From: Kangiella aquimarina DSM 16071
GTDB taxonomy: Bacteria; Pseudomonadota; Gammaproteobacteria; Enterobacterales; Kangiellaceae
DNA length: 64,000 nucleotides
NCBI RefSeq assembly: GCF_000374105.1
Contig: NZ_KB893650.1
Span: forward strand, 1,831,145 to 1,895,144
Reading direction: 5' to 3'
Shown: positions 1 to 64,000 of the stretch, piece after piece
How positions within the stretch are numbered: position 1 is the first letter of the stretch
Layout: the number at the start of each line of letters is the position of its first letter
The notes under the pieces: generated by a model
What the model saw: the letters and a program-made list of their open reading frames with translations, nothing else
Told to the model about the DNA's origin: nothing
Database searches by the model: none
Position numbers and translations under genes: made by a program

Positions 1-345
1 GGCAATATTGGCAACTTTCCAGCCGCCCTGATGTGAAGATTCCTGCATTGAAACAATCAACTCACGGACCTGGCCGACTGATATTTGCGTTTTATCCTGC
101 TCAACATCAAGAAGATGATAATCAGGATGATTACCGGCCTCAAATAAAAAACAACTTTTACATTCACCACAGGCTTCCTGTTGGCGATTGAGGCATAACA
201 ACCACTGCGCCAAACTTTCGGCGAAGGTTTCGCGTCCAATACCCTCTGGCCCCATTAAAAGAATGGCATGAGGTAATGAACCCTGCTGAAACTGATCCTG
301 TACTCGCTTAAATTGACTTTGATTCCAAACTTCAACTTGCGTCAT
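1..345 (-). CDS. holB: DNA polymerase III delta' subunit, N-terminal part (cut by window edge)
   Basis: The frame is open from an ATG at 343-345 down to base 1, giving the first 115 residues. They begin MTQVEVWNQSQ and contain an AILLMGPEGIGRETFA segment, a P-loop-like region of the clamp-loader fold, followed by a Cys-x8-Cys-x2-Cys-x2-Cys zinc-finger pattern (CLNRQQEACGECKSC) typical of HolB. Delta' is a structural subunit of the clamp loader that places the beta clamp on primed DNA. The ATG overlaps the TGA of tmk by 4 bp (ATGA), as expected for translational coupling in the tmk-holB operon. The C-terminal part lies outside the window. Identification rests on these motifs and on the conserved neighbours. 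Confidence 0.9.
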   Translation of the reverse strand, partial: MTQVEVWNQSQFKRVQDQFQQGSLPHAILLMGPEGIGRETFAESLAQWLLCLNRQQEACGECKSCFLFEAGNHPDYHLLDVEQDKTQISVGQVRELIVSMQESSHQGGWKVANIA

Positions 346-992
346 AGCACAGAATCCTGCTGTTGATAGAACTGAATGAGAACCTGTTCAATTTGCTGCT
401 GAACCTCTTCCAGGCTACCTCTAGCATCAACAACCTTGACTCGCTGGGGCTCTTGCTCGGCAATTTGTAAATATCCACGGCGAACCTGCTCGAAAAACCC
501 TATCTTTTCTTCTTCAAAGCGATCCACCGGTCCACGCTCCTGAGCACGAGAAAGACCAATCTCCACAGGCAAATCAAGCAGAATCGTCAAGTCAGGCTTG
601 AAGCCTTCAAGGACCCACTGATCAAGTTCAACTAATTTCTCAAGGCCTAATGCCCTGCCTGCGCCTTGATAGGCAAAACTGGCATCACTGAAACGATCAC
701 ACAAAACCCACTGGCCCCGCTCAAGCGCTGGTTTGATTTTCTGGCTAACATGCTGTGCGCGTGCTGCGTACATCAACAACAACTCACTTTTTGCATCAAC
801 CTGTTCATCACGCTTAGATAAAAGCAGTTCACGGATCTCTTCTGCGAATGGCGTTCCACCCGGTTCACGCGTATGCAGCAACGAAATATTCTTTGCCTCG
901 AACCAAGCTTTGATAAAAGCAATGTTAGTGGACTTTCCAACGCCCTCAGTGCCCTCAATGGTGATAAATTTGCCTGTTTGCTTATTAGTCAT
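342..992 (-). CDS. tmk: Thymidylate kinase (dTMP kinase)
   Basis: Phosphorylates dTMP to dTDP with ATP in dTTP synthesis in the cytoplasm. The 216-residue protein shows a P-loop GTEGVGKS at about 14-21, the DR motif with FAYQG at about 99-109, and a LID region RAQERGPVDRFEEE near 150-163. Length is usual for the family. An ATG nine bases upstream (1001) is in frame, but the ATG at 990-992 has a GGA-type ribosome site five bases away and better matches family N-termini. It lies downstream of mltG by about 15 bp and overlaps holB by 4 bp, so the genes are probably cotranscribed. Confidence 0.95.
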   Translation of the reverse strand: MTNKQTGKFITIEGTEGVGKSTNIAFIKAWFEAKNISLLHTREPGGTPFAEEIRELLLSKRDEQVDAKSELLLMYAARAQHVSQKIKPALERGQWVLCDRFSDASFAYQGAGRALGLEKLVELDQWVLEGFKPDLTILLDLPVEIGLSRAQERGPVDRFEEEKIGFFEQVRRGYLQIAEQEPQRVKVVDARGSLEEVQQQIEQVLIQFYQQQDSVL

Positions 993-1007
993 AATTTCCA
1001 TTGATCA

Positions 1008-2012
1008 CTATCGGTTTAATTGATACTTACGAACTGCGCGATTGTGTTCTTCGAGAGTCTTACTGAAGTGGTGACTGCCATCACCTTTTGCCACAAAATA
1101 TAAAGTGTCACCGGGCTTGGGGTTCAGTGCCGCCTGAATAGCTTCCCGTCCAACCATAGCAATCGGTGTTGGTGGCAAGCCTCTGTGTACATAGGTATTC
1201 CAAGGGTGAGGATTTCGAATATCATTGCGTCGGATATTGCCATCAAACTCAGGTAATAAGCCGTAAATAATGGTTGGATCCGTCTGCAGTAGCATATTCT
1301 TTGCCATACGGCGTACAAACACACCGGAAATTTCAGGACGTTCGGCCGGTACGGCGGTTTCCTTTTCTATAATCGACGCCATAATCAAGGCTTGATAAGG
1401 TGTCTCATATGGCAGGCCGTCAGCCCGACCAGACCATTCTTGGTCTAAGATAGTCAGCAGCCGATCGTGCGCACGCTTAAGAATATCAAGGTCGGAGTCG
1501 CCTTTAATGAATTGATAAGTGTCAGCATAAAACATGCCTTCTGGGTGCGACTGCCCAACAAATTGCATAGACCTAAAGATATCAGCATATTCCTTCTCAT
1601 AGTTAAGCTCATGCACCAAGTCTGGATTTGCCTGCAATGCAACCAGCAACTCGTAAATATTGGAGCCTTCAATCACTGAAAACTGGTACTTGATGACATC
1701 CCCTGCAACTAGCTTCTGTAACACATCAACTGCTGTCATATCTGGAGTAATTTTGTAATTACCCGCTTTAATCGAACGTAGCTCAGGTTTCAACTTGAGC
1801 AGTAATTGGTAATAGTAAAATTGCTCAATAACGTCTTGTTTCTGCCATTTACGACCAAGACTATAGGCACTTGTGCCCTTCTCAACATCAAGCTCTTGTT
1901 CAAGACCCAATGGCTGTTGTATAAATTCCTGGAAGCCATTCCATAAATACCAGGTAATACCGGAAAAAATGAGAACCAGCAAAATAAAGAAAGTCAGAAT
2001 TGGTTTTTTCAT
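1008..2012 (-). CDS. mltG: Endolytic murein transglycosylase MltG (YceG family)
   Basis: An inner-membrane lytic transglycosylase that cleaves nascent glycan strands and is thought to set glycan chain length. The 334-residue protein has one N-terminal membrane segment (about residues 5-25), a LysM-like region, and the YceG catalytic core. The core shows MASIIEKETAVPAERPEISGVF, which holds the catalytic Glu, and the downstream DPTIIYGL and NTYVHRGLPPTPI motifs of the family. The in-frame TTG one codon earlier is less likely than the ATG used here, which follows an AAGAG ribosome site. It sits between pabC and tmk, the standard gammaproteobacterial order. Confidence 0.95.
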   Translation of the reverse strand: MKKPILTFFILLVLIFSGITWYLWNGFQEFIQQPLGLEQELDVEKGTSAYSLGRKWQKQDVIEQFYYYQLLLKLKPELRSIKAGNYKITPDMTAVDVLQKLVAGDVIKYQFSVIEGSNIYELLVALQANPDLVHELNYEKEYADIFRSMQFVGQSHPEGMFYADTYQFIKGDSDLDILKRAHDRLLTILDQEWSGRADGLPYETPYQALIMASIIEKETAVPAERPEISGVFVRRMAKNMLLQTDPTIIYGLLPEFDGNIRRNDIRNPHPWNTYVHRGLPPTPIAMVGREAIQAALNPKPGDTLYFVAKGDGSHHFSKTLEEHNRAVRKYQLNR

Positions 2013-2046
2013 CAATACTCTTTTAAATCATTTATTGTAATAGGAG

Positions 2047-2901
2047 TTATTGTTTGCACTCTGAGAATGCAGACTGTCGATAGCTATGAGCTAATTCCTG
2101 CCAACCAGTAAATAGCTCATAATGAGTTGCCCCAATGGCGCACACTGGAATAATACCGACTATTGCATTAGATACCAAGCAGTAGCGAGCTGTAGCCATG
2201 TCTTTGTGCGTAATATCGCTCTCTACAAAGTAATGCTGGTTATTTAACAACCAACGCCGAACTGTGCCATTAACTCCTGCCAAGTCTAACTTTGGTGTTT
2301 GCCACTGCTCATTAAGATAAAAATAGATATTCGATTTAGTGCCGCATATCACCTTGTCATTAAGACTCATAATGCCATCAAAGCAATTTGCAGATATTTC
2401 CTCGGCAGCTAAGACCTCGGCAAGACGGTTGCAGTGCTTTATCCCCGCTAGCATAGGATTTAAGCTCGGTGGCGTTGAACACAAAGACAAACTGACACCA
2501 GAGTCAAAGGTAGTCGATGTGTTAATGGGCGCCCAGCTCAAGATACGCTGCACATCTGGAGAAGCAGGCGCTTTATAACCTCTTACCCCAGAGCCTCGAC
2601 TAATGGTCAATCGGACAACACCATCCACTGATTGCGTAATGTCCGACTGTTCTTGAACGAAAGCCTGCAACTCCTCTTCAATGAGTGTTAAATCTGGAGA
2701 AGGAAAACCAAGCCTGCGAGCACTTTCGATCAACCGTTCGCTATGTAACATCCAGTGCTCGACACGCCCATCAGTAATTTTAATCGTCGTGAAGAAGCTA
2801 TCACCATACAGTAAACCTCGATCATCAATTGCAACCTTATGATAAGGCGAACCATTGAGCCAGGTATTGTTAGATGACTTATTGATATCTTTAGAATTCA
2901 T
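2047..2901 (-). CDS. pabC: Aminodeoxychorismate lyase (4-amino-4-deoxychorismate to PABA)
   Basis: A PLP-dependent fold-type IV enzyme that releases pyruvate from aminodeoxychorismate to give p-aminobenzoate for folate. The 284-residue protein shows DDRGLLYGDSFFTTIK near the N-terminus, the PLP-lysine context GIKHCNRLAEVLAAEE, and the NGTVRRWLL cofactor-loop region. It has little homology to the BCAT branch beyond the shared fold, so PabC rather than IlvE is favoured, also by position next to mltG and fabF. The ATG at 2899-2901 is chosen over the adjacent TTG. A terminator-like hairpin separates it from fabF, so pabC may be partly independent of the fab genes. Confidence 0.92.
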   Translation of the reverse strand: MNSKDINKSSNNTWLNGSPYHKVAIDDRGLLYGDSFFTTIKITDGRVEHWMLHSERLIESARRLGFPSPDLTLIEEELQAFVQEQSDITQSVDGVVRLTISRGSGVRGYKAPASPDVQRILSWAPINTSTTFDSGVSLSLCSTPPSLNPMLAGIKHCNRLAEVLAAEEISANCFDGIMSLNDKVICGTKSNIYFYLNEQWQTPKLDLAGVNGTVRRWLLNNQHYFVESDITHKDMATARYCLVSNAIVGIIPVCAIGATHYELFTGWQELAHSYRQSAFSECKQ

Positions 2902-2973
2902 CAAAGCATTCTAATGCAAAAACAAACAAGATACAGCGCAAATTTATGGGCATTTATTTAAAACCCGGACAAC

Positions 2974-3000
2974 AAAAAGGCCCTCAATTGAGAGCCTTTG
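2974..3000 (-). terminator. Rho-independent terminator after fabF
   Basis: Read on the minus strand, GGCTCTC pairs with GAGGGCC across an AATT loop and is followed by TTTTTG, about 20 bp past the fabF stop. One stem position is a G-T pair. It would end fab transcripts and limit read-through into pabC. Confidence 0.75.
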
Positions 3001-3019
3001 TTAAGTCTAGAACTACTTA

Positions 3020-4258
3020 TTACAACTTACTAAATATCAACGTGCCATTGGTACCACCAAAACCGAACGAGTTACAGATCGTATTATCAATCTTAGCTTC
3101 TCGGGCTGTATGTGGTACGTAATCAAGATCACAACCTTCGCTTGGATGGTCCAGATTGATTGTTGGCGGTGCCACTTGGTCACGGATTGCCAAGACGCTG
3201 AAGATTGCCTCAACTGCCCCGGCAGCACCAAGCAAGTGACCGGTCATAGACTTCGTTGAGCTGACCATGACTTTACGTGCTGACTCACCAAAAACGGTTT
3301 TGACAGCATTAGTTTCAGCCAGGTCGCCAGCCGGTGTTGAAGTACCATGAGCGTTTATGTATTGAATATCTTCAGGGTTAAGGTTGGCATCCTGCAGTGC
3401 ATTGTGCATGGCGCTTGCAGCGCCTTCACCGTCAGCGGGTGGCGAAGTAATGTGGAAAGCATCAGCGCTCATGCCAAAGCCTGTTAACTCAGCATAAATC
3501 TTTGCGCCACGTGCTTTAGCATGTTCGTACTCTTCCAATACCATAACGCCAGCACCGTCACCCATGACAAAACCATCACGGTCTTTATCCCAGGGACGAG
3601 ACGCAGCATGAGGCTCATCGTTACGAGTTGATAATGCTTTTGCCGCTGCAAAACCACCGATTGAGACAGGTGTTGAACCTTTTTCGGCACCGCCGGCCAA
3701 CATTGCATCTGCGTCACCATAAGCGATCATACGAGCAGCATGACCAATTGAGTGAACACCAGTAGTACAAGCGGTAACGATTGAAATATTCGGACCCTTT
3801 AGACCATATCGAATCGATAGGTGACCCGAAATCATATTAATAATTGAGCCAGGGATGAAAAATGGTGAAATTCGACGAGGACCACGCTCGTGATTAAGCA
3901 ACGTCGTTTCTTCTATGGTAGTCATACCACCAATACCAGCACCAACACAGGCACCAATACGATGAGCGTTTTGCTCATTGACTTCAAGACCAGAGTCTTC
4001 CCAGGCCTGAGCACCTGCAACAATACCGTACTGGATGAAGATATCCATTTTACGGGCATCTTTCTTTTCAAGAATAGGCTCTGCTTCAAAATTTTTAACC
4101 GAACAGACAAATCGAGTACTTAAATTGCTGGCATCAAAGTCCTCGATCATATTAGCACCGCTTTTCGATGCCAAAATGCCGTCCCATGAATCTTTAATGT
4201 TGTTACCAAGCGGGCTTAACATGCCCAAACCTGTAACTACAACTCTACGTTTACTCAA
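3020..4258 (-). CDS. fabF: 3-oxoacyl-ACP synthase II (KAS II)
   Basis: Elongating condensing enzyme of type II fatty-acid synthesis; it joins malonyl-ACP to acyl-ACP and is important for palmitoleate elongation. The 412-residue protein keeps the Cys-His-His triad: C164 in [10 protein letters not shown]304 in [11 protein letters not shown] and H341 in GHLLGAAGA. Length matches E. coli FabF. The start is a TTG at 4256-4258 preceded by AGAGG nine bases upstream; no better ATG is in frame. It lies downstream of acpP with a strong hairpin between them, which may lower fabF output relative to acpP. Confidence 0.97.
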
Positions 4259-4373
4259 GGAAATTACCTCTCGCTAAGTATACAGTTATCAGTTCTTATT
4301 AAGCCTTAATACTTAAAGCTTATCAGAACAATTCTTCAGCCGTTGACTGGGTGCGTGCCCAATTTCTGATCTT

Positions 4374-4418
4374 ATAAAAACACAAATGGGCAAAATACTT
4401 TCGTATTTTACCCATTTT
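4374..4418 (-). terminator. acpP-fabF intergenic terminator/attenuator
   Basis: On the minus strand AAATGGGTAAAATAC pairs with GTATTTTGCCCATTT with one mismatch and a GAAA loop, and is followed by GTGTTTTTAT. This 15-bp stem sits 40-85 bases after the acpP stop and more than 100 bases before fabF. The likely role is to make an abundant short acpP transcript with partial read-through into fabF. Confidence 0.75.
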
Positions 4419-4459
4419 AGATTCGCTAATTATTACGAATAGATTGCAGACGAGTTAAA

Positions 4460-4699
4460 TTACGCGTCAACATTCGCCTTAATGTAGTCAATAGCGGCTT
4501 GAACTGTGTTGATTTTCTCAGCTTCTTCGTCTGGAATCTCAGTATCAAACTCTTCTTCAAGAGCCATAACCAATTCAACGGTATCCAATGAATCCGCACC
4601 TAAATCATCAACAAAAGAAGCTTCAGCAGTCACTTCTTCTTCTTTAACACCTAATTGCTCAACAACGATGTTCTTTACGCGTTCTTCGATAGTACTCAT
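4460..4699 (-). CDS. acpP: Acyl carrier protein
   Basis: Carries growing acyl chains on a 4'-phosphopantetheine arm. The protein is 79 residues, acidic, with the attachment serine in [12 protein letters not shown] (Ser37 counting Met). It is nearly identical in layout to E. coli AcpP. It starts with an ATG following AACAG, with an AT-rich leader and a TATAAT hexamer 30 bp upstream. Flanked by fabG upstream (220 bp) and fabF downstream; the hairpin after it suggests a separately abundant transcript. Confidence 0.98.
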
Positions 4700-4728
4700 C
4701 TGTTTTAAATCCTCGTATATATCACAGT

Positions 4729-4772
4729 ATTATACTGCGTCGGTAGTTTAGTTAACTCCAGCAAAGTTGCAA
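4729..4772 (-). promoter_or_regulatory. Candidate acpP promoter(s)
   Basis: Two minus-strand candidates lie in the 220-bp gap between fabG and acpP. One is a perfect -10 TATAAT at 4729-4734 with only a weak -35. The other is TTGCAA (4767-4772), a 16-bp spacer and TAAACT (4745-4750). The first would give a leader of about 22 nt. A promoter of its own fits the high demand for ACP. The rest of the gap (4773-4919) is AT-rich, with no gene seen. Confidence 0.45.
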
Positions 4773-4919
4773 GCCTAAATTGACTTTTTTAGCAAAGGTC
4801 AGACCTGCATCAAATTTTGCATAATAGCAGAATTGGCCGGCATTTTAATATGATAAATCATGAATTTAAAGCGGTTATCAGTCCTGTAACTCAAATAGCT
4901 CTCAGATTGAAACAACCGT

Positions 4920-5666
4920 TTAAACCATATGCATGCCACCATTTACATTAATTGTTTCGCCAGTTATGTATCCAGCGTCATCGGACGCCAGGAAGTTTAC
5001 GGCACTTGCAATTTCTTCAGGCTGACCTAGTCGAGCCATTGGGATCTGATCAAACATCGTCTGGCGTTGTTCGTCATTTAGGGCCTTAGTCATATCAGTA
5101 TCGATAAAACCCGGAGCAACAACGTTCACGGTTATGCCACGAGATCCAACTTCTCTGGCCAACGACTTAGAGAAACCAATTAAACCAGCTTTAGCTGCTG
5201 AATAATTGGCTTGCCCCGCATTTCCCATGGTACCTACAACAGAACCGATGGTAATAATACGACCCCACTTTGACTTCATCATGCTGCGAAGACAGGCTTT
5301 AGAAAGACGGAAGATTGAGGTCAGGTTAGTATTTAAAATGCTTTCCCACTCATCATCTTTCATGCGCATTAATAAGTTATCGCGAGTGATACCAGCGTTG
5401 TTCACAAGGATGTCAGGTGTACGACCATATTCACCTTTGATGGCATCCAACACACTTTCAATACTTTCTGGATCAGTAACATTAAGCGCCATGCCAGTGC
5501 CATTCAGACCGGCAGCTTTAAAATTCTCAGTTATTTTCTCAGCACCACTTTCAGAGGTAGCGGTTCCAATAACCGTAGCACCTGACTGTGCTAAACGGTG
5601 AGCAATGGCCTGCCCAATGCCACGACTAGCGCCAGTTACTAATGCAATTTTATCATTCAAACTCAT
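4920..5666 (-). CDS. fabG: 3-oxoacyl-ACP reductase
   Basis: NADPH-dependent reduction of 3-oxoacyl-ACP in the elongation cycle. The 248-residue short-chain dehydrogenase shows the cofactor motif TGASRGIG (11-18), NNAG (89-92), and the catalytic Ser142, Tyr155 and Lys159 (IGSVVG ... YSAAK). The C-terminus GGMHMV is typical of FabG. The start ATG has AAAGGAT seven bases upstream. It follows fabD by 38 bp and is cotranscribed with it. Confidence 0.97.
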   Translation of the reverse strand: MSLNDKIALVTGASRGIGQAIAHRLAQSGATVIGTATSESGAEKITENFKAAGLNGTGMALNVTDPESIESVLDAIKGEYGRTPDILVNNAGITRDNLLMRMKDDEWESILNTNLTSIFRLSKACLRSMMKSKWGRIITIGSVVGTMGNAGQANYSAAKAGLIGFSKSLAREVGSRGITVNVVAPGFIDTDMTKALNDEQRQTMFDQIPMARLGQPEEIASAVNFLASDDAGYITGETINVNGGMHMV

Positions 5667-5704
5667 ATCTTTATCCTTTCAAACTCTTTCTAGTTATTGC
5701 TGTT

Positions 5705-6634
5705 TTATTCCGAAAGTGCAGCTTCAAATTTGTCTAGAGTACCGAGTGGTGAAGCGTTCAATTCGCGATCAATTCGCTTTGCTAATCCACAAAGAACATT
5801 ACCCGGACCACACTCAAACAAGTTTAGCGCATCTTCAGATTTTAATTTTTGTACGGTTTCAGTCCAACGCACAGGACTATATAACTGACGAATTAATGCA
5901 TCTTTAATGGCTTTTGGCTCAGTTTCTGTAGCCACATCAACATTATTAATCACTGGGATGACAGGTGTATTAATATTGATGCTTTCAAGCATGTGAGCAA
6001 GTTTATCAGCAGCTGGGCGCATTAAGGCACAATGTGACGGAACGCTGACAGGTAACGGCAAAGCACGCTTTGCACCAGCCGTTTTACATGCTTCCATAGC
6101 ACGCTCAACAGCCGCAGCACTACCAGCAATAACGACCTGACCTGGAGAATTATAGTTAACCGCTTCAACTACTTCGTCCTGAGCGGCAACCGCACAGGCA
6201 TCACGCACTTTTTCATCGTCCAGACCAATAATCGCGGCCATCTTACCGGTTCCTTCAGGAACCGCTAATTGCATGAACTGACCACGTGCTTCTACTAGTT
6301 TAACTGCGTCAGACAAATCAATAACGCCTGCAGCGACCAAAGCACTATATTCACCCAGGCTATGACCAGCCAGAAAAGCAGGCTCTGAGCCACCCTCCTG
6401 TTGCCACAAACGCCACAAGGCAACACTCGCCGTCAATAAAGCTGGCTGAGTGAACTCGGTCTGGTTCAACTTACCCTCTTCATCCTTTTGCACCAACTGC
6501 CAAAGGTCATAGCCTAAAGCCTCAGATGCTTCAGCAAATGTGTGTTCAATGATTGGATACTTATCTGCAAGATCTGCAAGCATACCAACAGCTTGCGACC
6601 CCTGACCTGGAAATATAAATGCTGTTTTACTCAT
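5705..6634 (-). CDS. fabD: Malonyl-CoA:ACP transacylase
   Basis: Moves the malonyl group from CoA to ACP to supply the elongation cycle. The 309-residue protein shows GQGSQ (10-14), the nucleophile Ser92 in GHSLGEYSA, Arg117, and catalytic His201 in VPSHCALM. Length is normal. It lies between fabH (373-bp gap upstream) and fabG. The long upstream gap is unusual for this otherwise tight cluster and contains repeats (see 6635-7007). Confidence 0.97.
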   Translation of the reverse strand: MSKTAFIFPGQGSQAVGMLADLADKYPIIEHTFAEASEALGYDLWQLVQKDEEGKLNQTEFTQPALLTASVALWRLWQQEGGSEPAFLAGHSLGEYSALVAAGVIDLSDAVKLVEARGQFMQLAVPEGTGKMAAIIGLDDEKVRDACAVAAQDEVVEAVNYNSPGQVVIAGSAAAVERAMEACKTAGAKRALPLPVSVPSHCALMRPAADKLAHMLESININTPVIPVINNVDVATETEPKAIKDALIRQLYSPVRWTETVQKLKSEDALNLFECGPGNVLCGLAKRIDRELNASPLGTLDKFEAALSE

Positions 6635-6750
6635 GATTAAATCTTTTTATTCAATAAGTTATCTGATTTATTTAAAGCCAATTCTGATAAAGAATCGGCA
6701 GCGATTTATTATTAAAGCCATTTAAAGTATGGCTTTTATAGCAAAAGCGG

Positions 6751-6788
6751 TACCCAAGGGGCAGCCCCTGCGTCACGACGCACCCTAC
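6751..6788 (-). repeat. REP-like intergenic element, copy 1
   Basis: Read on the minus strand this begins GTAGGGTGCGTCGTGACGCA and ends CTGCCCCTTGGGTA. It aligns with 52044-52084 over about 34 bases (GGTGC, TC, CGCAG, CTGCCC and TGGGTA blocks shared) and with the palindrome at 51094-51114. It lies between genes. Confidence 0.6.
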
Positions 6789-6882
6789 AAGTGATACTGA
6801 AACTCAGCACTATCGAAAAAGAGCTAGACAATGCTGAGGCGAGGCATCAACTTTTTAAATATGACTACCTGCAACTCTTCTC

Positions 6883-7007
6883 TTTAAAGGGCGAGGCTAA
6901 GCTGATACGCGGCATAAACCATCGCAAAACAGGGAGTTGAGCTTTTCTTAAATGACCTGTTTTAAGATGGTTTATAACAAAGTATTAGCGACGAATCGCC
7001 CTTTAAA
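6883..7007. repeat. 125-nt nested inverted repeat at the 3' end of fabH
   Basis: Three paired blocks nest around a central loop: TTTAAAGGGCGA (6883-6894) with TCGCCCTTTAAA (6996-7007); ATAAACCATC (6914-6923) with GATGGTTTAT (6966-6975); AAAACAGG (6926-6933) with CCTGTTTT (6956-6963). A further GCTAA/TTAGC pair lies between the outer and middle blocks. It directly abuts the fabH stop codon. It could be a folded 3'UTR/spacer element or a miniature inverted-repeat element. It lacks a T-tract, so it is not a classic terminator. Confidence 0.7.
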
Positions 7008-7970
7008 TTAATAACGTATAAGGGCAGAACCCCAAGTAAACCCACCCCCAAAACTCTCCAACAAGCACACATCACCACGCTTAATGCGACCATCTTCAAT
7101 CGCTTCACACATAGCTAAAGGAATGGAAGCGCTTGACGTATTACCATGGCGATCAACCGCTACAACGACTTTATCCATAGATGCACCGAGTTTCTTGGCT
7201 GTTGCCTGAATAATACGGATATTGGCCTGATGTGGAATTAACCAATCAATATCTTCTTTTTGCATATTGTTGGCTTCCAGAGTTTCATCTACGATCTGGC
7301 TTAGGGTTTTTACGGCTACTTTGAATACTTCATTGCCACGCATAACGATTTGTGGCTCTGGAAACTCACCCAACTGCCCTCTTAGACCGTTGTTACAGTA
7401 CAGAAGATCACCATAGCCACCGTCTGCGTGAATATGGGTAGACAGAATACCCGGCTCGTCACTGCCAGTGACAACCGCCGCACCGGCACCATCACCAAAA
7501 ATGACACAGGTTGAACGATCATCCCAGTTGACCAGACGCGACAAAACCTCTGTACCTACGACTAGCACGTTCTTACGATGGCCGGTTTTGATAAATTGAT
7601 CGGCGATACTTAGGCCATAAACAAAGCCAGGGCATGCAGTTGTAATATCAAATGCTGGTACGCCGCCGATGCCTAAGGCATGACCGATATAGCAGGCAAC
7701 GCTTGGAAACATTTTGTCGGGTGTTGCTGTACCGACAACGATCATATCGATTTCGCTGGCATCGATACCTGAGTTTTCGATGGCCTTTTTTGCTGCTTCG
7801 AAACCCAAATCCGAAGCCGACTGGTCATCAGCAGCGATATGACGCTTTTTGATACCAGTTCTTTCGGTAATCCACTTGTCTGTGGTATCGACCATCTTTT
7901 CAAGGTCAGCGTTTGTTAACACCTTCTCCGGCAAATAACTGCCCATACCAAGAATTTTTGAATATTTCAC
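7008..7970 (-). CDS. fabH: 3-oxoacyl-ACP synthase III (KAS III)
   Basis: Starts fatty-acid synthesis by condensing acetyl-CoA with malonyl-ACP. The 320-residue protein keeps Cys113 (TTACPGF), His247 (PHQANIR) and Asn277 (HGNTSS), the KAS III triad. It starts with GTG at 7968-7970 after AAAGGG; no in-frame ATG is nearby. It is downstream of plsX by 132 bp, the conserved order. The stop codon is immediately followed by a long inverted repeat. Confidence 0.97.
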
Positions 7971-8102
7971 ACTTACTACCCTTTAATCATTCACCGGATA
8001 TTAATCTACAAATTGCTTATTTACTGACTTGTGAGAAAAAATCCACATGAGTATCAACAAAACATTACGACCATCTGGCACTATTGAACTTTCGAGTTAA
8101 AA

Positions 8103-9140
8103 CTAGTGTTCAACTGGTAGTACTAAATGGCTTACTTTATTTTGGATTTCCTGAGGAACTTGACGTTCAATCTCAGAAATCGCTTTATTAATTGCACACA
8201 AAGTCGCTTTGATATCAGCGGAACCATGACTCTTGATCACAATTTCGCGTAATCCTAACAGACTTGCCCCATTATACTGGTCGGGGTTGATGCGTTTTTG
8301 AAAACTTTTTAAGACGGGTTTAACCATAGCCGCAATCAGCTTGCTTCGCCAATTACGAGTAAACTCAACCTTCAGTTGATCATACAGGAAACGAGTAATG
8401 CCTTCACAGGCTTTAAGGACATTATTACCGGTAAAACCATCACAAACTATAACATCCACATCGCCATTAAATATCTGATTTGCTTCCACATAACCCACAT
8501 AATTGATTTCAGCCTGCTTGCTTAGGATATCGCCAGCCAATTTAATGCTGTCCCGTCCTTTACTTTGCTCTTCACCGATATTGAGTAAGGCGACCTTGGG
8601 GTTATCTTTGCCATCAACTGCCTGACACATGACATGCCCCATCATGGCAAAACTTGTCAATTGCTCAGCACTGGCATCAATATTTGCGCCTAGATCAAGC
8701 ATATGAGTGACTGTATTCTTTTTATTGGGAAGTTCGGCAACAATCGCTGGTCGTTCAACACCTGGCAGCGTTCCCACAAGAATGGTCGCCAAAGCCATTA
8801 AAGCACCGGTGTTACCAGCACTGACACAAGCATCAGCAACATTGTCGCAAACCAGCTGTAAGCTGACGCGCATACTAGAATCGGATTTATTACGAATAGC
8901 CTGAGACGGTTTTTCGTCCATAGCAATCACTTCGGACGCATGCCGAATACGCAAGCGGTCACCGAAGATATCAAATGCACTGGGATTGAACTGAGAAACC
9001 TGTTTTTTGACCTGCTCTTGATGGCCAACCAGGTAAATGGTGATGTCGGAATGGATTTCCAGCGCTTTTAATGCGGCTGGAATAATAACTGAGGGGCCAT
9101 AATCGCCCCCCATACAATCTATCGCTAGAGTTTTAGTCAC
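8103..9140 (-). CDS. plsX: Phosphate acyltransferase PlsX
   Basis: Converts acyl-ACP to acyl-phosphate, feeding PlsY in phosphatidic-acid synthesis; a peripheral membrane enzyme. The 345-residue protein begins with the family signature AIDCMGGDYGP. It also shows ASEVIAMDEKPSQAIRNKSDSS, SAGNTGAL, and DGFTGNNVLKACEG. The start is a GTG (9138-9140) with only a weak ribosome site. It lies between rpmF and fabH, a widely conserved arrangement. Confidence 0.96.
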   Translation of the reverse strand: MTKTLAIDCMGGDYGPSVIIPAALKALEIHSDITIYLVGHQEQVKKQVSQFNPSAFDIFGDRLRIRHASEVIAMDEKPSQAIRNKSDSSMRVSLQLVCDNVADACVSAGNTGALMALATILVGTLPGVERPAIVAELPNKKNTVTHMLDLGANIDASAEQLTSFAMMGHVMCQAVDGKDNPKVALLNIGEEQSKGRDSIKLAGDILSKQAEINYVGYVEANQIFNGDVDVIVCDGFTGNNVLKACEGITRFLYDQLKVEFTRNWRSKLIAAMVKPVLKSFQKRINPDQYNGASLLGLREIVIKSHGSADIKATLCAINKAISEIERQVPQEIQNKVSHLVLPVEH

Positions 9141-9281
9141 GGTAACAGGTCAACATCATTTGTTTGTTAACGGTAAATTTATCATTGTTTTAGCCAGCTT
9201 TGAAACCAGCAATCAACAATAAATCGTTTCGGACCAAACACTAATCTTTTTATAGAGCCTTGAAAAGCCTCTAAAAAAGAA

Positions 9282-9446
9282 TTAAACGACTTTACGACCT
9301 TTGTAGAAACCGTCTTTAGTCACGTGGTGACGACGATGAATTTCACCAGTTTCGTTTTCAACTGATAAAGTTGGTGCGCTCAAAGAGTCGTGCGAGCGAC
9401 GCATGCCACGCTTAGAGCGAGTTTTGCGATTCTGTTGTACAGCCAT
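9282..9446 (-). CDS. rpmF: 50S ribosomal protein L32
   Basis: A 54-residue basic protein starting [20 protein letters not shown] and ending GFYKGRKVV, with the [10 protein letters not shown] segment characteristic of L32. The ATG is at 9444-9446 with GGAGAACGCTA upstream. The classical CxxC zinc ribbon of some L32 forms is absent, as in E. coli. It sits 14 bp after yceD and 141 bp before plsX, the standard yceD-rpmF-plsX order. The 9147-9281 gap shows no clear terminator. Confidence 0.97.
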
Positions 9447-9460
9447 TAGCGTTCTCCTGC

Positions 9461-9985
9461 TTAATCAAACTTTAAATCTTTTAAGGCATTAAAAGGATTA
9501 TCCTTTTCTGCCTGCTCAATTGCTTCTTCTGGAAGCTCACCTGCCTGATAAGTTTCCAGCTCTTTACACTCACCATATAAAGGAATGAGTGGTAGCGATA
9601 AAATCAGCTCATCTTCTACAGCTGATTTTATATCTAATCCGTCTTCTCCAACAAGCACCGGCTCAACGTCTTCTGGGACATTAGCCATTTGCTCTTCCGA
9701 ATACACCGGACGCAAAGTTGCCTGTCGGTCAAGTTTGAACATAAAAGGTTCAGTACAGCCCTGACATACTAATTCGACTTCACCAGTGAGAGCCACATGC
9801 AGTGAAGTTGTACGAGTATCTTTAACCCTTTCACCATTGATTTTGCAGTGAATTTCGCCTTTTGAAGAGTTCAACAATTGGCGAAACCGCTCGAAATAAT
9901 CAATCTCAAGGGTGGCATCTATTTCTTTGCCCTGATCCACAAACTTATTGGGACTGAGCGATGCCGGGAACCTGCGACTTGACAT
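9461..9985 (-). CDS. yceD: YceD / DUF177 family protein, 23S rRNA accumulation protein
   Basis: A 174-residue protein of the DUF177 family, linked in E. coli and plants to 23S rRNA accumulation. It shows the family CxxC pair ([11 protein letters not shown]) at mid-length and the acidic C-terminal PNPFAVL-like segment ([10 protein letters not shown]). An in-frame upstream start at 10003 would lie inside the -10 of the strong promoter found here. The ATG at 9983-9985 ([12 protein letters not shown]) aligns with family N-termini, so it is used. The predicted transcript start falls only a few bases before this ATG. It heads the rpmF-plsX-fabH operon. Confidence 0.88.
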
Positions 9986-9994
9986 AGGCGCGCA

Positions 9995-10023
9995 ATAATA
10001 CATATATCTTGTGGTCTAGTCAA
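9995..10023 (-). promoter_or_regulatory. Strong sigma-70 promoter for yceD-rpmF-plsX-fab
   Basis: On the minus strand, -35 TTGACT (10018-10023), a 17-bp spacer and -10 TATTAT (9995-10000). Five of six bases match consensus in each hexamer. The start point would fall near 9988, about 3 nt before the yceD ATG at 9985. Confidence 0.7.
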
Positions 10024-10145
10024 AGCAAACCCGCTATTTTTAAGCAAATTTTGCCTATTTGATTGCTTTTTTAGCCAATTCTTACACAATTGCCCCTAAG
10101 CAACTGATTCTCTGATAAAAACTGGGATAAAAAAGGCTGATTAAT

Positions 10146-10730
10146 ATGCCACAACCACACATTATACTCGCCTCCTCCTCGCCATACCGAAAAGAGCTGC
10201 TAGGCCGTATTCTTGAGGATTTCGACGCGGTACCGCCTGATATTGACGAAACGCCTTTTCCTGACGAAGAACCAATAGAACTGGTGGCGCGCTTGGCTCA
10301 GCAGAAAGCACTCGCAATCGCAGTCAATCATCCAGAAGCACTGGTCATTGGCTCGGATCAGGTCTGTGTCCTCAATAACCAAATACTAGGCAAGCCAGGC
10401 ACCATGGATAAAGCCATAGAACAGCTCAAGGCATGTTCAGGCCAGACCGTTACCTTCTACACCTCACTATGCGTCACCAGCGCCAACGAAACAGCCCAAA
10501 ACACCACAGTTGTCGCTACCAAGGTCCAATTCAGACAATTAGCCGAAACAGAAATCATCAGCTACCTTGAAAAAGAACAACCACTTGACTGCGCTGGCTC
10601 CTTCAAATGCGAAGGATTAGGAATTGTTTTATTTGAAGCGATAGAATCAAAAGACCCAACAGCTTTGATCGGATTACCTTTGATAGCTTTGTCAACAAAG
10701 CTAAGAGAACTTGGGGTTAAGCTTATTTAA
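10146..10730 (+). CDS. yceF: Maf-family nucleotide pyrophosphatase (YceF type, probable 7-methyl-GTP pyrophosphatase)
   Basis: Maf proteins hydrolyse non-canonical nucleotide triphosphates to monophosphates. This 194-residue protein shows the SSSPYRKELL motif at the N-terminus, DETPFPDEEP, IGSDQVCVL with the catalytic Asp, and GSFKCEGLGI, all in the register of E. coli YceF. That favours the m7GTP subgroup over the dTTP/UTP subgroup. It is divergent from yceD with 160 bp between the starts, the same arrangement as in E. coli. In E. coli the next genes would be rluC and rne; here an accessory block intervenes. Confidence 0.9.
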   Translation: MPQPHIILASSSPYRKELLGRILEDFDAVPPDIDETPFPDEEPIELVARLAQQKALAIAVNHPEALVIGSDQVCVLNNQILGKPGTMDKAIEQLKACSGQTVTFYTSLCVTSANETAQNTTVVATKVQFRQLAETEIISYLEKEQPLDCAGSFKCEGLGIVLFEAIESKDPTALIGLPLIALSTKLRELGVKLI

Positions 10731-10770
10731 GACCCTACTTTTAATTCCTCTTAGGCAATGCATGTATTCA

Positions 10771-11184
10771 CTACATATCTTCATAGAGTTGATACTTTAT
10801 AATATTTGATTCCATAAAATCTTCAGCTCGATCTAGTAACAAATAAACATGGCCTTCCAGTTCCACTTGCTTAAACTTTATATCAGCCTTAATAAGCTCC
10901 TCCTTATAGTTTTCAAGGAGTTTACTGTTTATCGTCTGAGTCCTCTCTGCAGGTATAATCTTCTGTATACTCTCGTTATAAATCTTTTCAAATTGAGGCA
11001 TCATTTCCTTATCTACTAGAATGATATTATTGTCTTCTTGAATGTAATCGATACTCTTACCTTTCAAATTTTCAAGAACCATTTCAGTAATAATCGGATC
11101 ACCAAGGTCTATCTTTATAAAGGCTTTTTCGCCAGCCTGACTAATGCCCACCATAAATAACAAACAGCAGAATAATAATTTCAT
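10771..11184 (-). CDS. Hypothetical periplasmic protein
   Basis: Not recognised. The 137-residue product starts MKLLFCCLLFMVGISQAGEK, a clear Sec signal peptide with cleavage after SQA. The mature part is charged and alpha/beta-like, with no transmembrane segment. The ORF extends 17 codons upstream (to 11235), but the ATG at 11182-11184 has a GAGG site nine bases away and begins the signal peptide. It is the first gene of the accessory block inserted between yceF and rluC. AT content and codon use look higher in AT than the fab genes. No function is proposed. Confidence 0.6.
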   Translation of the reverse strand: MKLLFCCLLFMVGISQAGEKAFIKIDLGDPIITEMVLENLKGKSIDYIQEDNNIILVDKEMMPQFEKIYNESIQKIIPAERTQTINSKLLENYKEELIKADIKFKQVELEGHVYLLLDRAEDFMESNIIKYQLYEDM

Positions 11185-11270
11185 TAAACTTTTACCTCGA
11201 TTAATATTTTTTTTATACACTAAATTGTCTTTCACGAATAACAGTAACCCACTACCAGATCTGCTTCCAT

Positions 11271-12026
11271 CTAACCAAAATAATACTGAATCTGATCAAC
11301 CAAACTGCGGCAGGACTGCAAATAGGAGTTGCCAAACAAATTGTAGTGGTTGAGGTAGTGATAAAGATTGTAGATGACCTTTTTCTGTGGGTAAACACTG
11401 GTTCTTGGGTAAACTTCATCATAGGCTTGATAGAAGCCTTCACTAAAACCACCAAACATTTCGGTCATGGCCAGATCCACTTCGCGGTCACCGTAATAGA
11501 CAGCGGGATCGATTAACCAAGGGCCTTGCTCGTCAAATAGAACATTGCCTGACCATAAGTCACCGTGAACCAGACTTGGATGAATGCAGTGGCGATTGAG
11601 CCAGGTTTCCAGTAAATCCTGTCGTTCAAGAATTGGTACTTCCAGTAACTTTTTAACTTTTGGATCTTTTATTAAGTTTGTTTGATACAGCAGCCGCTGT
11701 TTAACGAAAAATTGCCCCCAGTGATCGAATTGGCCATTTACCTGCGGATTAAGCCCAATATAGTTATCATCTTCGAGTCCATAATAACTGGCTTTTACTT
11801 TATGCAGGTGTGCAAGCCCTTTACCCAGCTGCTCCATTAACTGTGGATTCCAACTTGAACTATTCACTTTCTGCAAGACTAGCTGCTCATCAGAAACCGA
11901 TTCTATTTTGGGAATATTAAGGTGCGGGACTTGATGCTCTTGAATGGTCTGGCGTAACAGTTCCAGCCCTTTTGCTTCCTGTAAAAGGTGGTCATTGAAT
12001 TGTGAACTGTTACTTTTATGGAACAT
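11271..12026 (-). CDS. Fructosamine kinase family protein, N-terminally short
   Basis: Family members phosphorylate ketosamines (glycated amines) in protein or sugar repair. The 251-residue product keeps the catalytic loop VHGDLWSGNV, the metal motif DPAVYYGDREVDLAM, and a C-terminal LYHYLNHYNLFG segment like E. coli YniA. It begins at what should be the FxK strand (MFHKSN), so roughly the first 35 residues, including the glycine-rich loop, are absent. An in-frame TAA lies two codons upstream of the ATG, with plausible N-lobe sequence in the same frame before it. The gene may be an inactivated or shortened copy. It follows the macrodomain gene by 34 bp. Confidence 0.75.
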   Translation of the reverse strand: MFHKSNSSQFNDHLLQEAKGLELLRQTIQEHQVPHLNIPKIESVSDEQLVLQKVNSSSWNPQLMEQLGKGLAHLHKVKASYYGLEDDNYIGLNPQVNGQFDHWGQFFVKQRLLYQTNLIKDPKVKKLLEVPILERQDLLETWLNRHCIHPSLVHGDLWSGNVLFDEQGPWLIDPAVYYGDREVDLAMTEMFGGFSEGFYQAYDEVYPRTSVYPQKKVIYNLYHYLNHYNLFGNSYLQSCRSLVDQIQYYFG

Positions 12027-12060
12027 GGAATCTTATAGTCTCTGGGTTAAAGCCGATAGG

Positions 12061-12567
12061 TTAAGAATCAGCCAGCAGTTGTCGATATATCGATACGCTT
12101 TCATCATCATAACAACTGAAGATAATTTCTCTTAACGACTCTGCACTATTAGCAAACATTCTGCAGACGTTCACAGCAATAACCGCAGCCTGTTGCTTGG
12201 GATAGCCATAAACACCGGTGCTGATACACGGAAAAGCAATACTTCTTAGTTGTTGCTGCTCGGCAAGCTCGAGGCTGTTCAAATAACAACTGGCCAATAA
12301 CTCAGCTTCATTCTCATTACCACCATGCCAGACGGGGCCAACCGTGTGAATGACGTGTTTAGCAGGAAGGTCATAGCCTTTGGTTATTTTGGCTTCACCC
12401 GTTTCGCAACCGCCCAAGGTTTTACACTCTTCCAACAATTCAGAACCAGCGGCACGATGAATGGCTCCGTCCACTCCTCCACCACCAAGCAAACTTTTCT
12501 TGGCCGCATTGACGATAGCATCGACGTAAAGCTGAGTAATATCACCTGCATCCAGTCGTAACTTCAT
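12061..12567 (-). CDS. Macrodomain O-acetyl-ADP-ribose deacetylase (YmdB-like)
   Basis: A 168-residue single macrodomain that binds ADP-ribose and probably removes acetyl from O-acetyl-ADP-ribose or ADP-ribose from proteins. Visible motifs are [16 protein letters not shown] at the N-terminus, [16 protein letters not shown], and [11 protein letters not shown], which form the ligand pocket. Length is close to E. coli YmdB (about 177). The start ATG has a strong GAAGGA ribosome site. It lies in a small minus-strand group with a GNAT gene upstream and the kinase-like gene downstream. Confidence 0.92.
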
Positions 12568-12594
12568 TCCTTCTCCCTTCTTGCTTTTAATACA

Positions 12595-13149
12595 TTATTG
12601 ATAGAGCCTTTCGTAGGTCTCTCTATCTATAGCATATTCAAGAGCTTCAATATCAAATAGAGTTAGCTTTTTGCTAAATGACTCACCTAAACGTTCGGCA
12701 ACCTTTATTGATGCTTGGTTTTCTGGCTGTATCAGGCTGATTATCCGGTCTAGATTCATGACCTCGAAACCATATCGAATGGCTACTTTGGCGGCTTCAG
12801 AAGCATATCCTTTACCCCATGCGTCTCTATGCAATGACCAACCTGCTTCAATGGCTGGCCAACCTTCTGGCTTAAGGAAGCCTGCTCGTCCAACAAACAA
12901 TCCCGTACTTCTCTCTTCAAGAGCCCATTGCCCAAAACCATTGAGCATCCAATGACCAGCCATAGTTGCAATACTCCGCCAGGCTTCGTGGCGAGACATT
13001 GGTTTACCCGAAAGAAGGTAGCGTGTCACATCAGGATCTGCCATCATTTCATAATAGCGCTCTAGATCGGACGATTTGTAGTGTCTAAGGATTAGGCGCT
13101 CGGTTTCAAGCACTGGCAATTGAATAATGGTATCTTGGTAAGTCTTCAC
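12595..13149 (-). CDS. GNAT acetyltransferase (RimJ/RimL-like)
   Basis: The 184-residue protein starts with the LETERLILRHY motif common in RimJ/RimL-type N-acetyltransferases. It also contains GWSLHRDAWGKGYASEAAKVAIRYGFE, where the WGKGYA loop binds acetyl-CoA, and NQASIKVAERLGE near the C-terminus. The substrate cannot be told from sequence; this group includes ribosomal-protein and small-molecule acetylases. The start is GTG (13147-13149). It is the upstream member of the minus-strand GNAT-macrodomain-kinase group. Confidence 0.85.
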   Translation of the reverse strand: MKTYQDTIIQLPVLETERLILRHYKSSDLERYYEMMADPDVTRYLLSGKPMSRHEAWRSIATMAGHWMLNGFGQWALEERSTGLFVGRAGFLKPEGWPAIEAGWSLHRDAWGKGYASEAAKVAIRYGFEVMNLDRIISLIQPENQASIKVAERLGESFSKKLTLFDIEALEYAIDRETYERLYQ

Positions 13150-13216
13150 AGAAAATTGAACTCGCTAGTATTAAGTTACACAATAGTTAATACAATCTTA
13201 CAAAAGGCAAACGGTA

Positions 13217-13753
13217 ATGAACACTTTATTCAAACACTTATTATTATCGGTATTGGTAGCGTTCAGTTTTGCAGCAACGGCAGAAACTGGCTGGGTTGGT
13301 GCGCTGGCACCAGACTTTAAGTTGCAGGACCAGAACGAGGAATGGAAAAGCCTTGAGGATTATAAAGGCCAATGGCTGGTACTGTATTTCTATCCTAAAG
13401 ATGATACGCCTGGCTGTACCACGGAAGCCAAAAACTTTAGAGATGGTTATCAGACAATCAGAGATTTGAATGCTGATGTTGTGGGCATTTCATTGGATGA
13501 CGTAGAGTCACACAAATCCTTTGCCGATATTTACAAGCTTCCCTTCAGTATCTTAGCGGATGTCAATAAAGAGGCATCAACAGCTTATGACGTTCTTGGT
13601 GGTTTTGGCCCGGTCGAGTACGCTAAACGCCAAACGTTTATCATCGACCCGGCTGGCAACATCGTTTACCACTATGATGATGTTGACCCAGATACTCACA
13701 TGACAGATGTTGTTGCAAGATTAAAAGAACTGCAGGCAGGCCTAATCGAATAA
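13217..13753 (+). CDS. Secreted peroxiredoxin (BCP/AhpC-TSA family)
   Basis: Reduces peroxides through a peroxidatic cysteine. The 178-residue protein opens with a Sec signal peptide (MNTLFKHLLLSVLVAFSFAATA) and has the thioredoxin fold with YPKDDTPGCTTEA, where the Cys is the peroxidatic residue. The second, resolving Cys of classical BCP (five residues later) is missing, so a 1-Cys mechanism or an external thiol partner is likely. The signal peptide places it in the periplasm, unlike E. coli Bcp. It is convergent with pgaD, with 4 bp between the stops. Confidence 0.9.
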   Translation: MNTLFKHLLLSVLVAFSFAATAETGWVGALAPDFKLQDQNEEWKSLEDYKGQWLVLYFYPKDDTPGCTTEAKNFRDGYQTIRDLNADVVGISLDDVESHKSFADIYKLPFSILADVNKEASTAYDVLGGFGPVEYAKRQTFIIDPAGNIVYHYDDVDPDTHMTDVVARLKELQAGLIE

Positions 13754-13757
13754 CTGA

Positions 13758-14213
13758 TTAAGCCACCTTAAAGCTCTTTTTGGGTTCAAACTGAATAACT
13801 CTGTCGTCGGAAATATCTAACGACAGAGTTTTTTGTTCCATCAGCTCTTTGAGTTGTTTTTCTTCAACTTTAAAGTATGAAGCAATATCACTGTCTGTCA
13901 CAACTGCAACTAACTTGCGACGGCTTTTGCCTCTAAATCGTAACTCATTAACTTTAGCCCAAGCTAAGAACACCACCCCAAGCAATACAATGACCTGTAG
14001 GTATATCAATAAAATATTGGCAAACTCTTTATAACCACCGAGTTCAATCATGTGGTCATAAAATAGTTCAAACCCAAAATACCAGGCAACCAAGCTAATT
14101 AGCGGCTGCCACAGATAAAAAATGATAGCCCAAAAAATAAAAGTAACACTTAAGTAGGTCACCTTATGATGTGCTTTTAGTGAGTGGGGCTTATCAATAA
14201 TTAAATCATTCAT
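13758..14213 (-). CDS. pgaD: PgaD-like accessory protein of PNAG synthase
   Basis: PgaD partners with PgaC to polymerise poly-beta-1,6-N-acetylglucosamine and in E. coli mediates c-di-GMP activation of the complex. The 151-residue product has two membrane segments, about residues 22-44 and 64-86, and a cytoplasmic tail rich in charged residues, which matches the family. Length is slightly above the E. coli 137. Its start overlaps the end of pgaC by 8 bp. Sequence identity to known PgaD is low by eye, so the call leans on topology and position. Confidence 0.8.
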   Translation of the reverse strand: MNDLIIDKPHSLKAHHKVTYLSVTFIFWAIIFYLWQPLISLVAWYFGFELFYDHMIELGGYKEFANILLIYLQVIVLLGVVFLAWAKVNELRFRGKSRRKLVAVVTDSDIASYFKVEEKQLKELMEQKTLSLDISDDRVIQFEPKKSFKVA

Positions 14214-15468
14214 CTCTAATTCCTCTATCGGGACTTTTCCATGTAGCTCGAATTCCCTCTTCTCTTAGTAATGCCTTCGGGACCCCCACGATCACGGTGA
14301 TAACATTGATTAACCAATAGGCTAGCGGGTACCAGATCATCCAGTAGTAATATTTGCCCAAGCCTTTATCGTATGGACTATCAATTGCCAAACTAACTGC
14401 AAACTGCATTAGACAGGTCATGGCCAACATGACACCATTCCAGCCTGGAATGATGGTTCCAATGTGAAATGGCTCTGGAATATTGATTACAAGACCTAAT
14501 AGCCAGAGTACAAAAATTGCCGCAACAACATAGCTCCAAACTGCGCTGGTAATGTATTCAGCAGCAACAATCCACATCCGACGGCTACGCCATTTGAATA
14601 GCTGTTTGAAATAACGCTTAAACACTTCCATACCGCCCTGCGCCCAACGCAGCCTTTGTCGCCACAATCCTGAAAATGTTTCAGGCATTAAAATCCAGCA
14701 CAAAGCATTAGGCTCATAACGGACTTCCCAGTGGTTCAACTGCATCCGCCAGCTGACATCAATGTCTTCCGTAATCATGTCAGTGGTCCAATAACCAATT
14801 CTGTGTAACGCAGATTTTCGAAATGCAGAGACTACCCCTGAAACAGTAAAAATCCGTCCATAAATTCTCTGCGCACGTTTAATTAACCCAATGATTGAGG
14901 AAAACTCACCAACCTGAATTTTGCCCAATAATGTCGAGCGGTTTCGCACTCTCGGATTTCCTGTAACAGCCCCTACCCTGGTTCCGCCATCATTAATAAA
15001 ATGGCTTACTAACCAATGAACTGCATGTGGTTCCAGAATCGCATCGCCATCAATACCTACAAGATATTCATATTTTGAAAGCATGGCTGCCATGTTCATG
15101 GCCATTGCTTTACCCTGATTAGACTCAAGGTGTATAACACGCAAGTTTTCAAATTCTTCACTAAGCTCATCTAGAACTTCACGGGTGTTATCAGTACTGC
15201 CATCATTAACCGCTATGACCTCAAAGTTTGGATAGGTCTGCTGAAATAAGCGCTCAATGGTCTCGCGCGCCAGTTCTCCCTCGTTGAAACACGGCAATAA
15301 GATGCTAACACCCGGATAACTTTTTAACTCTGGTGGCTCAAGGTAGGACTTACCTGCTGCGTGCTCCCAGTGAAAGCGATAATAAATAGCGCCAATCATC
15401 CACACGTAAGCCATGAATAATGGGTAATAAAAGGCAAATGAAAAAATAGAGCTCATCAAATCATTCAT
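14206..15468 (-). CDS. pgaC: PgaC, poly-beta-1,6-N-acetylglucosamine synthase
   Basis: A processive inner-membrane family 2 glycosyltransferase that polymerises UDP-GlcNAc into PNAG. The 420-residue protein has an N-terminal membrane segment, the GT2 motifs VNDGSTDNT, GIDGDAIL and TEDIDVSW, then QRLRWAQGG (the processive QxxRW motif), and three to four membrane helices at the C-terminus. Length is close to the E. coli enzyme (441). It overlaps pgaB by 8 bp and pgaD by 8 bp, suggesting tight coupling. Confidence 0.95.
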   Translation of the reverse strand: MNDLMSSIFSFAFYYPLFMAYVWMIGAIYYRFHWEHAAGKSYLEPPELKSYPGVSILLPCFNEGELARETIERLFQQTYPNFEVIAVNDGSTDNTREVLDELSEEFENLRVIHLESNQGKAMAMNMAAMLSKYEYLVGIDGDAILEPHAVHWLVSHFINDGGTRVGAVTGNPRVRNRSTLLGKIQVGEFSSIIGLIKRAQRIYGRIFTVSGVVSAFRKSALHRIGYWTTDMITEDIDVSWRMQLNHWEVRYEPNALCWILMPETFSGLWRQRLRWAQGGMEVFKRYFKQLFKWRSRRMWIVAAEYITSAVWSYVVAAIFVLWLLGLVINIPEPFHIGTIIPGWNGVMLAMTCLMQFAVSLAIDSPYDKGLGKYYYWMIWYPLAYWLINVITVIVGVPKALLREEGIRATWKSPDRGIRDE

Positions 15469-17440
15469 AAACCGCCTCCATTTGTGGGAAGGTGTTAATA
15501 GAGACGCCTTTAATGATCTGCTCTAACTCTGGGTGGTTATTGATAAAATCATCTGGATAGTAAGCAATGTTGATAAAGCCCTCCAATATAGCCTGTTTAA
15601 CTTGCTCTAACAGAACAACATTGGGAACTGGCTTCTGGTTAAGCCAGTCATACGCTTGTAATTCAATCACCACTTTGTCTTTATTGACCTGTTTATCAAT
15701 ATGCATCAATAAATTCATGAACCATGCTTGCGGATCAGCTGCCTGCTCCATAAATGGCATTGCCATGACTGCACTGAAGTCATAAGTCTCGGCAAAAAGT
15801 TTTAAGTCTTGAGCAAACCATCTTTTCGCCAAGCTGTTGATGATTGGTTGAGCATAAATATTTCTAGCTGTGATTGTTTCACCATTATGATGTCGAACAA
15901 TCTCAGCAAGCTCTACAGTGAAATCAATTAAGGCTTTTGTTTTTACTTCTGTCCAAGAATCTATCATCTGCTCAGAACGTAGCTCTTCTGCCAACTCAAA
16001 CATCAGACCTTGAGATCTGTAGTAATCAAGCGCTTCTGGACTTACGTCTTCAAAGTCGGTGAGAAAAGCATCATCATGAAAAATCACACCTGCAAATGCA
16101 CTATGCTTAGCCAGATCGTGATAAATATCCTTTATGACCTGTCTTGATGAATCATCAAAGATGGACAAGCGTTGATAATTATTTGCAGAGAGTTTAATAC
16201 CGCTTTCAGTTAACTCCCTAACACCATGACTTTGATAAAAGTCTGTTCCCAAATCAAAAGCCATAACTGGCATCCAGGCTAAAACTTTCACGTTGGAACG
16301 TGTTTTAAGTTGCCAGGCAACTCGATTAAATAAATCGGCTCTCACAGGTAAATGACGATTCGGAAAATATAGAGCCGATGCATTACCGTCACCATCCGGA
16401 TCAGCAAAAGCCTGCAAATAAACATGTGTGATATTTAAGGCTTTGACTCTCTCAAGCAGTAAACTTAAATTCTTATGTTGCTGAACTGGATCAGGGTCAT
16501 AGACATAATCAAGATCAATATGAACAGCACGATGAGGTGTTTTGTAACTGTATGGCTCAAGAATAAGTCCCAACTCAATATCGGAAGGATCACCACTGAT
16601 TAAGTGACGTTGAATATGGCTATCATTTACAGCATTTTTTCCTTGCTCCAAAACCAAGGACTGTTGGTACCCTATGGATTGGGCAAGTGACCAGCTATAC
16701 TCAGAGTAACTACCATAGGGCCATACAATCGCGCGTGGAGCCTTACCTGTGTTCTGCTCGATTAAGTCATAACTGGTTTTTAAGTCTTTAATGATTCTCT
16801 TCTGGAATGCGGTATCAGTCTCATAGCTTTCACTTGAGAACTCTCGGGTAGTCGCTGCAGGTTGAGTATTTCCTTGCGGATTTGCTTGCAGTCCTCGGTG
16901 CATATCATGGCTATGCGATGCAATTTCAATTAAGCCCGATTGCTGCATTTCTCGTATCTGCTGCCAGCTTAAAAAATCATCCGCAGGCTTTTTTACGCCG
17001 CCATAATTTACAGGCTCTTCGCTTTCAATCCAGCTGGTAACAACGGCAAAGGTTGCCGGATAGTTGTACAGCTTCAATAGCGGGAAAATCTGGGTATAAA
17101 AGCTTTTATATCCATCGTCAAAAGTCAGAAGAACTGCTTTCTCTGGCAAAGATTGTTGTCCGCTTTTTGCCTTAATAATTTCATCCAGGCTAACAACCGT
17201 ATAACCATTGTCTTTAAGCCACTCGAAATGTTCTACTAAATGGCGAGTTGTAACGGTACCTTCATCTGTTTGTTGTAGTGTCAGACCATGCGGCTTAACA
17301 TCGTGATAACACAAAGCGAAGAAGTCGCCATTAGTCCGAATTAAAGAGCTACTGGCAGCTTGATTATTGGCTATCGTCTGTACGGGAAATAGCCAAAGAA
17401 ATATTAATAGACAATAAACTGAAAAAGTCTGAAGACGCAT
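15461..17440 (-). CDS. pgaB: PgaB, PNAG de-N-acetylase
   Basis: Periplasmic enzyme that partly deacetylates PNAG before export. The 659-residue protein has a signal peptide, then an NodB deacetylase domain with LTFDDGYKS and the metal-binding SHSHDMH. Its C-terminal glycoside-hydrolase-like half starts at VHIDLDYVYD. E. coli PgaB is a lipoprotein; here the signal peptide ends ...VQTIANN without a lipobox cysteine, so the protein may be soluble or anchored otherwise. The ATG shares one base with the pgaA stop (TGATG). Confidence 0.94.
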   Translation of the reverse strand: MRLQTFSVYCLLIFLWLFPVQTIANNQAASSSLIRTNGDFFALCYHDVKPHGLTLQQTDEGTVTTRHLVEHFEWLKDNGYTVVSLDEIIKAKSGQQSLPEKAVLLTFDDGYKSFYTQIFPLLKLYNYPATFAVVTSWIESEEPVNYGGVKKPADDFLSWQQIREMQQSGLIEIASHSHDMHRGLQANPQGNTQPAATTREFSSESYETDTAFQKRIIKDLKTSYDLIEQNTGKAPRAIVWPYGSYSEYSWSLAQSIGYQQSLVLEQGKNAVNDSHIQRHLISGDPSDIELGLILEPYSYKTPHRAVHIDLDYVYDPDPVQQHKNLSLLLERVKALNITHVYLQAFADPDGDGNASALYFPNRHLPVRADLFNRVAWQLKTRSNVKVLAWMPVMAFDLGTDFYQSHGVRELTESGIKLSANNYQRLSIFDDSSRQVIKDIYHDLAKHSAFAGVIFHDDAFLTDFEDVSPEALDYYRSQGLMFELAEELRSEQMIDSWTEVKTKALIDFTVELAEIVRHHNGETITARNIYAQPIINSLAKRWFAQDLKLFAETYDFSAVMAMPFMEQAADPQAWFMNLLMHIDKQVNKDKVVIELQAYDWLNQKPVPNVVLLEQVKQAILEGFINIAYYPDDFINNHPELEQIIKGVSINTFPQMEAVYE

Positions 17441-19968
17441 CAGAAAGTCACTCCATAACTTAAATTATAATCGGGTCCAGACTCTGTTTGACCGTCGTAA
17501 ATACGCTGCTTATAGCCAATTGAGTAGTTCAAGAAGCTGCGTTTGCTTAATTGCCACTGATGCTGATAGCGAGCGCTCCAGATATCACCAGAGCTAAAGT
17601 TTTTCTGTTGATAAATTCCTGCTTCGAGGCTAATCCCATGCCATAAAGACAAGTCAGAGTACTTGTAAAGCAGGTGCTGATAATTGGCGGTAAGAGAAAA
17701 GCCTAGTGCAGACTCTGGATTAAAATAGAGACGGTCCGTATCTTCGCTGTTTTCTTCAAGGTATAAATATTCGTTCAAGCTAAAACGCTGCTTGAATGAC
17801 TGAAATAAACCTTGCGAACCAGAGATACTGAAAGTTTGACGCTTATTACCATCTGAGAAATCAGACTGATTCCAACTGGCTGAGTAACTTTGCTTGTCGC
17901 TATGCCGATAAGTTGTGCTAAATGACTTTAGATCAGAACTCACACCACTATAGAATGCTCTGACCGGTGTTTCTTTATTAAATGACTGATAGCCAGCATT
18001 AAAGCTTAAATAGTCACCATGGAAATACTCAATGCTACCAGCAAGTTCAGCACTATTAAGCTCTTCCACTTTAAAGAGCTCAAGCTCCGATATAAAACTC
18101 TTGGATATATATTGGCCGCCAATACCAATTGTCATAATGTTTTCATTGTCACCAAAAAAACTGGACTGATTGTTTTGCGCTTTGCTAAACATTCGCCAAT
18201 GATGATTGAGTAATTGACTGTAGGCAGCCAGCTCAAAGTTTCTGTCATTACTGGAAAACTGCGAACCACTGGAGTTACCACCTGAAGTTGATGCATAGAA
18301 GCTTGCATCAGTGGCAATATCATAATCCTCAATTAACCTCTTAACGGAATTGTTGCGTTCTTTTTCAGGAAACTGTTCGATTAATTGATTAGCTTCATGA
18401 AACTGTCGATAGGCAATAAAATTATAGGCACGGGATATTTCAAGCGGAAGATAATCTGGGTCGGTAGCCTTAATGAGAGTTAGTTGCTGGTTAGATCGTT
18501 TAACAAATCCTCTCCAGCGTAATACATTCGCCAGATTGTATCGGTACTCATTATTATTAGGTGCAACGGCCAATAACTTCTGCAGTGCATCCTCTGCACC
18601 TTCTAAATCATTGGTGTAGGCTTTGTGCATTGCCTGCATCAAAGCAACAGTCTGATAGTCAGGATTTGGCTTTTTAATTTGTTTGTCAGCAGAATATAAC
18701 CAAGCTGGACTTTGACTGATAAGTGTCTCTAGGTATTCCTCAGCGGTGACGAGCGCACCAATATCTAAAGCCGCATAATAAGCTAACTGCAAAGCATCTT
18801 TATTACTGGCTGCGATCTGATTATTGTTAAACCCATTATCAATAACATCCAATGCGTTATCCGGCTCTTGCTCTGCAAGGTAAGATTCAGTAATTGAAAG
18901 TACTCCATGATCTGGCATCTGAGGAACTAGATGATTCTGCTGTTGAGCGAGACTGATAACTTCCTTGTGTCGTGTGAGCGCATTTAGCAGTAGAACTCTA
19001 TCAGCGTATGCATATGCTAATTGCTTATCGGTAGTCGAGTCGCTTCCTTGCAACAGCTTCAGGTACTCATCGTTGTTATCAAATGCTTTATTGACCAACT
19101 CTTCATTTTCACGAGAGCGGCCATCATTGGCAATTCGACGAATAGATTTAGTATTTTGCGCAGCTCTAAGCTTAATCCAGTCTTCAGTAAGGTATAGTTC
19201 TGGCGAACTCTCCATTGCTCGACTTGCAGGAGCAATCAAACCAAGCTCAAGCAAATTCAGCGTTTTAAGACGAGTAATTTCTTGGTCGTCTTGCGCCAGC
19301 TCCAGCATTTTGTCATAAACTGAAACCTTCTCCAGAGTTTTGTTATTTTGCTGGTTATATAGAAATGCTAATAAAGATAATCCCTCCTCATTCTCAGGCT
19401 CAACAGCCAATACCTTCTGAATATAAGCTTCTGCCTGAACGAAATTATTCTCACGAATGGCAACAGCAGCCAAGCCTAAAATAGCGTCATAGTATTGAGA
19501 GTCATCTTTTAATATTTGTAAGTAGAGCTTTTTAGAAAGCGCATAATTGCCGGTTTCGCGGGCAGATATAGCTACCGCGTTTAAGGCATAATGAGGCAGT
19601 TGCTGATTAAGCAGCTGATTTGAGTAATAGGACAATGCATCACTAAACTGGCTATTCCAGGTCAGTACAGTGACATAGTCAGCCTGCAATTTACGGTGTT
19701 TTGGGAATTGGTTGAGGACTCTTCGATAGATAGCTGCTCTATCAGTGAGGTCTGGGTATTCTGACTTAGTTTTGGATGCCCAAAGATCATAATCTTGCTC
19801 GACTAAATTAATCGACAAGTCATTATTGAATTCATCAAAAGCAGTATTTCCTTTTACTGTTGCGTCAGGAGTTTCAGCGATTTGTGATCGCTGCTGAGCC
19901 TGAAAGCCATAAACTGGATATAAGATAAAGGAATAAACTGCCAGTATAAGTACCAGCTTAGTTTTCAA
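17440..19968 (-). CDS. pgaA: PgaA, outer-membrane PNAG export porin
   Basis: Outer-membrane secretin-like porin that exports de-acetylated PNAG. The 842-residue protein has a signal peptide (MKTKLVLILAVYSF...GFQAQQ), a long TPR-type alpha-helical N-terminal half (about residues 50-550), and a C-terminal beta-barrel half rich in aromatic-alternating strands ending in YGVTF. The last residue Phe fits BAM recognition. The ORF can start four codons earlier (19980), but the TTG at 19966-19968 begins the signal peptide and has GGGA six bases upstream; an ATG between them is out of frame. The promoter overlaps a 14-bp palindrome. Confidence 0.9.
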   Translation of the reverse strand: MKTKLVLILAVYSFILYPVYGFQAQQRSQIAETPDATVKGNTAFDEFNNDLSINLVEQDYDLWASKTKSEYPDLTDRAAIYRRVLNQFPKHRKLQADYVTVLTWNSQFSDALSYYSNQLLNQQLPHYALNAVAISARETGNYALSKKLYLQILKDDSQYYDAILGLAAVAIRENNFVQAEAYIQKVLAVEPENEEGLSLLAFLYNQQNNKTLEKVSVYDKMLELAQDDQEITRLKTLNLLELGLIAPASRAMESSPELYLTEDWIKLRAAQNTKSIRRIANDGRSRENEELVNKAFDNNDEYLKLLQGSDSTTDKQLAYAYADRVLLLNALTRHKEVISLAQQQNHLVPQMPDHGVLSITESYLAEQEPDNALDVIDNGFNNNQIAASNKDALQLAYYAALDIGALVTAEEYLETLISQSPAWLYSADKQIKKPNPDYQTVALMQAMHKAYTNDLEGAEDALQKLLAVAPNNNEYRYNLANVLRWRGFVKRSNQQLTLIKATDPDYLPLEISRAYNFIAYRQFHEANQLIEQFPEKERNNSVKRLIEDYDIATDASFYASTSGGNSSGSQFSSNDRNFELAAYSQLLNHHWRMFSKAQNNQSSFFGDNENIMTIGIGGQYISKSFISELELFKVEELNSAELAGSIEYFHGDYLSFNAGYQSFNKETPVRAFYSGVSSDLKSFSTTYRHSDKQSYSASWNQSDFSDGNKRQTFSISGSQGLFQSFKQRFSLNEYLYLEENSEDTDRLYFNPESALGFSLTANYQHLLYKYSDLSLWHGISLEAGIYQQKNFSSGDIWSARYQHQWQLSKRSFLNYSIGYKQRIYDGQTESGPDYNLSYGVTF

Positions 19969-19996
19969 CGCGCATCCCAAATTTATTTATGATTCT

Positions 19997-20036
19997 ATGC
20001 AAGCGCGCATTGTACTGAGTTATTTTTAAGCAGCAA
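19997..20036 (-). promoter_or_regulatory. pgaA promoter with overlapping palindromic operator
   Basis: On the minus strand: -35 TTGCTG (20031-20036), 16-bp spacer, -10 TACAAT (20009-20014). The palindrome ATGCGCGCTTGCAT (19997-20010) starts within the last two bases of the -10 and covers the start point. The same 14-mer occurs at 35728-35741 and a near copy at 36017-36030 with identical promoter geometry. A repressor at this position would block initiation. Confidence 0.55.
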
Positions 20037-20141
20037 TAAATTTTGTGGACTAGATCAAGGTTTTCTCAGTGGATTCATGAAACTAAAGGTCGATCTTGTA
20101 AAACAAGCTGACAGAAGTGACTTTCTTTATGGCCTGCTATA

Positions 20142-20780
20142 TTAGCCTTTAAGTTGTCGGATATCATCAATAATGGCCTTAGGCTGACAACTTCGTAACA
20201 TCTCAATGGTATGAGCGCCAAAAGTTACGCCGATGCTCGGCATTCCAGCCTTTCTAGCCATTTCCAAATCAAATGTCGTATCACCGACCATTACCGATTG
20301 CTCAGGGCTGGTTTTGGTGTGAGCCATTAATTTATTAAGCATTTCCGGATGAGGCTTACCCTGTGCTTCATCGCTGGCGATAGTCACATCAAACATTGAC
20401 TTCAGTCCAGAGTCATTTAATACCCTCTCAAGGCCTTCTCTTGCCTTACCGGTCGCGACTGCAATTAAATGCCCCTGGCTTTTGAGATGCTCAAGGGTTT
20501 CAGCCGTACCTTCAAATAGCGGGCTTGGGGTTGGATCACCTTCCACGTATTGGTAACGATATTCTTTAGTGATCCAGTCGTGATCGTCAACTTCCGGGAA
20601 TAAGCGTCGGTAGCACTCAGTTAGATTTAGGCCAATTATACCGCGCACATCATCAACGGAAGGGACAGGCAATTTTAAATTTGTAGCCGTTGTCTGCATT
20701 GCTGAAACAATCCGCCCTGTTGAATCCATCAAAGTACCATCCCAGTCAAAAACAATTAATCGGGTTTGCTTTGATATCAT
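20142..20780 (-). CDS. HAD-superfamily phosphatase (phosphoglycolate-phosphatase-like)
   Basis: The 212-residue protein has the HAD motifs: FDWDGTLMDSTG (nucleophile Asp), VATGKAREGL (motif II), KPHPEML (motif III Lys) and MVGDTTFDLEMA (motif IV acids), with a class IA alpha-helical cap. The substrate is not certain; this subgroup includes phosphoglycolate and nucleotide phosphatases. Its ATG overlaps the rluC stop by 4 bp (ATGA), so the two are translated as a unit. HAD genes next to rluC are common in gammaproteobacteria. Confidence 0.88.
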   Translation of the reverse strand: MISKQTRLIVFDWDGTLMDSTGRIVSAMQTTATNLKLPVPSVDDVRGIIGLNLTECYRRLFPEVDDHDWITKEYRYQYVEGDPTPSPLFEGTAETLEHLKSQGHLIAVATGKAREGLERVLNDSGLKSMFDVTIASDEAQGKPHPEMLNKLMAHTKTSPEQSVMVGDTTFDLEMARKAGMPSIGVTFGAHTIEMLRSCQPKAIIDDIRQLKG

Positions 20781-21727
20781 CGACGTAAATACTCCAACAT
20801 TTTCTGTAAATCTTCCGGTAAAGGAGCCTCTACCTTAATAGCCTTGTCTTCAGGAGTCACTTTAAACGTCAAGGAATAGGCATGAAGGAACAAACGTCCT
20901 GAGAGACCTTGCTGTTTGAAACGCTCAGTTATCTCATCATTACCGTATTTAGGATCACCAACTAATGGGTGCCCTGCCTGCTGAGCATGGACACGAATTT
21001 GATGTGTTCGACCGGTAACAGGCTCTGCTGATACCAGCGTAAAGTCTTTAAAGTTTTCGACAACACTGAATGAAGTTAATGATGGTTTACCACCCTCGGT
21101 CACTCTAACAATTCTTTCGCCTGACTTTAAATGATGTTTCGCCAACGGATAATCAATATGTTTTAACTTAGCAGGCCACTTACCTTCCACTAATGCCCAA
21201 TATTGCTTACTCATCAGTTTCTTTTGCAGCTGTTCATGCAAAAAGCGCAGCGTACTTCGTTTTTTAGCAATTAATAGACAACCTGAAGTATCGCGGTCAA
21301 GTCTATGAACTAGCTCTAAAAATGGTGCCTCTGGTCTTAAGGCACGTAGCGCTTCGATAACCCCGAAACTCATGCCGCTACCGCCATGAACTGCCATACC
21401 ATGCGGCTTATTCAATACAATCAGGCGCTTATCTTCATACAGAATAGCGTTTTCGAGATCCTGAACGATATTCAGGTTAACAGGGACTTCTGTTTCAGTA
21501 TTGGTGGTTTTGACAGGCGGGATACGTACCGAATCCCCCTCTTCAATCTTGTATTCAGCTTTAACGCGCCCTTTATTAACACGGACTTCGCCTTTTCTAA
21601 GCATTTTATAGATACGAGATTTAGGAACGCCTTTCAGCTTTTTTAGCAAAAAGTTATCGATGCGCTGACCAGCTTCTTCAGTCTGCACTTCAACAAATTG
21701 GACTTTTGGACGGGATTCATTGTTCAT
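20777..21727 (-). CDS. rluC: 23S rRNA pseudouridine synthase RluC
   Basis: Makes pseudouridines at three sites of 23S rRNA (955, 2504, 2580 in E. coli). The 316-residue protein has an N-terminal S4 RNA-binding domain (residues about 15-75) and the RluA-type catalytic domain with ELVHRLDRDTSGCLLIAK, where the second Asp is catalytic, and GRTHQIRVHAQ. Divergent position from rne supports RluC over RluD. The ATG at 21725-21727 is preferred to a TTG three codons upstream. Confidence 0.95.
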   Translation of the reverse strand: MNNESRPKVQFVEVQTEEAGQRIDNFLLKKLKGVPKSRIYKMLRKGEVRVNKGRVKAEYKIEEGDSVRIPPVKTTNTETEVPVNLNIVQDLENAILYEDKRLIVLNKPHGMAVHGGSGMSFGVIEALRALRPEAPFLELVHRLDRDTSGCLLIAKKRSTLRFLHEQLQKKLMSKQYWALVEGKWPAKLKHIDYPLAKHHLKSGERIVRVTEGGKPSLTSFSVVENFKDFTLVSAEPVTGRTHQIRVHAQQAGHPLVGDPKYGNDEITERFKQQGLSGRLFLHAYSLTFKVTPEDKAIKVEAPLPEDLQKMLEYLRR

Positions 21728-21782
21728 CGGGCGCAACTATACCTGAAAACACGCCAAATCAATAGCTTAAATCAACAAAAGA

Positions 21783-21811
21783 TTGCCCTGTATATATAAG
21801 CAGTCTATAAT
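21783..21811 (+). promoter_or_regulatory. rne promoter
   Basis: -35 TTGCCC (21783-21788), 17-bp spacer, perfect -10 TATAAT (21806-21811). The start point would be near 21818, which gives the rne mRNA a leader of about 520 nt. Confidence 0.75.
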
Positions 21812-21817
21812 GCCGAA

Positions 21818-22336
21818 CTGAGCTATATGCTCCGAAAGAGCGCCTGGTGTCGCTCCTTCCGCCTTAAACAAGCAAAGCTTGGGTCTGTTACCAATAGGCC
21901 TCTAAGGAAAAGGAAGCAAACAACATCTTATATGTAGGTATTTAATCAGCACAAACGTTAGACAACTCTAAACAAGAGATGAGAAACGTAAAAGCTGAAA
22001 TACCATAAAAGTTGAAATGATTTTATAAAGCCGGTCACCGGAAAATAGCAGAATTGTAGAGTAGCATAACAAACGTTTATAAGAATAAACGTTCACGTTA
22101 CTTGGTTAGTTTGGCTTCTTTCGCGCACAAAAAGCGGTAAGACGTGGAATAGCCAAACAGGAAATCAATAGGTTTAACAGTCAAATTAGTGATGAAAAGG
22201 CAGTTTAAGATACTGAACTTACAGAAACTCACAATAAAAACCCCTTGTTTTTAAAGGCTTGCTGGGTTTTTAACCCCTATTCCTAATATTCTTGCTAACT
22301 CTTCCTGTGTCCGCAGAAATTGAGAGTTAATAACAA
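21818..22336 (+). promoter_or_regulatory. Long rne 5' leader
   Basis: No ORF is seen between the rluC start and rne. The region shows several hairpin-forming segments, for example AAAAACCC (22236-22243) pairing with GGGTTTTT (22264-22271) about 66 nt before the rne ATG, and GAGC...GCTC near 21838-21856. In E. coli the 361-nt rne leader mediates autoregulation by RNase E cleavage. A similar role is likely here by inference; I could not align it to the E. coli hairpins. Confidence 0.5.
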
Positions 22337-25150
22337 ATGAGACGTATGTTGATTAACGCAACGAATCATCATGAAGAGTTGCGTGTTGCGCTGGTGGATG
22401 GCCAGCGTTTGTATGATTTAGATATCGAACTGGCAGGAAGAGAACAAAAAAAAGGTAACATCTACAAAGGCAAGGTCACTCGTATCGAGCCGAGCCTTGA
22501 AGCCGCTTTTGTGGACTATGGCGCAGAACGCCATGGCTTCCTTCCTCTAAAAGAAGTCGCCCGCGAATATATGCATAATGCCCCATCGCGTGGTCGCCCT
22601 ACCATTAAAGATGCCCTTAAAGAAGGCCAGGAAATCATTGTTCAGATTGATAAAGAAGAGCGTGGTAACAAAGGCGCAGCCTTAACTACATCAATCAGTC
22701 TGGCCGGCAGTTACCTGGTTCTGATGCCAAACAATCCTCGCGCTGGCGGTATATCACGCCGTATCGAAGGTGAAGAGCGTGCCGAACTTAAGCAGGTTAT
22801 GAGTCAACTTCCTGTACCTAATGGTATGGGCTGCATCGTTCGTACCGCAGGTATTGGCAAAAGCCTCGAAGAAATCCAATACGATTTCAACTACTTGATC
22901 GATACCTGGAATGGCATTAAACAAGTTGCTGGCACCCGCCCTGCTCCTTTCTTAATTACTCAGGAATCTGACGTAATCACTCGAGCAATCCGTGATTATC
23001 TGCGTCCTGATATCGGTGAAATTATCATTGATCGCCAGGAAGTTTATGAGCGTGTAAAAACTGAACTTCAGTACCAGCGTCCTGACTTTGTGAACAAGGT
23101 TAAGCTGTATCGCGATGAAATCCCTTTATTCAACCGTTACCAGGTTGAAAGCCAGATTGAAAGCGCCTTCCAACGCGAAGTAAGACTTCCATCCGGTGGC
23201 TCAGTCGTTTTTGACCAAACAGAAGCTCTGTTATCAATCGATATTAACTCTGCCCGCGCAACCAAGGGTGGAGATATTGAAGAAACGGCTCTACACACTA
23301 ACGTAGAAGCTGCTGAAGAAATTGCCCGCCAATTACGCTTGCGTGATATTGGAGGCTTAATTGTTATCGACTTCATCGACATGGGGCCTCCCCGTAACCA
23401 ACGTGAAGTTGAGCGAGTATTAAAAGAATCAGTTGCTCGTGATCGCGCAAGAATTCAGATTGGTCGCATTTCTCGTTTTGGTTTGCTAGAAATGTCACGC
23501 CAACGCTTGCGTCCATCATTGGAAGAATCAAGCCAACACGTCTGTCCACGTTGTACTGGTTCAGGCGTTATTCGTGGTACCGACTCACTGGCCCTTTCTA
23601 TTCTGCGTCTAATGGAAGACGAAGCAATGAAAGAGTCTACCGCAGAGGTTCAGGCTTTAGTTCCAGTAGAAGTTGCCACATTCCTGTTGAATGAAAAGCG
23701 TCGAAAAATCGAGCAAATCGAAAAGCGTCAAAAAGTTCGCCTGGTGGTAGTACCAAATCCTTACCTGGAAACACCTCATTATGAAGTGTTACGCGTCAAA
23801 GCTGGCGAAACCTTAGAGGATGCCAGCTACAGTCTAATTGGTGATGCGCCACAGGTTGAATTGGTAAGAAGCAGCACTCAAGCAGCACCTGCAAGTGATC
23901 AGCCAGCACTAAAAGGCGTTAAACCAACGACTCCACCGCCAGCACCAAGTAAACCAGTCAAGAAGAAAAAGCCCGGTCTATTTAAACGACTTTGGACTGC
24001 TTTATTTGGCGACAGTGATGACAAGAAAAAGAAAACCAAAAAATCACAAAATAACCGTGGTAAATACGACCGTAATAATCGTGGCCGTAATAACCGCTAC
24101 CAGGGTAAAAAGCGCAACAACCAGAAAGGCCGTAATCAAAACCGCAATCAGCAGCAGGAACAGCGGGATGATAAAGAGAAGCCGCAACAAAAGTCTGGTG
24201 GTCGCCCACAAAAGAAACAACAAGACAAGCCGCAAAGAAAACAGCAGGCTGCTCATAAACAAGAACCAAAGCATGAACAGAAAAAAGAGCAGCAACCTGA
24301 AGCTAAGCGTCCTCCGCGTAAAACACGTGCTGAGCGTATGGCTGAAGCTCAACAAGGTAATAAGCCAGCTCAGGAGCAACAATCAAGTCCTAACAAAGAG
24401 CAAGCTCAACAACAGAAAAAACCTTCAGTTCGCTCAGCGATAAAAGGTAAACAGCCTCAAGCTGAAGTTGCTGAGAGTAAGCCGGCTACAAAGCAAGGTA
24501 AAACTGGTAATGAAAAACCTGCAAAGGAACGCACTCCTAAGAGTAAAGCTCAAGCAGAAGACATTATTGTGTATAAAGCCCATAAATCTTTAGAGCGCAG
24601 TATTACTGACGTTATGGGTTACACTAAAGACAAAAAGGCGAGTAATGTAGAACCAGATGCACCTGCGCAACAAGCAGCTAATGATTCTAATATTGAGCAG
24701 TCTACTTCATCTAAGCCTAAGGCAGCATCAGAGCAAGTCAAAGCTGAGCCTGTTGCTAAAACATTAGATGCAGAAACTGTTGAGCCATTTGTGAATAAAG
24801 ATGTTGAAGCGGCAAATGAGAAACCTCAACCAAGCTCTGACATCCAGCAAGAAGCTAACTTGGCAAAACCATCTCCTGAAAATGATGATAATGCCAAAAG
24901 TAATGCATCTAAAGCAGAGTCGGACTCTAGCCAATCAACTGAGAATTTGGTTGCAAAGAAACATGAATCAACTCATGCTTCAGCGCCAATGGCAAAAGCT
25001 GTAACTACAGATACAGTCGTATCAGCAGCATTCACGCCAAAGCCTTATCAATTCTCAGATAGTGACATTATCACTTCTGATATTGAAGACAGCAGTGATA
25101 AGCACAGCAACAGCCCAGCAGCTAAAACCAGCTCTTTAAGTGATGCGTAA
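22337..25150 (+). CDS. rne: Ribonuclease E
   Basis: Endoribonuclease for mRNA decay and rRNA/tRNA maturation; scaffold of the degradosome. The 937-residue protein has the catalytic half (1-about 510): S1 domain ([22 protein letters not shown]), DNase I-like active site with [17 protein letters not shown] and DFIDMG, and the zinc-link CPRCTGSG. A short segment [14 protein letters not shown] near 550-563 resembles the membrane-anchoring amphipathic helix. The C-terminal half is disordered, rich in Lys/Arg/Gln/Asn (RNA-binding) then Ala/Ser/acidic, with a final [11 protein letters not shown] motif. It begins with [31 protein letters not shown], as in E. coli. Confidence 0.98.
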
Positions 25151-25170
25151 AAGCTAAGGGTGAGATAGAA

Positions 25171-25199
25171 AAAAAGGAGGCATAATCGCCTCCTTTTTT
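25171..25199. terminator. Bidirectional terminator between rne and the histidine phosphatase gene
   Basis: AAGGAGGC pairs with GCCTCCTT across a six-base ATAATC loop, with A- and T-tracts on both sides. It ends 27 bp before the stop of the minus-strand gene, so it can serve both convergent genes. Confidence 0.88.
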
Positions 25200-25225
25200 A
25201 TTAGATATACACTTTTAGTAAAAAG

Positions 25226-25792
25226 TCATTGAGCAATCGTTATCAATCTTTGGTGCACATTTCCTTGTTCATTCTTGATGTGAAAGATGGCACCGTAATC
25301 ATTTTCTGCTAAAAAAACTTGAGTATCCTGTTTCAAATCCTGCCCTGCAAAAGTTACCTCAAAATGACCTCCAAAAGAAGTAACTATACTTGGAACAGTG
25401 TTTGAGTGGCCGATAATCATAATACTCTTACCACAGTATTCCTTATAAACTCTCTCTACAAGTAATGGGTTATTGCTTGGATCGTAAATATAAACATCAA
25501 AGTCATATTTTTTCGCTGAAGGATTTATTGATTGTTTAGTTCTAAGATAATCAGTGGAAAAAGCGGCATCAATCTTACTCATGAATGATAGTTCCGATAA
25601 TTGAATAGCCATTTCCTTGCCAAGAATACTAAGCTCTGGATCTTTATTAACAGGTAATTCTGTTGATACCTCTTTAGGCAGATGTCGCATAACAAAAACC
25701 TCGTAGTTTTGACATTCTGCGGTTTCTTTAGCCAACAATGAAAAGCTAGTCAATAAGCCAGAAGCTAGCAAAATGGTTTTTATTGGCTTCAT
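25226..25792 (-). CDS. Secreted histidine-phosphatase superfamily protein
   Basis: The 188-residue protein has a signal peptide (MKPIKTILLASGLLTSFSLLA) and the phosphoglycerate-mutase-like fold: VFVMRHLP (the usual RHG is RHL here), STDYLRTKQS, and IMIIGHSNTVPSIV with the second catalytic His. The RH dyad and distal GHS are kept, so catalysis is plausible, but the glycine-to-leucine change in the RHG motif is uncommon. The periplasmic substrate is unknown. It ends at the shared terminator with rne and lies 9 bp downstream of ligA. Confidence 0.8.
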   Translation of the reverse strand: MKPIKTILLASGLLTSFSLLAKETAECQNYEVFVMRHLPKEVSTELPVNKDPELSILGKEMAIQLSELSFMSKIDAAFSTDYLRTKQSINPSAKKYDFDVYIYDPSNNPLLVERVYKEYCGKSIMIIGHSNTVPSIVTSFGGHFEVTFAGQDLKQDTQVFLAENDYGAIFHIKNEQGNVHQRLITIAQ

Positions 25793-25801
25793 TCATATCT
25801 C

Positions 25802-27826
<2,025 letters not shown>

Positions 27827-27846
27827 CTATGTTGGAATTGGTTGGA

Positions 27847-28872
27847 TTAATGTTTATTGAGCAGCTGTCGACGTTCAAACTCGCTGATTTGTTCTTTGTG
27901 GTGGGTTTCAATCTGACGACTAAAATTACTTCGACTTCCATCAAGAATACGTCCGCCCAATTGTTGCGTAATAGCTTGCGCGGTTTTAACCATCAATTCA
28001 TAAGCTTGCATAGGCTTTTTAGGTCCTGGCAGTGTCATAAACAATGCCAGCCCTTTTGAATGCAAATTATCGATGTCATCTAAATCAAAAATGCCAGGTT
28101 CAAATGCATTGGCTAGACTGAACTGAACCGCACCACGACCATTTGCCTGGGCATGACGATGGAAAATATCCATATCACCATGTCGCATACCTTGCTCAAC
28201 AAGAGTTTGCACCAATTCCGGACCGTGATAAGGCTTCTCCTGTGGCGCAACCACGTACAGTGAGAAAATCAGGTCTGGTTCAACTTCGACCGCAGGTTTT
28301 TCTTCTTCTACGTCTTCAAAAAGTGATGTTTGCTTTGGTTGCTCTGGCTTAGACTCAACTTTTGGTTCGGACTTAACAGTTTCTTTAGCGGCTTCACGCT
28401 TGAAGTGCTCGCTGGTGAATTCAAACAATGCATCATCAAGAACGGGAATATTGTCTTCATCTATAATGGGATCTTTATGTTCGTTCACATCATTCGATAA
28501 AACCCTACTCTGCTCATTGTCAGAGGTCATAGGTTTTGTGGCCTGAGTTTGCGCAATATCTTCTGAACCAACAGGTTGAGACATTTGCTCCTCAACATCA
28601 TGGGCAGCAATCGTAGAAGTCGTTGCATTATTTGAGCTAGCTTCCTGACTATGAGCAGTAGTTGAATCTGACTTTTTGCCGACGACTCTGACTTCACCAA
28701 TACCATCGGGATCAAAACCCGTCTTATCGCGCTGCTGCTCCAATCGCTGTTCATAAAGCTCACGCTCTACTTTTTCTCGCCTGACTTTACTTCGTCGTTT
28801 TGCATCAAAGTAAATAAAGCCAATAATAATTAAGCCTACGATTATCAGTAACAAAGTGAACTGCAAGTCCAT
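27847..28872 (-). CDS. zipA: Cell division protein ZipA
   Basis: Anchors FtsZ at the membrane and helps build the Z ring. The 341-residue protein has one N-terminal transmembrane helix (FTLLLIIVGLIIIGFIYF), then a charged, low-complexity linker rich in E, S, T and Q (about residues 25-190). The C-terminal FtsZ-binding domain shows HRHAQANGRGAVQFSLAN and GPKKPMQAYELMVKTAQ. The ATG at 28870-28872 has AAGG seven bases upstream; a GTG one codon earlier is possible. Flanking smc and ligA support the call. Confidence 0.95.
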   Translation of the reverse strand: MDLQFTLLLIIVGLIIIGFIYFDAKRRSKVRREKVERELYEQRLEQQRDKTGFDPDGIGEVRVVGKKSDSTTAHSQEASSNNATTSTIAAHDVEEQMSQPVGSEDIAQTQATKPMTSDNEQSRVLSNDVNEHKDPIIDEDNIPVLDDALFEFTSEHFKREAAKETVKSEPKVESKPEQPKQTSLFEDVEEEKPAVEVEPDLIFSLYVVAPQEKPYHGPELVQTLVEQGMRHGDMDIFHRHAQANGRGAVQFSLANAFEPGIFDLDDIDNLHSKGLALFMTLPGPKKPMQAYELMVKTAQAITQQLGGRILDGSRSNFSRQIETHHKEQISEFERRQLLNKH

Positions 28873-28903
28873 CACTTCACCTTTTCATTCATTATATTAA
28901 TTG

Positions 28904-31900
28904 TTAAGAAGCGGCTAATGCAGCTGCTTCGTCTACGTCCACTGAAACCACGCGAGAAACGCCTGGTTCACTCATAGTAACACCTAATAGATTGTGTGCC
29001 ATTTCCATTGCAATCTTATTGTGTGTAATTGCAATGAACTGAACCTGATCGCTCATCTCTTTCACCAGATTGGCATAGCGACCAACGTTGGCATCATCCA
29101 GCGGTGCATCAACCTCATCCAGCATACAGAAAGGTGCCGGATTCAATCGGAAAATAGAGAACACCAATGAAATTGCGGTCAATGCCTTCTCTCCACCAGA
29201 CAATAGATGAATGGTTGAGTTTCGCTTGCCTGGTGGACGAGCCATCACTGCAACACCTGTATCAAGCAGGTTTTCACCCGTTAACTCAAGATAGGCATGA
29301 CCGCCGCCAAATACTTTTGGGAATAGTTCCTGCACACCCTTATTCACTTTATCGAATGTCTCTTTAAAGCGGGTACGGGTTTCGTGATCAATTTTACGAA
29401 TAGCACTTTCTAAGGTTTCGAGTGCTTCGATAAGATCTTCATGTTGTGCGTCAAGGTAGGTTTTGCGTTCTTCAGCGGCTTTAAACTCTTCGATAGCAGC
29501 TAAGTTAATCGCACCCAGACGCTGAATCTTCCCGGTAATTTCTTCGATCTGATTCAGCCATTGCTGTTCATTAGCTTCTTCTGGCAACTCTTCTAAAATG
29601 GTTTCAACATTAGCTTTGGCATCGGCAAGAATTTCTGACTGAGTATTCTGGCGAGTTTTTGCTTCCTGCCAGTCCATGCGCAATTTTTCCAGACGAGAAC
29701 GAACGCCCTGAGCTTGTTGCTCCGACTCGTGTCGCTGGCGCTCCAGCTTGCGCATTTTGTCATCAATCTCTGACAACTTATTTCGTGCCTGTTTGAGTTC
29801 TTCTTCCACCAGCAAGCGCTTCTCTAACGCCTGCTCAAGCTCAATTTGATAATCTTCAGTAGGATCCTGTTCAGAACTCAGTCGGTTCTCAAGCTCTACT
29901 TTGCGCGACGTCAACTCACCTATTTGTGAATTAACCCGCTCAAATCCAGCACGAGTTGAATTGACTTCTGCTTTAACGGCACTGACTCGAATCGCTAATT
30001 GATGCTGTTCGTCCTTAACTTGACGTGCCTGCTGTCTTTTGGCTTCTAATTGAGCACGCTTCTCTTCACGCTCTGCAGTCATCTTTTCGCGGCGTTCATT
30101 ATCGTCAGCCATACTGTCAACCATCAGCTCAATCTGCTGACGGCTTTTCGCTAGCAACTCTTCGTCGTCCTGAAGCTGCTGCATCACGTCGCGCTGTTCT
30201 TTCTGTAATCGCTCAAGACGATTTTTAGCCTGCTCAAGTTTTGCCTGCTGTGAGCCCACTTTTGCACGAAGCTCGCTATATGTTCTACTGGCTTGAGCGA
30301 GTTGTGACTGCTTCGATTGCCACAACTGTTCCTGTTCGGATAACTGTTCAGCGAGACGCTCTTTGGTTTGTTCGTGCTCAGCAAGCACAGCTTCCTGTTG
30401 CTCAATCTTTTCAATCAGCTCATTAAGTTCGGCTTCACGTTCAAGAATACCAGCGCCCTGTTCCGACTGCTTTGCAACTCTTAGCCAACTTTTACCTAAC
30501 CATAATCCATCTTGAGTAATCACCGACTCATCATCTGCAAGCTGAGCACGAATACTCATCGCCTGCTCTAACGAGTTAGCAACTTTAACCTTGCTTAACT
30601 GACCTGCAAGAGCATCTGCACCTTTGATTTTACTGTGTAAGGTATCGGGGTAACTGCCAGCAGATGAACTATCAGAAATTAAAATCAACTTACCGCTGGC
30701 AAGCTCCGCCAGTGAGCTTGCAAATTCGTAGCTATCGTTTACAACAACGGCTTCAAGATTTTCACCCAATACTGTTTCGGCAGCTAACTCCCAGCCAGAA
30801 TCAACGGAGATATTTTGGGCAAGGCGAGACTTTGCATCCAGACCCTGTTGCTTTAACCAGTTAACAGACTCTTCGCTTTGACCTCCAAGGGCAGCACTTT
30901 GCAATGCTTCCAAAGAAATCTTGCGAGACTCAAGGCCACGCAGATCTTTTCGTGAAATTTCGAGCTTTTGATTATGCTCACGCTGTTGCTGACGAATCTG
31001 ATTGATTTGCTCAACCGCATTAGAGACTTCTTCTTCTAGACGTTCTGACTGTTCTTCAGCCAGGCTTAATTCTTTAGCTATCTCAACCAGATCATTTTCC
31101 ATCGGACTGGATTCTTGCTGATTGATTTCAGCGCGGATATCTTCAAGACGTTTGGTATAGCGTGCAATATGTGACTCAAGATGCTGTATGCGAGTTTTTT
31201 CCACTTCGGTTTTCTGCGCATTGGCGTGAGCCTGCTGGTTGAAGACATCCCAGTCCTGTTGCCACAGGCGCATATCTTCTTCCATATCCTGTAGCTGTTG
31301 TTGCTGCTCTTCAACCTGTTCTGTTTTCAATTCCAGATCTGGTTCAGATTGCAACAACTCAGTCATTAATTCTTCAAGTTTAGATTCATCGAATCGCAAC
31401 TGCTCGCGAAGCTTATCTAATGAACTTTGTACCTGCGCCTTATCTTCCAGTAATTGAGATTTTTGCTGGCGGGCATGCTCGATGGCCTGCTCCAAACGAG
31501 CAATGTCTGCACCTATACCATAGAAGCGCCCCTGCACTTCACTATGTGCATCTGTTAATTCAATGTGCAGCTCGCGTGACTTTTCGATTTCACTGTCGGC
31601 GTGACGTTGATCGGCAATTTTGGCTTCAACTTCCGTTTCCATTTTCTGGATCGCATCATCCAGAGCTTCTATTTTAGTGTTGAAGGTCTGCCAACGAATT
31701 GCCGCTAACTGAGCTTTCAGTTCACGCTCTTCAGCTTTGTATTCTTTATATCGTTCGGCTGAGGTGGCCTGACGCTTAAGGTGAGAGAGCTGTTTACCTA
31801 GCTCTTCTCGTAAATCGGTTAATCGGTCTAAATTATCACGGGTGTGTCGAATGCGATTTTCAGTTTCTTTACGACGTTCTTTATACTTTGAGATACCAGC

Positions 31901-32401
31901 GGCTTCTTCGAGAAAAATTCGTAATTCATGCGGTTTAGATTCGATCAGGCGAGAGATCATGCCCTGCTCGATAATCGCATAACTGCGTGGGCCAAGACCG
32001 GTTCCCAGGAAAATATCGGTGATATCTTTGCGTCGACAGCGAGTACCGTTCAAGAAATAGCTTGATTGAGCTTCGCGGTTAACCATACGCTTAACTGAAA
32101 TTTCGTTATAGTTGGCAAACTCGCCCTGTACCGTTCCGTCAGAATTGTCAAAAACCAGCTCAATACTGGCCTGGCCGACTGGTTTACGCCCCGTTGAGCC
32201 ATTAAAAATGACGTCGGTCATTGCATCACCACGAAGGTTTTTTGCAGATGACTCGCCCATTACCCAACGTACCGCATCAATAAGATTCGACTTACCACAA
32301 CCATTAGGCCCGACAATGGCGGTCAGGTTGCTCGGCAAGGATACCGTGGTTGGATCTACGAATGATTTAAAACCTGCTAATTTAATTTGTTTTAATCGCA
32401 T
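28904..32401 (-). CDS. smc: Chromosome partition protein SMC
   Basis: SMC ATPase of the bacterial condensin complex; it compacts and segregates DNA with ScpA and ScpB. The 1165-residue protein has the Walker A GPNGCGKSN (31-39), long coiled coils interrupted by the hinge domain (about 500-660), and a C-terminal head with the LLSGGEKALTA signature and Walker B MLDEVDAPLDD. Length is normal. Most gammaproteobacteria related to E. coli use MukBEF; finding SMC fits the Oceanospirillales/Pseudomonas side. It is divergent from cysZ with 171 bp between starts. Confidence 0.97.
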   Translation of the reverse strand: MRLKQIKLAGFKSFVDPTTVSLPSNLTAIVGPNGCGKSNLIDAVRWVMGESSAKNLRGDAMTDVIFNGSTGRKPVGQASIELVFDNSDGTVQGEFANYNEISVKRMVNREAQSSYFLNGTRCRRKDITDIFLGTGLGPRSYAIIEQGMISRLIESKPHELRIFLEEAAGISKYKERRKETENRIRHTRDNLDRLTDLREELGKQLSHLKRQATSAERYKEYKAEERELKAQLAAIRWQTFNTKIEALDDAIQKMETEVEAKIADQRHADSEIEKSRELHIELTDAHSEVQGRFYGIGADIARLEQAIEHARQQKSQLLEDKAQVQSSLDKLREQLRFDESKLEELMTELLQSEPDLELKTEQVEEQQQQLQDMEEDMRLWQQDWDVFNQQAHANAQKTEVEKTRIQHLESHIARYTKRLEDIRAEINQQESSPMENDLVEIAKELSLAEEQSERLEEEVSNAVEQINQIRQQQREHNQKLEISRKDLRGLESRKISLEALQSAALGGQSEESVNWLKQQGLDAKSRLAQNISVDSGWELAAETVLGENLEAVVVNDSYEFASSLAELASGKLILISDSSSAGSYPDTLHSKIKGADALAGQLSKVKVANSLEQAMSIRAQLADDESVITQDGLWLGKSWLRVAKQSEQGAGILEREAELNELIEKIEQQEAVLAEHEQTKERLAEQLSEQEQLWQSKQSQLAQASRTYSELRAKVGSQQAKLEQAKNRLERLQKEQRDVMQQLQDDEELLAKSRQQIELMVDSMADDNERREKMTAEREEKRAQLEAKRQQARQVKDEQHQLAIRVSAVKAEVNSTRAGFERVNSQIGELTSRKVELENRLSSEQDPTEDYQIELEQALEKRLLVEEELKQARNKLSEIDDKMRKLERQRHESEQQAQGVRSRLEKLRMDWQEAKTRQNTQSEILADAKANVETILEELPEEANEQQWLNQIEEITGKIQRLGAINLAAIEEFKAAEERKTYLDAQHEDLIEALETLESAIRKIDHETRTRFKETFDKVNKGVQELFPKVFGGGHAYLELTGENLLDTGVAVMARPPGKRNSTIHLLSGGEKALTAISLVFSIFRLNPAPFCMLDEVDAPLDDANVGRYANLVKEMSDQVQFIAITHNKIAMEMAHNLLGVTMSEPGVSRVVSVDVDEAAALAAS

Positions 32402-32572
32402 CTATGTTATTCGTCTATTTTTTAGTCAAAAGCCAACCCAACATTCTGAACGAACTGGCAATATTATTAATTGTATGAAAGGCCCTGTTACATTTGCAGG
32501 GTTATAATCTAAAGCGTTTAAGTGTAAATTATTTTCATCCAATAAGCACATAGTAAACGTAAAAAAATCCAC

Positions 32573-33376
32573 ATGGCTCAAAACACTTTTCATGGCGCGC
32601 ATTATCTCGCCGACGGTTTCCGCATGTTAACCCAAAAAGGCATCAAACGGTATGTCTTGATTCCTTTAGTAATTAATTTAATTTTACTATCTATTGCGTT
32701 GATTTTATTGGTTTCTCAGGTTTCCAGCTGGTCACAATGGGTTGAGCAGACCATATCCAGCTGGGGAGCCTGGGAATGGCTTGGAACAGCTCTGGCCTGG
32801 CTTATGTGGCCGGTAGTCATTCTGGGTGGCATTCTATTCGTTTTCTTCTTCTTTGCGATGCTCGCAAACTGGATTGCAGCTCCTTTCAATGGACTGCTTG
32901 CCGAGGCTGTTGAAAACAAGCTGCATGCCGCAGCAGGCTATGATGAAAAAGTACTCCCAGATCAAGGGTTCTGGGCATTAGTTAAGGATATTCCAAGACT
33001 GTTCGGACGTGAATGGACCAAACTTAAGTACTACATTCCCAGAGCATTAATCTGCCTTCTGATCTTTTTTATCCCACTGATTGGTGCGCTGGCCTTCCCT
33101 ATTTTATGGTTCATTTTTAACGCCTGGATGATGTCAGTTCAGTATGTGGATTATCCGATGGATAACCATAAGGTTCCGTTTCAGGAGATGCTCAAGGCTT
33201 TACAGCAGAGACGTGGTGGTACATTTGGTTTTGGCGCCATGGTGATGCTGATGACGATGATTCCATTCATCAACTTGCTGGTTATGCCAGCTGCAGTCTG
33301 TGGAGCAACGAAAATGTGGTATGAGCATTACAGAAAAGACATGCTGGGAAGCCAGACAGTAAAACAAAATCAATAA
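32573..33376 (+). CDS. cysZ: Sulfate transporter CysZ
   Basis: Inner-membrane sulfate permease feeding cysteine synthesis. The 267-residue protein has four hydrophobic stretches and segments strongly like E. coli CysZ: FFFAMLANWIAAPFNGLLAE, KDIPRLFGREW, and PMDNHKVPF. The motif PAAVCGATKMW at the C-terminus is also shared. In E. coli cysZ neighbours zipA and ligA; here smc-zipA-ligA are divergent from it, so the local context is conserved. Confidence 0.95.
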   Translation: MAQNTFHGAHYLADGFRMLTQKGIKRYVLIPLVINLILLSIALILLVSQVSSWSQWVEQTISSWGAWEWLGTALAWLMWPVVILGGILFVFFFFAMLANWIAAPFNGLLAEAVENKLHAAAGYDEKVLPDQGFWALVKDIPRLFGREWTKLKYYIPRALICLLIFFIPLIGALAFPILWFIFNAWMMSVQYVDYPMDNHKVPFQEMLKALQQRRGGTFGFGAMVMLMTMIPFINLLVMPAAVCGATKMWYEHYRKDMLGSQTVKQNQ

Positions 33377-33403
33377 AAAAACGCGCCACGAAAGTGGCGC
33401 GTT
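33373..33403 (-). terminator. Terminator of the collagen-like gene
   Basis: AAACGCGCCAC pairs with GTGGCGCGTTT across a GAAA loop (33379-33403). Read on the minus strand the stem is followed by TTTTTTTATTG, a good T-tract, so it mainly serves the minus-strand gene that ends at 33451. Coming from cysZ it has only a short T-run, so it may be weaker in that direction. Confidence 0.85.
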
Positions 33404-33411
33404 TGCGGGTT

Positions 33412-33433
33412 AAGTGGCTAGGAGACGCCACTT
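33412..33433. repeat. Second hairpin in the cysZ-collagen gap
   Basis: AAGTGGC pairs with GCCACTT across an eight-base loop, and each arm is next to a GGGTTAAG-like string. The stem lies between the collagen-like gene stop and its T-tract terminator and may stabilise the mRNA 3' end. Confidence 0.5.
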
Positions 33434-33450
33434 GGGGGTTAAGAGACAGA

Positions 33451-35667
33451 TTATTGAGGTTGTGTCTCAATCAGTAAGCATGCAGTAGCTCCCACAAAAC
33501 TACCTTGACCATCATCAGTTTTGATGAAGATACTCAAGCTGTCAAAGTCGCTCAGTACTCCAGCAGCTATGCCACTACATACGGTTCTATCCTCTGTTGG
33601 ATCGCTTGGTACTAAGTCACAGCTACCTAGCGGTTGTCCAAATTGAGTAGGACCATCATGGTATACCCAAGCTTTACCAGAACGTGCGGTGTTACCCTGA
33701 GCAGCTTTTACTACGAACTGCTGAACAATTGCACCTTCAAGGAAAGGTACGACTACCCCTACTTCAACGTGATGTCCGCCCTGTTGGCCTAACCCCATGT
33801 ATTTACCTTGCGAACCAATAGTTTGATCGGTTGCGAAGCATAGTAGGTTCGAACCACCACCAGCTGGGCCTGTTTCACCCTGTGGACCTTGAGGACCCAT
33901 TGGGCCTGTGGCACCTGTATCACCCGTATCACCTTTTTCACCCTGTGGACCTTGGGGACCCATTGGGCCTGATGGACCTTGCGGGCCTGTGGCACCAGTT
34001 TCACCCTGAGGACCTGCTGGGCCTTGTGGACCAGTGGCTCCGGTATCGCCTGTGTCACCTTTTGGACCTTGTGGGCCTGTTGCACCAGTTTCACCCTGAG
34101 GACCTGCTGGACCTTGTGGGCCTGTTGCACCAGTTTCACCCTGAGGACCTGCTGGGCCTTGTGGGCCAGTGGCTCCGGTATCGCCTGTGTCACCTTTTGG
34201 ACCTTGTGGGCCTGTTGCACCAGTTTCACCCTGAGGACCTGCTGGACCTTGTGGGCCTGTTGCACCAGTTTCACCCTGAGGACCTGCTGGGCCTTGTGGG
34301 CCTGTTGCACCAGTTTCACCCTGAGGACCTGCTGGACCTTGTGGACCAGTAGCACCAGTTTCACCCTGAGGACCTGCTGGACCTTGTGGACCAGTGGCAC
34401 CAGTTTCACCCTGAGGACCTGCTGGACCTTGTGGGCCTGTTGCACCAGTTTCACCCTGAGGACCTGCTGGACCTTGTGGACCAGTGGCACCAGTATCACC
34501 TGTGTCGCCTTTAGGACCTTGTGGGCCTGTTGCTCCAGTTTCACCCTGAGGACCTGCTGGACCTTGTGGGCCTGTTGCTCCAGTTTCACCCTGAGGACCT
34601 GCTGGACCGGTGTCACCCTGAGGACCTGCTGGACCGGTGTCACCCTGAGGACCTGCTGGACCGGTATCACCCTGAGGACCTGCTGGACCAGTTTCACCTT
34701 GAGGACCTGCTGGACCAGTTTCACCTTGAGGGCCTGCTGGACCAGTTTCACCTTGAGGACCTGCTGGACCGGTATCACCTTGAGGACCTGCTGGGCCAGT
34801 TTCACCTTGAGGACCTGCTGGACCGGTATCACCTTGAGGACCTGCTGGGCCTGTATCACCAGGATCGCCTTTTTCACCCTGAGGACCTGCTGGGCCGACA
34901 CCACCCAAAGTTAAATCATAAAGATCTATTTGCTGGCTGGGGCCACCGGCCTCACCAACAAAGTCAACCAATACAAAACTACCAAATACATCACCTATAA
35001 ATAAGGGCTGAGAGCATGAAGTATGCAATCCAATCGACTGGCTTAAACCGCCTTCGCTAAAATTAACATTCAGTTCATTCCCCCACTTATTTCCTGCAGC
35101 AGTGAAGACAACATCTTCACCAGGATAAATCATGGTTGGATAACTCCATTTTTCAGAGTCTCTTCCTGAGACACTGACAGAAGTCGCACCAATTGCACCA
35201 GTCATATCTCCTGAGCAGGTACCGCCCTGGGCGTTATAACCGTTACAGTCTGATGGGATGTAATTGAATGTAAGCGAGCTTGGTTTTTCACCACAGACAT
35301 CAATCCCACCTTCGACAACTATCTTTAAGAGATAATCACCAGATGGAACCGCTGGTGAGCCGTTATTGACATAAGGTAAGTCCACTACCAGACATTGAAA
35401 ATCGGTCGGGTCAAGGGGTGGAGCAGGATTAAATGCCATAGCATCACATGCTGACTGATCTGCACTGATAACCAGTGGACTAGCATGGGTACCAAAATAC
35501 ACCTGTGGGTCATCAAAGCCAGTTCCCCAAATTACCAAATTGCTTGGAGCTTCATAGGGATAAGGTTGCACCTCATGAATTTTCGGTGCGGCAAAAGTTA
35601 GTTGAGCTGACACTAGTAACCCTAGACCCACTAAGGGTGTACTTAATGCCTTAAGATTAGTGTTCAT
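33451..35667 (-). CDS. Secreted collagen-like repeat protein with N-terminal IPT/TIG-like domain
   Basis: The 738-residue product starts [20 protein letters not shown] with a signal peptide ending TFAAP. An immunoglobulin-like IPT/TIG domain follows ([22 protein letters not shown], about residues 27-120), then a Cys-containing beta-rich region. About 343 residues of uninterrupted Gly-X-Y then precede a 135-residue C-terminal globular domain with four Cys. It has no LPXTG or hydrophobic C-terminal anchor. The ORF is open 80 codons further upstream, but the ATG at 35665-35667 has an excellent GGAGGG site. Likely an extracellular fibrous protein for surface or biofilm use; the collagen stretch may form a triple helix. 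Confidence 0.88.
33868..34896 (-). repeat. Tandem DNA repeats encoding the collagen-like region
   Basis: The proximal part has ten 27-bp units encoding GPAGPQG(E/D)T. The rest is mostly 45-bp units encoding [15 protein letters not shown], broken by a few [12 protein letters not shown] inserts. Units are nearly identical at DNA level (for example ACCAGTTTCACCCTGAGG recurs many times), so slippage and length variation are expected. Both opposite-strand and shifted frames stay open through it because of the repeat. Confidence 0.95.
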
Positions 35668-35727
35668 GAATTTTCCCTCCATTGAACATCCATTGTTAAA
35701 TAACCTCCCAAAACCCGACTGATTGTG

Positions 35728-35741
35728 ATGCAAGCGCGCAT
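35728..35741 (-). promoter_or_regulatory. Palindrome identical to the pgaA operator candidate
   Basis: ATGCGCGCTTGCAT on the minus strand, 60 bp upstream of the collagen-like gene start. It is embedded in a larger inverted repeat (ACTGAT..TGATGC/GCATCA..ATCAGT). A CTTAAAA(A/C)TA block and a GTCCAC block occur upstream of both copies (pgaA and here), though at different spacings. The promoter itself is not clear here. Confidence 0.45.
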
Positions 35742-35990
35742 CAATCAGTAGTTTTAAGAACTCAGTGGACCCAAAGTTAATAAAGCGTCTTTGTTTACCA
35801 AGAATTGAATTACTTGAAAGTATTAAAGGCGTTGTTACAAATTTAGGACTCTGAAATGAAATATATTTGGAACAGACAAAGCTGTCGAATGTCCGAAATT
35901 GATACATTTCAAAGTGATTAAGAAGCTACTAATGTTAAAAAACCTGACCCTTATAAACGATTCTTTACAGTGCTCATTTAGGCTGTATGT

Positions 35991-36030
35991 TTGATGCCTC
36001 TTTAATCCGCACTACAATGCAAATACGCAT
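35991..36030 (+). promoter_or_regulatory. Promoter with overlapping palindrome upstream of REC-REC-GGDEF gene
   Basis: -35 TTGATG (35991-35996), 16-bp spacer, -10 TACAAT (36013-36018), overlapped by ATGCAAATACGCAT (36017-36030). Hexamers, spacing and palindrome position match the pgaA promoter; the palindrome shares 11 of 14 bases with the pgaA one when read in reverse complement. Confidence 0.5.
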
Positions 36031-36325
36031 TAAGATCTTGTTTTTATGCTTATTTTTGGGAACGGTTACAATCCCAGAAAAGGATTATTGCTATCAAAGG
36101 AAGTAGTCAGGAATGGATCTGATGGTTTGATATTGTCGGATATCAATACAGTGAAATAGATCAAATTTTGAGAATTAACCCAGCAAATTTTACATTTAGT
36201 TTTTAACCCCGCACAGAAAACCTTTTAGAGTGTAATTAGGAGCATGAAAGCTGAGGGTTAAGAATCTGTGCATTTAAGGATCAGCTCCTATACAATCTCG
36301 ATATTGGAATAAAGATACTAATACT

Positions 36326-37600
36326 TTGAAAAACATACTCGTTGTAGACGACAGTAAATTTTTCTGCGCATTGATCGAAAAGAAAATCACAGAAAGCCTG
36401 GATTACCAGGTTATGTCTGTTGGTACCTATGCGAGTGCAGAAGCTTTACTGGATGTCCTGGATATTGAACAGATTGATGCCTGCCTGGTAGATTTTCGGT
36501 TGCCAGATGCTCCTGAAGGTGAAATTGTTCAGCTCTTGGCCAAAAAGCGCATCCCTACCATTGTGTTAATCAGCGACATCACCGCCGAAATTCGTAACTA
36601 TATCTGGAAGTTCAGAATCGTTGACTATGTTATCAAGAGTGATAACTACGTTACTGAATACATCATAGAAACGCTACAACGACTGCAAATCAACCCGAGC
36701 ATCAAGATTGCTCTCGCTGATGACTCAAAAACCAGTCTAAGGATTATGAGCACTCTGCTCAGTGTGCACAAATACCAAACATTACAATTTAACGACCCTC
36801 TGGTACTGATCGAACATCTAAAGCAACATAGAGACATTAAGCTGGTGATTACCGATTACGACATGCCAGCAATGAATGGCTATGACCTCACAAAAAACAT
36901 TCGCCGTTTATACAGTAAACAGGAACTGGCTATTATTGGCATGTCAGCTCGTGACGATGTATTAATGTCAGCCAACTTCCTAAAGTATGGCGCCGATGAC
37001 TTCATCATTAAACAGTCATTTTTAGCTGAGGAATTTTATTTGCGGGTTGCTGTAAATACCAGCCGCGTTATTGAATACGAAAAATTGACAACAGCAGCGA
37101 CCAAAGATTATCTCACTGGGCTCAATAACCGACGCCACTTCTATGAGCTGGTTGAAGTCATGCACAGTTCTGCTTTCCGTCATTCAACACCTGTTGCCTG
37201 CGCTCTGGTCGATATTGATCACTTCAAACAAGTGAACGATACCTACGGTCACCAGGTTGGTGATGCCGTGTTAACCAAGATTGCGCAGATTTTACAAAGC
37301 TCAGTCCGCAAGTCAGATGTTGTAGCCCGTTTCGGTGGTGAAGAGTTTTGTATGTATATGGTTGGTATTAACCGCGAAAACTCAGAAATATTCTTCGATA
37401 AGCTTTTAAAGCGTATTGAAGGAACGGTCATCGATGTGGATGGTCTAGAAATTAGTGTAACGGTCAGTATCGGTGTCAATATCAATCATCACCATGTTTT
37501 GGATAGCATGATAGAAATTGCTGATAAGTGTCTATACGATGCTAAGGAAACCGGTCGAAATAAAGTGGTCATTACTCCAGAGGAGCCCGGCAAATCCTGA
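36326..37600 (+). CDS. PleD-like response regulator diguanylate cyclase (REC-REC-GGDEF)
   Basis: Makes c-di-GMP from two GTP. The 424-residue protein has two receiver domains, each with the acidic pair, a phospho-acceptor Asp (D56 in VDFRLPD; D177 in TDYDMPAMNG) and a conserved Lys, then a GGDEF domain. The GGEEF active site is at 337-341 and an inhibitory RxxD site (RKSD, 328-331) lies five residues before it. Both receivers look able to be phosphorylated, whereas in PleD one is an adaptor. The start is TTG (36326) with a weak ribosome site. No kinase is adjacent. Convergent with hrpA. Confidence 0.92.
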   Translation: MKNILVVDDSKFFCALIEKKITESLDYQVMSVGTYASAEALLDVLDIEQIDACLVDFRLPDAPEGEIVQLLAKKRIPTIVLISDITAEIRNYIWKFRIVDYVIKSDNYVTEYIIETLQRLQINPSIKIALADDSKTSLRIMSTLLSVHKYQTLQFNDPLVLIEHLKQHRDIKLVITDYDMPAMNGYDLTKNIRRLYSKQELAIIGMSARDDVLMSANFLKYGADDFIIKQSFLAEEFYLRVAVNTSRVIEYEKLTTAATKDYLTGLNNRRHFYELVEVMHSSAFRHSTPVACALVDIDHFKQVNDTYGHQVGDAVLTKIAQILQSSVRKSDVVARFGGEEFCMYMVGINRENSEIFFDKLLKRIEGTVIDVDGLEISVTVSIGVNINHHHVLDSMIEIADKCLYDAKETGRNKVVITPEEPGKS

Positions 37601-37630
37601 TCCGAAACTAGCTACAACGAGTCATTAACC

Positions 37631-40600
37631 CTAATAATAGATTTTCTCCAGCTCATCGAGCTGCTTCTGTAAGCGCTTGGCAGAGATCGGAAAACGAGTC
37701 TTTTGGCCTTGAGCAAAAAGTGAAATTCTAAACTCCTCCAACATCCAGTTAAATTCATCCACTTCAAAAGCAGGAATGGCTTTATCCTGTGCTAGGCTTT
37801 CGCGCACATCCACCCAATCCGAGATGGCAATCAAAGACTCAGCTTCTTTTAGCGGATTTAACTTAGCTCTTTCTATTCTCTTTTCAACCGCGGAGAGATA
37901 ACGTTTAAAATCTTTTATTTTTTCCGCACCAAACCTGAAACAAAAGCCCGGCTGGAATAAGTAATCACACTGACCAATGATATCTTTTCGAGTACTGGCT
38001 AGAGATTTACCCATACCTTTTGCTTCTGCTAATACCGTCGCTCTCAATTGAAGCACCTGAACCAGATCATCCAGCATTGCAGTAGCAGCCGGTACCAGTT
38101 CCTTTTCTGCTTTCTGAGAAAGCGTTTGGTACTCACTCTTTTTATATGGAACATCACTCTCGACTAAGGCTCGTAAACAGGCCATGGCTGCGTCATCAAT
38201 AAGCTCGTCCACGCTTCCTAAAGTACTAACTGACAGAGTTAACTTCTGCTTGTTGTGATATTTCTTTTTCATGTAGCCAAGCAGTGAGGCTTTTTCCAGC
38301 GCCAGTAATCGGCAGACACCACGAACATGTACATTTTGCGCCTGCTTTTTATTAACGACCGCAATAGATCGAACCTTATCACCACAGTCTTCGAGCGCAT
38401 AAGTAACTGGAATTTTGGTGCCAGCCTCTTCCACCATGCCATCTTTAACAAAATCATCCGGCCAGCTGGTATAGGTTTGTGGTTTACTGTTCTTCTTTTT
38501 ACTAACACTAATCTTGGCTTTCTTAATATCCTGCGATTGCTCAAGACTGCGACCGCTTTTAAGAGTTTTGCCTTTATCATCGACAATTTCGAAGCGCATT
38601 AAATAATGCTCAGGCAAGCTCAGCTCCTGCCAGGCTTCTTTGGGGAGAATTACCCCTGTCATTTTGAATAAGTGTCGACTGATAATATCAATTAAACTGC
38701 CCTGCTGCTCTAGGACCTGTTCATAACAGGCCTGTGCAAACTGAGGAATTGGTACAAAGTTTTTACGGAAGCGTTTTGGCAAAGAGCGCAGCATGAACTC
38801 AATTTTTTCTTCCAAAAGTCCTGGTACTAACCGTTCAAAATCAGAGTCTTTGAATTGCTGGCTAAGAGATAGTGGTATTTTAACCGTAACACCATCTGTA
38901 GGATGTCCAGGCTCAAAGTGATAACTTAAAGGCAACTCAATGTAATTAACCGTTAGCGTTTCAGGGTATAAATTAGCATCCTGCTCTTCTGCCTTGAATA
39001 AAACATCTTTATTCAAGGAGAGCAGTTGATTGTTCTGTTGTTTATTTTTCTTTAGCCACTGATTGAGTTGTTTTACATTACAGATACTCTCAGGCAATCG
39101 CTTGTCAAACCATGCAATTAAATCACGCTCATCAGCGCGCATATCTGCCTGTCTGGCCTTAGCGACTTCCTGTTCCACTTCATGCCACAGCTGCTCATTC
39201 TTCTGTTGAAAGTCATGTCGAACATCAAGCTCTCTTCTAACAAGCCCATGCAGAATAAAAAGCTCACGACACAGTTCAGGCTCTACTGCCGAATAATCGA
39301 CGGTTCGATTTGAAACAATCTTCAGCCCCAACAATGTCTGCTGCAATGATGCAACCACAGCACCACGCTTTTTCTCCCAATGCGCATCAAAATAATGGCT
39401 TTTGATCAGGTGGCCACCGATTCTTTCAATCCAGGGCGTTTCAATCATAGCCGTCAATCGTGCATAGTTCTGGGTAGTCTCAACAATTTCAAATGCCATA
39501 ACCCATGGCGGCTGCTTCTTAAAGTTTGCCGATTGTGGGTGAATCATAAATCGTGTCTGTCGCGTGCCAAGATAACCCTTCTCAATATCCTTTTGTCCAA
39601 TAAAACTCAATAAGCCGGTCAATAAAATCGAATGCAGCTTGGCATAATAGACTTTGTCATCAGGATTGATGGGCTCTGCCTGCTTTTGAGTTTGATGATG
39701 TTCTGACTTAACTAAAGTCTTAAGCTGACGATAAGTACTTCGCCATTCTCTATAGGCATTGAAATTAATTAACTCTTCCTGGCAATAACGGCGGAATGCA
39801 TTGTTCGACAAGTCTTCCTGCTGCTGATGCAGATGATCCCATAAATTAATAATCGCGATAAAATCAGATTGAGGATGCCTGTACTTAGCATGCTTCTGCT
39901 GAGCCAGTTCCCTCTTTTCAAAAGGCCACTCTCGAGGATCTTTAACCGACAGAAAAGCAGCAAGAATTAAAGCTTCACGGATGCAGGACTCATCCTGGGC
40001 AGCCAGAAGTATACGGGCCAGTCTTGGCTCAATAGGCAAGCGAGCCATTTTACGACCAATGGCAGTCAGTTGTTTCTTGGCATCTACAGCCTGCAATTCA
40101 GATAATAAATTTAAGCCGTCACTAATTTGCTTTGGTGCTGGCTCGTCAATAAAGGGGAAGGCCTCTATATCACCAAGCCCCAACTGCTTCATCTGCAAAA
40201 TAACTGCAGCCAGATTGGTACGCAGGATTTCTGCATCGGTAAATTCAGGGCGGTTTAAAAAGTCTTCTTCCTCATACAGGCGAATACAAACACCCTCTGC
40301 GACACGACCACATCGACCTTTGCGTTGATTAGCGCTGGCCTGCGAGATTTTCTCAATTGGCAAGCGCTGAATCTTATTGCGCACCGAGTAACGACTGATT
40401 CGAGCAAAGCCAGGATCGATAACAAACCGTATTCCAGGCACAGTAACCGAAGTTTCAGCCACGTTAGTCGAAAGAATAATTCGCCGTTTGCCACCAGACG
40501 GATGGAAAATCTTTTCCTGCTCGCGCATAGACAACCGCGCATAGAGCGGCAACACTTCGCAGCCTTGAAAACGTTCTTTGCGCAGGAACTTTGCCGTTTC

Positions 40601-41590
40601 ACGAATCTCAGCTTCGCCTGACAGGAATATCAATATATCACCTGGGGCATAATTGATGAGTTCATCAACTGCATGTCCTATACGCTCAACTTGCGGGCTG
40701 GGATTTTCCTCATCATCAGGTCGGTACCAGACGTCAACCGGATAAGTACGACCGCTAATCTCCAGTATTGGAGCAGGTTTGCCATCAAGTTCGAAATGTC
40801 TGGCAAAGCGCTCAACATCAATGGTTGCCGAGGTGATGATTACTTTTAAATCAGGACGCTTGGGTAAAATATTTTTGATATACCCAAGCAAAAAATCGAT
40901 ATTAAGACTGCGCTCATGGGCTTCATCAATGATCAAAGTGTCATACTGTCTCAGCAATGGATCATGAGTTATCTCATTCAATAAAATCCCGTCAGTCATG
41001 ACACGAACAGGGGTAACTGGATTCGACTGATCATTAAATCGAATGCTGTAACCAACAACCTCGCCCAGATCGGTTTTTAATTCTTCTGCTATGCGACGCG
41101 CAACGCTGGTCGCTGCAACTCGTCGTGGTTGAGTGTGGCCAATTTTGCCATAAACCCCTAAGCCCAGTTGCAGGCATATTTTGGGTAGTTGAGTAGTTTT
41201 ACCGGAACCTGTTTCGCCCGCAATAACCACAACCTGATTTTCTTCAACGGCCTTTCGAACATCGTCCCTGGCCTGACAAACCGGCAGCGCCAGATCGTAC
41301 TCAATGTCTTTAGGAATGATTTGTTTACGCTGCTCAACAATTCGCATCGAATCGGTTAATAGCTGTTGAGCTTTATTGATCAGCTTGCTAACTGGCTGGT
41401 TATTTTTTTGCCGTTTGGTGATAACTGACTTCAGCTTTGACAGCTCAAACTGATCCACTAGCTGGCAGTCTGCAAGCTGTTCAGCAATCAGTTTCTGAAT
41501 GGGGGGACTGTTGTTGTGAGAATTCTTATTATTTTCGATGCCAGGTTTAGTTGAAGCTTCTTTGCTGGAATCGTTAGGAGTTTTTGACAT
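37631..41590 (-). CDS. hrpA: ATP-dependent RNA helicase HrpA (DEAH box)
   Basis: DEAH/RHA-family helicase; in E. coli it acts on stalled ribosomes and mRNA. The 1319-residue protein shows GETGSGKT (125-132), IIDEAHERSLN, TSATID, QRKGRCGR, then HA2 and OB domains and the long HrpA-specific C-terminal region. Length is close to E. coli HrpA (1300). The ORF extends to a TTG at 41671 giving 27 more residues, but the ATG at 41588-41590 fits the family better. Neither has a strong ribosome site. Confidence 0.95.
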   Translation of the reverse strand: MSKTPNDSSKEASTKPGIENNKNSHNNSPPIQKLIAEQLADCQLVDQFELSKLKSVITKRQKNNQPVSKLINKAQQLLTDSMRIVEQRKQIIPKDIEYDLALPVCQARDDVRKAVEENQVVVIAGETGSGKTTQLPKICLQLGLGVYGKIGHTQPRRVAATSVARRIAEELKTDLGEVVGYSIRFNDQSNPVTPVRVMTDGILLNEITHDPLLRQYDTLIIDEAHERSLNIDFLLGYIKNILPKRPDLKVIITSATIDVERFARHFELDGKPAPILEISGRTYPVDVWYRPDDEENPSPQVERIGHAVDELINYAPGDILIFLSGEAEIRETAKFLRKERFQGCEVLPLYARLSMREQEKIFHPSGGKRRIILSTNVAETSVTVPGIRFVIDPGFARISRYSVRNKIQRLPIEKISQASANQRKGRCGRVAEGVCIRLYEEEDFLNRPEFTDAEILRTNLAAVILQMKQLGLGDIEAFPFIDEPAPKQISDGLNLLSELQAVDAKKQLTAIGRKMARLPIEPRLARILLAAQDESCIREALILAAFLSVKDPREWPFEKRELAQQKHAKYRHPQSDFIAIINLWDHLHQQQEDLSNNAFRRYCQEELINFNAYREWRSTYRQLKTLVKSEHHQTQKQAEPINPDDKVYYAKLHSILLTGLLSFIGQKDIEKGYLGTRQTRFMIHPQSANFKKQPPWVMAFEIVETTQNYARLTAMIETPWIERIGGHLIKSHYFDAHWEKKRGAVVASLQQTLLGLKIVSNRTVDYSAVEPELCRELFILHGLVRRELDVRHDFQQKNEQLWHEVEQEVAKARQADMRADERDLIAWFDKRLPESICNVKQLNQWLKKNKQQNNQLLSLNKDVLFKAEEQDANLYPETLTVNYIELPLSYHFEPGHPTDGVTVKIPLSLSQQFKDSDFERLVPGLLEEKIEFMLRSLPKRFRKNFVPIPQFAQACYEQVLEQQGSLIDIISRHLFKMTGVILPKEAWQELSLPEHYLMRFEIVDDKGKTLKSGRSLEQSQDIKKAKISVSKKKNSKPQTYTSWPDDFVKDGMVEEAGTKIPVTYALEDCGDKVRSIAVVNKKQAQNVHVRGVCRLLALEKASLLGYMKKKYHNKQKLTLSVSTLGSVDELIDDAAMACLRALVESDVPYKKSEYQTLSQKAEKELVPAATAMLDDLVQVLQLRATVLAEAKGMGKSLASTRKDIIGQCDYLFQPGFCFRFGAEKIKDFKRYLSAVEKRIERAKLNPLKEAESLIAISDWVDVRESLAQDKAIPAFEVDEFNWMLEEFRISLFAQGQKTRFPISAKRLQKQLDELEKIYY

Positions 41591-41717
41591 AAACGGCAAT
41601 AAACACTCAGTCAATTGTTGATGGACTAAACAAACAGGCTCCTGCCAGTAGCTGGTTATATCCAGCACCAACAGGAGCTTGATTAAACGATTGAGCTATT
41701 GTCGCTTAAATTAAAGA

Positions 41718-42554
41718 CTATGACAATTTCCAGAAATCGTGCGGAGCTCTAACTTCGCCCAAATATTGTGCCACTGGCTTATAGAAGTCTTTATCTTCCC
41801 AATAGCCCGTATGACAGGCAGGGTTCCATGAAGTCGCAGCGCTACCAACGTTAATTTCGATATCTTCATCAACTGCCTGATTGTAATCTTCACTAACGTT
41901 CTTCAATGGATAAGCAACGACATCATCTTTATCGTAGAAATTTAGCCACTTAACGCGATCTTTCAATCCATCTTCTAGTGCCTTACCAACTTTTGGCATT
42001 GGGCCATGGAAGTCATCATGATGTGCAGAGTAAACTCCAAGTGGACTGGCGAAAGTGATAATACCGGCTAAGGTCTGGAAACTCTCAAATGGACTTAAAT
42101 CTGCGCCGTTATTAGCAAGGTCATGGATATAGTCAGACATGATGACTGAACCAAAAGAATGGGCCATTAATACCATCGGGGTTGAATCTGTATCAACATG
42201 ACGATGAGTCGCAAACTTAGCCAGGCTTTCCTTAATTCGGCCATGAATCGCTTCATAAAGACCGCTACCACTGCCTTTGCGATAACTTAAACCCAGGCGC
42301 ATAAAATCAACGAACATGTTACGAACACCCTGATAGGTCAGTTCGTTACGGTAATCTAACTGCTTAAGTAGCTCACCATGCTCATCTTTAACCAAATCGC
42401 CCCAATAGATTTCGTGGAACAACAGGTCATCTTCCATACGGTTCTCAGGGTCACCCTTCAGGTACTCCTGAACAATTCGATGTTTTAGCTCAACAGAGAA
42501 AAATTCCTTCTCAGATCCGATGCCGTGAATAATAGCTACAGCTAAACGCTTCAT
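41718..42554 (-). CDS. Alpha/beta hydrolase (lipase-like)
   Basis: The 278-residue protein begins MKRLAVAIIHGIGSEKEFF, where HGIG matches the oxyanion-strand motif. It shows a nucleophile-elbow AHSFGS, an Asp in FYDKDDVVAYPL and a His in PACHTGYW, in the right order for a Ser-Asp-His triad. No signal peptide or membrane helix is visible, so it is probably cytoplasmic. The substrate cannot be told; it lies next to fadE but in the opposite direction. It is upstream of hrpA. Confidence 0.72.
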   Translation of the reverse strand: MKRLAVAIIHGIGSEKEFFSVELKHRIVQEYLKGDPENRMEDDLLFHEIYWGDLVKDEHGELLKQLDYRNELTYQGVRNMFVDFMRLGLSYRKGSGSGLYEAIHGRIKESLAKFATHRHVDTDSTPMVLMAHSFGSVIMSDYIHDLANNGADLSPFESFQTLAGIITFASPLGVYSAHHDDFHGPMPKVGKALEDGLKDRVKWLNFYDKDDVVAYPLKNVSEDYNQAVDEDIEINVGSAATSWNPACHTGYWEDKDFYKPVAQYLGEVRAPHDFWKLS

Positions 42555-42662
42555 TTCCCGCTCCTCAATTTATCTTTATATTTTGTTCACGCCTATATTG
42601 TTACAACTGGTCTTTGAGTTCAAGCAGTTACAAACTTTGAAACAAAAAAATCACTCTAGCAA

Positions 42663-42679
42663 AACTGGTACGATGTGTT
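42663..42679 (+). promoter_or_regulatory. FadR-like operator upstream of fadE
   Basis: AACTGGTACGATGTGTT matches the FadR pattern (A-N-CTGGT-M-CGAY..GTT) well, especially CTGGTACGA as in E. coli fadB. A second weaker copy, AACTGGTCTTTGAGTT, lies at 42605-42620. Both are within 140 bp of the fadE ATG. Confidence 0.5.
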
Positions 42680-42744
42680 ATTCTAGGGTGATAAGTTTCC
42701 CACAAATCTTTCTTGATAGATTCTCTTAAAAGGTAGGTTATTCC

Positions 42745-45165
42745 ATGAATTTGCTTATCCTCACAATCGTTCTACTAGCAGCTCTAGGTATCACGCTATA
42801 CCACCGATTGAGCCTGCTGGTATCAACTTTGACGCTGGCTGCTATTTTAGTTCTCTATAGCCTTCAAGTGTCTATTCCTTACGTTCATTGGGTGATATTT
42901 CTAGCAATCGCTATCCCTTTGAACTTAAAACCAGTTCGTAAAATCATTTCCAGTAAGTTACTCAAGGTCTTTAAAGGCATCATGCCTACTATTTCCGACA
43001 CCGAGCAGGAAGCGCTTGACGCTGGTACTGTCTGGTGGGAAGCGGAAGTTTTTGGCGGCAAGCCCGACTGGAAGCGCCTGCATAAGGTTCCGCCAGCAAA
43101 GCTTACTGAAGAGGAGCAAGCCTATCTTGATGGGCCAGTTGAAGAGCTCTGTAAGATGATTGATGACTGGACTATCTCGGAATATGACCGCGATATGCCG
43201 CCTAAAATGTGGGAGTACATTAAGAAAAACGGCTTCTTCAGTTTTATCATCCCGAAAGAATATGGTGGCCTTGGCTTTTCTTCTTATGCTCAGTCACAGG
43301 TACTAACCAAGATTAACTCCTGTAGCGCCACCGTTGGCAGTATCGTATCAGTGCCAAACTCGCTAGGTCCTGCTGAATTACTTCTACACTATGGTACTGA
43401 AGAACAGAAGAAACATTATCTACCTCGCCTGGCCAGTGGCGAAGAAGTGCCCTGCTTTGCATTGACATCCGTTGAAGCAGGCTCTGACGCCGGCGGCATT
43501 CCTGATAAAGGCATCATCTGTAAAGGTGAATGGAATGGCGAAGAGGTACTGGGCATGCGTTTGACCTGGAACAAGCGATATATCACGCTTGCACCAGTAG
43601 CCACCCTACTAGGCCTGGCCTTCAAGCTTTATGACCCAGACGGCTTATTAGGCGACGAGGAAGATCTCGGCATCACCTGCGCCCTTATCCCAACAGATAC
43701 CCCTGGGGTGAACTTTGGTCGACGCCACCACCCTATCAGCACTCCATTCCAGAATGGTCCAACAACCGGTAAAGATGTTTTCGTTCCGCTGGATTATATT
43801 ATCGGCGGCGCAAAGAATGCCGGCATTGGCTGGCGCATGTTGGTTGACTGTCTTTCTGCAGGTCGTGCTATCTCATTACCATCAGGTGCAACCGGCGGTT
43901 CGAAAGCAGTTGCCTATACCACTGGTGCTTATGCTCGCATCCGTAAGCAGTTCAAAGTCCCTGTGGGCTATATGGAAGGCGTTATGGAAGCATTGGCCAG
44001 AATCGCAGGTAAAACTTACCTGATCGATGCTGTGCGTACCTTTACTGCTGCAGGTATTGATACCGGTGAAAAACCATCGGTAGCTTCTGCCATCGTCAAA
44101 TACCACACCACCAATATGTCGCGTGAAATTGCTACTGACGGTATGGATGTCCATGGCGGCAAAGCAATCATTATGGGTCCTAAGAACTATATGGCTAAGG
44201 CTTATCAGAGCGCTCCAATTTCCATTACGGTTGAAGGCGCTAACATCCTGACTCGTAGTTTGATCATTTATGGCCAAGGCTCGATTCGCTGCCATCCATA
44301 TGTTTTAAAAGAAATTGCAGCAACGCAAAATCCAGACACAAAACAGGCAGTTAAAGACTTCGATAAAGCGTTATTTGGTCACTTGGGCTTTGCAGCAAGT
44401 AACAAGATTCGTACCTTCTGGTTAGGTTTAACCAGCAGTCGCCTGGTGTTTAAACCAAAATCTGATTTTACCGGTCGTTACTATCAACACTTAACTCGCT
44501 TCTCGAGCACCTTAGCGTTTCTATCAGACGTTACCATGGGCGTGCTAGGTGGCGAGCTGAAGCGCCGCGAAATGATCTCAGGCCGTCTTGGTGACATGTT
44601 GAGTTATATGTACATCGCTTCTTCTGTGCTCAAGTTCTATGAGGATAAAGGCCGCCCAGAGCACGATCGTGACATCGTTAAGTGGGCACTGGATTTCTGT
44701 ATGTATCAAACTCAAATGGCCGCTGATGGAGTTCTTCGCAACTTCCCTATCGGATGGTTGGGCAAGGCACTAAGGTTAGTCGTCTTCCCGCTGGGTATGC
44801 CAGTTTCAGCACCTTCTGATAAATTGCAGCGTAAAGTGGCTCGTCAATTACAAGAGCCAGGCGCAATGCGTGAAGAACTCACCCACGGTATGTTTAAGAC
44901 TGCTGCTGAGTTCAACAATGCTGCTGAAGTTGATCGTGCTTTACGTCTTCAGCTGAAGATTGAACCACTGGTCAAAAAGGTAGCCAGTACTCTGGGTGTC
45001 AAACCTGATAATCACGAAGTGGTCATCTACGCCGAGCAAGCTAAAAATGACGGAATCATCACTGAAGATGAATACGACCTGATCATTGAAGCTGAAAAAG
45101 CTCGCCTTGATATCGTAAACGTTGATGACTTTTCACCAGAAGAAATGGTGCATGAAAAAGGTTAA
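42745..45165 (+). CDS. fadE: Acyl-CoA dehydrogenase FadE
   Basis: First step of fatty-acid beta-oxidation, oxidising acyl-CoA to 2-enoyl-CoA with FAD. The 806-residue protein has two or three N-terminal membrane segments, as in FadE (E. coli 814), then the ACAD core with LPSGATGGSKAVAYTTGAYARIRKQF and MDVHGGKAIIMGP, and the C-terminal DUF1974 region. The ATG has AGGTAGG upstream. FadR-like sites precede it, so fatty-acid induction is likely. A strong terminator follows. Confidence 0.95.
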   Translation: MNLLILTIVLLAALGITLYHRLSLLVSTLTLAAILVLYSLQVSIPYVHWVIFLAIAIPLNLKPVRKIISSKLLKVFKGIMPTISDTEQEALDAGTVWWEAEVFGGKPDWKRLHKVPPAKLTEEEQAYLDGPVEELCKMIDDWTISEYDRDMPPKMWEYIKKNGFFSFIIPKEYGGLGFSSYAQSQVLTKINSCSATVGSIVSVPNSLGPAELLLHYGTEEQKKHYLPRLASGEEVPCFALTSVEAGSDAGGIPDKGIICKGEWNGEEVLGMRLTWNKRYITLAPVATLLGLAFKLYDPDGLLGDEEDLGITCALIPTDTPGVNFGRRHHPISTPFQNGPTTGKDVFVPLDYIIGGAKNAGIGWRMLVDCLSAGRAISLPSGATGGSKAVAYTTGAYARIRKQFKVPVGYMEGVMEALARIAGKTYLIDAVRTFTAAGIDTGEKPSVASAIVKYHTTNMSREIATDGMDVHGGKAIIMGPKNYMAKAYQSAPISITVEGANILTRSLIIYGQGSIRCHPYVLKEIAATQNPDTKQAVKDFDKALFGHLGFAASNKIRTFWLGLTSSRLVFKPKSDFTGRYYQHLTRFSSTLAFLSDVTMGVLGGELKRREMISGRLGDMLSYMYIASSVLKFYEDKGRPEHDRDIVKWALDFCMYQTQMAADGVLRNFPIGWLGKALRLVVFPLGMPVSAPSDKLQRKVARQLQEPGAMREELTHGMFKTAAEFNNAAEVDRALRLQLKIEPLVKKVASTLGVKPDNHEVVIYAEQAKNDGIITEDEYDLIIEAEKARLDIVNVDDFSPEEMVHEKG

Positions 45166-45200
45166 TCCGTAATACCCCTTGTAACAAGCAACACCCCTCA

Positions 45201-45230
45201 AAAGGCGTCCAATAGGACGCCTTTTTTTTT
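45201..45230 (+). terminator. fadE terminator
   Basis: AAAGGCGTCC pairs with GGACGCCTTT across AATA, followed by nine or ten T. Ends about 65 bp past the stop. Confidence 0.92.
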
Positions 45231-45245
45231 ACATCAATATCCTAG

Positions 45246-45342
45246 CTAGGGGCAGGCCAATGTGCTTGCTCTTAAATTTATAGGATGTATAAAAGATTCG
45301 GGCGAGCACAAAGGCCCCCTACCGCTCTTGTACGAACAAGAG
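45246..45342. repeat. Imperfect inverted repeat plus hairpin in the fadE-M20 gap
   Basis: GGGGCAGGCC..TGTGCTTGCTC (45248-45271) pairs imperfectly with GAGCACAAAGGCCCCC (45305-45320). A perfect hairpin CTCTTGT-ACGA-ACAAGAG follows at 45325-45342. No gene is seen in 45231-45460. The element resembles short intergenic folded repeats; no second full copy was found in the window. Confidence 0.45.
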
Positions 45343-45460
45343 TCTGAGCCACTGGGTACTCATCAGTTGTCCATACCCTAGAAAACTACCAACCCACATT
45401 TGCATTAAACCGCAAAAAAGGCCACACTGAACGCGCAAAAATTTTTGAGGGCACCTTTAT

Positions 45461-46762
45461 ATGAAGTTTATTGTCAGTTTATTACTAGCAGGATTTTCGC
45501 TATCAGTTTATGCGCAGGACGCCCAACAGATTATCGCCGAAAAGGCCGATGCCATTGAGCCAAAAGTAATCGAATGGCGTCGTCACCTCCACCAGAATCC
45601 AGAACTCAGTAATCGCGAGTTCGAAACCAGCAAATACATTGAAAAACATTTACGTGAGCTTGGCCTTGAAATAGAAACAGAAGTAGCTCATACCGGTATT
45701 GTTGCTGTACTCAAAGGTGGCAAGCCTGGTCCAGTTGTAGCATTACGCGCTGATATGGATGCTCTACCAATCAAAGAGCGCAATGACTTACCTTTCAAGT
45801 CTACCGCAATCGGTGAATATCTCGGAAAAGAAGTGCCGGTCATGCACGCCTGTGGTCATGATACCCACGTAGCCATGTTAATGGGCGTTGCTGAAATTTT
45901 GACCAGCATGAAAGACGAGCTACCGGGTACGATTAAATTTTTCTTCCAACCTGCTGAAGAAGGCTCTCCTCCTGGTGAAGAAGGCGGTGCCGAACTGATG
46001 GTCAAAGAAGGTGCTCTGAAAAGCCCTGACGTAGATGTGGTCTTTGGCTTGCATATCTGGGCTGGCATTAATGTTGGTGAGATTGGTATTAAGTCCGAAG
46101 GTTTGATGGCTAGTGTTGATGACTTTAAGATCACTATCAAAGGTAAAGGCGCACACGGTTCAACGCCATGGCTTTCGGTTGATCCAGTTGTCACCTCTGC
46201 GCAAATTGTAAACAGTTTGCAGACTATCGTCAGTCGCAGTATGCCACTGACTCAACAAGCATCAGTGGTCAGTGTCGGTGCGATTCATGGTGGTGTTCGT
46301 TCAAACATTATTCCAGAAGAAGTGGAAATGCTTGGTACCATTCGTGCATTAGATGAAGACGATCGCAAAAACATTGCCAAACAGGTAAAAGAAAAAGCTG
46401 AATTGATCGCAAAGAGTATGGGCGCCACAGCTGTCGTTGAACTTCCCTACTCTAGCTCACTTCCAGTAACCTACAACGATCCGGAACTAACAGCTAAAAT
46501 GATGCCAACGCTTGAAAACGTTATTGGTAAAGACAATATTCATATCGTTAACCCAGTAACTGGTGCGGAAGATTTTTCAATCTTCGCAAACGAAGTTCCT
46601 GGCATGTTCTTCTTCCTTGGTGGCAAGCCAGTAGACAAGCCGCTTTCTGAAGTAGCGCCTCACCACACTGCAGATTTCTACGTGGATGAAGCTGGTATGA
46701 AAACCGGTGTTAAAGCGTTATCACAACTAGCAATTGATTATTTGAATAGTCATTCAGAGTAA
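45461..46762 (+). CDS. Secreted M20 family metallopeptidase / amidohydrolase
   Basis: The 433-residue protein has a signal peptide (MKFIVSLLLAGFSLSVYAQ) and the M20D core: RRHLHQNPELS, LRADMDALPIKE, MHACGHDTHVAM (metal His and Asp), FFQPAEEG (Glu pair), and HGSTPW in the lid domain. Relatives split N-acyl amino acids, hippurate, or IAA conjugates. The periplasmic location suggests scavenging. The substrate is not identifiable. It is flanked by terminators on both sides and is likely monocistronic. Confidence 0.9.
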   Translation: MKFIVSLLLAGFSLSVYAQDAQQIIAEKADAIEPKVIEWRRHLHQNPELSNREFETSKYIEKHLRELGLEIETEVAHTGIVAVLKGGKPGPVVALRADMDALPIKERNDLPFKSTAIGEYLGKEVPVMHACGHDTHVAMLMGVAEILTSMKDELPGTIKFFFQPAEEGSPPGEEGGAELMVKEGALKSPDVDVVFGLHIWAGINVGEIGIKSEGLMASVDDFKITIKGKGAHGSTPWLSVDPVVTSAQIVNSLQTIVSRSMPLTQQASVVSVGAIHGGVRSNIIPEEVEMLGTIRALDEDDRKNIAKQVKEKAELIAKSMGATAVVELPYSSSLPVTYNDPELTAKMMPTLENVIGKDNIHIVNPVTGAEDFSIFANEVPGMFFFLGGKPVDKPLSEVAPHHTADFYVDEAGMKTGVKALSQLAIDYLNSHSE

Positions 46763-46778
46763 TGATTCAATATTCAAA

Positions 46779-46807
46779 AAAAAGGTACTCCAAGGAGTAC
46801 CTTTTTT
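46779..46807. terminator. Bidirectional terminator, M20 gene / thiamine operon
   Basis: AAAGGTACTCC pairs with GGAGTACCTTT across AA, with A- and T-runs on both sides; it lies between two convergent genes (stops at 46762 and 46810). Confidence 0.9.
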
Positions 46808-46809
46808 GA

Positions 46810-47646
46810 TCAAGCATTACCAATATACCAAAGCTCTGTAATAATTCTGTACAAGCCCTTCATTGCTTCCAGCTTATCCTTATCGACCAACATGTTCGAC
46901 TGTCGTTGGTACTCCTCAACCAACTCCTGTTCCTGGAGTTCAGAAAGCTCAAAGTTAAAAATGATCCCGGCCAGCTCAAACAGTGGATCACTTAACGCAG
47001 CATACTCCCAGTCGACTAAAAACAACTGATGTCCAGACAACAAGTTACCTGGAGAGATATCATTATGGCAGCAATGAGATGCCTCGAAATAATCAGCTAA
47101 TTTTTGTCCTTGCTCAAATAAGACTTGGGAGCGGATAGGATCTGCAGTCTTATTGGCTCGTGATATTTCATAATATTTTGCAAGGTGCGCATTCATATCA
47201 AGCTCGGGTAACGATAACTCAGAATGATGCAGCTCACTCAATAAACGACTCAGTTCAATAATTAAATCAGGGTTATTAAAGTGTTGATTAACAGTTGGGC
47301 TGGCATAAAGCCAAATCGATACACGGATTTCTTCGTTATCCAATAAACACTTTGGCAACCACTTAGAAAGTGCTGGATTTTCGCTAGCCAGTCTTGCCTG
47401 TGATCGATAGTGACCTCCAGGAAGCTGATCAACCTTTGCCTGATCAGCCAGCTGGACAAAGTAGTCTTGGAAAGTAAGGCTTAATTTATAATTCGAATTG
47501 GTATCGCCCTGGCGTAATAACTGCCAGTTAGTCTGGTTTGCACAATGACCAGCAGTATCCGGCTGGAGTTGATTTAACAGCTCCACCAGTTGCTGCCAGC
47601 AGCTAGTTGAGTATTGCCACCAGTCAGGCGGTTTTCTGTTGTGCAT
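46810..47646 (-). CDS. Aminoglycoside-phosphotransferase-fold kinase, probable thiamine kinase
   Basis: The 278-residue protein has the APH/choline-kinase fold: CCHNDISPGNLL is the catalytic loop (HND..N) and LVDWEYAALSDPLFELAG the metal loop (the DWE motif of choline/thiamine kinases). As the last gene of an operon under a TPP riboswitch with a PnuC-type permease, it probably phosphorylates imported thiamine; this is inferred from context. The ATG at 47644-47646 overlaps pnuC by 23 bp and has GGAAGAAGC upstream; a TTG 10 codons earlier is less likely. Confidence 0.8.
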   Translation of the reverse strand: MHNRKPPDWWQYSTSCWQQLVELLNQLQPDTAGHCANQTNWQLLRQGDTNSNYKLSLTFQDYFVQLADQAKVDQLPGGHYRSQARLASENPALSKWLPKCLLDNEEIRVSIWLYASPTVNQHFNNPDLIIELSRLLSELHHSELSLPELDMNAHLAKYYEISRANKTADPIRSQVLFEQGQKLADYFEASHCCHNDISPGNLLSGHQLFLVDWEYAALSDPLFELAGIIFNFELSELQEQELVEEYQRQSNMLVDKDKLEAMKGLYRIITELWYIGNA

Positions 47647-48235
47647 AATGCTTCTTCCACTGTAACCAGCCAACAATGGCCATGACTGTATAAGCCATAA
47701 ACAAAATTGCAGTTATCAGCAAACCTTTTTCCCAATATAAAAACACTGAAACAAAGTCGATCACAACCCAGTACAACCAGTTTTCCAGCACCTTCTGCGC
47801 TAATAGATAAGTCGTAAACACTGCAAACCAGGTTGTGAATGAATCAACATAGGCAAAATCCTGAGTCGTGTAATTATCGAGCAGGTAACCGCTAATAACG
47901 ACAACAGCTGACAGGCCTACTATCCAAGCCAAATGCACTTTCAATGACCAGCGACTTATGGGCTTCTCGTTCCCTCGTTTACCGGTAAAGCGCCATTGAT
48001 AAAAGCCATAAACCGCCATCAACAAATAATAGACGTTAAGCAGCGACTCCATGAATAAATTAACGTCATAGAACAAAACCGTGTAGATCGCTGTACTAAA
48101 AAAAGCCGCAACCCAACACCAGATATTTTCTTTAATCGCTAACAGAATGTAAGCAATGGCCAAAGCAACCGCCAGCCACTCCCAACCTGAAGTGGCCGCT
48201 ACTTGCTGGCTAAAAGTTTCAAAGAAGTCACTCAT
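47624..48235 (-). CDS. PnuC-family vitamin transporter, probable thiamine permease (PnuT type)
   Basis: The 203-residue membrane protein has about seven hydrophobic segments and the family signature LLNVYYLLMAVYGFYQW, with the nearby IKENIWCWVAAFFSTAIYTVLFY. PnuC relatives move nicotinamide riboside or, in the PnuT subgroup, thiamine. The TPP riboswitch upstream of the operon and a kinase downstream favour thiamine trapped by phosphorylation. Confidence 0.88.
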   Translation of the reverse strand: MSDFFETFSQQVAATSGWEWLAVALAIAYILLAIKENIWCWVAAFFSTAIYTVLFYDVNLFMESLLNVYYLLMAVYGFYQWRFTGKRGNEKPISRWSLKVHLAWIVGLSAVVVISGYLLDNYTTQDFAYVDSFTTWFAVFTTYLLAQKVLENWLYWVVIDFVSVFLYWEKGLLITAILFMAYTVMAIVGWLQWKKHYAQQKTA

Positions 48236-48272
48236 CTGATTTTATTATTCGCTTCTCTATTAATCGGGTCTA

Positions 48273-48524
48273 CTAATCGGGCTTAACATCGCTGTTTAAA
48301 AACTTAGCAACAAACACCTGCTTGCCATAGGTCTTAAAGGAGTACTCAACAGTTTCATTAACCACCGCCATCACAGAATCAAAGTCACCAAAAATCTGCG
48401 TACTCATGGTATTTACGATAGCCTCAACACGCTGGTCGCCCATCAAACGCTCGACGATATCCTGAATAATCGGCAGGAATTGATCGTCTAGCGGATACAG
48501 GCTCAACTCAACTGAAATCTTCAT
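48273..48524 (-). CDS. YkoF/MTH1187-like thiamine-binding protein
   Basis: The 83-residue protein starts MKISVELSLYPLDDQFLPII, the ferredoxin-like (DUF77/YkoF) strand-loop with SLYPL, and continues with an alpha-beta pattern that fits one such domain. Members bind thiamine or hydroxymethylpyrimidine. Here it sits in a riboswitch-controlled operon between a TonB receptor and a PnuC-type permease. No signal peptide is seen, so it would bind the vitamin in the cytoplasm. Strong GAGGG ribosome site. Confidence 0.78.
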   Translation of the reverse strand: MKISVELSLYPLDDQFLPIIQDIVERLMGDQRVEAIVNTMSTQIFGDFDSVMAVVNETVEYSFKTYGKQVFVAKFLNSDVKPD

Positions 48525-48543
48525 TGCGTCATTCCCTCAATAT

Positions 48544-50739
48544 TTAAAAGCTGTAGGCAGCACGAACACCAACAATTCTTGGTGTACCATACTGGAAATA
48601 AGGTTCGGTTTCATAAAACTTTCTTGGATCATTACCGAAGCTACCAAAGCCACGGTTAACAACCGTTTCGTCGGTCAGGTTGCGCCCATAAAATTCTAAT
48701 AGCCAATGAGTATCTTCATAAGTAAGCGCCAGATGCCACAATTGATAATCGTCAGCTTTAACCTGATGACGATCTGACAAGTAGAACTCGTCCTTAAACT
48801 CGGTTTGTAGATTCAAACTCCAGTAATCGCTCAGATAAAAATCAGCGCCCAGCACCCATTGCAACTCTGGCGAGTGCGCCAGCTCGCGACCAGTCAAGTC
48901 ATAGGGAACCGGAGGGTTAGCGGTTAAGTCTGCCAAGACATGAGTAAAGCTTTGCAAGTTTTCGAACTCAGTTTTTAATATGCCCATCGAACCATAAAAA
49001 TGCGCCCAATCCAGTGAACGCCAATTCCATTCAACTTCTGCGCCGTAGCTTTTGGCGCCACCAGCGTTGATGTTGTAGTCAGTGAAATTACAGGGGCACT
49101 CGCCGCCTTCCTGCAAGGTACGCCCATCTGCCTGCGACGTCACATAAGATTGCTTGGACTGAATGTCATCGCGGTTTTGATAGAACACTGAGGCCTGCAA
49201 AGTGAATCCAGCATCAGGCCACATCCCTTTTACACCAAGCTCATGATTAAGCATGTATTCTGAATCGTACTCGCGTTGTGATTCAGGCAGTTCCTGAGCC
49301 GTGTTAAAGCCCCCTGCTTTGTAGCCACGCGACAGTAACGCATAAAGCATGGTCTGCTCATTGGCCTGATATTCAAGAGAAACCTTCCCACCCCAGAAAT
49401 TTTCAGAACGCTCATCAGCAAACGGCTGGTTGTCATTGTAATCCGCAGTCTGACGCTCGTAACGCAACCCGCTCGCAAGAGTCCAGGCATTATTCAATGG
49501 AATGTCCAACTGTCCGTACAATGCAGCGTTGCGGGTGTCGTACTGATTTCTAAAATCAACGGGATTAAAAGTGTATTGGCGTAACAGGTCGACCGACTGG
49601 TCGCGGAAATATGCGCCGACTACCCACTGATTCGATAAGGTGTCTGTGCTGCCCTGCCCACCAATCAGTTTCATATCCAGGCTAAGATTGCGGTTATCTC
49701 TTAAGAAGCGGTCAAATGACGAATACCACCAATCAAAACCCCAGTCATCGCTGTCGCACGGTGTGCCCTCACAAATCCCGGTATGGCTCCAGTCTTCGTC
49801 ATAAGCATAATCCAGTTCGCTATCGGCAAACGACAAGGTGCTTTGCAACTTGGTGGAGTCCCAAGCCCATTCAGCGATAAAAGAAGCACCGATGGTTTCC
49901 TGGCGATCATGTCCCGGCTCATCAGAATAGGTCTGGCGAGTATTATCCAGACTAAAGGCATCGTAGCCATTGTCCACATCGACAAAAATCAGATTAGAGG
50001 TTAAGGAAAAACTATCATCCGGCTGATAGACCAGACGTCCTTTCAAGCTCGATTCATCATAATTCTGAGTATCATCGCGCCCAAGGAAAATATTATCGGT
50101 ATAGCCATCGCTGCGATACTGTCCCACCGCAATACGATAACCCAGGCTGTCAGACAACTGGTCACTACTAATCAAGGAAGCGCTACGACCGCTATAAGAC
50201 TCAAGGGAAGCTGTAAATTTCAATAGGTCTTCCTCAGGAGCAGCTGACACCATATTAATCAAGCCGGCCAAAGCGTTAGCGCCATACAATGTGCCCTGTG
50301 GGCCACGCAGAATCTCAACTTGCTGCGTGTCCAGCATCAAGGCTCCGCCAGCAATACCCGTCATATCAATGCCATCAACAATCAGACCAACCGAATAATT
50401 GACCGGCTCAACAAACTCACTACGCTCGCCCACACCACGAATCTGAATAAAACGGCCCCGCGACGCTCCAGTAGCAAAGTTCACATTCGGAGCCAGATTC
50501 AAAATATTATCAAGATGATAAGCATTGTTCTTACGAGCTGTCTCACTATCGACCACCGTCACGCTTGACGGTAAAGTCAAAGGACTCTCAGTCAAATGCT
50601 CAGCATTGATTACCAAAGTCTCAATGTCGTCATCCATCTGCTCATCAGCAAGCGCCTGCTCATCAGCAAGAGCACCAAGCGACATCGCCAACAGACTGGT
50701 CAAAACAAGAGGTTTAAAAGAACGAATAGCGTGTTTCAA
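48544..50739 (-). CDS. TonB-dependent outer-membrane receptor, probable thiamine uptake
   Basis: The 731-residue protein has a signal peptide (MKHAIRSFKPLVLTSLLAMSLGALA), a TonB-box-like start of the mature protein (DIETLVINAEHL), a plug domain (LPSSVTVVDSETARKNNAYHLDNILNLAP, RGPQGTLYGANALAGLINMV), and a 22-strand barrel ending in ...GVRAAYSF with terminal Phe. A TTG at 50737-50739 with GGAG eight bases upstream is chosen; the ORF extends five codons further. Control by the TPP riboswitch and downstream vitamin genes point to thiamine or its precursors. Confidence 0.87.
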   Translation of the reverse strand: MKHAIRSFKPLVLTSLLAMSLGALADEQALADEQMDDDIETLVINAEHLTESPLTLPSSVTVVDSETARKNNAYHLDNILNLAPNVNFATGASRGRFIQIRGVGERSEFVEPVNYSVGLIVDGIDMTGIAGGALMLDTQQVEILRGPQGTLYGANALAGLINMVSAAPEEDLLKFTASLESYSGRSASLISSDQLSDSLGYRIAVGQYRSDGYTDNIFLGRDDTQNYDESSLKGRLVYQPDDSFSLTSNLIFVDVDNGYDAFSLDNTRQTYSDEPGHDRQETIGASFIAEWAWDSTKLQSTLSFADSELDYAYDEDWSHTGICEGTPCDSDDWGFDWWYSSFDRFLRDNRNLSLDMKLIGGQGSTDTLSNQWVVGAYFRDQSVDLLRQYTFNPVDFRNQYDTRNAALYGQLDIPLNNAWTLASGLRYERQTADYNDNQPFADERSENFWGGKVSLEYQANEQTMLYALLSRGYKAGGFNTAQELPESQREYDSEYMLNHELGVKGMWPDAGFTLQASVFYQNRDDIQSKQSYVTSQADGRTLQEGGECPCNFTDYNINAGGAKSYGAEVEWNWRSLDWAHFYGSMGILKTEFENLQSFTHVLADLTANPPVPYDLTGRELAHSPELQWVLGADFYLSDYWSLNLQTEFKDEFYLSDRHQVKADDYQLWHLALTYEDTHWLLEFYGRNLTDETVVNRGFGSFGNDPRKFYETEPYFQYGTPRIVGVRAAYSF

Positions 50740-50902
50740 AAGACAACTCCACAAATAACTTATGTTTGGGCTATGCGGAGTAACAACAGAAAAGACAGAA
50801 ACTTGCAGCGGTTAAACTAACCAGACTTAATCCCTGTCGATAAATGGCTTAAGGTCGAGAATAATAAGCCAGAATCCCAAAATGCAATATCTCTGAACTC
50901 CC

Positions 50903-51010
50903 TGTCCCTACGCCGGTATAACCCGGATCAGGTTCTAAGGGTCTGGCGCTCAAGCAATCACAAACAGTAATCGCAATGAGCCTCATCTCAGGCTAAAAGC
51001 CACCCCTCGG
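50903..51010 (-). ncRNA. TPP (thiamine pyrophosphate) riboswitch
   Basis: On the minus strand the THI-element core is clear: GGGGTGGC at the P2 start, CTGAGATGAGG, a variable P3 arm, then ACCCTTAGAACCTGATC, GGGTTATACCGGCGTAGGGA. These match the conserved CUGAGA and ACCUGAUC...GCGUAGGGA boxes. It precedes the TonB-receptor operon by about 160 nt. Binding of TPP should turn off the operon. Confidence 0.95.
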
Positions 51011-51021
51011 GAATGCCCGAC

Positions 51022-51050
51022 ATTATACACGTCTTAAAAATAAACAGCGA
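51022..51050 (-). promoter_or_regulatory. Promoter of the TPP-riboswitch operon
   Basis: A perfect -10 TATAAT lies at 51022-51027 on the minus strand, a few bases upstream of the riboswitch. The -35 (near 51045-51051) is weak. The transcript would start near 51015. Confidence 0.6.
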
Positions 51051-51090
51051 ATGGAAAGATATGTGGTGGTAATACAGGTGTTTTGGATGG

Positions 51091-51116
51091 CCGTAGGGTG
51101 CGTCGCGACGCACCGC
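51091..51116. repeat. REP-like palindrome, copy 2
   Basis: GGTGCGTCGCGACGCACC (51097-51114) is a perfect 18-bp palindrome, preceded by GTAG. It shares GTAGGGTGCGTCG with copy 1 at 6751-6788 (read on its minus strand). Confidence 0.7.
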
Positions 51117-51141
51117 TCTTGGAGCTATATGTAGATTAACT

Positions 51142-51176
51142 GGTGCATCTCGACGCAGGTCCTAGCCTAGGAGCAC
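51142..51176 (+). repeat. REP-like element, copy 3
   Basis: GGTGCATCTCGACGCAGGTC... followed by CTAGCCTAGGAGCA. It matches 52044-52084 in direct orientation with about four changes over the first 24 bases. The two bracket the ankyrin gene. Confidence 0.6.
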
Positions 51177-51194
51177 ACCCACCATACTGTAACT

Positions 51195-51968
51195 CTATTG
51201 AACACCTAAAGCTTCTTTACATATTTTTATGCTGACCTCATCACTTGTGCAAGCTGGCAAAGTTACAATATCCTTAATATACTGCTTTTCTATGGGAGAT
51301 TTAGAATCATTCAAGACAAGGGACAAGAAGTCATGTTTTAGAGATGAATCTTTTATTTCACTTATTAAATCCAAAATAGAATACGCATAAGGCACACCTG
51401 AATATGGATTCTTATCATTTAAATCAGTTATGCTTACAATTTTATTTACCATAGCAACATCGAGCCTTTCAATGGCATAGGTAAGTGCTTTTTTATTTCC
51501 ACCATCAATAAGATCAGAGTCAACACCATTCTCTAGTAAGTAATCTGCCAATTCATGATGTTGATAAAATGCAGCCCAATGCAATATTGTCTCACCAAAT
51601 CTACTATAAGCTTTAAGGTCATCAACTTGTTTTGCAAGTGGCATAACACAATCAAGCTTGTCGTTACTTAACAAATAAAATATCGCATCATGCAACTGAC
51701 TATCATTAAGATTGCTAGAGCCTTTTTTATTATTCTGAATAACACTTAAGAGGGCTTTATCGTTATTGTTAACACATGAATACACCATCAAGTGATACAG
51801 TTCATCGGGACTTAAATCTGTAGTATTTAACCCTTTCTCTAGAGTTTTCCCATCCTTGATATAAACTAGCTCATTAATTGCATCTGGATATTGTGATGCA
51901 AGCAGATTGCTCCCTGTGAACAACATCATTGTGAATATAAAAATCTTCATCACCAAACCTCGAAACAT
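51195..51968 (-). CDS. Secreted ankyrin-repeat protein
   Basis: The 257-residue protein has a signal peptide (MFRGLVMKIFIFTMMLFTGSNLLAS). In its middle are ankyrin-type repeats, for example GETILHWAAFYQHHELADYLLENGVD and a degenerate one after it. Five Cys lie in the mature part, two pairs near the C-terminus, suggesting periplasmic disulfides. The ATG at 51966-51968 with AGAGG is preferred to an upstream start (52013); a second ATG six codons later is possible. REP-like repeats lie on both sides. Function unknown; such proteins bind other proteins. Confidence 0.7.
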   Translation of the reverse strand: MFRGLVMKIFIFTMMLFTGSNLLASQYPDAINELVYIKDGKTLEKGLNTTDLSPDELYHLMVYSCVNNNDKALLSVIQNNKKGSSNLNDSQLHDAIFYLLSNDKLDCVMPLAKQVDDLKAYSRFGETILHWAAFYQHHELADYLLENGVDSDLIDGGNKKALTYAIERLDVAMVNKIVSITDLNDKNPYSGVPYAYSILDLISEIKDSSLKHDFLSLVLNDSKSPIEKQYIKDIVTLPACTSDEVSIKICKEALGVQ

Positions 51969-52043
51969 ACTAACCTCTTTAATTATTGTATTAATTTTAC
52001 AAGCATAGGACATCCTAGCTCAGGAGCCGCCTACTAATTTATT

Positions 52044-52084
52044 GGTGCCTCTCGGCGCAGATCCTGCCCTATGGGTACCCTACG
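52044..52084 (+). repeat. REP-like element, copy 4
   Basis: GGTGCCTCTCGGCGCAGATC, then CTGCCC, TA, TGGGTACCCTAC. Aligns with copies 1 and 3. Lies between the ankyrin gene and the next ORF. Confidence 0.6.
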
Positions 52085-52090
52085 AAAAGC

Positions 52091-52597
52091 TTAATTTTCA
52101 ATAACGAAATCCCCTAACAGCCCCTCCTTAACATAAACCCTCTTATGAGATGAATCATCATTGGTATAAAAGATAACAACCCAAATTTTAGGTCTTAGCA
52201 GATCAAATGATCGTTTTGCGCGAGTATTAATCTTGATATCTTTAATGTTATCGAATTTGCTCTCTAGAAGAACTCTAATTTCTTCCTCTACAACAAGAGT
52301 CGGCTCCACCTTCCTATCCTCTATAGGGTAATACTTCTGAGTGACTATGACGCCTGCCGAAAAGGCAACAAAACACACGAAAGTGAGCTTATTCTTTAGG
52401 ATAAACTTTAAAGTAGTAACGATTAAAAAAGCCAAGCCTACTAAAGAGAATAAGAGGAACGACTCAATAAACATTGTTCCGTGGTCGGTGGAATGAGGAG
52501 CGGAAAGGTAAAACAAACCAGCACCAATTAAAAAACTGAGAGCTGACTGCCAAGTAACTTTTAATATAATCTTTGAAATTTGATAATTATCATCCAT
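52091..52597 (-). CDS. Hypothetical membrane protein
   Basis: Not recognised. The 168-residue product has three hydrophobic segments (about residues 18-33, 43-66, 71-86) and a C-terminal soluble part of about 75 residues, rich in charged residues and beta-strand-like. It lies between the ankyrin gene and the three paralogues and runs in the same direction. The composition is AT-rich with Lys/Ile, unlike the fab genes. No function is proposed. Confidence 0.6.
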   Translation of the reverse strand: MDDNYQISKIILKVTWQSALSFLIGAGLFYLSAPHSTDHGTMFIESFLLFSLVGLAFLIVTTLKFILKNKLTFVCFVAFSAGVIVTQKYYPIEDRKVEPTLVVEEEIRVLLESKFDNIKDIKINTRAKRSFDLLRPKIWVVIFYTNDDSSHKRVYVKEGLLGDFVIEN

Positions 52598-52678
52598 GAG
52601 TGGCTCACCCCTACGTTTTAAGTAAAAATATATCTAGATTTTTATGTGCTTAAAATTATACTAAGCACAAACGAATCC

Positions 52679-53197
52679 TCATAAACCAGTAGCTTCTTTT
52701 AGTTTTTTGTATCTACTTGCATAAATTGCAGCAAATCTTTCATGAGCTTGCATGACTTTATAGCTTTTAGAGTCTTTGGTTATTAGGCTAGTAATATAAT
52801 CACTTTTGAAGTCTCTCCTCGTCATACCTTCATCAAAACCAGAATAGTAGTTGTGGTGATTTTTAGTAGATTTGAGACTTTCTAATTCCTCGAATTCGAT
52901 ATTAAGAAGTCGTGCGAACACTATTACTCTCTTATAAGTGATAACCTTTTTATCTAAGTAGAAAGTTGTAATCCTGTAATTTAGACAAAAGGATATACAC
53001 AGCAACCCCGCGACAATAGCAAGTATTAGCTGGCCTGCATTTTCCGAATCGAACTCAGGAAACCAGTATTGTTTAACAATATAAACAGCCCAAACAATTG
53101 CAGCCATTAAACCTAAATACCCAATTAAATTGGCAATGTTTGAGGGCTTGTCAGAGATTATTATTTTATTGTTTTCATTTATGTATGAGTAATTCAT
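52679..53197 (-). CDS. Two-TM membrane protein, tandem paralogue A
   Basis: Unrecognised family. The 172-residue product has a short polar N-terminus (NENNKIIISDKPS), two transmembrane helices (about residues 25-45 and 58-76) with YWFPEFDSENAG between them, and a soluble domain ending KLKEATGL. It is the most diverged of three adjacent paralogues (A 52679-53197, B 53254-53784, C 53914-54429). The layout, two helices followed by a beta-rich domain, resembles bacterial PH-like membrane proteins, but no decisive motif is seen. Confidence 0.65.
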   Translation of the reverse strand: MNYSYINENNKIIISDKPSNIANLIGYLGLMAAIVWAVYIVKQYWFPEFDSENAGQLILAIVAGLLCISFCLNYRITTFYLDKKVITYKRVIVFARLLNIEFEELESLKSTKNHHNYYSGFDEGMTRRDFKSDYITSLITKDSKSYKVMQAHERFAAIYASRYKKLKEATGL

Positions 53198-53253
53198 TTT
53201 TTCCCTTATGTAACTTAATGAACCATGTGGTAAGAGTATACTTAAAGTAAAGC

Positions 53254-53784
53254 TTAACTATCCAATAAGACTAAACCTGTTCTTTTTCTAAGCATATTAA
53301 GGTATTCGAAGTATTTTTCCCAAAACCTTCCATGTATATGGAACAGTTTAATTTTTTTACCTGAGTTTAAGACTAGGAAAGAACTAAAACTATGGTTAGG
53401 AGAGATATGTTCTCTATTCCTATATTGCCCCCCATAAGAGTGATCATTTCTTACCGACTTAACCCCTATCACCTCCCACATTTTTAAATAAATCGTTCTT
53501 GAAAAGACCAGGTGCTTTACAATTATTATACTGTCAGACTTTAGATCGAAATAAACTGTTTTATAGTTGAAACTAAAAAATACAGTCAACGCTATAAGTA
53601 AAACTGGATAGAATGCCCATCCCGCATTCTTAGTATCGAATTCAGGGAGCCAGTACTGATATACGATGTAGGCTAACCATAGAAAAGCAAAAATCAATAA
53701 TAAAGAACCTATGACTCTACCTTTTAAGCTAGGTTTATTACTTATTGTTATCACATCATTTTTGTCTGAAAATTTATAAGTCAT
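53254..53784 (-). CDS. Two-TM membrane protein, tandem paralogue B
   Basis: Paralogue of A and C, 176 residues. It shares with C the string NDH/ADH-x-YGG-x-YRNREH-x2-PNHSF, then LVL-x-(N/S)G-x-KIKLF and an HG-x4-EKY-x-(E/K)YL pattern, and with both A and C the YW-(L/F)-P-(E/D)-FD-x3-NAG loop between helices. The extension after TGL (VLLDS) is unique to B. The conserved His, Tyr and Arg residues in the soluble part suggest a shared ligand or partner. Function unknown. Confidence 0.65.
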   Translation of the reverse strand: MTYKFSDKNDVITISNKPSLKGRVIGSLLLIFAFLWLAYIVYQYWLPEFDTKNAGWAFYPVLLIALTVFFSFNYKTVYFDLKSDSIIIVKHLVFSRTIYLKMWEVIGVKSVRNDHSYGGQYRNREHISPNHSFSSFLVLNSGKKIKLFHIHGRFWEKYFEYLNMLRKRTGLVLLDS

Positions 53785-53913
53785 TTCTTTTATTACTTAT
53801 TAGAGTTATTTAGCAGCAATCCATCAATCTACTGCTTTTAAAGCACGAATTGAAGCTTAGATTAAACTTTCGTTAATTGTCTTTTATTATAGCTCGAATA
53901 CCTTAGCTTGAGC

Positions 53914-54429
53914 TTATAGTCCAGTAACCACTTTCAATTCGTTCAAGTACTTAACATACTTTTCACCATAAGTTCCATGGGCCTGAAATAATTTAATCCT
54001 CTGCCCATTTTCAAGAACTAGATAACTAATAAAGCTATGATTAGGTTGCAAATGCTCTCTATTCCTGTAGTTTCCACCATAAGTATGGTCAGCCCTAATT
54101 GAAGATATTTCTTGTACTTCTGAAAAGCTAAAATGCAGTTTTTTTTGAAAAACCCGCGTGAGTTCAAGAGTGATTCGTTTTTTTTGCACATCTACGATTA
54201 TAGTTTTATAAGTAAAACAAAAGTAGCAAGTAAGAAGTATCAGGACAATAGGAAAGATTGCAGCCCCCGCATTATCCCTGTCGAAATCAGGAAACCAATA
54301 AGCATATAAGATGTAACCAAGCCATAAAATCGACAGCAGTATAAGCAGCTTCCCTATCAGGCTACCTGTAGGGGTGACTTTATTGCTAAGTCGAACAATA
54401 TTATTTTCGTGAGAATATGTATAATTCAT
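53914..54429 (-). CDS. Two-TM membrane protein, tandem paralogue C
   Basis: Third paralogue, 171 residues, closest to B in the soluble domain (YGGNYRNREHLQPNHSF, GQRIKLFQAHGTYGEKYVKYL). The loop between the helices is YWFPDFDRDNAG. The gene is separated from B by 129 bp of AT-rich DNA without a clear terminator, so each copy may carry its own leader. Repeated duplication with divergence suggests selection for variants. The 294 bp from here to the asparaginase start hold no gene. Confidence 0.65.
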   Translation of the reverse strand: MNYTYSHENNIVRLSNKVTPTGSLIGKLLILLSILWLGYILYAYWFPDFDRDNAGAAIFPIVLILLTCYFCFTYKTIIVDVQKKRITLELTRVFQKKLHFSFSEVQEISSIRADHTYGGNYRNREHLQPNHSFISYLVLENGQRIKLFQAHGTYGEKYVKYLNELKVVTGL

Positions 54430-54723
54430 TCTTGTTTATTTAAGTAAAAAGATGTTAAACATTTTAAAGCGTGTTCAGAAAGCACCTACCCTACTTCTAA
54501 AATATCAATTTGTCACGCAGCACTTAAATCAAGCTTATACAAATTACTTCGCCTTAATGTTCTCTTCACTTGCTATTTATCATAATTACTCCGCATGGAT
54601 AACCAGACTATAAGTTATTTGAACACGACTTCTTTATCCCTCTAATAAAAGTTATACTTCTGCCAACTTGTTGAATATACGAATGTCTCCCCTTACGCGG
54701 GATTGGCAAAGATTGAGCAATCT

Positions 54724-55743
54724 ATGAAGAAGAAAAAAGTTTATATCGCTTATACCGGCGGTACAATTGGGATGAAGCCTAGTGATAAGGGTTTTGTGCC
54801 GCAGGAGGGTTTTCTGGAGAATACTCTAGCGAGCTTTCATGAGTTTAAGCATCCGGATATGCCGGAGATTACGATTCGTGATTACGCGGAGCCAATTGAT
54901 TCAGCAAATATGACTCCTGAGGATTGGTATCTGATTGCGCAGGATATTCAGGGCAATTACGACGATTACGATGGCTTTGTGGTGTTGCATGGCACCGATA
55001 CCATGGCTTATACGGCGTCAGCTTTGTCATTTATGCTTGAGGGTTTGCAGAAGCCTGTGATTCTGACCGGGTCGCAAATTCCTTTGACGCAACTACGCAC
55101 CGATGCGCGCGATAACCTGATTAATGCAGTGTATCTGGCGGCTAACCACCCTATTCCTGAAGTCTGTTTGTTTTTCCATGATCATCTGCATCGCGGCAAT
55201 CGTTGCAGCAAAACCGATGCCGATGGTTTCGCAGCATTTTCGTCACCGAACATGCCACCGCTGGCCAGTATCGGCAGCACCATTAAAGTGCGCGAGCATT
55301 TAATCTTTAAGCAAAACAAACCAGGGCTGAATGTCCAAAAGTTCAGCTCGCCCAAGATTGCGATACTGACTCTTTTCCCTGGTATTTCTGCTGATTTGGT
55401 AAAAGGCTTCTTAAGCCAACCACTGGATGGGGTTGTGTTGCAGTCTTATGGCTCAGGCAATGCACCGATTAAGAATCAGGCTTTGATGGACGCTATTCGC
55501 GAAGCCTGCGCCAATGGCCAGGTGATCGTTAACTGCACCCAATGCTTAAAAGGCAGCGTTAACATGGCGACCTATGAAACCGGCAACTTGTTGATGGATG
55601 CTGGCGTGATTTCGGGTTATGACATGACCACCGAAGCGGCACTGGCAAAGTTGTATTATTTGTTTAGCCGCGGATTGGATAGGCAGACGATTCGAGAAAA
55701 GATGATGGATAATTTACGGGGGGAGTTAACAATCCCTCAATAA
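54724..55743 (+). CDS. ansA: L-asparaginase I (cytoplasmic type)
   Basis: Hydrolyses asparagine to aspartate and ammonia. The 339-residue protein begins MKKKKVYIAYTGGTIGMK with the first catalytic Thr, and shows VLHGTDTMAYTASALSFMLEG with the second Thr-Asp pair, and TGSQIPLTQLRTDARDNL, all very close to E. coli AnsA. It has no signal peptide. The ATG at 54724 is preferred over a TTG seven codons upstream. It is convergent with the lysine-ketoglutarate reductase gene and shares a bidirectional terminator with it. Confidence 0.95.
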   Translation: MKKKKVYIAYTGGTIGMKPSDKGFVPQEGFLENTLASFHEFKHPDMPEITIRDYAEPIDSANMTPEDWYLIAQDIQGNYDDYDGFVVLHGTDTMAYTASALSFMLEGLQKPVILTGSQIPLTQLRTDARDNLINAVYLAANHPIPEVCLFFHDHLHRGNRCSKTDADGFAAFSSPNMPPLASIGSTIKVREHLIFKQNKPGLNVQKFSSPKIAILTLFPGISADLVKGFLSQPLDGVVLQSYGSGNAPIKNQALMDAIREACANGQVIVNCTQCLKGSVNMATYETGNLLMDAGVISGYDMTTEAALAKLYYLFSRGLDRQTIREKMMDNLRGELTIPQ

Positions 55744-55745
55744 AC

Positions 55746-55771
55746 AAAAAGCTCCCGAGGGAGCTTTTTTT
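55746..55771. terminator. Bidirectional terminator between ansA and LKR
   Basis: AAAAGCTCCC pairs with GGGAGCTTTT across GA, with A-rich and T-rich flanks. It ends 18 bp before the stop of the minus-strand gene. Confidence 0.9.
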
Positions 55772-55788
55772 ATGCGCTTTCTTCTAAA

Positions 55789-57045
55789 CTACAAATACTC
55801 TTTCAAATACTCGTAGTTCGGCGTTAATTGACCTTTGTAGACGATGACTGCATCGGCAAGGTCTTCGGGTAAGCCACATTCCGCGAATGGTTTACTCAAA
55901 TCCATTTGCATGATTTGCGGTGCGTAGGTGGTTAACGCTTTGGAAAAGTCATTGGAAGCATCAATCGGTAGTTCACACGGCAAGTTATCAATGGACATGA
56001 CGGTGACGCCTTCCCAGCTGATGCCGTCTTTGCTTTCGTCGGTGTCGGCGTTGTAGGTAAAAGCTGGGTTGTCGATGTCGGAAGCTTTAGTAGTGCATTC
56101 GAGGCTGCCGTTAATGTCGCAGCTGATATCGCCAATCACTAATGGCAGTTTATCTTTGTTTTGCTGCATACGGTCTTTGGTCAGGTGTTTTGGGTACATC
56201 TCTTCCCAGTATGGGGTTTGCAGCAGGATGTTAAACTTACCCAAGACTTTGTCGAATGTACTTTCATACAACTCGGTACCCTTGGCAACGAATTCTTTCA
56301 TGTTGAATTCGCCACCGTCTTTGCGACGGTTAATATGGCGGCTGCTCAAGACAGCATAGAAGCTACCTTCAGGTAAGTTACCTGCCAAAAAGTCTTTGGC
56401 ACTGACCTTTGGCAAGCCTAACCATTCACACACCTCAATTGACCCTTTACCAACTTTGCCCGTTCCCACCACCAGTGCACGAATAGGTTCACCTTTGGAA
56501 AGGTCAATTCCTTCAAGGGTTTCTTTCAGATGTTCTACCGTTCCATAGTTATAGGTCATTTTGAGATCAGACAAGGGTGTGGTTAAGCCTTTCTGCGCCA
56601 ACTTCTCACCCAAAATTGAAAAGCTATCCACTGCACCAGCAATACCGGCGTAACGACCAAACGCAATGGTTCTTTGCCCAGTAGCGGGATCGACGATTGG
56701 CTCATAGTCAAATAGCGTTGCTTCTTCATCCAGAAACTTCTTCAACAACGGCATGTTGTAGTCCTGACCTTTGATAGTGTGCGAAAAGGCTAAGTGCACC
56801 TGACCGTGTTTGATGGAATCAACGGGAGGCTCTTTGATGCCTAAAACGAATTCTGCTTGATCTGGTGAAGATGGATAGATGGCGCCGGCGGCTTGGTATT
56901 CTTGGTCTGGAAAGATGCGGATATCGCAGGGTTCTAATTCAATGGAGAGGCCTTGTTCGGTTAATGTTTTTACGGCCTTTGGTGTTAAAGGGGCTCGTTT
57001 CTCCCACTTGTTCTTATGTTCTTTTCGAATAATCGTTTTAAGCAT
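55789..57045 (-). CDS. Stand-alone lysine-ketoglutarate reductase (AASS/LKR-like)
   Basis: The 418-residue protein matches the lysine-ketoglutarate reductase half of animal and plant AASS/LKR-SDH: WEKRAPLTPK, FSHTIKGQDYNMPLL, RTIAFGRYAGIAGAVD, VVGTGKVGKGSIEV (NAD(P) loop), QTPYWEEMYPKHLT, GDISCDINGSLECTT, and SIDNLPCELPIDAS. It would condense lysine with 2-oxoglutarate to saccharopine, in lysine breakdown. The saccharopine-dehydrogenase half, fused in eukaryotes, is missing and no partner is nearby. A saccharopine-cleaving enzyme elsewhere is implied. Confidence 0.85.
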   Translation of the reverse strand: MLKTIIRKEHKNKWEKRAPLTPKAVKTLTEQGLSIELEPCDIRIFPDQEYQAAGAIYPSSPDQAEFVLGIKEPPVDSIKHGQVHLAFSHTIKGQDYNMPLLKKFLDEEATLFDYEPIVDPATGQRTIAFGRYAGIAGAVDSFSILGEKLAQKGLTTPLSDLKMTYNYGTVEHLKETLEGIDLSKGEPIRALVVGTGKVGKGSIEVCEWLGLPKVSAKDFLAGNLPEGSFYAVLSSRHINRRKDGGEFNMKEFVAKGTELYESTFDKVLGKFNILLQTPYWEEMYPKHLTKDRMQQNKDKLPLVIGDISCDINGSLECTTKASDIDNPAFTYNADTDESKDGISWEGVTVMSIDNLPCELPIDASNDFSKALTTYAPQIMQMDLSKPFAECGLPEDLADAVIVYKGQLTPNYEYLKEYL

Positions 57046-57116
57046 AACTACCCTATTTTGCTGTAATTTTTTGAAATATTTAGACTGACGACTAAAGTAC
57101 AGTGCCCTAACCCAGG

Positions 57117-57449
57117 CTAGTCGTCGGCGTTGTCTGATTGATCCACATCAATCGTCTTTGAATCAATCAGATGCCCTTGTTGGCGTAATCGATCGTTTGC
57201 GGACTGTCCTTCAAACTCACTGCGTATTTTTTTGCCGGTCTGGATTTCACCTGAAGCAGAAATAGTAAAAGGCTCATCGCTAGCATTGTGGCGTGCGTTA
57301 TAAAGCATAATCGCCTGCATGCAGTTTTCGCGCTGTGCTTCTGAAACTGCGCTGCCATCGGGCCACTTGCCCGTTTCAACGGCTTCAGTAAAACGCTCAA
57401 TGAGGTCGGGTGTTAATGAATCAACCAGTTGACTGTAATCAATTGACAC
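57117..57449 (-). CDS. YeaC-like DUF1315 protein
   Basis: The 110-residue protein (SIDYSQLVDSLTPDLIERF, then AVETGKWPDG, ENCMQAIMLYNARHN) resembles E. coli YeaC of DUF1315, a small family of unknown function. The C-terminus is acidic (DQSDNADD). A GTG at 57447-57449 with GGAG nine bases upstream is preferred to an upstream TTG (57497) that adds 16 residues. Located between the reductase and the ion-channel genes, same strand. Confidence 0.72.
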   Translation of the reverse strand: MSIDYSQLVDSLTPDLIERFTEAVETGKWPDGSAVSEAQRENCMQAIMLYNARHNASDEPFTISASGEIQTGKKIRSEFEGQSANDRLRQQGHLIDSKTIDVDQSDNADD

Positions 57450-57549
57450 GACAAAAGTCTCCACAACCAATGTTGTCTGAAACAAAATTGGGCGCAATTA
57501 TCCTCGATTTTGTTATGAGTTGCCAGTATCAAAAAGTATCAGCACTAAC

Positions 57550-58350
57550 CTATTGTTTTTCGTGCATTTCCTTTTCTATTTCTTGTAACTGCTTACGAAT
57601 GAGCACGATATTGTTCAAAATATGAGCTTCTGTCTTTTGACTGCGTTCCATCGCTTTCTTCTGTTCCTTCACTTCATCGAGATTATTCAGCACTAAAGCG
57701 ATAAACAAGTTAATGATGATGAAGGTACCAATTACGATAAAACTGACATAAAACATCCAAGCCCAGGTGTGATTGGCTAAATCGAGGTACATAACCTGTG
57801 TCCAGCCCTCAAGGGTCACAATGCGGAACAAGGTCAACATGGAGGTTCCAAGATCGCCCCAGAATTGAGGGTTTGTTTCATGGAATAAATTAAAGCCCGC
57901 GACAGCATAGATGTAGAAGAGAACTAGCATCAGCACCACCACATGGAACATAGAGGGGATGGTTTTGATTAACGTTGAAACAATAAGGCGCAGCTCTGGC
58001 AAGACTGAAATTAAACGGGCTACCCGTAAAAGACGTAGCAAACGACCTATCACAGCAAATTGCCCGGTCATTGGTATCAATGCGACAACAACAATCGAAA
58101 AATCAAAGACATTCCAGCCATCTTTAAAATATTTCTTAATATCTGGGGCGCATGCGTAAAGCTTGAGAACGACCTCTATAACGAAAATACCAAGAATCAC
58201 TGCATGGGCTGTTTCAATCCAACTGACATGAGTTTGCGAAAGCGCCCTACTGGTTTCGAGCCCGATTAAAATACCGCTTAAAACAATTACAGAAATAATA
58301 AAGCGTTCGAACCATTTATTGTGTACTAAAGCAATTACCCTTGCGTGCAT
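57550..58350 (-). CDS. BacNav-type voltage-gated cation channel
   Basis: A 266-residue single-domain voltage-gated channel, one quarter of a tetramer. It shows S1-S3, an S4 with Arg every third position (GRLLRLLRVARL), S5, a pore with TLEGWTQ (179-185), S6, and a C-terminal coiled coil (NNIVLIRKQLQEIEKEM). In NaChBac and NavAb the filter is TLESW; here Ser is replaced by Gly. The ORF extends 36 codons upstream without a helix; the ATG at 58348-58350 matches the start of known channels. It would admit Na+ or Ca2+ on depolarisation. Confidence 0.9.
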   Translation of the reverse strand: MHARVIALVHNKWFERFIISVIVLSGILIGLETSRALSQTHVSWIETAHAVILGIFVIEVVLKLYACAPDIKKYFKDGWNVFDFSIVVVALIPMTGQFAVIGRLLRLLRVARLISVLPELRLIVSTLIKTIPSMFHVVVLMLVLFYIYAVAGFNLFHETNPQFWGDLGTSMLTLFRIVTLEGWTQVMYLDLANHTWAWMFYVSFIVIGTFIIINLFIALVLNNLDEVKEQKKAMERSQKTEAHILNNIVLIRKQLQEIEKEMHEKQ

Positions 58351-58528
58351 AGTTTTTGTCTTTTTCTTGGAATCATGACTGACAGGCGAAATTACCAGTA
58401 AATAAGGGTTCAGGCAACGACTAAAATGTAACGACAGCTTGCCACACATCGGCTTCAAGCAAGAACAGGCCTATTTATTCGAAACAATTTATAGAAATTG
58501 GCTATCAGAAGTAAAACCTGTCAGCCTT

Positions 58529-58558
58529 TTATACAAAATTTATAGATCTTTTGTATAA
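58529..58558. promoter_or_regulatory. 30-bp operator-like palindrome and promoter upstream of HD-GYP gene
   Basis: TTATACAAAA (58529-58538) and TTTTGTATAA (58549-58558) are perfect inverted repeats separated by 10 bp. A TATAAA hexamer (58554-58559) and an upstream TATACA hexamer (58530-58535), 18 bp apart, sit within it, so a regulator could control this promoter. A second, shorter palindrome, GAACC-N4-GGTTC, lies just downstream near 58583-58596. Confidence 0.5.
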
Positions 58559-58629
58559 ATGTGATAGAGTTAACCAATTGCGAACCATTTGGTTCACGTT
58601 TGGGGCTAGACTCGTATCACAGGGCACTT

Positions 58630-59847
58630 ATGTCGCTTAAGGTAAAAATTCCTGCTGACTCATTACAGCTAGGCATGTATGTCGTTGAACTCGACAGGCC
58701 TTGGCTTGATGTGCCTTTGATGTTCCAGAAGTTCATGATCAAGCGCGAAGTCGAGCTCAAAACCCTCAAAGAATACTGCCAATACGTCTATATTGAAGTC
58801 GATGAGCAGTTCTGGTCGTTACAGAAAGACAAGCTCAAAGCTAAAGCGAAGACTGCCCCTCTTCCTGAAAATACCCCATTACATCACGAGTTGAAGCGTG
58901 CTCACGGTACTTACGAAGCAGCGCGCGAAGAAGCCATTAACTTATTTGAGCTAGCGAAAATGGGGATGAAGCTGGATATTTCCCATACGCGTCGAATCAT
59001 TCAGAGCTGCATGATCAGCGTCATGTCCAATGCCAATGCTTTATTCTGGTTAACTCGTATCAAGGACAAAAGCCAATTTACTGCTGAACACAGCGTTCGA
59101 GTAGCCATTCTTGCCATTGCGTTAGGAAAGTACCTTAAGCTAGATGAGCAACAGCTAGAACTACTTGGCTTATGTGGTATGTTGCACGACCTGGGTAAAA
59201 CTCAGATCCCGGAAGAGATTGTTGATAAGCCTTGCCAGCTGACTGAAGTTGAATTGCGTGTCATGCAGAAGCACACCATTTTGGGTTATGAGCTGGTCAA
59301 TTCCGATCATTCAATCAACTCGACCGTTAAAGATGTCATCAAAAATCATCATGCTCATATTGATGGCACTGGTTACCCTAAACTACCCGCGGAACAGATT
59401 AGCTTCTATTGTCGCATCATCAGTATTGTTGATGCTTACGACACCATGACCAGTGATACCTGCTATAGCCGAAGCAGCTCTGCACGAGATGCTCTAAAGG
59501 AACTGTTTAACCAGCGCAATAAGCAGTTTGATGGCGAACTTGTTGAAGCCTTTATTCGTATGCTTGGAATCTATCCTCCAGGCACTCTAGTTGAAATGAG
59601 CAATGGCGAAGTCGGTATTGTGATTTCAACGCACCCTGAGAAAAAATTAAAACCGAAAGTCGAACTGGTTCGTGATAGCGAAGGAAAACTTCGTAAGTCA
59701 CTGATTATCGATCTTAGCAAGTCACCTTCTGACAAGTCAGGTATGCGCTACTCAATTAAGCGTCCTTTAGCTGATGGTGCCATGGGCTTTGACATGCGAA
59801 GCTATATCCAGCAAACACATCATATTCAATCGAATAATCAGCGTTAA
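58630..59847 (+). CDS. HD-GYP domain protein, probable c-di-GMP phosphodiesterase
   Basis: The 405-residue protein has an N-terminal DUF3391-like domain (MSLKVKIPADSLQLGMYVVELDRPW) and an HD-GYP domain with HSVRVAILAIALG, MLHDLGKTQIPEEI (the HD pair) and HHAHIDGTGYP (intact GYP). All metal-ligand residues visible are kept, so it likely hydrolyses c-di-GMP. An earlier GTG (58561) is in frame, but the ATG at 58630 has AGGG six bases away and starts the domain. It complements the two GGDEF proteins in this window. Confidence 0.88.
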   Translation: MSLKVKIPADSLQLGMYVVELDRPWLDVPLMFQKFMIKREVELKTLKEYCQYVYIEVDEQFWSLQKDKLKAKAKTAPLPENTPLHHELKRAHGTYEAAREEAINLFELAKMGMKLDISHTRRIIQSCMISVMSNANALFWLTRIKDKSQFTAEHSVRVAILAIALGKYLKLDEQQLELLGLCGMLHDLGKTQIPEEIVDKPCQLTEVELRVMQKHTILGYELVNSDHSINSTVKDVIKNHHAHIDGTGYPKLPAEQISFYCRIISIVDAYDTMTSDTCYSRSSSARDALKELFNQRNKQFDGELVEAFIRMLGIYPPGTLVEMSNGEVGIVISTHPEKKLKPKVELVRDSEGKLRKSLIIDLSKSPSDKSGMRYSIKRPLADGAMGFDMRSYIQQTHHIQSNNQR

Positions 59848-60005
59848 TTCTTAACGATCTATTTCTGCACATAATATTGACGTTCAGCCCAATACACTCC
59901 CCTGCTTTGCAAATTGACGCCTAAGCGCTTGATTTATAAATCTCAGCGCAAGACAATGAGCCTTCATAACAATAACTCTTGTAACGGAACGCAACGGGAA
60001 TTTTC

Positions 60006-61877
60006 ATGACTCCAGATTTAGCATTAACCTTATCCGCAGTTTTGGCCATCGGAATTGGTGCTCAGTGGCTGGCCTGGTATTTAAAGCAGCCCTCAATTCT
60101 CTTCCTGTTGCTAATAGGTATTATCATTGGTCCCGTGCTTGGATGGTTTAATCCCGATCAGGCTATGGGTGATCTGCTTTTCCCCTTTATCTCGCTTGGT
60201 GTTGCAGTCATTCTTTTTGAAGGCTCTTTGACGCTTGAATTCCATGAGGTCAAAAGCCATGGGCGTGTGGTTCAGATGCTGGTTTCAGTTGGAGTTCTGA
60301 TAACCATTGCAATCGCTGGCGCCGCAGCTTACTTCCTTTTCGATATGCACCCGCTGATTGCTTTACTGTTCGGTGCGCTTGTTTGCGTTACTGGGCCAAC
60401 CGTTATTATTCCAATTCTGCGGAACCTACGCGCTAATCGTAATATCAGTAATGTCCTGCGCTGGGAAGGTATCATCATTGATCCAATTGGCGCTATCGCC
60501 GTGGTACTTGTCTATGAATACATCATATCTGGTGGTTCAGGTGAAAATGCCCTGTTGCTATTCGGTAAGATATTATTGGTGGGAGCAGTATTGGGATTGG
60601 CTGGTGCGGCTCTACTTGCCACGCTGCTAAAAAAACATTGGGTCCCAGAATATTTACGTAATATTTTTACGCTTGCATTCGTGCTACTGGTGTTTTCAGT
60701 TTCGAATCATATAGAGCATGAATCAGGGCTGTTAACCGTCACTATTTTAGGTGTCGCCCTGGCAAACTGGCCAAAGTTTCCCAAAGACGACATTCTCGAT
60801 TTCAAAGAATCATTATCCATTCTTCTTATTTCAGTATTATTTATCGTACTTGCAGCGAGACTGGATCTGGCCAGCGTGGAACAGATTGGCTACACCAGCT
60901 TAATTCTACTAGCTATCATCATGTTTGTGGCCCGCCCGCTCGGAGTGTGGGTCTCAAGCATCGGCTCAAAGCTAAAAACCAATGAGAAGTTGATGATCAG
61001 CTGGATTGGCCCTAGAGGTATTGTTGCGGCTGCTATCTCATCATTATTTGCTATCCGCCTGGAAGAATTTGGGCTGGCAGGAACAGAGTTCTTAGTACCT
61101 TTGGTGTTTATCATTATTATTGGTACTGTATTGACGCAAAGCCTGACCGCGGCATTTGTTGGCAACTTGCTGGGTGTAAGAGAGCCATCGAATAATGGCG
61201 TATTAATCATTGGTAGTAACCCGGTGGCTTTAACTGTTGCCAAAGCTCTAAAAGATCACAATGTTGATGTTTTGATGGCTCATAACAATTACAGCAATAT
61301 TGCCAAAGCCCGGATGGAAGGTATTCGAGTATATTTTGGTAACCCTATATCCGAGCATGCTGATAGAAACCTGGATTTGATAGGTTTTGGTCATGTGTTT
61401 GCCATGAGTATGGATCAGGAGTTAAACAGTTTAAGTGAGCTTAATTTCAGGCACACATTTGGCAAGCAAAACATCTATCGTTTACGCTCAGCAAAAGATA
61501 AGAACAAAAACAATCGTCAGGAAAAAGATGAGTACTATCAATCTCCTTGGTTGTTTGGTGAGTCAGTCACGTATGGGCAACTGGCCAGCATGATTGCCAA
61601 AAATGCGAAAATTAAGGTAACCAACATAACTGAAAGTTATAATTTTGAGCAGTATCAAAATGATAACCCTAATTATGTAGCGCTGTTTATGATTGATAAG
61701 AATGAAACCATGAAGGTCTTTTCATCAGAAACTGAAGGCAAAAATATCAAAGAAGGAACAAAGATCATTTCTATGATTATGGATTCAGAAGATCCAAAAG
61801 GCGAGCGCCCCACTCCCTCTGGTGAGCAGAAAGAACAGTTCCAGAAACTGGCTCAGAAAGAAAAAGGAATGAGTTAA
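60006..61877 (+). CDS. Na+/H+ antiporter (CPA1/NhaP type) with C-terminal TrkA-N-like domain
   Basis: The 623-residue protein has about 12 membrane helices in the first 390 residues. It shows LFEGSLTLEFHEVK, ALVCVTGPTVIIPILR and EGIIIDPIGAIAVV (transport-site acids), and GPRGIVAAAISSLFAIRL typical of CPA1 exchangers. Residues about 395-510 form a TrkA-N Rossmann-like domain (GVLIIGSNPVALTVAKAL), a likely nucleotide sensor, followed by a TrkA-C-like region. It would export Na+ or K+ for protons, which fits a marine life style. Monocistronic with its own terminator. Confidence 0.88.
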   Translation: MTPDLALTLSAVLAIGIGAQWLAWYLKQPSILFLLLIGIIIGPVLGWFNPDQAMGDLLFPFISLGVAVILFEGSLTLEFHEVKSHGRVVQMLVSVGVLITIAIAGAAAYFLFDMHPLIALLFGALVCVTGPTVIIPILRNLRANRNISNVLRWEGIIIDPIGAIAVVLVYEYIISGGSGENALLLFGKILLVGAVLGLAGAALLATLLKKHWVPEYLRNIFTLAFVLLVFSVSNHIEHESGLLTVTILGVALANWPKFPKDDILDFKESLSILLISVLFIVLAARLDLASVEQIGYTSLILLAIIMFVARPLGVWVSSIGSKLKTNEKLMISWIGPRGIVAAAISSLFAIRLEEFGLAGTEFLVPLVFIIIIGTVLTQSLTAAFVGNLLGVREPSNNGVLIIGSNPVALTVAKALKDHNVDVLMAHNNYSNIAKARMEGIRVYFGNPISEHADRNLDLIGFGHVFAMSMDQELNSLSELNFRHTFGKQNIYRLRSAKDKNKNNRQEKDEYYQSPWLFGESVTYGQLASMIAKNAKIKVTNITESYNFEQYQNDNPNYVALFMIDKNETMKVFSSETEGKNIKEGTKIISMIMDSEDPKGERPTPSGEQKEQFQKLAQKEKGMS

Positions 61878-61884
61878 CTAGAGA

Positions 61885-61932
61885 AACGCTGGCTAGAGTA
61901 ATTGAGTAACTTCAAGCCAGCGTTAATTTTTT
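61885..61932 (+). terminator. Terminator of the antiporter gene
   Basis: AACGCTGGCT (61885-61894) pairs with AGCCAGCGTT (61915-61924) across a 20-base loop, followed by AATTTTTTG. Confidence 0.8.
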
Positions 61933-61956
61933 GTATATTTTGACTCAACTTTTGAC

Positions 61957-63996
61957 TTAACTTTCGATAGAAGAATTAATTGAGATAATTTTATCTTCAA
62001 CTGATTTGTCCAAGGCCTGGTTTAAAATTACTTTTAAGCTTTTTCTATCAGGTATACTCTGAATAGATACCCAGCAGTCTCGTTGCTTGTGCTTACCATA
62101 ATAAAGAGCCTGGTCTGCTAGAAGAACCAGTTTATTCCAAGAAATATCCTCTTCTTTATTGTACAGACAAGGATAAGCTACTGAACCAATCGTTGCAGTC
62201 AAGTCAATCGTTTGATTACTTCCTATGTTATAAGGTAATTCAGTAATTGCCTTACGTAGCCGTTGGGCTAAAACATTCAGTCCATCAAGATTCTCAAGCC
62301 GAGCCACTAGCAAAAACTCTTCACCACCCCACCTGACAAAAAGATCAGTTTCGCGGATAGCTTCGTTAATTCGACGAGTAAACTCGATCAGAACCGTATC
62401 TCCCACTTCATGCCCATAGGTATCATTGATTCTTTTAAAATGATCGATATCGAGTAAATAAATTCCTAATGCTTCTTGACCACCCTTAGCTCGAGAACGC
62501 TTAATAAAACTAAATTCTCTACCAATATTCTGCTCAAGGAATCTTCTGTTTTTTAATCCTGTAAGAACATCAATGACACTGAGTTCTTCGAACTGCTCTG
62601 CAAGCCTTCTTTTTTGGCGTAAACGAATAACAGTAATGAGAACTAGCAATAGCAAAGCCAGCACAGCAGCTATCATAAAACGGATTTGCCCTTCGCGTTG
62701 TTCTTGCTGAGCTGTCTTTAGAGCAATTTCTTTTTCCAGTAACTCATTACGTAAACGCGATTCCTGCTGTTGTCTATGCAGCTCAGCAGTTGATGCAACT
62801 GAAGTAGAGCTCTGTTTAATCTGACTTTCCAGTTTGTCCTCAAATAATTTATAGAATTGCTCCATCCCAGCGTATCGAATGCCATCATCTTCCAGGTTGG
62901 AAATCCGCTTATATACGTCAATCTTTACCTCAAGTGGCACATTCTCATGGAGAGGTAAACAGACATCAAAATCAACGGGCTGGCCAAGTTTGTATCTAAC
63001 TAGTGTTTGATAACAATAGAGATAAGAAAACTCACTGTTGTTCACATCAGGCTCGTCATATGAACGAGCAAGAAAACGCTGAGCTTCCTGTTCACGACCG
63101 AGTTCAACTGCTGACAAGGCTGAAAAAAGTAACGATGACATTCGAAGGTGCGGAATAGAGGTTTTTGAATTGTTTACTATAGTGAACCACTCAAGTGCTT
63201 TTTCGTAATCATAGACATGTAGAGCATAAGCAACACCGATATTAAATTGAGGAATGATGATGGTATTCGGAATATCTCCAGTTCTACCCTCTTCCTTTAG
63301 CTTATCCTTTGTTCGCTCAATTGATTTTTTTAGCAGTTCAATTCCTTTATGCACATACTCTTCATCTCCATGAATGATGTACAAGGTGGCTGTGTTTACC
63401 ATGGCGTCATTCAATGCATAAAATTCTAAATGCTCTCCCATAGATAAAGCTTCTTCATAACTTTTAAATGCTAGCTCAATATCACCATGTCCAGACTGAT
63501 ACCAGCCCATAGAGTTAAGAGTTTGAGCAACCATTTCTTTGTTGTCGGCTTCCATGGCATCCTGATAGAGCCCTAGTAGTTTATCAAGACGATTGTCATA
63601 ACTGATATCACTGACCTGGATGCAGGCAAAACGGTATCTCAAATCGAACGATAAAGGGGGATTTTTTTGGCAAGCTTCTTGAGCTTCCATGTTTCTATAA
63701 TTAAAGAAATGCTCGAAAGCTAAAGCTCTTTGATAGTTATAGTTTTGGACGGGAGTTGCGGCTTGGTCAATTTGGGTATTAAGCCAGTCCAGCCGAGCTT
63801 CTGGTGATAATTGATCGTAAAATTCGGGAAATGGTTCAAGCTGCTGAAGGTCTTCAAGGGTTATTCCTTCATCATTATTTTCAGCTTCAAGTTTAACTTC
63901 AGCTTCTGCTGCAATTACATTTTGTGTAGCTGCAAATATCAACCCAAGGGCTATTACAGCAAGCACCATACGAAGACATCTTAAGAGCATCGTCAT
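61957..63996 (-). CDS. Membrane diguanylate cyclase with periplasmic TPR-like domain
   Basis: The 679-residue protein has a signal/anchor at the N-terminus, a helical, TPR-like periplasmic region (about residues 40-420), one membrane helix (RFMIAAVLALLLLVLITVI), and a GGDEF domain. The active site is RWGGEEFLLVARL and the inhibitory site RETD lies five residues before it. The active GGEEF and the I-site suggest a functional, product-inhibited cyclase. The ATG at 63994-63996 is near the window edge; upstream control cannot be seen. Confidence 0.85.
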   Translation of the reverse strand: MTMLLRCLRMVLAVIALGLIFAATQNVIAAEAEVKLEAENNDEGITLEDLQQLEPFPEFYDQLSPEARLDWLNTQIDQAATPVQNYNYQRALAFEHFFNYRNMEAQEACQKNPPLSFDLRYRFACIQVSDISYDNRLDKLLGLYQDAMEADNKEMVAQTLNSMGWYQSGHGDIELAFKSYEEALSMGEHLEFYALNDAMVNTATLYIIHGDEEYVHKGIELLKKSIERTKDKLKEEGRTGDIPNTIIIPQFNIGVAYALHVYDYEKALEWFTIVNNSKTSIPHLRMSSLLFSALSAVELGREQEAQRFLARSYDEPDVNNSEFSYLYCYQTLVRYKLGQPVDFDVCLPLHENVPLEVKIDVYKRISNLEDDGIRYAGMEQFYKLFEDKLESQIKQSSTSVASTAELHRQQQESRLRNELLEKEIALKTAQQEQREGQIRFMIAAVLALLLLVLITVIRLRQKRRLAEQFEELSVIDVLTGLKNRRFLEQNIGREFSFIKRSRAKGGQEALGIYLLDIDHFKRINDTYGHEVGDTVLIEFTRRINEAIRETDLFVRWGGEEFLLVARLENLDGLNVLAQRLRKAITELPYNIGSNQTIDLTATIGSVAYPCLYNKEEDISWNKLVLLADQALYYGKHKQRDCWVSIQSIPDRKSLKVILNQALDKSVEDKIISINSSIES

Positions 63997-64000
63997 AATT

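Follow-up and report, generated by a model that had tools for sequence, protein, structure and literature searches.

The locus addressed here raises the question of what is done by three small, adjacent genes (A, B and C) whose products had been recognized from the sequence only as tandem paralogues of a two-transmembrane family. These genes belong to a window of 64,000 nucleotides from Kangiella aquimarina DSM 16071, which is the whole stretch of DNA that was analysed (Table 1). The three neighbouring paralogues of 171–176 residues proposed by the original prediction are indeed open reading frames with exactly the predicted boundaries. In pairwise protein alignments, A and B are 33–35% identical, A and C 35% and B and C 48%, with scores that exceed those of shuffled sequences by 20, 20 and 35 SD, respectively. 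Therefore, the three proteins are homologous and their likeness is not due to chance. Each of them carries two hydrophobic segments (approximately residues 18–80), as had been proposed, and a loop motif common to all three, YW[FL]P[DE]FDx2NAG, is located between the two membrane helices. This loop had been correctly noticed but with a spacing of three variable residues, where two are found. A second block, YGGxYRNREHxxPNHSF, is present in B and C and missing in A, as first described; its equivalent in the copy from another Kangiella species (see below) reads YDGHYRQREH. The genes are separated by 56 and 129 bases, and C is probably the first of the three in the direction of transcription. Judging solely from their common strand and spacing, C, B, A, gene D and the ankyrin-repeat gene may form one transcription unit; promoter and terminator scans around A–C gave nothing beyond what is obtained with shuffled sequence.

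Table 1. Coordinates of the A–C genes, their neighbours and the surrounding island (numbered from the first nucleotide of the window)
Feature	Coordinates	Strand	Description
Variable island	51061..54620		3.6 kb, AT-rich; holds A–C, D and the ankyrin gene
Ankyrin-repeat protein	51195..52013	-	Probable signal peptide
Gene D	52091..52597	-	168 aa membrane protein; unmatched by the A–C profile
Gene A	52679..53197	-	172 aa ORF; most diverged paralogue, without the YGGxYRNREH block; model topology as for C
Gene B	53254..53784	-	176 aa ORF; paralogue nearest to the single copy of the congener G018
Gene C	53914..54429	-	171 aa ORF; predicted split-PH protein with two TM helices
Loop of C, YWFPDFDRDNAG	54265..54300	-	Between both membrane helices (motif, model, charge count)

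Do these proteins belong to a described family? None had been recognized at first, and the library searches agree, since no model of Pfam, NCBIfam, PADLOC or PHROGs matches A, B or C at its cut-off or with a significant E-value. Their sub-threshold matches are scattered among families (for example, A matches PuhB, a photosynthetic assembly protein, with E 0.12). A–C do not reach the curated Pfam cut-off of bPH_2 (PF03703) and have no Pfam match to YcxB (PF14317), for which the profile comparison with two YcxB-type proteins gave E 0.23 and a probability of 0.3%. Likewise, the EROS/Ycf4 Pfam model was unmatched by four family members at E-values up to 10, in searches whose HMMER filters drop weak matches. 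Searching the PDB by sequence only returned chance matches to light-harvesting proteins and SecY, above E 1. No significant match was found in a viral structure library, and nothing was found by scanning viral contigs or by tblastn of phages (with B) and plasmids (with C). Scans of genome contigs returned no relative of A–C, not even one resembling the G018 copy, and are hence weak negatives.

Profile searches for additional relatives covered 398 genomes of the phylum and 295 of the order and yielded weak matches only, most of them artefacts. Three of them, from one genus (L061, L063 and L064), are frames filled with stop codons that lie next to a dihydrofolate reductase-like gene or on its opposite strand, and four others are SecY proteins (L052, L053 and L054) and a multidrug-type transporter (L055), matched through their membrane-helix composition. 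Three further weak matches, intact frames from other genomes (L060, L062 and L066), are YdbS/YdbT-type membrane proteins whose alignment with the family is in register and runs from the second TM helix into the opening strands of the PH domain; two of them (L060 and L062) score as bPH_2 in Pfam. In profile comparisons the link to bPH_2 is weak, with E-values of 2e-4 to 0.01 per genome and hhalign probabilities of 34% with L060 and 1.7% with the genome's own YdbS. These matches are taken as pointing towards the bacterial membrane PH superfamily and not as membership of it.

A PH-like fold had also been suggested for these proteins, and a PH domain is obtained both in AlphaFold2 models and in the structure searches made with them. 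The models of C and A have a moderate mean pLDDT (77.6 and 70.5, respectively) and are not independent, as both were built from one alignment of three sequences, the two proteins being 35% identical. In both models, strands at residues 4–8 and 11–15 are followed by helices at 20–45 and 51–72, six strands extending to residue 151 or 152, and a C-terminal helix, which gives the order strands 1–2, two long helices, strands 3–8 and C-terminal helix. Residues around 117–128, where B and C have the YGGxYRNREH block, show a pLDDT under 50. For each model, the sole PDB match with an E-value under 0.001 is human EROS/CYBC1 (8kei_D, in complex with NOX2), matched over the full length with E 5.3e-6 and TM 0.59/0.61 for C and with E 8.2e-5 and TM 0.47/0.49 for A. 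VIA-align 2 aligned 150 residues with EROS at 4.2–4.3 Å, with Z 11.5 for C and 11.3 for A, the next rows having Z 8.1 and 7.7, respectively. Below EROS, PH domains, including the bacterial 3hsa and 3dcx, fill most ranks of the list obtained with C, and the next rows obtained with A are membrane-helix fragments interspersed with PH domains.

The PH domain of EROS is made of residues 1–20 (strands 1–2) and 62–166 (strands 3–8 and helices), two integral membrane helices being located between strands 2 and 3 (PMC9767466). This split of the PH domain by a TM hairpin, which is a trait of EROS/Ycf4, is found in the predicted models of C and A, and so is the arrangement of bPH_2 proteins, in which a cytoplasmic PH domain comes after TM helices. 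According to a positive-inside charge count, the PH side would face the cytoplasm and the acidic side, which carries the conserved loop, the periplasm, where this loop is probably located. Globally, the models make it very likely that A, B and C are PH domains into which a membrane hairpin is inserted between strands 2 and 3.

The distribution of the family is that of an accessory gene and not, as a housekeeping function would suggest, of a single copy conserved among relatives. The genome carries exactly three copies, and only one of the 19 congeners (G018) carries the family. This congener has one copy, which shares 62% identity with B and lies at a different locus, with a tRNA gene (by eye, probably tRNA-Glu) about 0.5 kb away. 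No other copy was found in approximately 1,000 proteobacterial genomes (family, class, phylum and order sets, partly overlapping), a rarity that rests on whole-genome searches sampling species. B is closer to the copy of G018 than to either of its two paralogues, so that the duplications came before the split between B and this copy. The repeats between B and C at the DNA level are only 72% identical, and these two genes are therefore not recent copies; furthermore, synonymous change is saturated between the three paralogues. Comparison of B with the copy of G018 (dN 0.23, dS 1.24, dN/dS about 0.19) indicates that this pair is under purifying selection. The original prediction had attributed the duplications to an ongoing selection for variants, which does not agree with old copies, saturated synonymous sites and purifying selection. 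No sign of recent amplification or of diversifying selection was found among the four sequences, a number that still leaves selection at single sites possible.

A, B and C are carried by a short acquired island. When the DNA is compared with that of the three closest species (G017, G019 and G027), similarity ends at about 51060 and restarts at about 54620, and the G+C content is 32–40% in the island versus about 44–49% outside. At the same position, G017 harbours three genes, the PADLOC candidate defence genes PDC-M34A/B and a gene encoding 467 aa, and G019 and G027 harbour genes encoding a lipase-like protein and small lipoproteins. Each of the four close species thus has a different cargo of small genes, and the island is a gene-turnover hotspot located between a TonB-dependent receptor gene with a TPP riboswitch and ansA. 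Its content looks like accessory cargo, possibly related to conflict. The riboswitch (50887–51017, 67.9 bits) lies upstream of the receptor gene, and PnuC-like and kinase-like genes lie downstream; therefore, this neighbouring region is probably involved in thiamine uptake.

The island also carries short palindromes of the GTAGGGTGCGTCGCGACGCACC type (51093–51114 and 52040–52066), a putative REP-like element that recurs in the equivalent islands of relatives (L030, L031 and L032). A simple scan for attC-like sites gave no match in the island, nor any next to the integron integrase that the genome itself encodes. This integrase, which scores over the family cut-off (L073:17494–18459; G000:C1:342508–343455), has counterparts such that 9 of the 20 genomes of the genus encode one, and a YcxB-family gene is located about 9 kb from it. 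The ankyrin-repeat protein, whose gene was not found in the 19 congeners searched, is possibly periplasmic.

Gene D belongs to a family of small membrane proteins that is present in the genus in many divergent copies, some of them in tandem, with three copies in its own genome and six matches in G017. Family members occur in L082, L083, L084 and L086 (from G000, G017 and G025), and several lie beside defence-type genes, which are type I restriction-like, E2/JAB or transposition-like. D may be a better candidate than A–C for an immunity array. In G017, secreted cadherin-like proteins are encoded next to relatives of D. A toxin role was envisaged for them and rejected, since their repeats are of the Ig/cadherin type, a toxin domain is lacking and the pairing with D is not kept elsewhere.

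What, then, could A, B and C do? By analogy, the proposal that they are accessory inner-membrane proteins that bind partners, and that they form a lineage-restricted family of the bacterial membrane PH-domain superfamily, has in our view about an even chance of being right. In this proposal, a two-helix membrane hairpin with a short, conserved periplasmic loop would interrupt the cytoplasmic PH domain after strand 2. In EROS, helices H1/H2 contact TM2 and TM6 of NOX2 and the strands contact its dehydrogenase domain, and NOX2 is held in an inactive state (PMC13296129). If A–C act similarly, their helix pair would pack against the membrane helices of the partner and their PH sheet would grip its cytoplasmic part, so that the membrane partner would be stabilized, kept inactive or blocked; the chances of such a clamping by hairpin and PH sheet appear evenly balanced. 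Each of the three proteins would have its own partner, a specificity that is assumed. A protective role, in which the inner membrane or a membrane protein would be guarded as by immunity or resistance proteins, is proposed more tentatively from the genomic context and falls short of an even chance. It is nevertheless the most likely role, as the genes are accessory, borne by an island and kept as three diverged copies. As the distribution is accessory, a foreign partner (immunity) is favoured over a protein of the cell itself (chaperone).

A rival reading is an immunity array, in which the three copies would be orphan immunity genes, each neutralizing a particular membrane-acting toxin or bacteriocin delivered by a competitor. 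The immunity or sensing role raised by the original prediction is possible, and accessory, tandem and diverged genes in a hotspot with candidate defence cargo in G017, lipase-like and lipoprotein cargo in G019 and G027, and a multi-copy neighbour family (D) found elsewhere beside defence-type genes would fit such an array. However, A–C are adjoined by the ankyrin-repeat gene, D, ansA and the TonB receptor gene, with no toxin, secretion or signalling gene among these neighbours, and the sole pair that can be compared (B and the copy of G018) is under purifying and not diversifying selection. The CDI immunity protein 6cp9 does appear in the structure lists, but low, far below EROS and without significance. 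An immunity array is thus a possible but rather doubtful explanation.

The in-register match to YdbS/YdbT proteins brings in another function, as bPH2 proteins with two and six TM helices, DdE and DdF, are involved in the transport of the leaderless bacteriocin enterocin DD14 (PMC8657885). By analogy with these pairs, A–C could help in transport of, or resistance to, antimicrobial peptides. This is unlikely, as a YdbS/YdbT pair is already encoded elsewhere in the genome and as the island carries neither a long YdbT-type partner nor an ABC transporter.

Still less likely is a putative assembly factor or chaperone for a membrane complex of the cell, in the strict sense of EROS and Ycf4. Although the best structural match of A–C is a NOX2 chaperone for which orthology with Ycf4, an assembly factor of photosystem I, has been described (PMC5379978), and A has the sub-threshold match to PuhB mentioned above, such a factor should be conserved with its client, yet 18 of the 19 congeners lack the family, and no membrane redox gene adjoins A–C. 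A broader version, in which A–C would be true bacterial EROS-type chaperones, each tandem copy clamping a different inner-membrane client through its split PH domain (for example, a haem/flavin redox protein, or a membrane protein of a phage or a toxin), seems improbable. If it were true, EROS-like clamping would be a general means of controlling membrane proteins, used in bacterial conflict. Finally, selfish or neutral cargo, kept through the fast turnover of the hotspot without any specific host function, would agree with the quick replacement of island content between close species but hardly with three frames still intact after synonymous saturation and a dN/dS of about 0.19 for B, and is the least credible explanation.

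The favoured reading, accessory proteins that bind membrane partners, can be placed among known systems. The PHb domains of PF08000 (3hsa and 3dcx; Z about 8 for C) share the PH sheet and helix but belong to soluble ring-forming proteins without inserted membrane hairpin (PMC2817789). The YcxB-like proteins (PF14317), one of which is encoded by the same genome (in L072), resemble A–C in their length of about 170 aa and in a two-helix hydrophobic segment that precedes the C-terminal domain. The bPH_2 proteins, including YdbS/YdbT and DdE/DdF, have two membrane helices directly before a cytoplasmic PH domain, whereas the hairpin of A–C is predicted to be preceded by a pair of N-terminal strands and to carry a conserved loop on the periplasmic side, and A–C have no YdbT partner. 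If the function of A–C were only that of a generic membrane anchor, these proteins would be an unnamed family and little more. EROS/CYBC1, published relatives of which in sequence or predicted layout are Ycf4 and PIGH, is similar in length (164 modelled residues versus 171–176) and has the layout predicted for A–C: a PH domain in which an antiparallel pair of membrane helices follows strand 2, with strands 3–8 and a C-terminal helix coming next. In contrast with EROS, to which they are 10% identical, which leaves common descent with EROS itself unproven, A–C are bacterial, accessory and present as three tandem copies, with no NOX or photosystem client in sight. A small and rare family that has the EROS layout and not that of ordinary bPH proteins would be a compact test case of whether this layout means clamping of a membrane partner, and the location of A–C hints that such clamps may pass between bacteria on islands.

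Follow-up and report, generated by a model that had tools for sequence, protein, structure and literature searches.

CavMr from Meiothermus ruber is the sole prokaryotic Ca2+ channel identified, according to the JGP 2026 text. Its filter is TLEGWVD, and the portion of the eLife 2020 report used here gives a PCa/PNa of 218, the values for CavMr being those of its G240A form and the values for NavPp those of its T232A form. The ratio was 11.9 in the G4S mutant, 7.7 in G4D, and 40.1 in V6T. Asp7 was dispensable: D7M kept a ratio of 144. NavPp from Plesiocystis pacifica, with the filter TLEDWTD, is mildly Na+-preferring and blocked by Ca2+ (PCa/PNa 0.31), and its D4G mutant reached 41.4. From these values, G4S lowers PCa/PNa of CavMr 18-fold and D4G raises that of NavPp approximately 134-fold. 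CavMr-V6T and NavPp-D4G (ratios of 40.1 and 41.4) share the filter TLEGWTD, and their PK/PNa values were 0.69 and 0.81, so that they distinguish monovalent ions poorly. A glycine beside the acidic site of the filter was proposed to accompany Ca2+ selectivity in one-domain channels (Channels 2023, as far as the text used here extends); this acidic site of CavMr is an aspartate according to that article and a glutamate in the eLife filter.

Glycine alone is insufficient to make a Ca2+ channel, because NavAb-S178G, which has the TLEGW sequence, excludes Ca2+: it is Li+-preferring, with a PLi/PNa of 2.18 and a PCa/PNa below 0.01 (JGP 2026, in the part used here). The same source indicates that Met181 of NavAb, at position 7 of the filter, is also important, since the M181A mutant is about 10-fold Ca2+-preferring; NaChBac has Ser at this position. 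No Kangiella channel was found in the open-licence literature, although the figures of group members in eLife 2020 may include Kangiella.

The channel gene and its neighbourhood

The window is the whole stretch of 64,000 nucleotides of Kangiella aquimarina DSM 16071 that was analysed (contig NZ_KB893650.1, positions 1,831,145 to 1,895,144). It contains a channel gene with the filter TLEGWTQ at 57550-58350 on the minus strand. The features are as follows; filter positions are counted from the Thr of TLEGWTQ.

57550..58350, minus strand: channel gene, 266 aa, ATG start, with an S1-S4 voltage sensor, an S5-P1-filter-P2-S6 pore, and a long C-terminal helix (ORF, Ion_trans profile, AlphaFold2 monomer, PDB fold matches)
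57796..57816, minus strand: selectivity filter TLEGWTQ, residues 179-185 (codons ACC CTT GAG GGC TGG ACA CAG)
57805-57807, minus strand: GGC codon of Gly4, Gly182 (sequence)
57823..57825, minus strand: Arg176 in pore helix 1, three residues N-terminal of the filter (residue census)
57781..57783, minus strand: Asp190 in pore helix 2 (residue census)
57697..57699, minus strand: S6 residue Ala218, matching NaChBac Gly229 and CavMr Gly240 in position (register partly from PDB 6vwx coordinates)
57117..57497, minus strand: DUF1315 protein, directly downstream of the channel (profile match; kept beside the channel in other loci)
55789..57045, minus strand: alanine dehydrogenase/PNT-domain (AlaDh/PNT) protein, next after the DUF1315 gene (profile match; kept in place)

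The ORF spans 57550-58458, and an in-frame ATG at 58350 gives the protein of 266 residues; the coordinates in the earlier note extend from this ATG to the stop codon. The TTG start at 58458, corresponding to a 302-aa frame, was dropped in favour of this ATG, at which the orthologues align. The Pfam profile Ion_trans (PF00520) matched residues 47-267 of the TTG frame with an E-value of 7e-50 and a score of 169.9 bits, compared with the curated cut-off of 25. S4 carries four Arg residues at every third position (GRLLRLLRVARL). In the AlphaFold2 model (mean pLDDT 87.1), the two pore helices and the long C-terminal helix are predicted; this model is a monomer and carries no information on selectivity. 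The PDB fold matches, among the matches listed, are by title NavAb and NavAb mutants, including CavAb. The profile match, the S4 arginines, and the filter codons thus confirm the voltage-gated channel with a TLEGW filter that the earlier note had recognized. One other Ion_trans gene (L002) is present in the same genome.

We take Ala218 to be in register with Gly229 of NaChBac and Gly240 of CavMr, partly on the basis of the 6vwx coordinates. Ala occupies this place in 82 of the 137 short-spacing loci (spacing is described below). The G229A mutation of NaChBac slows inactivation, and G240A of CavMr leads to larger and longer-lasting currents (eLife 2020, in the part used here). Ala218 therefore suggests that the channel inactivates slowly.

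The channel gene is present in 11 of the 20 genomes of the genus, its own included, and the other ten proteins are 66-98% identical to that of the window. A twelfth match, in G001 (E-value 3.4e-7, 25% identity), was left out of this count. The closest named record is L125 from an uncultured Kangiella sp. (69% identity), which is the same as the L009 protein over the alignment columns kept. The order of the channel, the DUF1315 gene, and the AlaDh/PNT-domain gene is kept in 10 of 10 other genus loci and in L125. The last of these genes is presumably saccharopine-dehydrogenase-like. Among 109 loci of a further scan, both neighbours were found only at L125, which is a weak negative because the flanks covered at most 1.5 to 4 kb. 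The dN/dS of the channel was 0.008-0.052 in five pairs, with dS of 0.6 to 2.3, partly near saturation. This means that the channel is under strong purifying selection over the gene as a whole, position 4 not being singled out. Because 11 of the 20 genomes hold the gene with the same neighbours and this low dN/dS, it is not a chance ORF.

The protein might be channel-like but silent, perhaps sensing voltage on behalf of some other process. In Sf9 cells, just two of four ancestor-like channels gave detectable currents, and none was reported for those of Halomonas and Teredinibacter in the portion of eLife 2020 used here. However, a missing current in insect cells says little, and the filter, the S4 arginines, and S6 are intact under purifying selection; we regard a silent protein as very improbable.

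Filter position 4 and coupled pore residues

Within the genus, the filter is TLEGWTQ in the window channel, L004, L009, and L011, TLEGWTE in L010, L012, and L013, and TLEGWTK in L008 alone. The remaining three, L005, L006, and L007, have TLESWTQ. These Ser4 orthologues are 89-92% identical to the window channel with its Gly4. The Gly codons at position 4 are GGC or GGT and the Ser codon is AGC; in other words, GGC and AGC are one transition apart.

Outside the genus, the class sample comprised 369 genomes including the window's own, of which 99 had a channel match at 1e-20. All but one of the 109 matches outside its own genome were read, the partial 147-aa match of G336 being dropped. Of the 108 class loci outside the genus, 54 have Asp at position 4, 50 have Ser, 3 have Gly, and 1 has Asn. 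The nearest 16 of them (L017-L032) all have TLEDWTD. This differs from the earlier note, which had implied that NaChBac and NavAb were the nearest relatives: the nearest loci have Asp4, not Ser. The glycine that it regarded as the feature of CavMr is indeed so, as shown by the published TLEGWVD filter and the effect of G4S.

The named genomes supplied 80 loci. One of these is from Kangiella, and the distinct others new to the class sample have Asp (62), Gly (12), or Asn (2) at position 4; one of the two patterns used in this search was biased toward Asp or Gly. The Chloroflexota phylum sample was seeded from a genome with a TLEGWVD channel, and 19 of its 350 genomes matched at 1e-25. Gly4 was found in 22 of 22 loci read, five of them with TLEGWTD, while six named Chloroflexota loci (L133, L135, L136, L143, L166, and L168) have TLEDWTD instead. 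The Burkholderiales order sample, whose starting genome was also chosen for TLEGWVD, had matches in 39 of 349 genomes; Gly4, mostly in TLEGWAE, was found in 13 of the best 30 of 40 matches. These counts depend on the choice of samples and are not frequencies. Gly4 is thus recurrent in the broader channel group, with 44 distinct proteins outside Kangiella, mainly from the purposely sampled Chloroflexota and Burkholderiales, and is uncommon in the class sample.

Several loci deserve separate mention. Five Chloroflexota channels (L216, L217, L218, L219, and L221) have naturally the TLEGWTD filter of the CavMr-V6T and NavPp-D4G mutants, and the TLEGWVD filter of CavMr itself occurs in L144 (Dehalococcoidia) and L155 (Burkholderiales). 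L097 (TLEGWSE) and L116 (TLEGWST) of the class sample have the canonical spacing and might be natural counterparts of NavAb-S178G, without Met7. Contig 18 of G090 carries two different channels approximately 3 kb apart, L021 (TLEDWTD) and L056 (TFEDWTD).

The pore residues around position 4 were compared in 253 sequences, which reduce to 241 distinct proteins (11 from Kangiella and 230 others); Fisher p-values from these counts ignore relatedness and are descriptive only. Every one of the 121 distinct Asp4 proteins, whatever its spacing, has both Asp7 and an Arg three residues before the filter, and Thr6 and Asp7 occur together in 114 of 114 with short spacing. The 49 distinct short-spacing Gly4 proteins have Thr6 in 28 cases and Asp7 in 13. 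At the place of Arg176, the 44 non-Kangiella Gly4 proteins have Gln (22), Asn (20), or Arg (2), and all 57 non-Kangiella Ser4 proteins have Gln, with Met7 in 51 of them. Arg together with Gly4 or Ser4 is seen in the 11 Kangiella proteins and elsewhere only in L144 (Asp7) and L227 (Thr7). Position 7 in Kangiella is Gln, Glu, or Lys, and neutral Gln7 is found in 7 of the 11 distinct proteins. Asp190 is present in all 11 and in none of the 230 others. When Gly4 was tested by independent pairs for association with the loss of Asp7, the supported pairs numbered four, which is too few (median p 0.25).

Judging from these residues, the pair of Arg and Asp7 may prop the Asp4 filter, and Kangiella may have a partly converted pore, in which Asp4 would have been replaced by Gly and Asp7 by Gln, Glu, or Lys, with Arg kept and Asp190 gained. 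The contrast between Arg-Asp4-Asp7 and Gln/Asn-Gly4-variable position 7 offers a concrete hypothesis for an effect of the scaffold.

Pore spacing, phylogeny, and the Gly/Ser exchange

The spacing between the filter and S6 in the 241 distinct proteins was 39 in 172, 40 in 59, at least 58 in 8, and another value in 2. This measure is useful but imperfect: the filters of L255 and L259 fall in the class of spacing 39 although their pore helices look canonical. The window channel has a spacing of 39, as do all Kangiella and most Asp4 proteins; the 59 distinct proteins of spacing 40 have Ser4 (56) or Gly4 (3). Eight channels (L176, L177, L178, L183, L186, L191, L200, and L201) have a long post-filter loop with spacing of 58-61, like the loop reported for CavMr, and four of the eight have at least two Cys residues in it. 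They belong to Verrucomicrobiota, Nitrospinota, and Bdellovibrionota. Two Cys residues between the filter and S6 were found in none of the 137 short-spacing loci.

The channel tree was calculated from 72 of 199 proteins, with the filter columns removed and with close relatives and long branches thinned; a further protein comparison used 102 of the 199, thinned for close relatives. In the 72-row tree, the Kangiella clade (100/99) lies within the short-loop clade (100/97) and adjoins a set of 47 rows, mostly TLEDWTD (90/84). Six long-loop rows form a separate branch (96/87). Four canonical-type rows split off (100/100); the NavAb, NaChBac, CavMr, and NavPp sequences themselves are not among the 72 rows. 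By this topology, the window channel branches apart from the canonical TLESW-type rows, as is characteristic of the ancestor-like bacterial Nav group (AnclNav). An origin of Gly4 in Kangiella separate from that in Betaproteobacteria is favoured only, because holding the two groups together was not rejected (AU p 0.40).

In the protein tree the Ser4 rows of Kangiella form one group (99/81), as they do when three flanking genes are used to build the tree (93/100). In the tree of channel DNA alone, the window channel, L004, and L005 come together (50/18), that is, L005 joins the Gly4 pair; when flanks and channel were joined, the Ser4 grouping had support of 59/72. None of the groupings tested as rivals to a single Ser4 origin could be rejected: the AU p-values were 0.10 and 0.17 with the flanks, 0.25 and 0.38 with the joined data, and 0.45 with channel DNA. 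A single Gly-to-Ser change within Kangiella is favoured, though not proved.

This exchange might mean that position 4 is near neutral, Gly and Ser having been exchanged by drift and both forms conducting alike. The high identity of the two forms, their separation by one transition, and the variability of position 7 would fit this reading. On the other hand, the gene as a whole is under strong purifying selection, albeit with position 4 not singled out, Asp4 is invariably accompanied by Thr6 and Asp7 in the short-spacing proteins, and the published G4S and D4G mutations change PCa/PNa strongly in CavMr and NavPp. Drift at position 4 is thus considered unlikely. Kangiella channels with Gly and Ser, with the same gene order and under purifying selection, represent a natural swap at the disputed residue.

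Predicted ion selectivity and comparison with known channels

The suggestion of the earlier note that the channel conducts Ca2+ or is of mixed selectivity stands as the best prediction, because the two published TLEGWTD mutants were Ca2+-preferring; it does not follow from the glycine alone, as NavAb-S178G demonstrates. By analogy with these mutants, the window channel would be a cation channel that is built as a homotetramer and opened by depolarisation, from the ancestor-like group of TLEDWTD type, in which Kangiella has Gly for Asp4 and has lost Asp7. Gly would widen the mouth of the filter, so that the ring of Glu181 would be exposed to hydrated divalent ions. The expected PCa/PNa would be of the order of ten to tens, with Na+, K+, and Cs+ poorly separated. 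We lean to this Ca2+ preference with mixed permeation, because the window channel has Gln7 at the place of NavAb Met181 and a different pore spacing, and judge it about as probable as all other readings together. Several points besides NavAb-S178G weigh against it. The charge near the filter may be lower than in NavPp-D4G, since Arg176 is kept but Asp7 is lost, and one orthologue has Lys7. The three Ser4 orthologues could reflect a site tolerating drift. In addition, no measured channel with a pore spacing of 39 was found, the NavPp, Halomonas, and Teredinibacter channels being outside this comparison.

Alternatively, the channel might be Na+-permeable, the glycine reshaping only monovalent selectivity as it does in NavAb-S178G. 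The neutral Gln7 of most Kangiella proteins, together with Arg three residues before the filter, is consistent with such a channel. In a pore search of solved sequences, moreover, the one stretch of the canonical Na+ channel NaChBac scored 84 bits and the best single stretch of Cav3.2 (domain I) 43.8 bits. Cav3 entries rank first in this search because four domains are summed, and a special likeness to Cav3 was dropped. Kangiella is a marine genus, which would also suit Na+ permeation. Against this reading, M181A makes NavAb Ca2+-preferring and Kangiella has Gln, Glu, or Lys at position 7 with another spacing; this argument is indecisive, because NaChBac, a Na+ channel, has Ser7. In both ancestor-like backgrounds described in eLife 2020 (in the part used here), furthermore, Gly4 was associated with Ca2+ preference. 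We regard this Na+ reading as rather unlikely, though a serious competitor.

If the channel prefers Ca2+, its role in the cell might be voltage-triggered Ca2+ entry. The Na+/Ca2+ exchanger family (PF01699) is present in 20 of 20 genomes of the genus, therefore incoming Ca2+ could be removed. Flagellin (PF00669) was found in none of these 20 genomes, therefore flagellar control by the channel is unlikely, and a link to motility was dropped. A second exchanger is present in exactly the five genomes of the sub-clade of the window channel (G000, G002, G004, G010, and G012), with at least four PF01699 matches versus two in the other genus genomes. It was not retained as evidence linked to the channel, since it may be one event in the tree and does not track channel presence.

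It is possible, though tentative and somewhat doubtful, that Kangiella evolved its own Ca2+-preferring channel from a Na+-type TLEDWTD pore by replacing Asp4 and Asp7, keeping Arg, and adding Asp190, and that one sub-lineage went back toward Na+ by the Gly-to-Ser change. If true, Kangiella would provide the second native Ca2+ channel of prokaryotes, one that comes with its natural control, and the dozens of Gly4 channels of Chloroflexota and Burkholderiales would likewise count as Ca2+ channels.

The window channel shares the six-helix, one-domain fold with NavAb and NaChBac. The canonical BacNav, however, have TLESW, Met or Ser7, a spacing of 40, and Gln in pore helix 1, whereas the window channel has TLEGW, Gln7, 39, and Arg176; it is thus not a canonical BacNav. 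NavAb-S178G (LivAb) has the same TLEGW, but in a canonical pore with Met7. Domain I of the T-type channel Cav3 also has TLEGW and aligns with the window filter without a gap; Cav3 is a four-domain eukaryotic channel with other filters in its other domains.

CavMr and NavPp, neither of which is named among the 60 chains listed per PDB search, were compared through published numbering and mutants, the spacing and tree position of NavPp lying outside this comparison. The filter of NavPp is the same as that of the nearest relatives of the window channel. The two channels differ in Asp4/Asp7 versus Gly4/Gln7, and TLEGWTQ corresponds to the NavPp-D4G filter with Asp7 changed to Gln. CavMr has TLEGW with Gly4 like the window channel, but Val6/Asp7 instead of Thr6/Gln7; with Thr6, the window channel lacks the Val6 on which the highest Ca2+ selectivity depends. 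The spacing is 39 in the window channel and 57 in CavMr, calculated from its T183 and G240; by this value CavMr would resemble the long-loop rows. An L6 extension with a disulfide is reported for CavMr in the part of the literature used here, whereas the window channel has no Cys pair, and by its pore-loop length it lies outside the structural subtype of CavMr. With the same five letters, CavMr prefers Ca2+ and the NavAb mutant Li+, and the Kangiella Gly/Ser pair bears on what the pore scaffold contributes beyond glycine.
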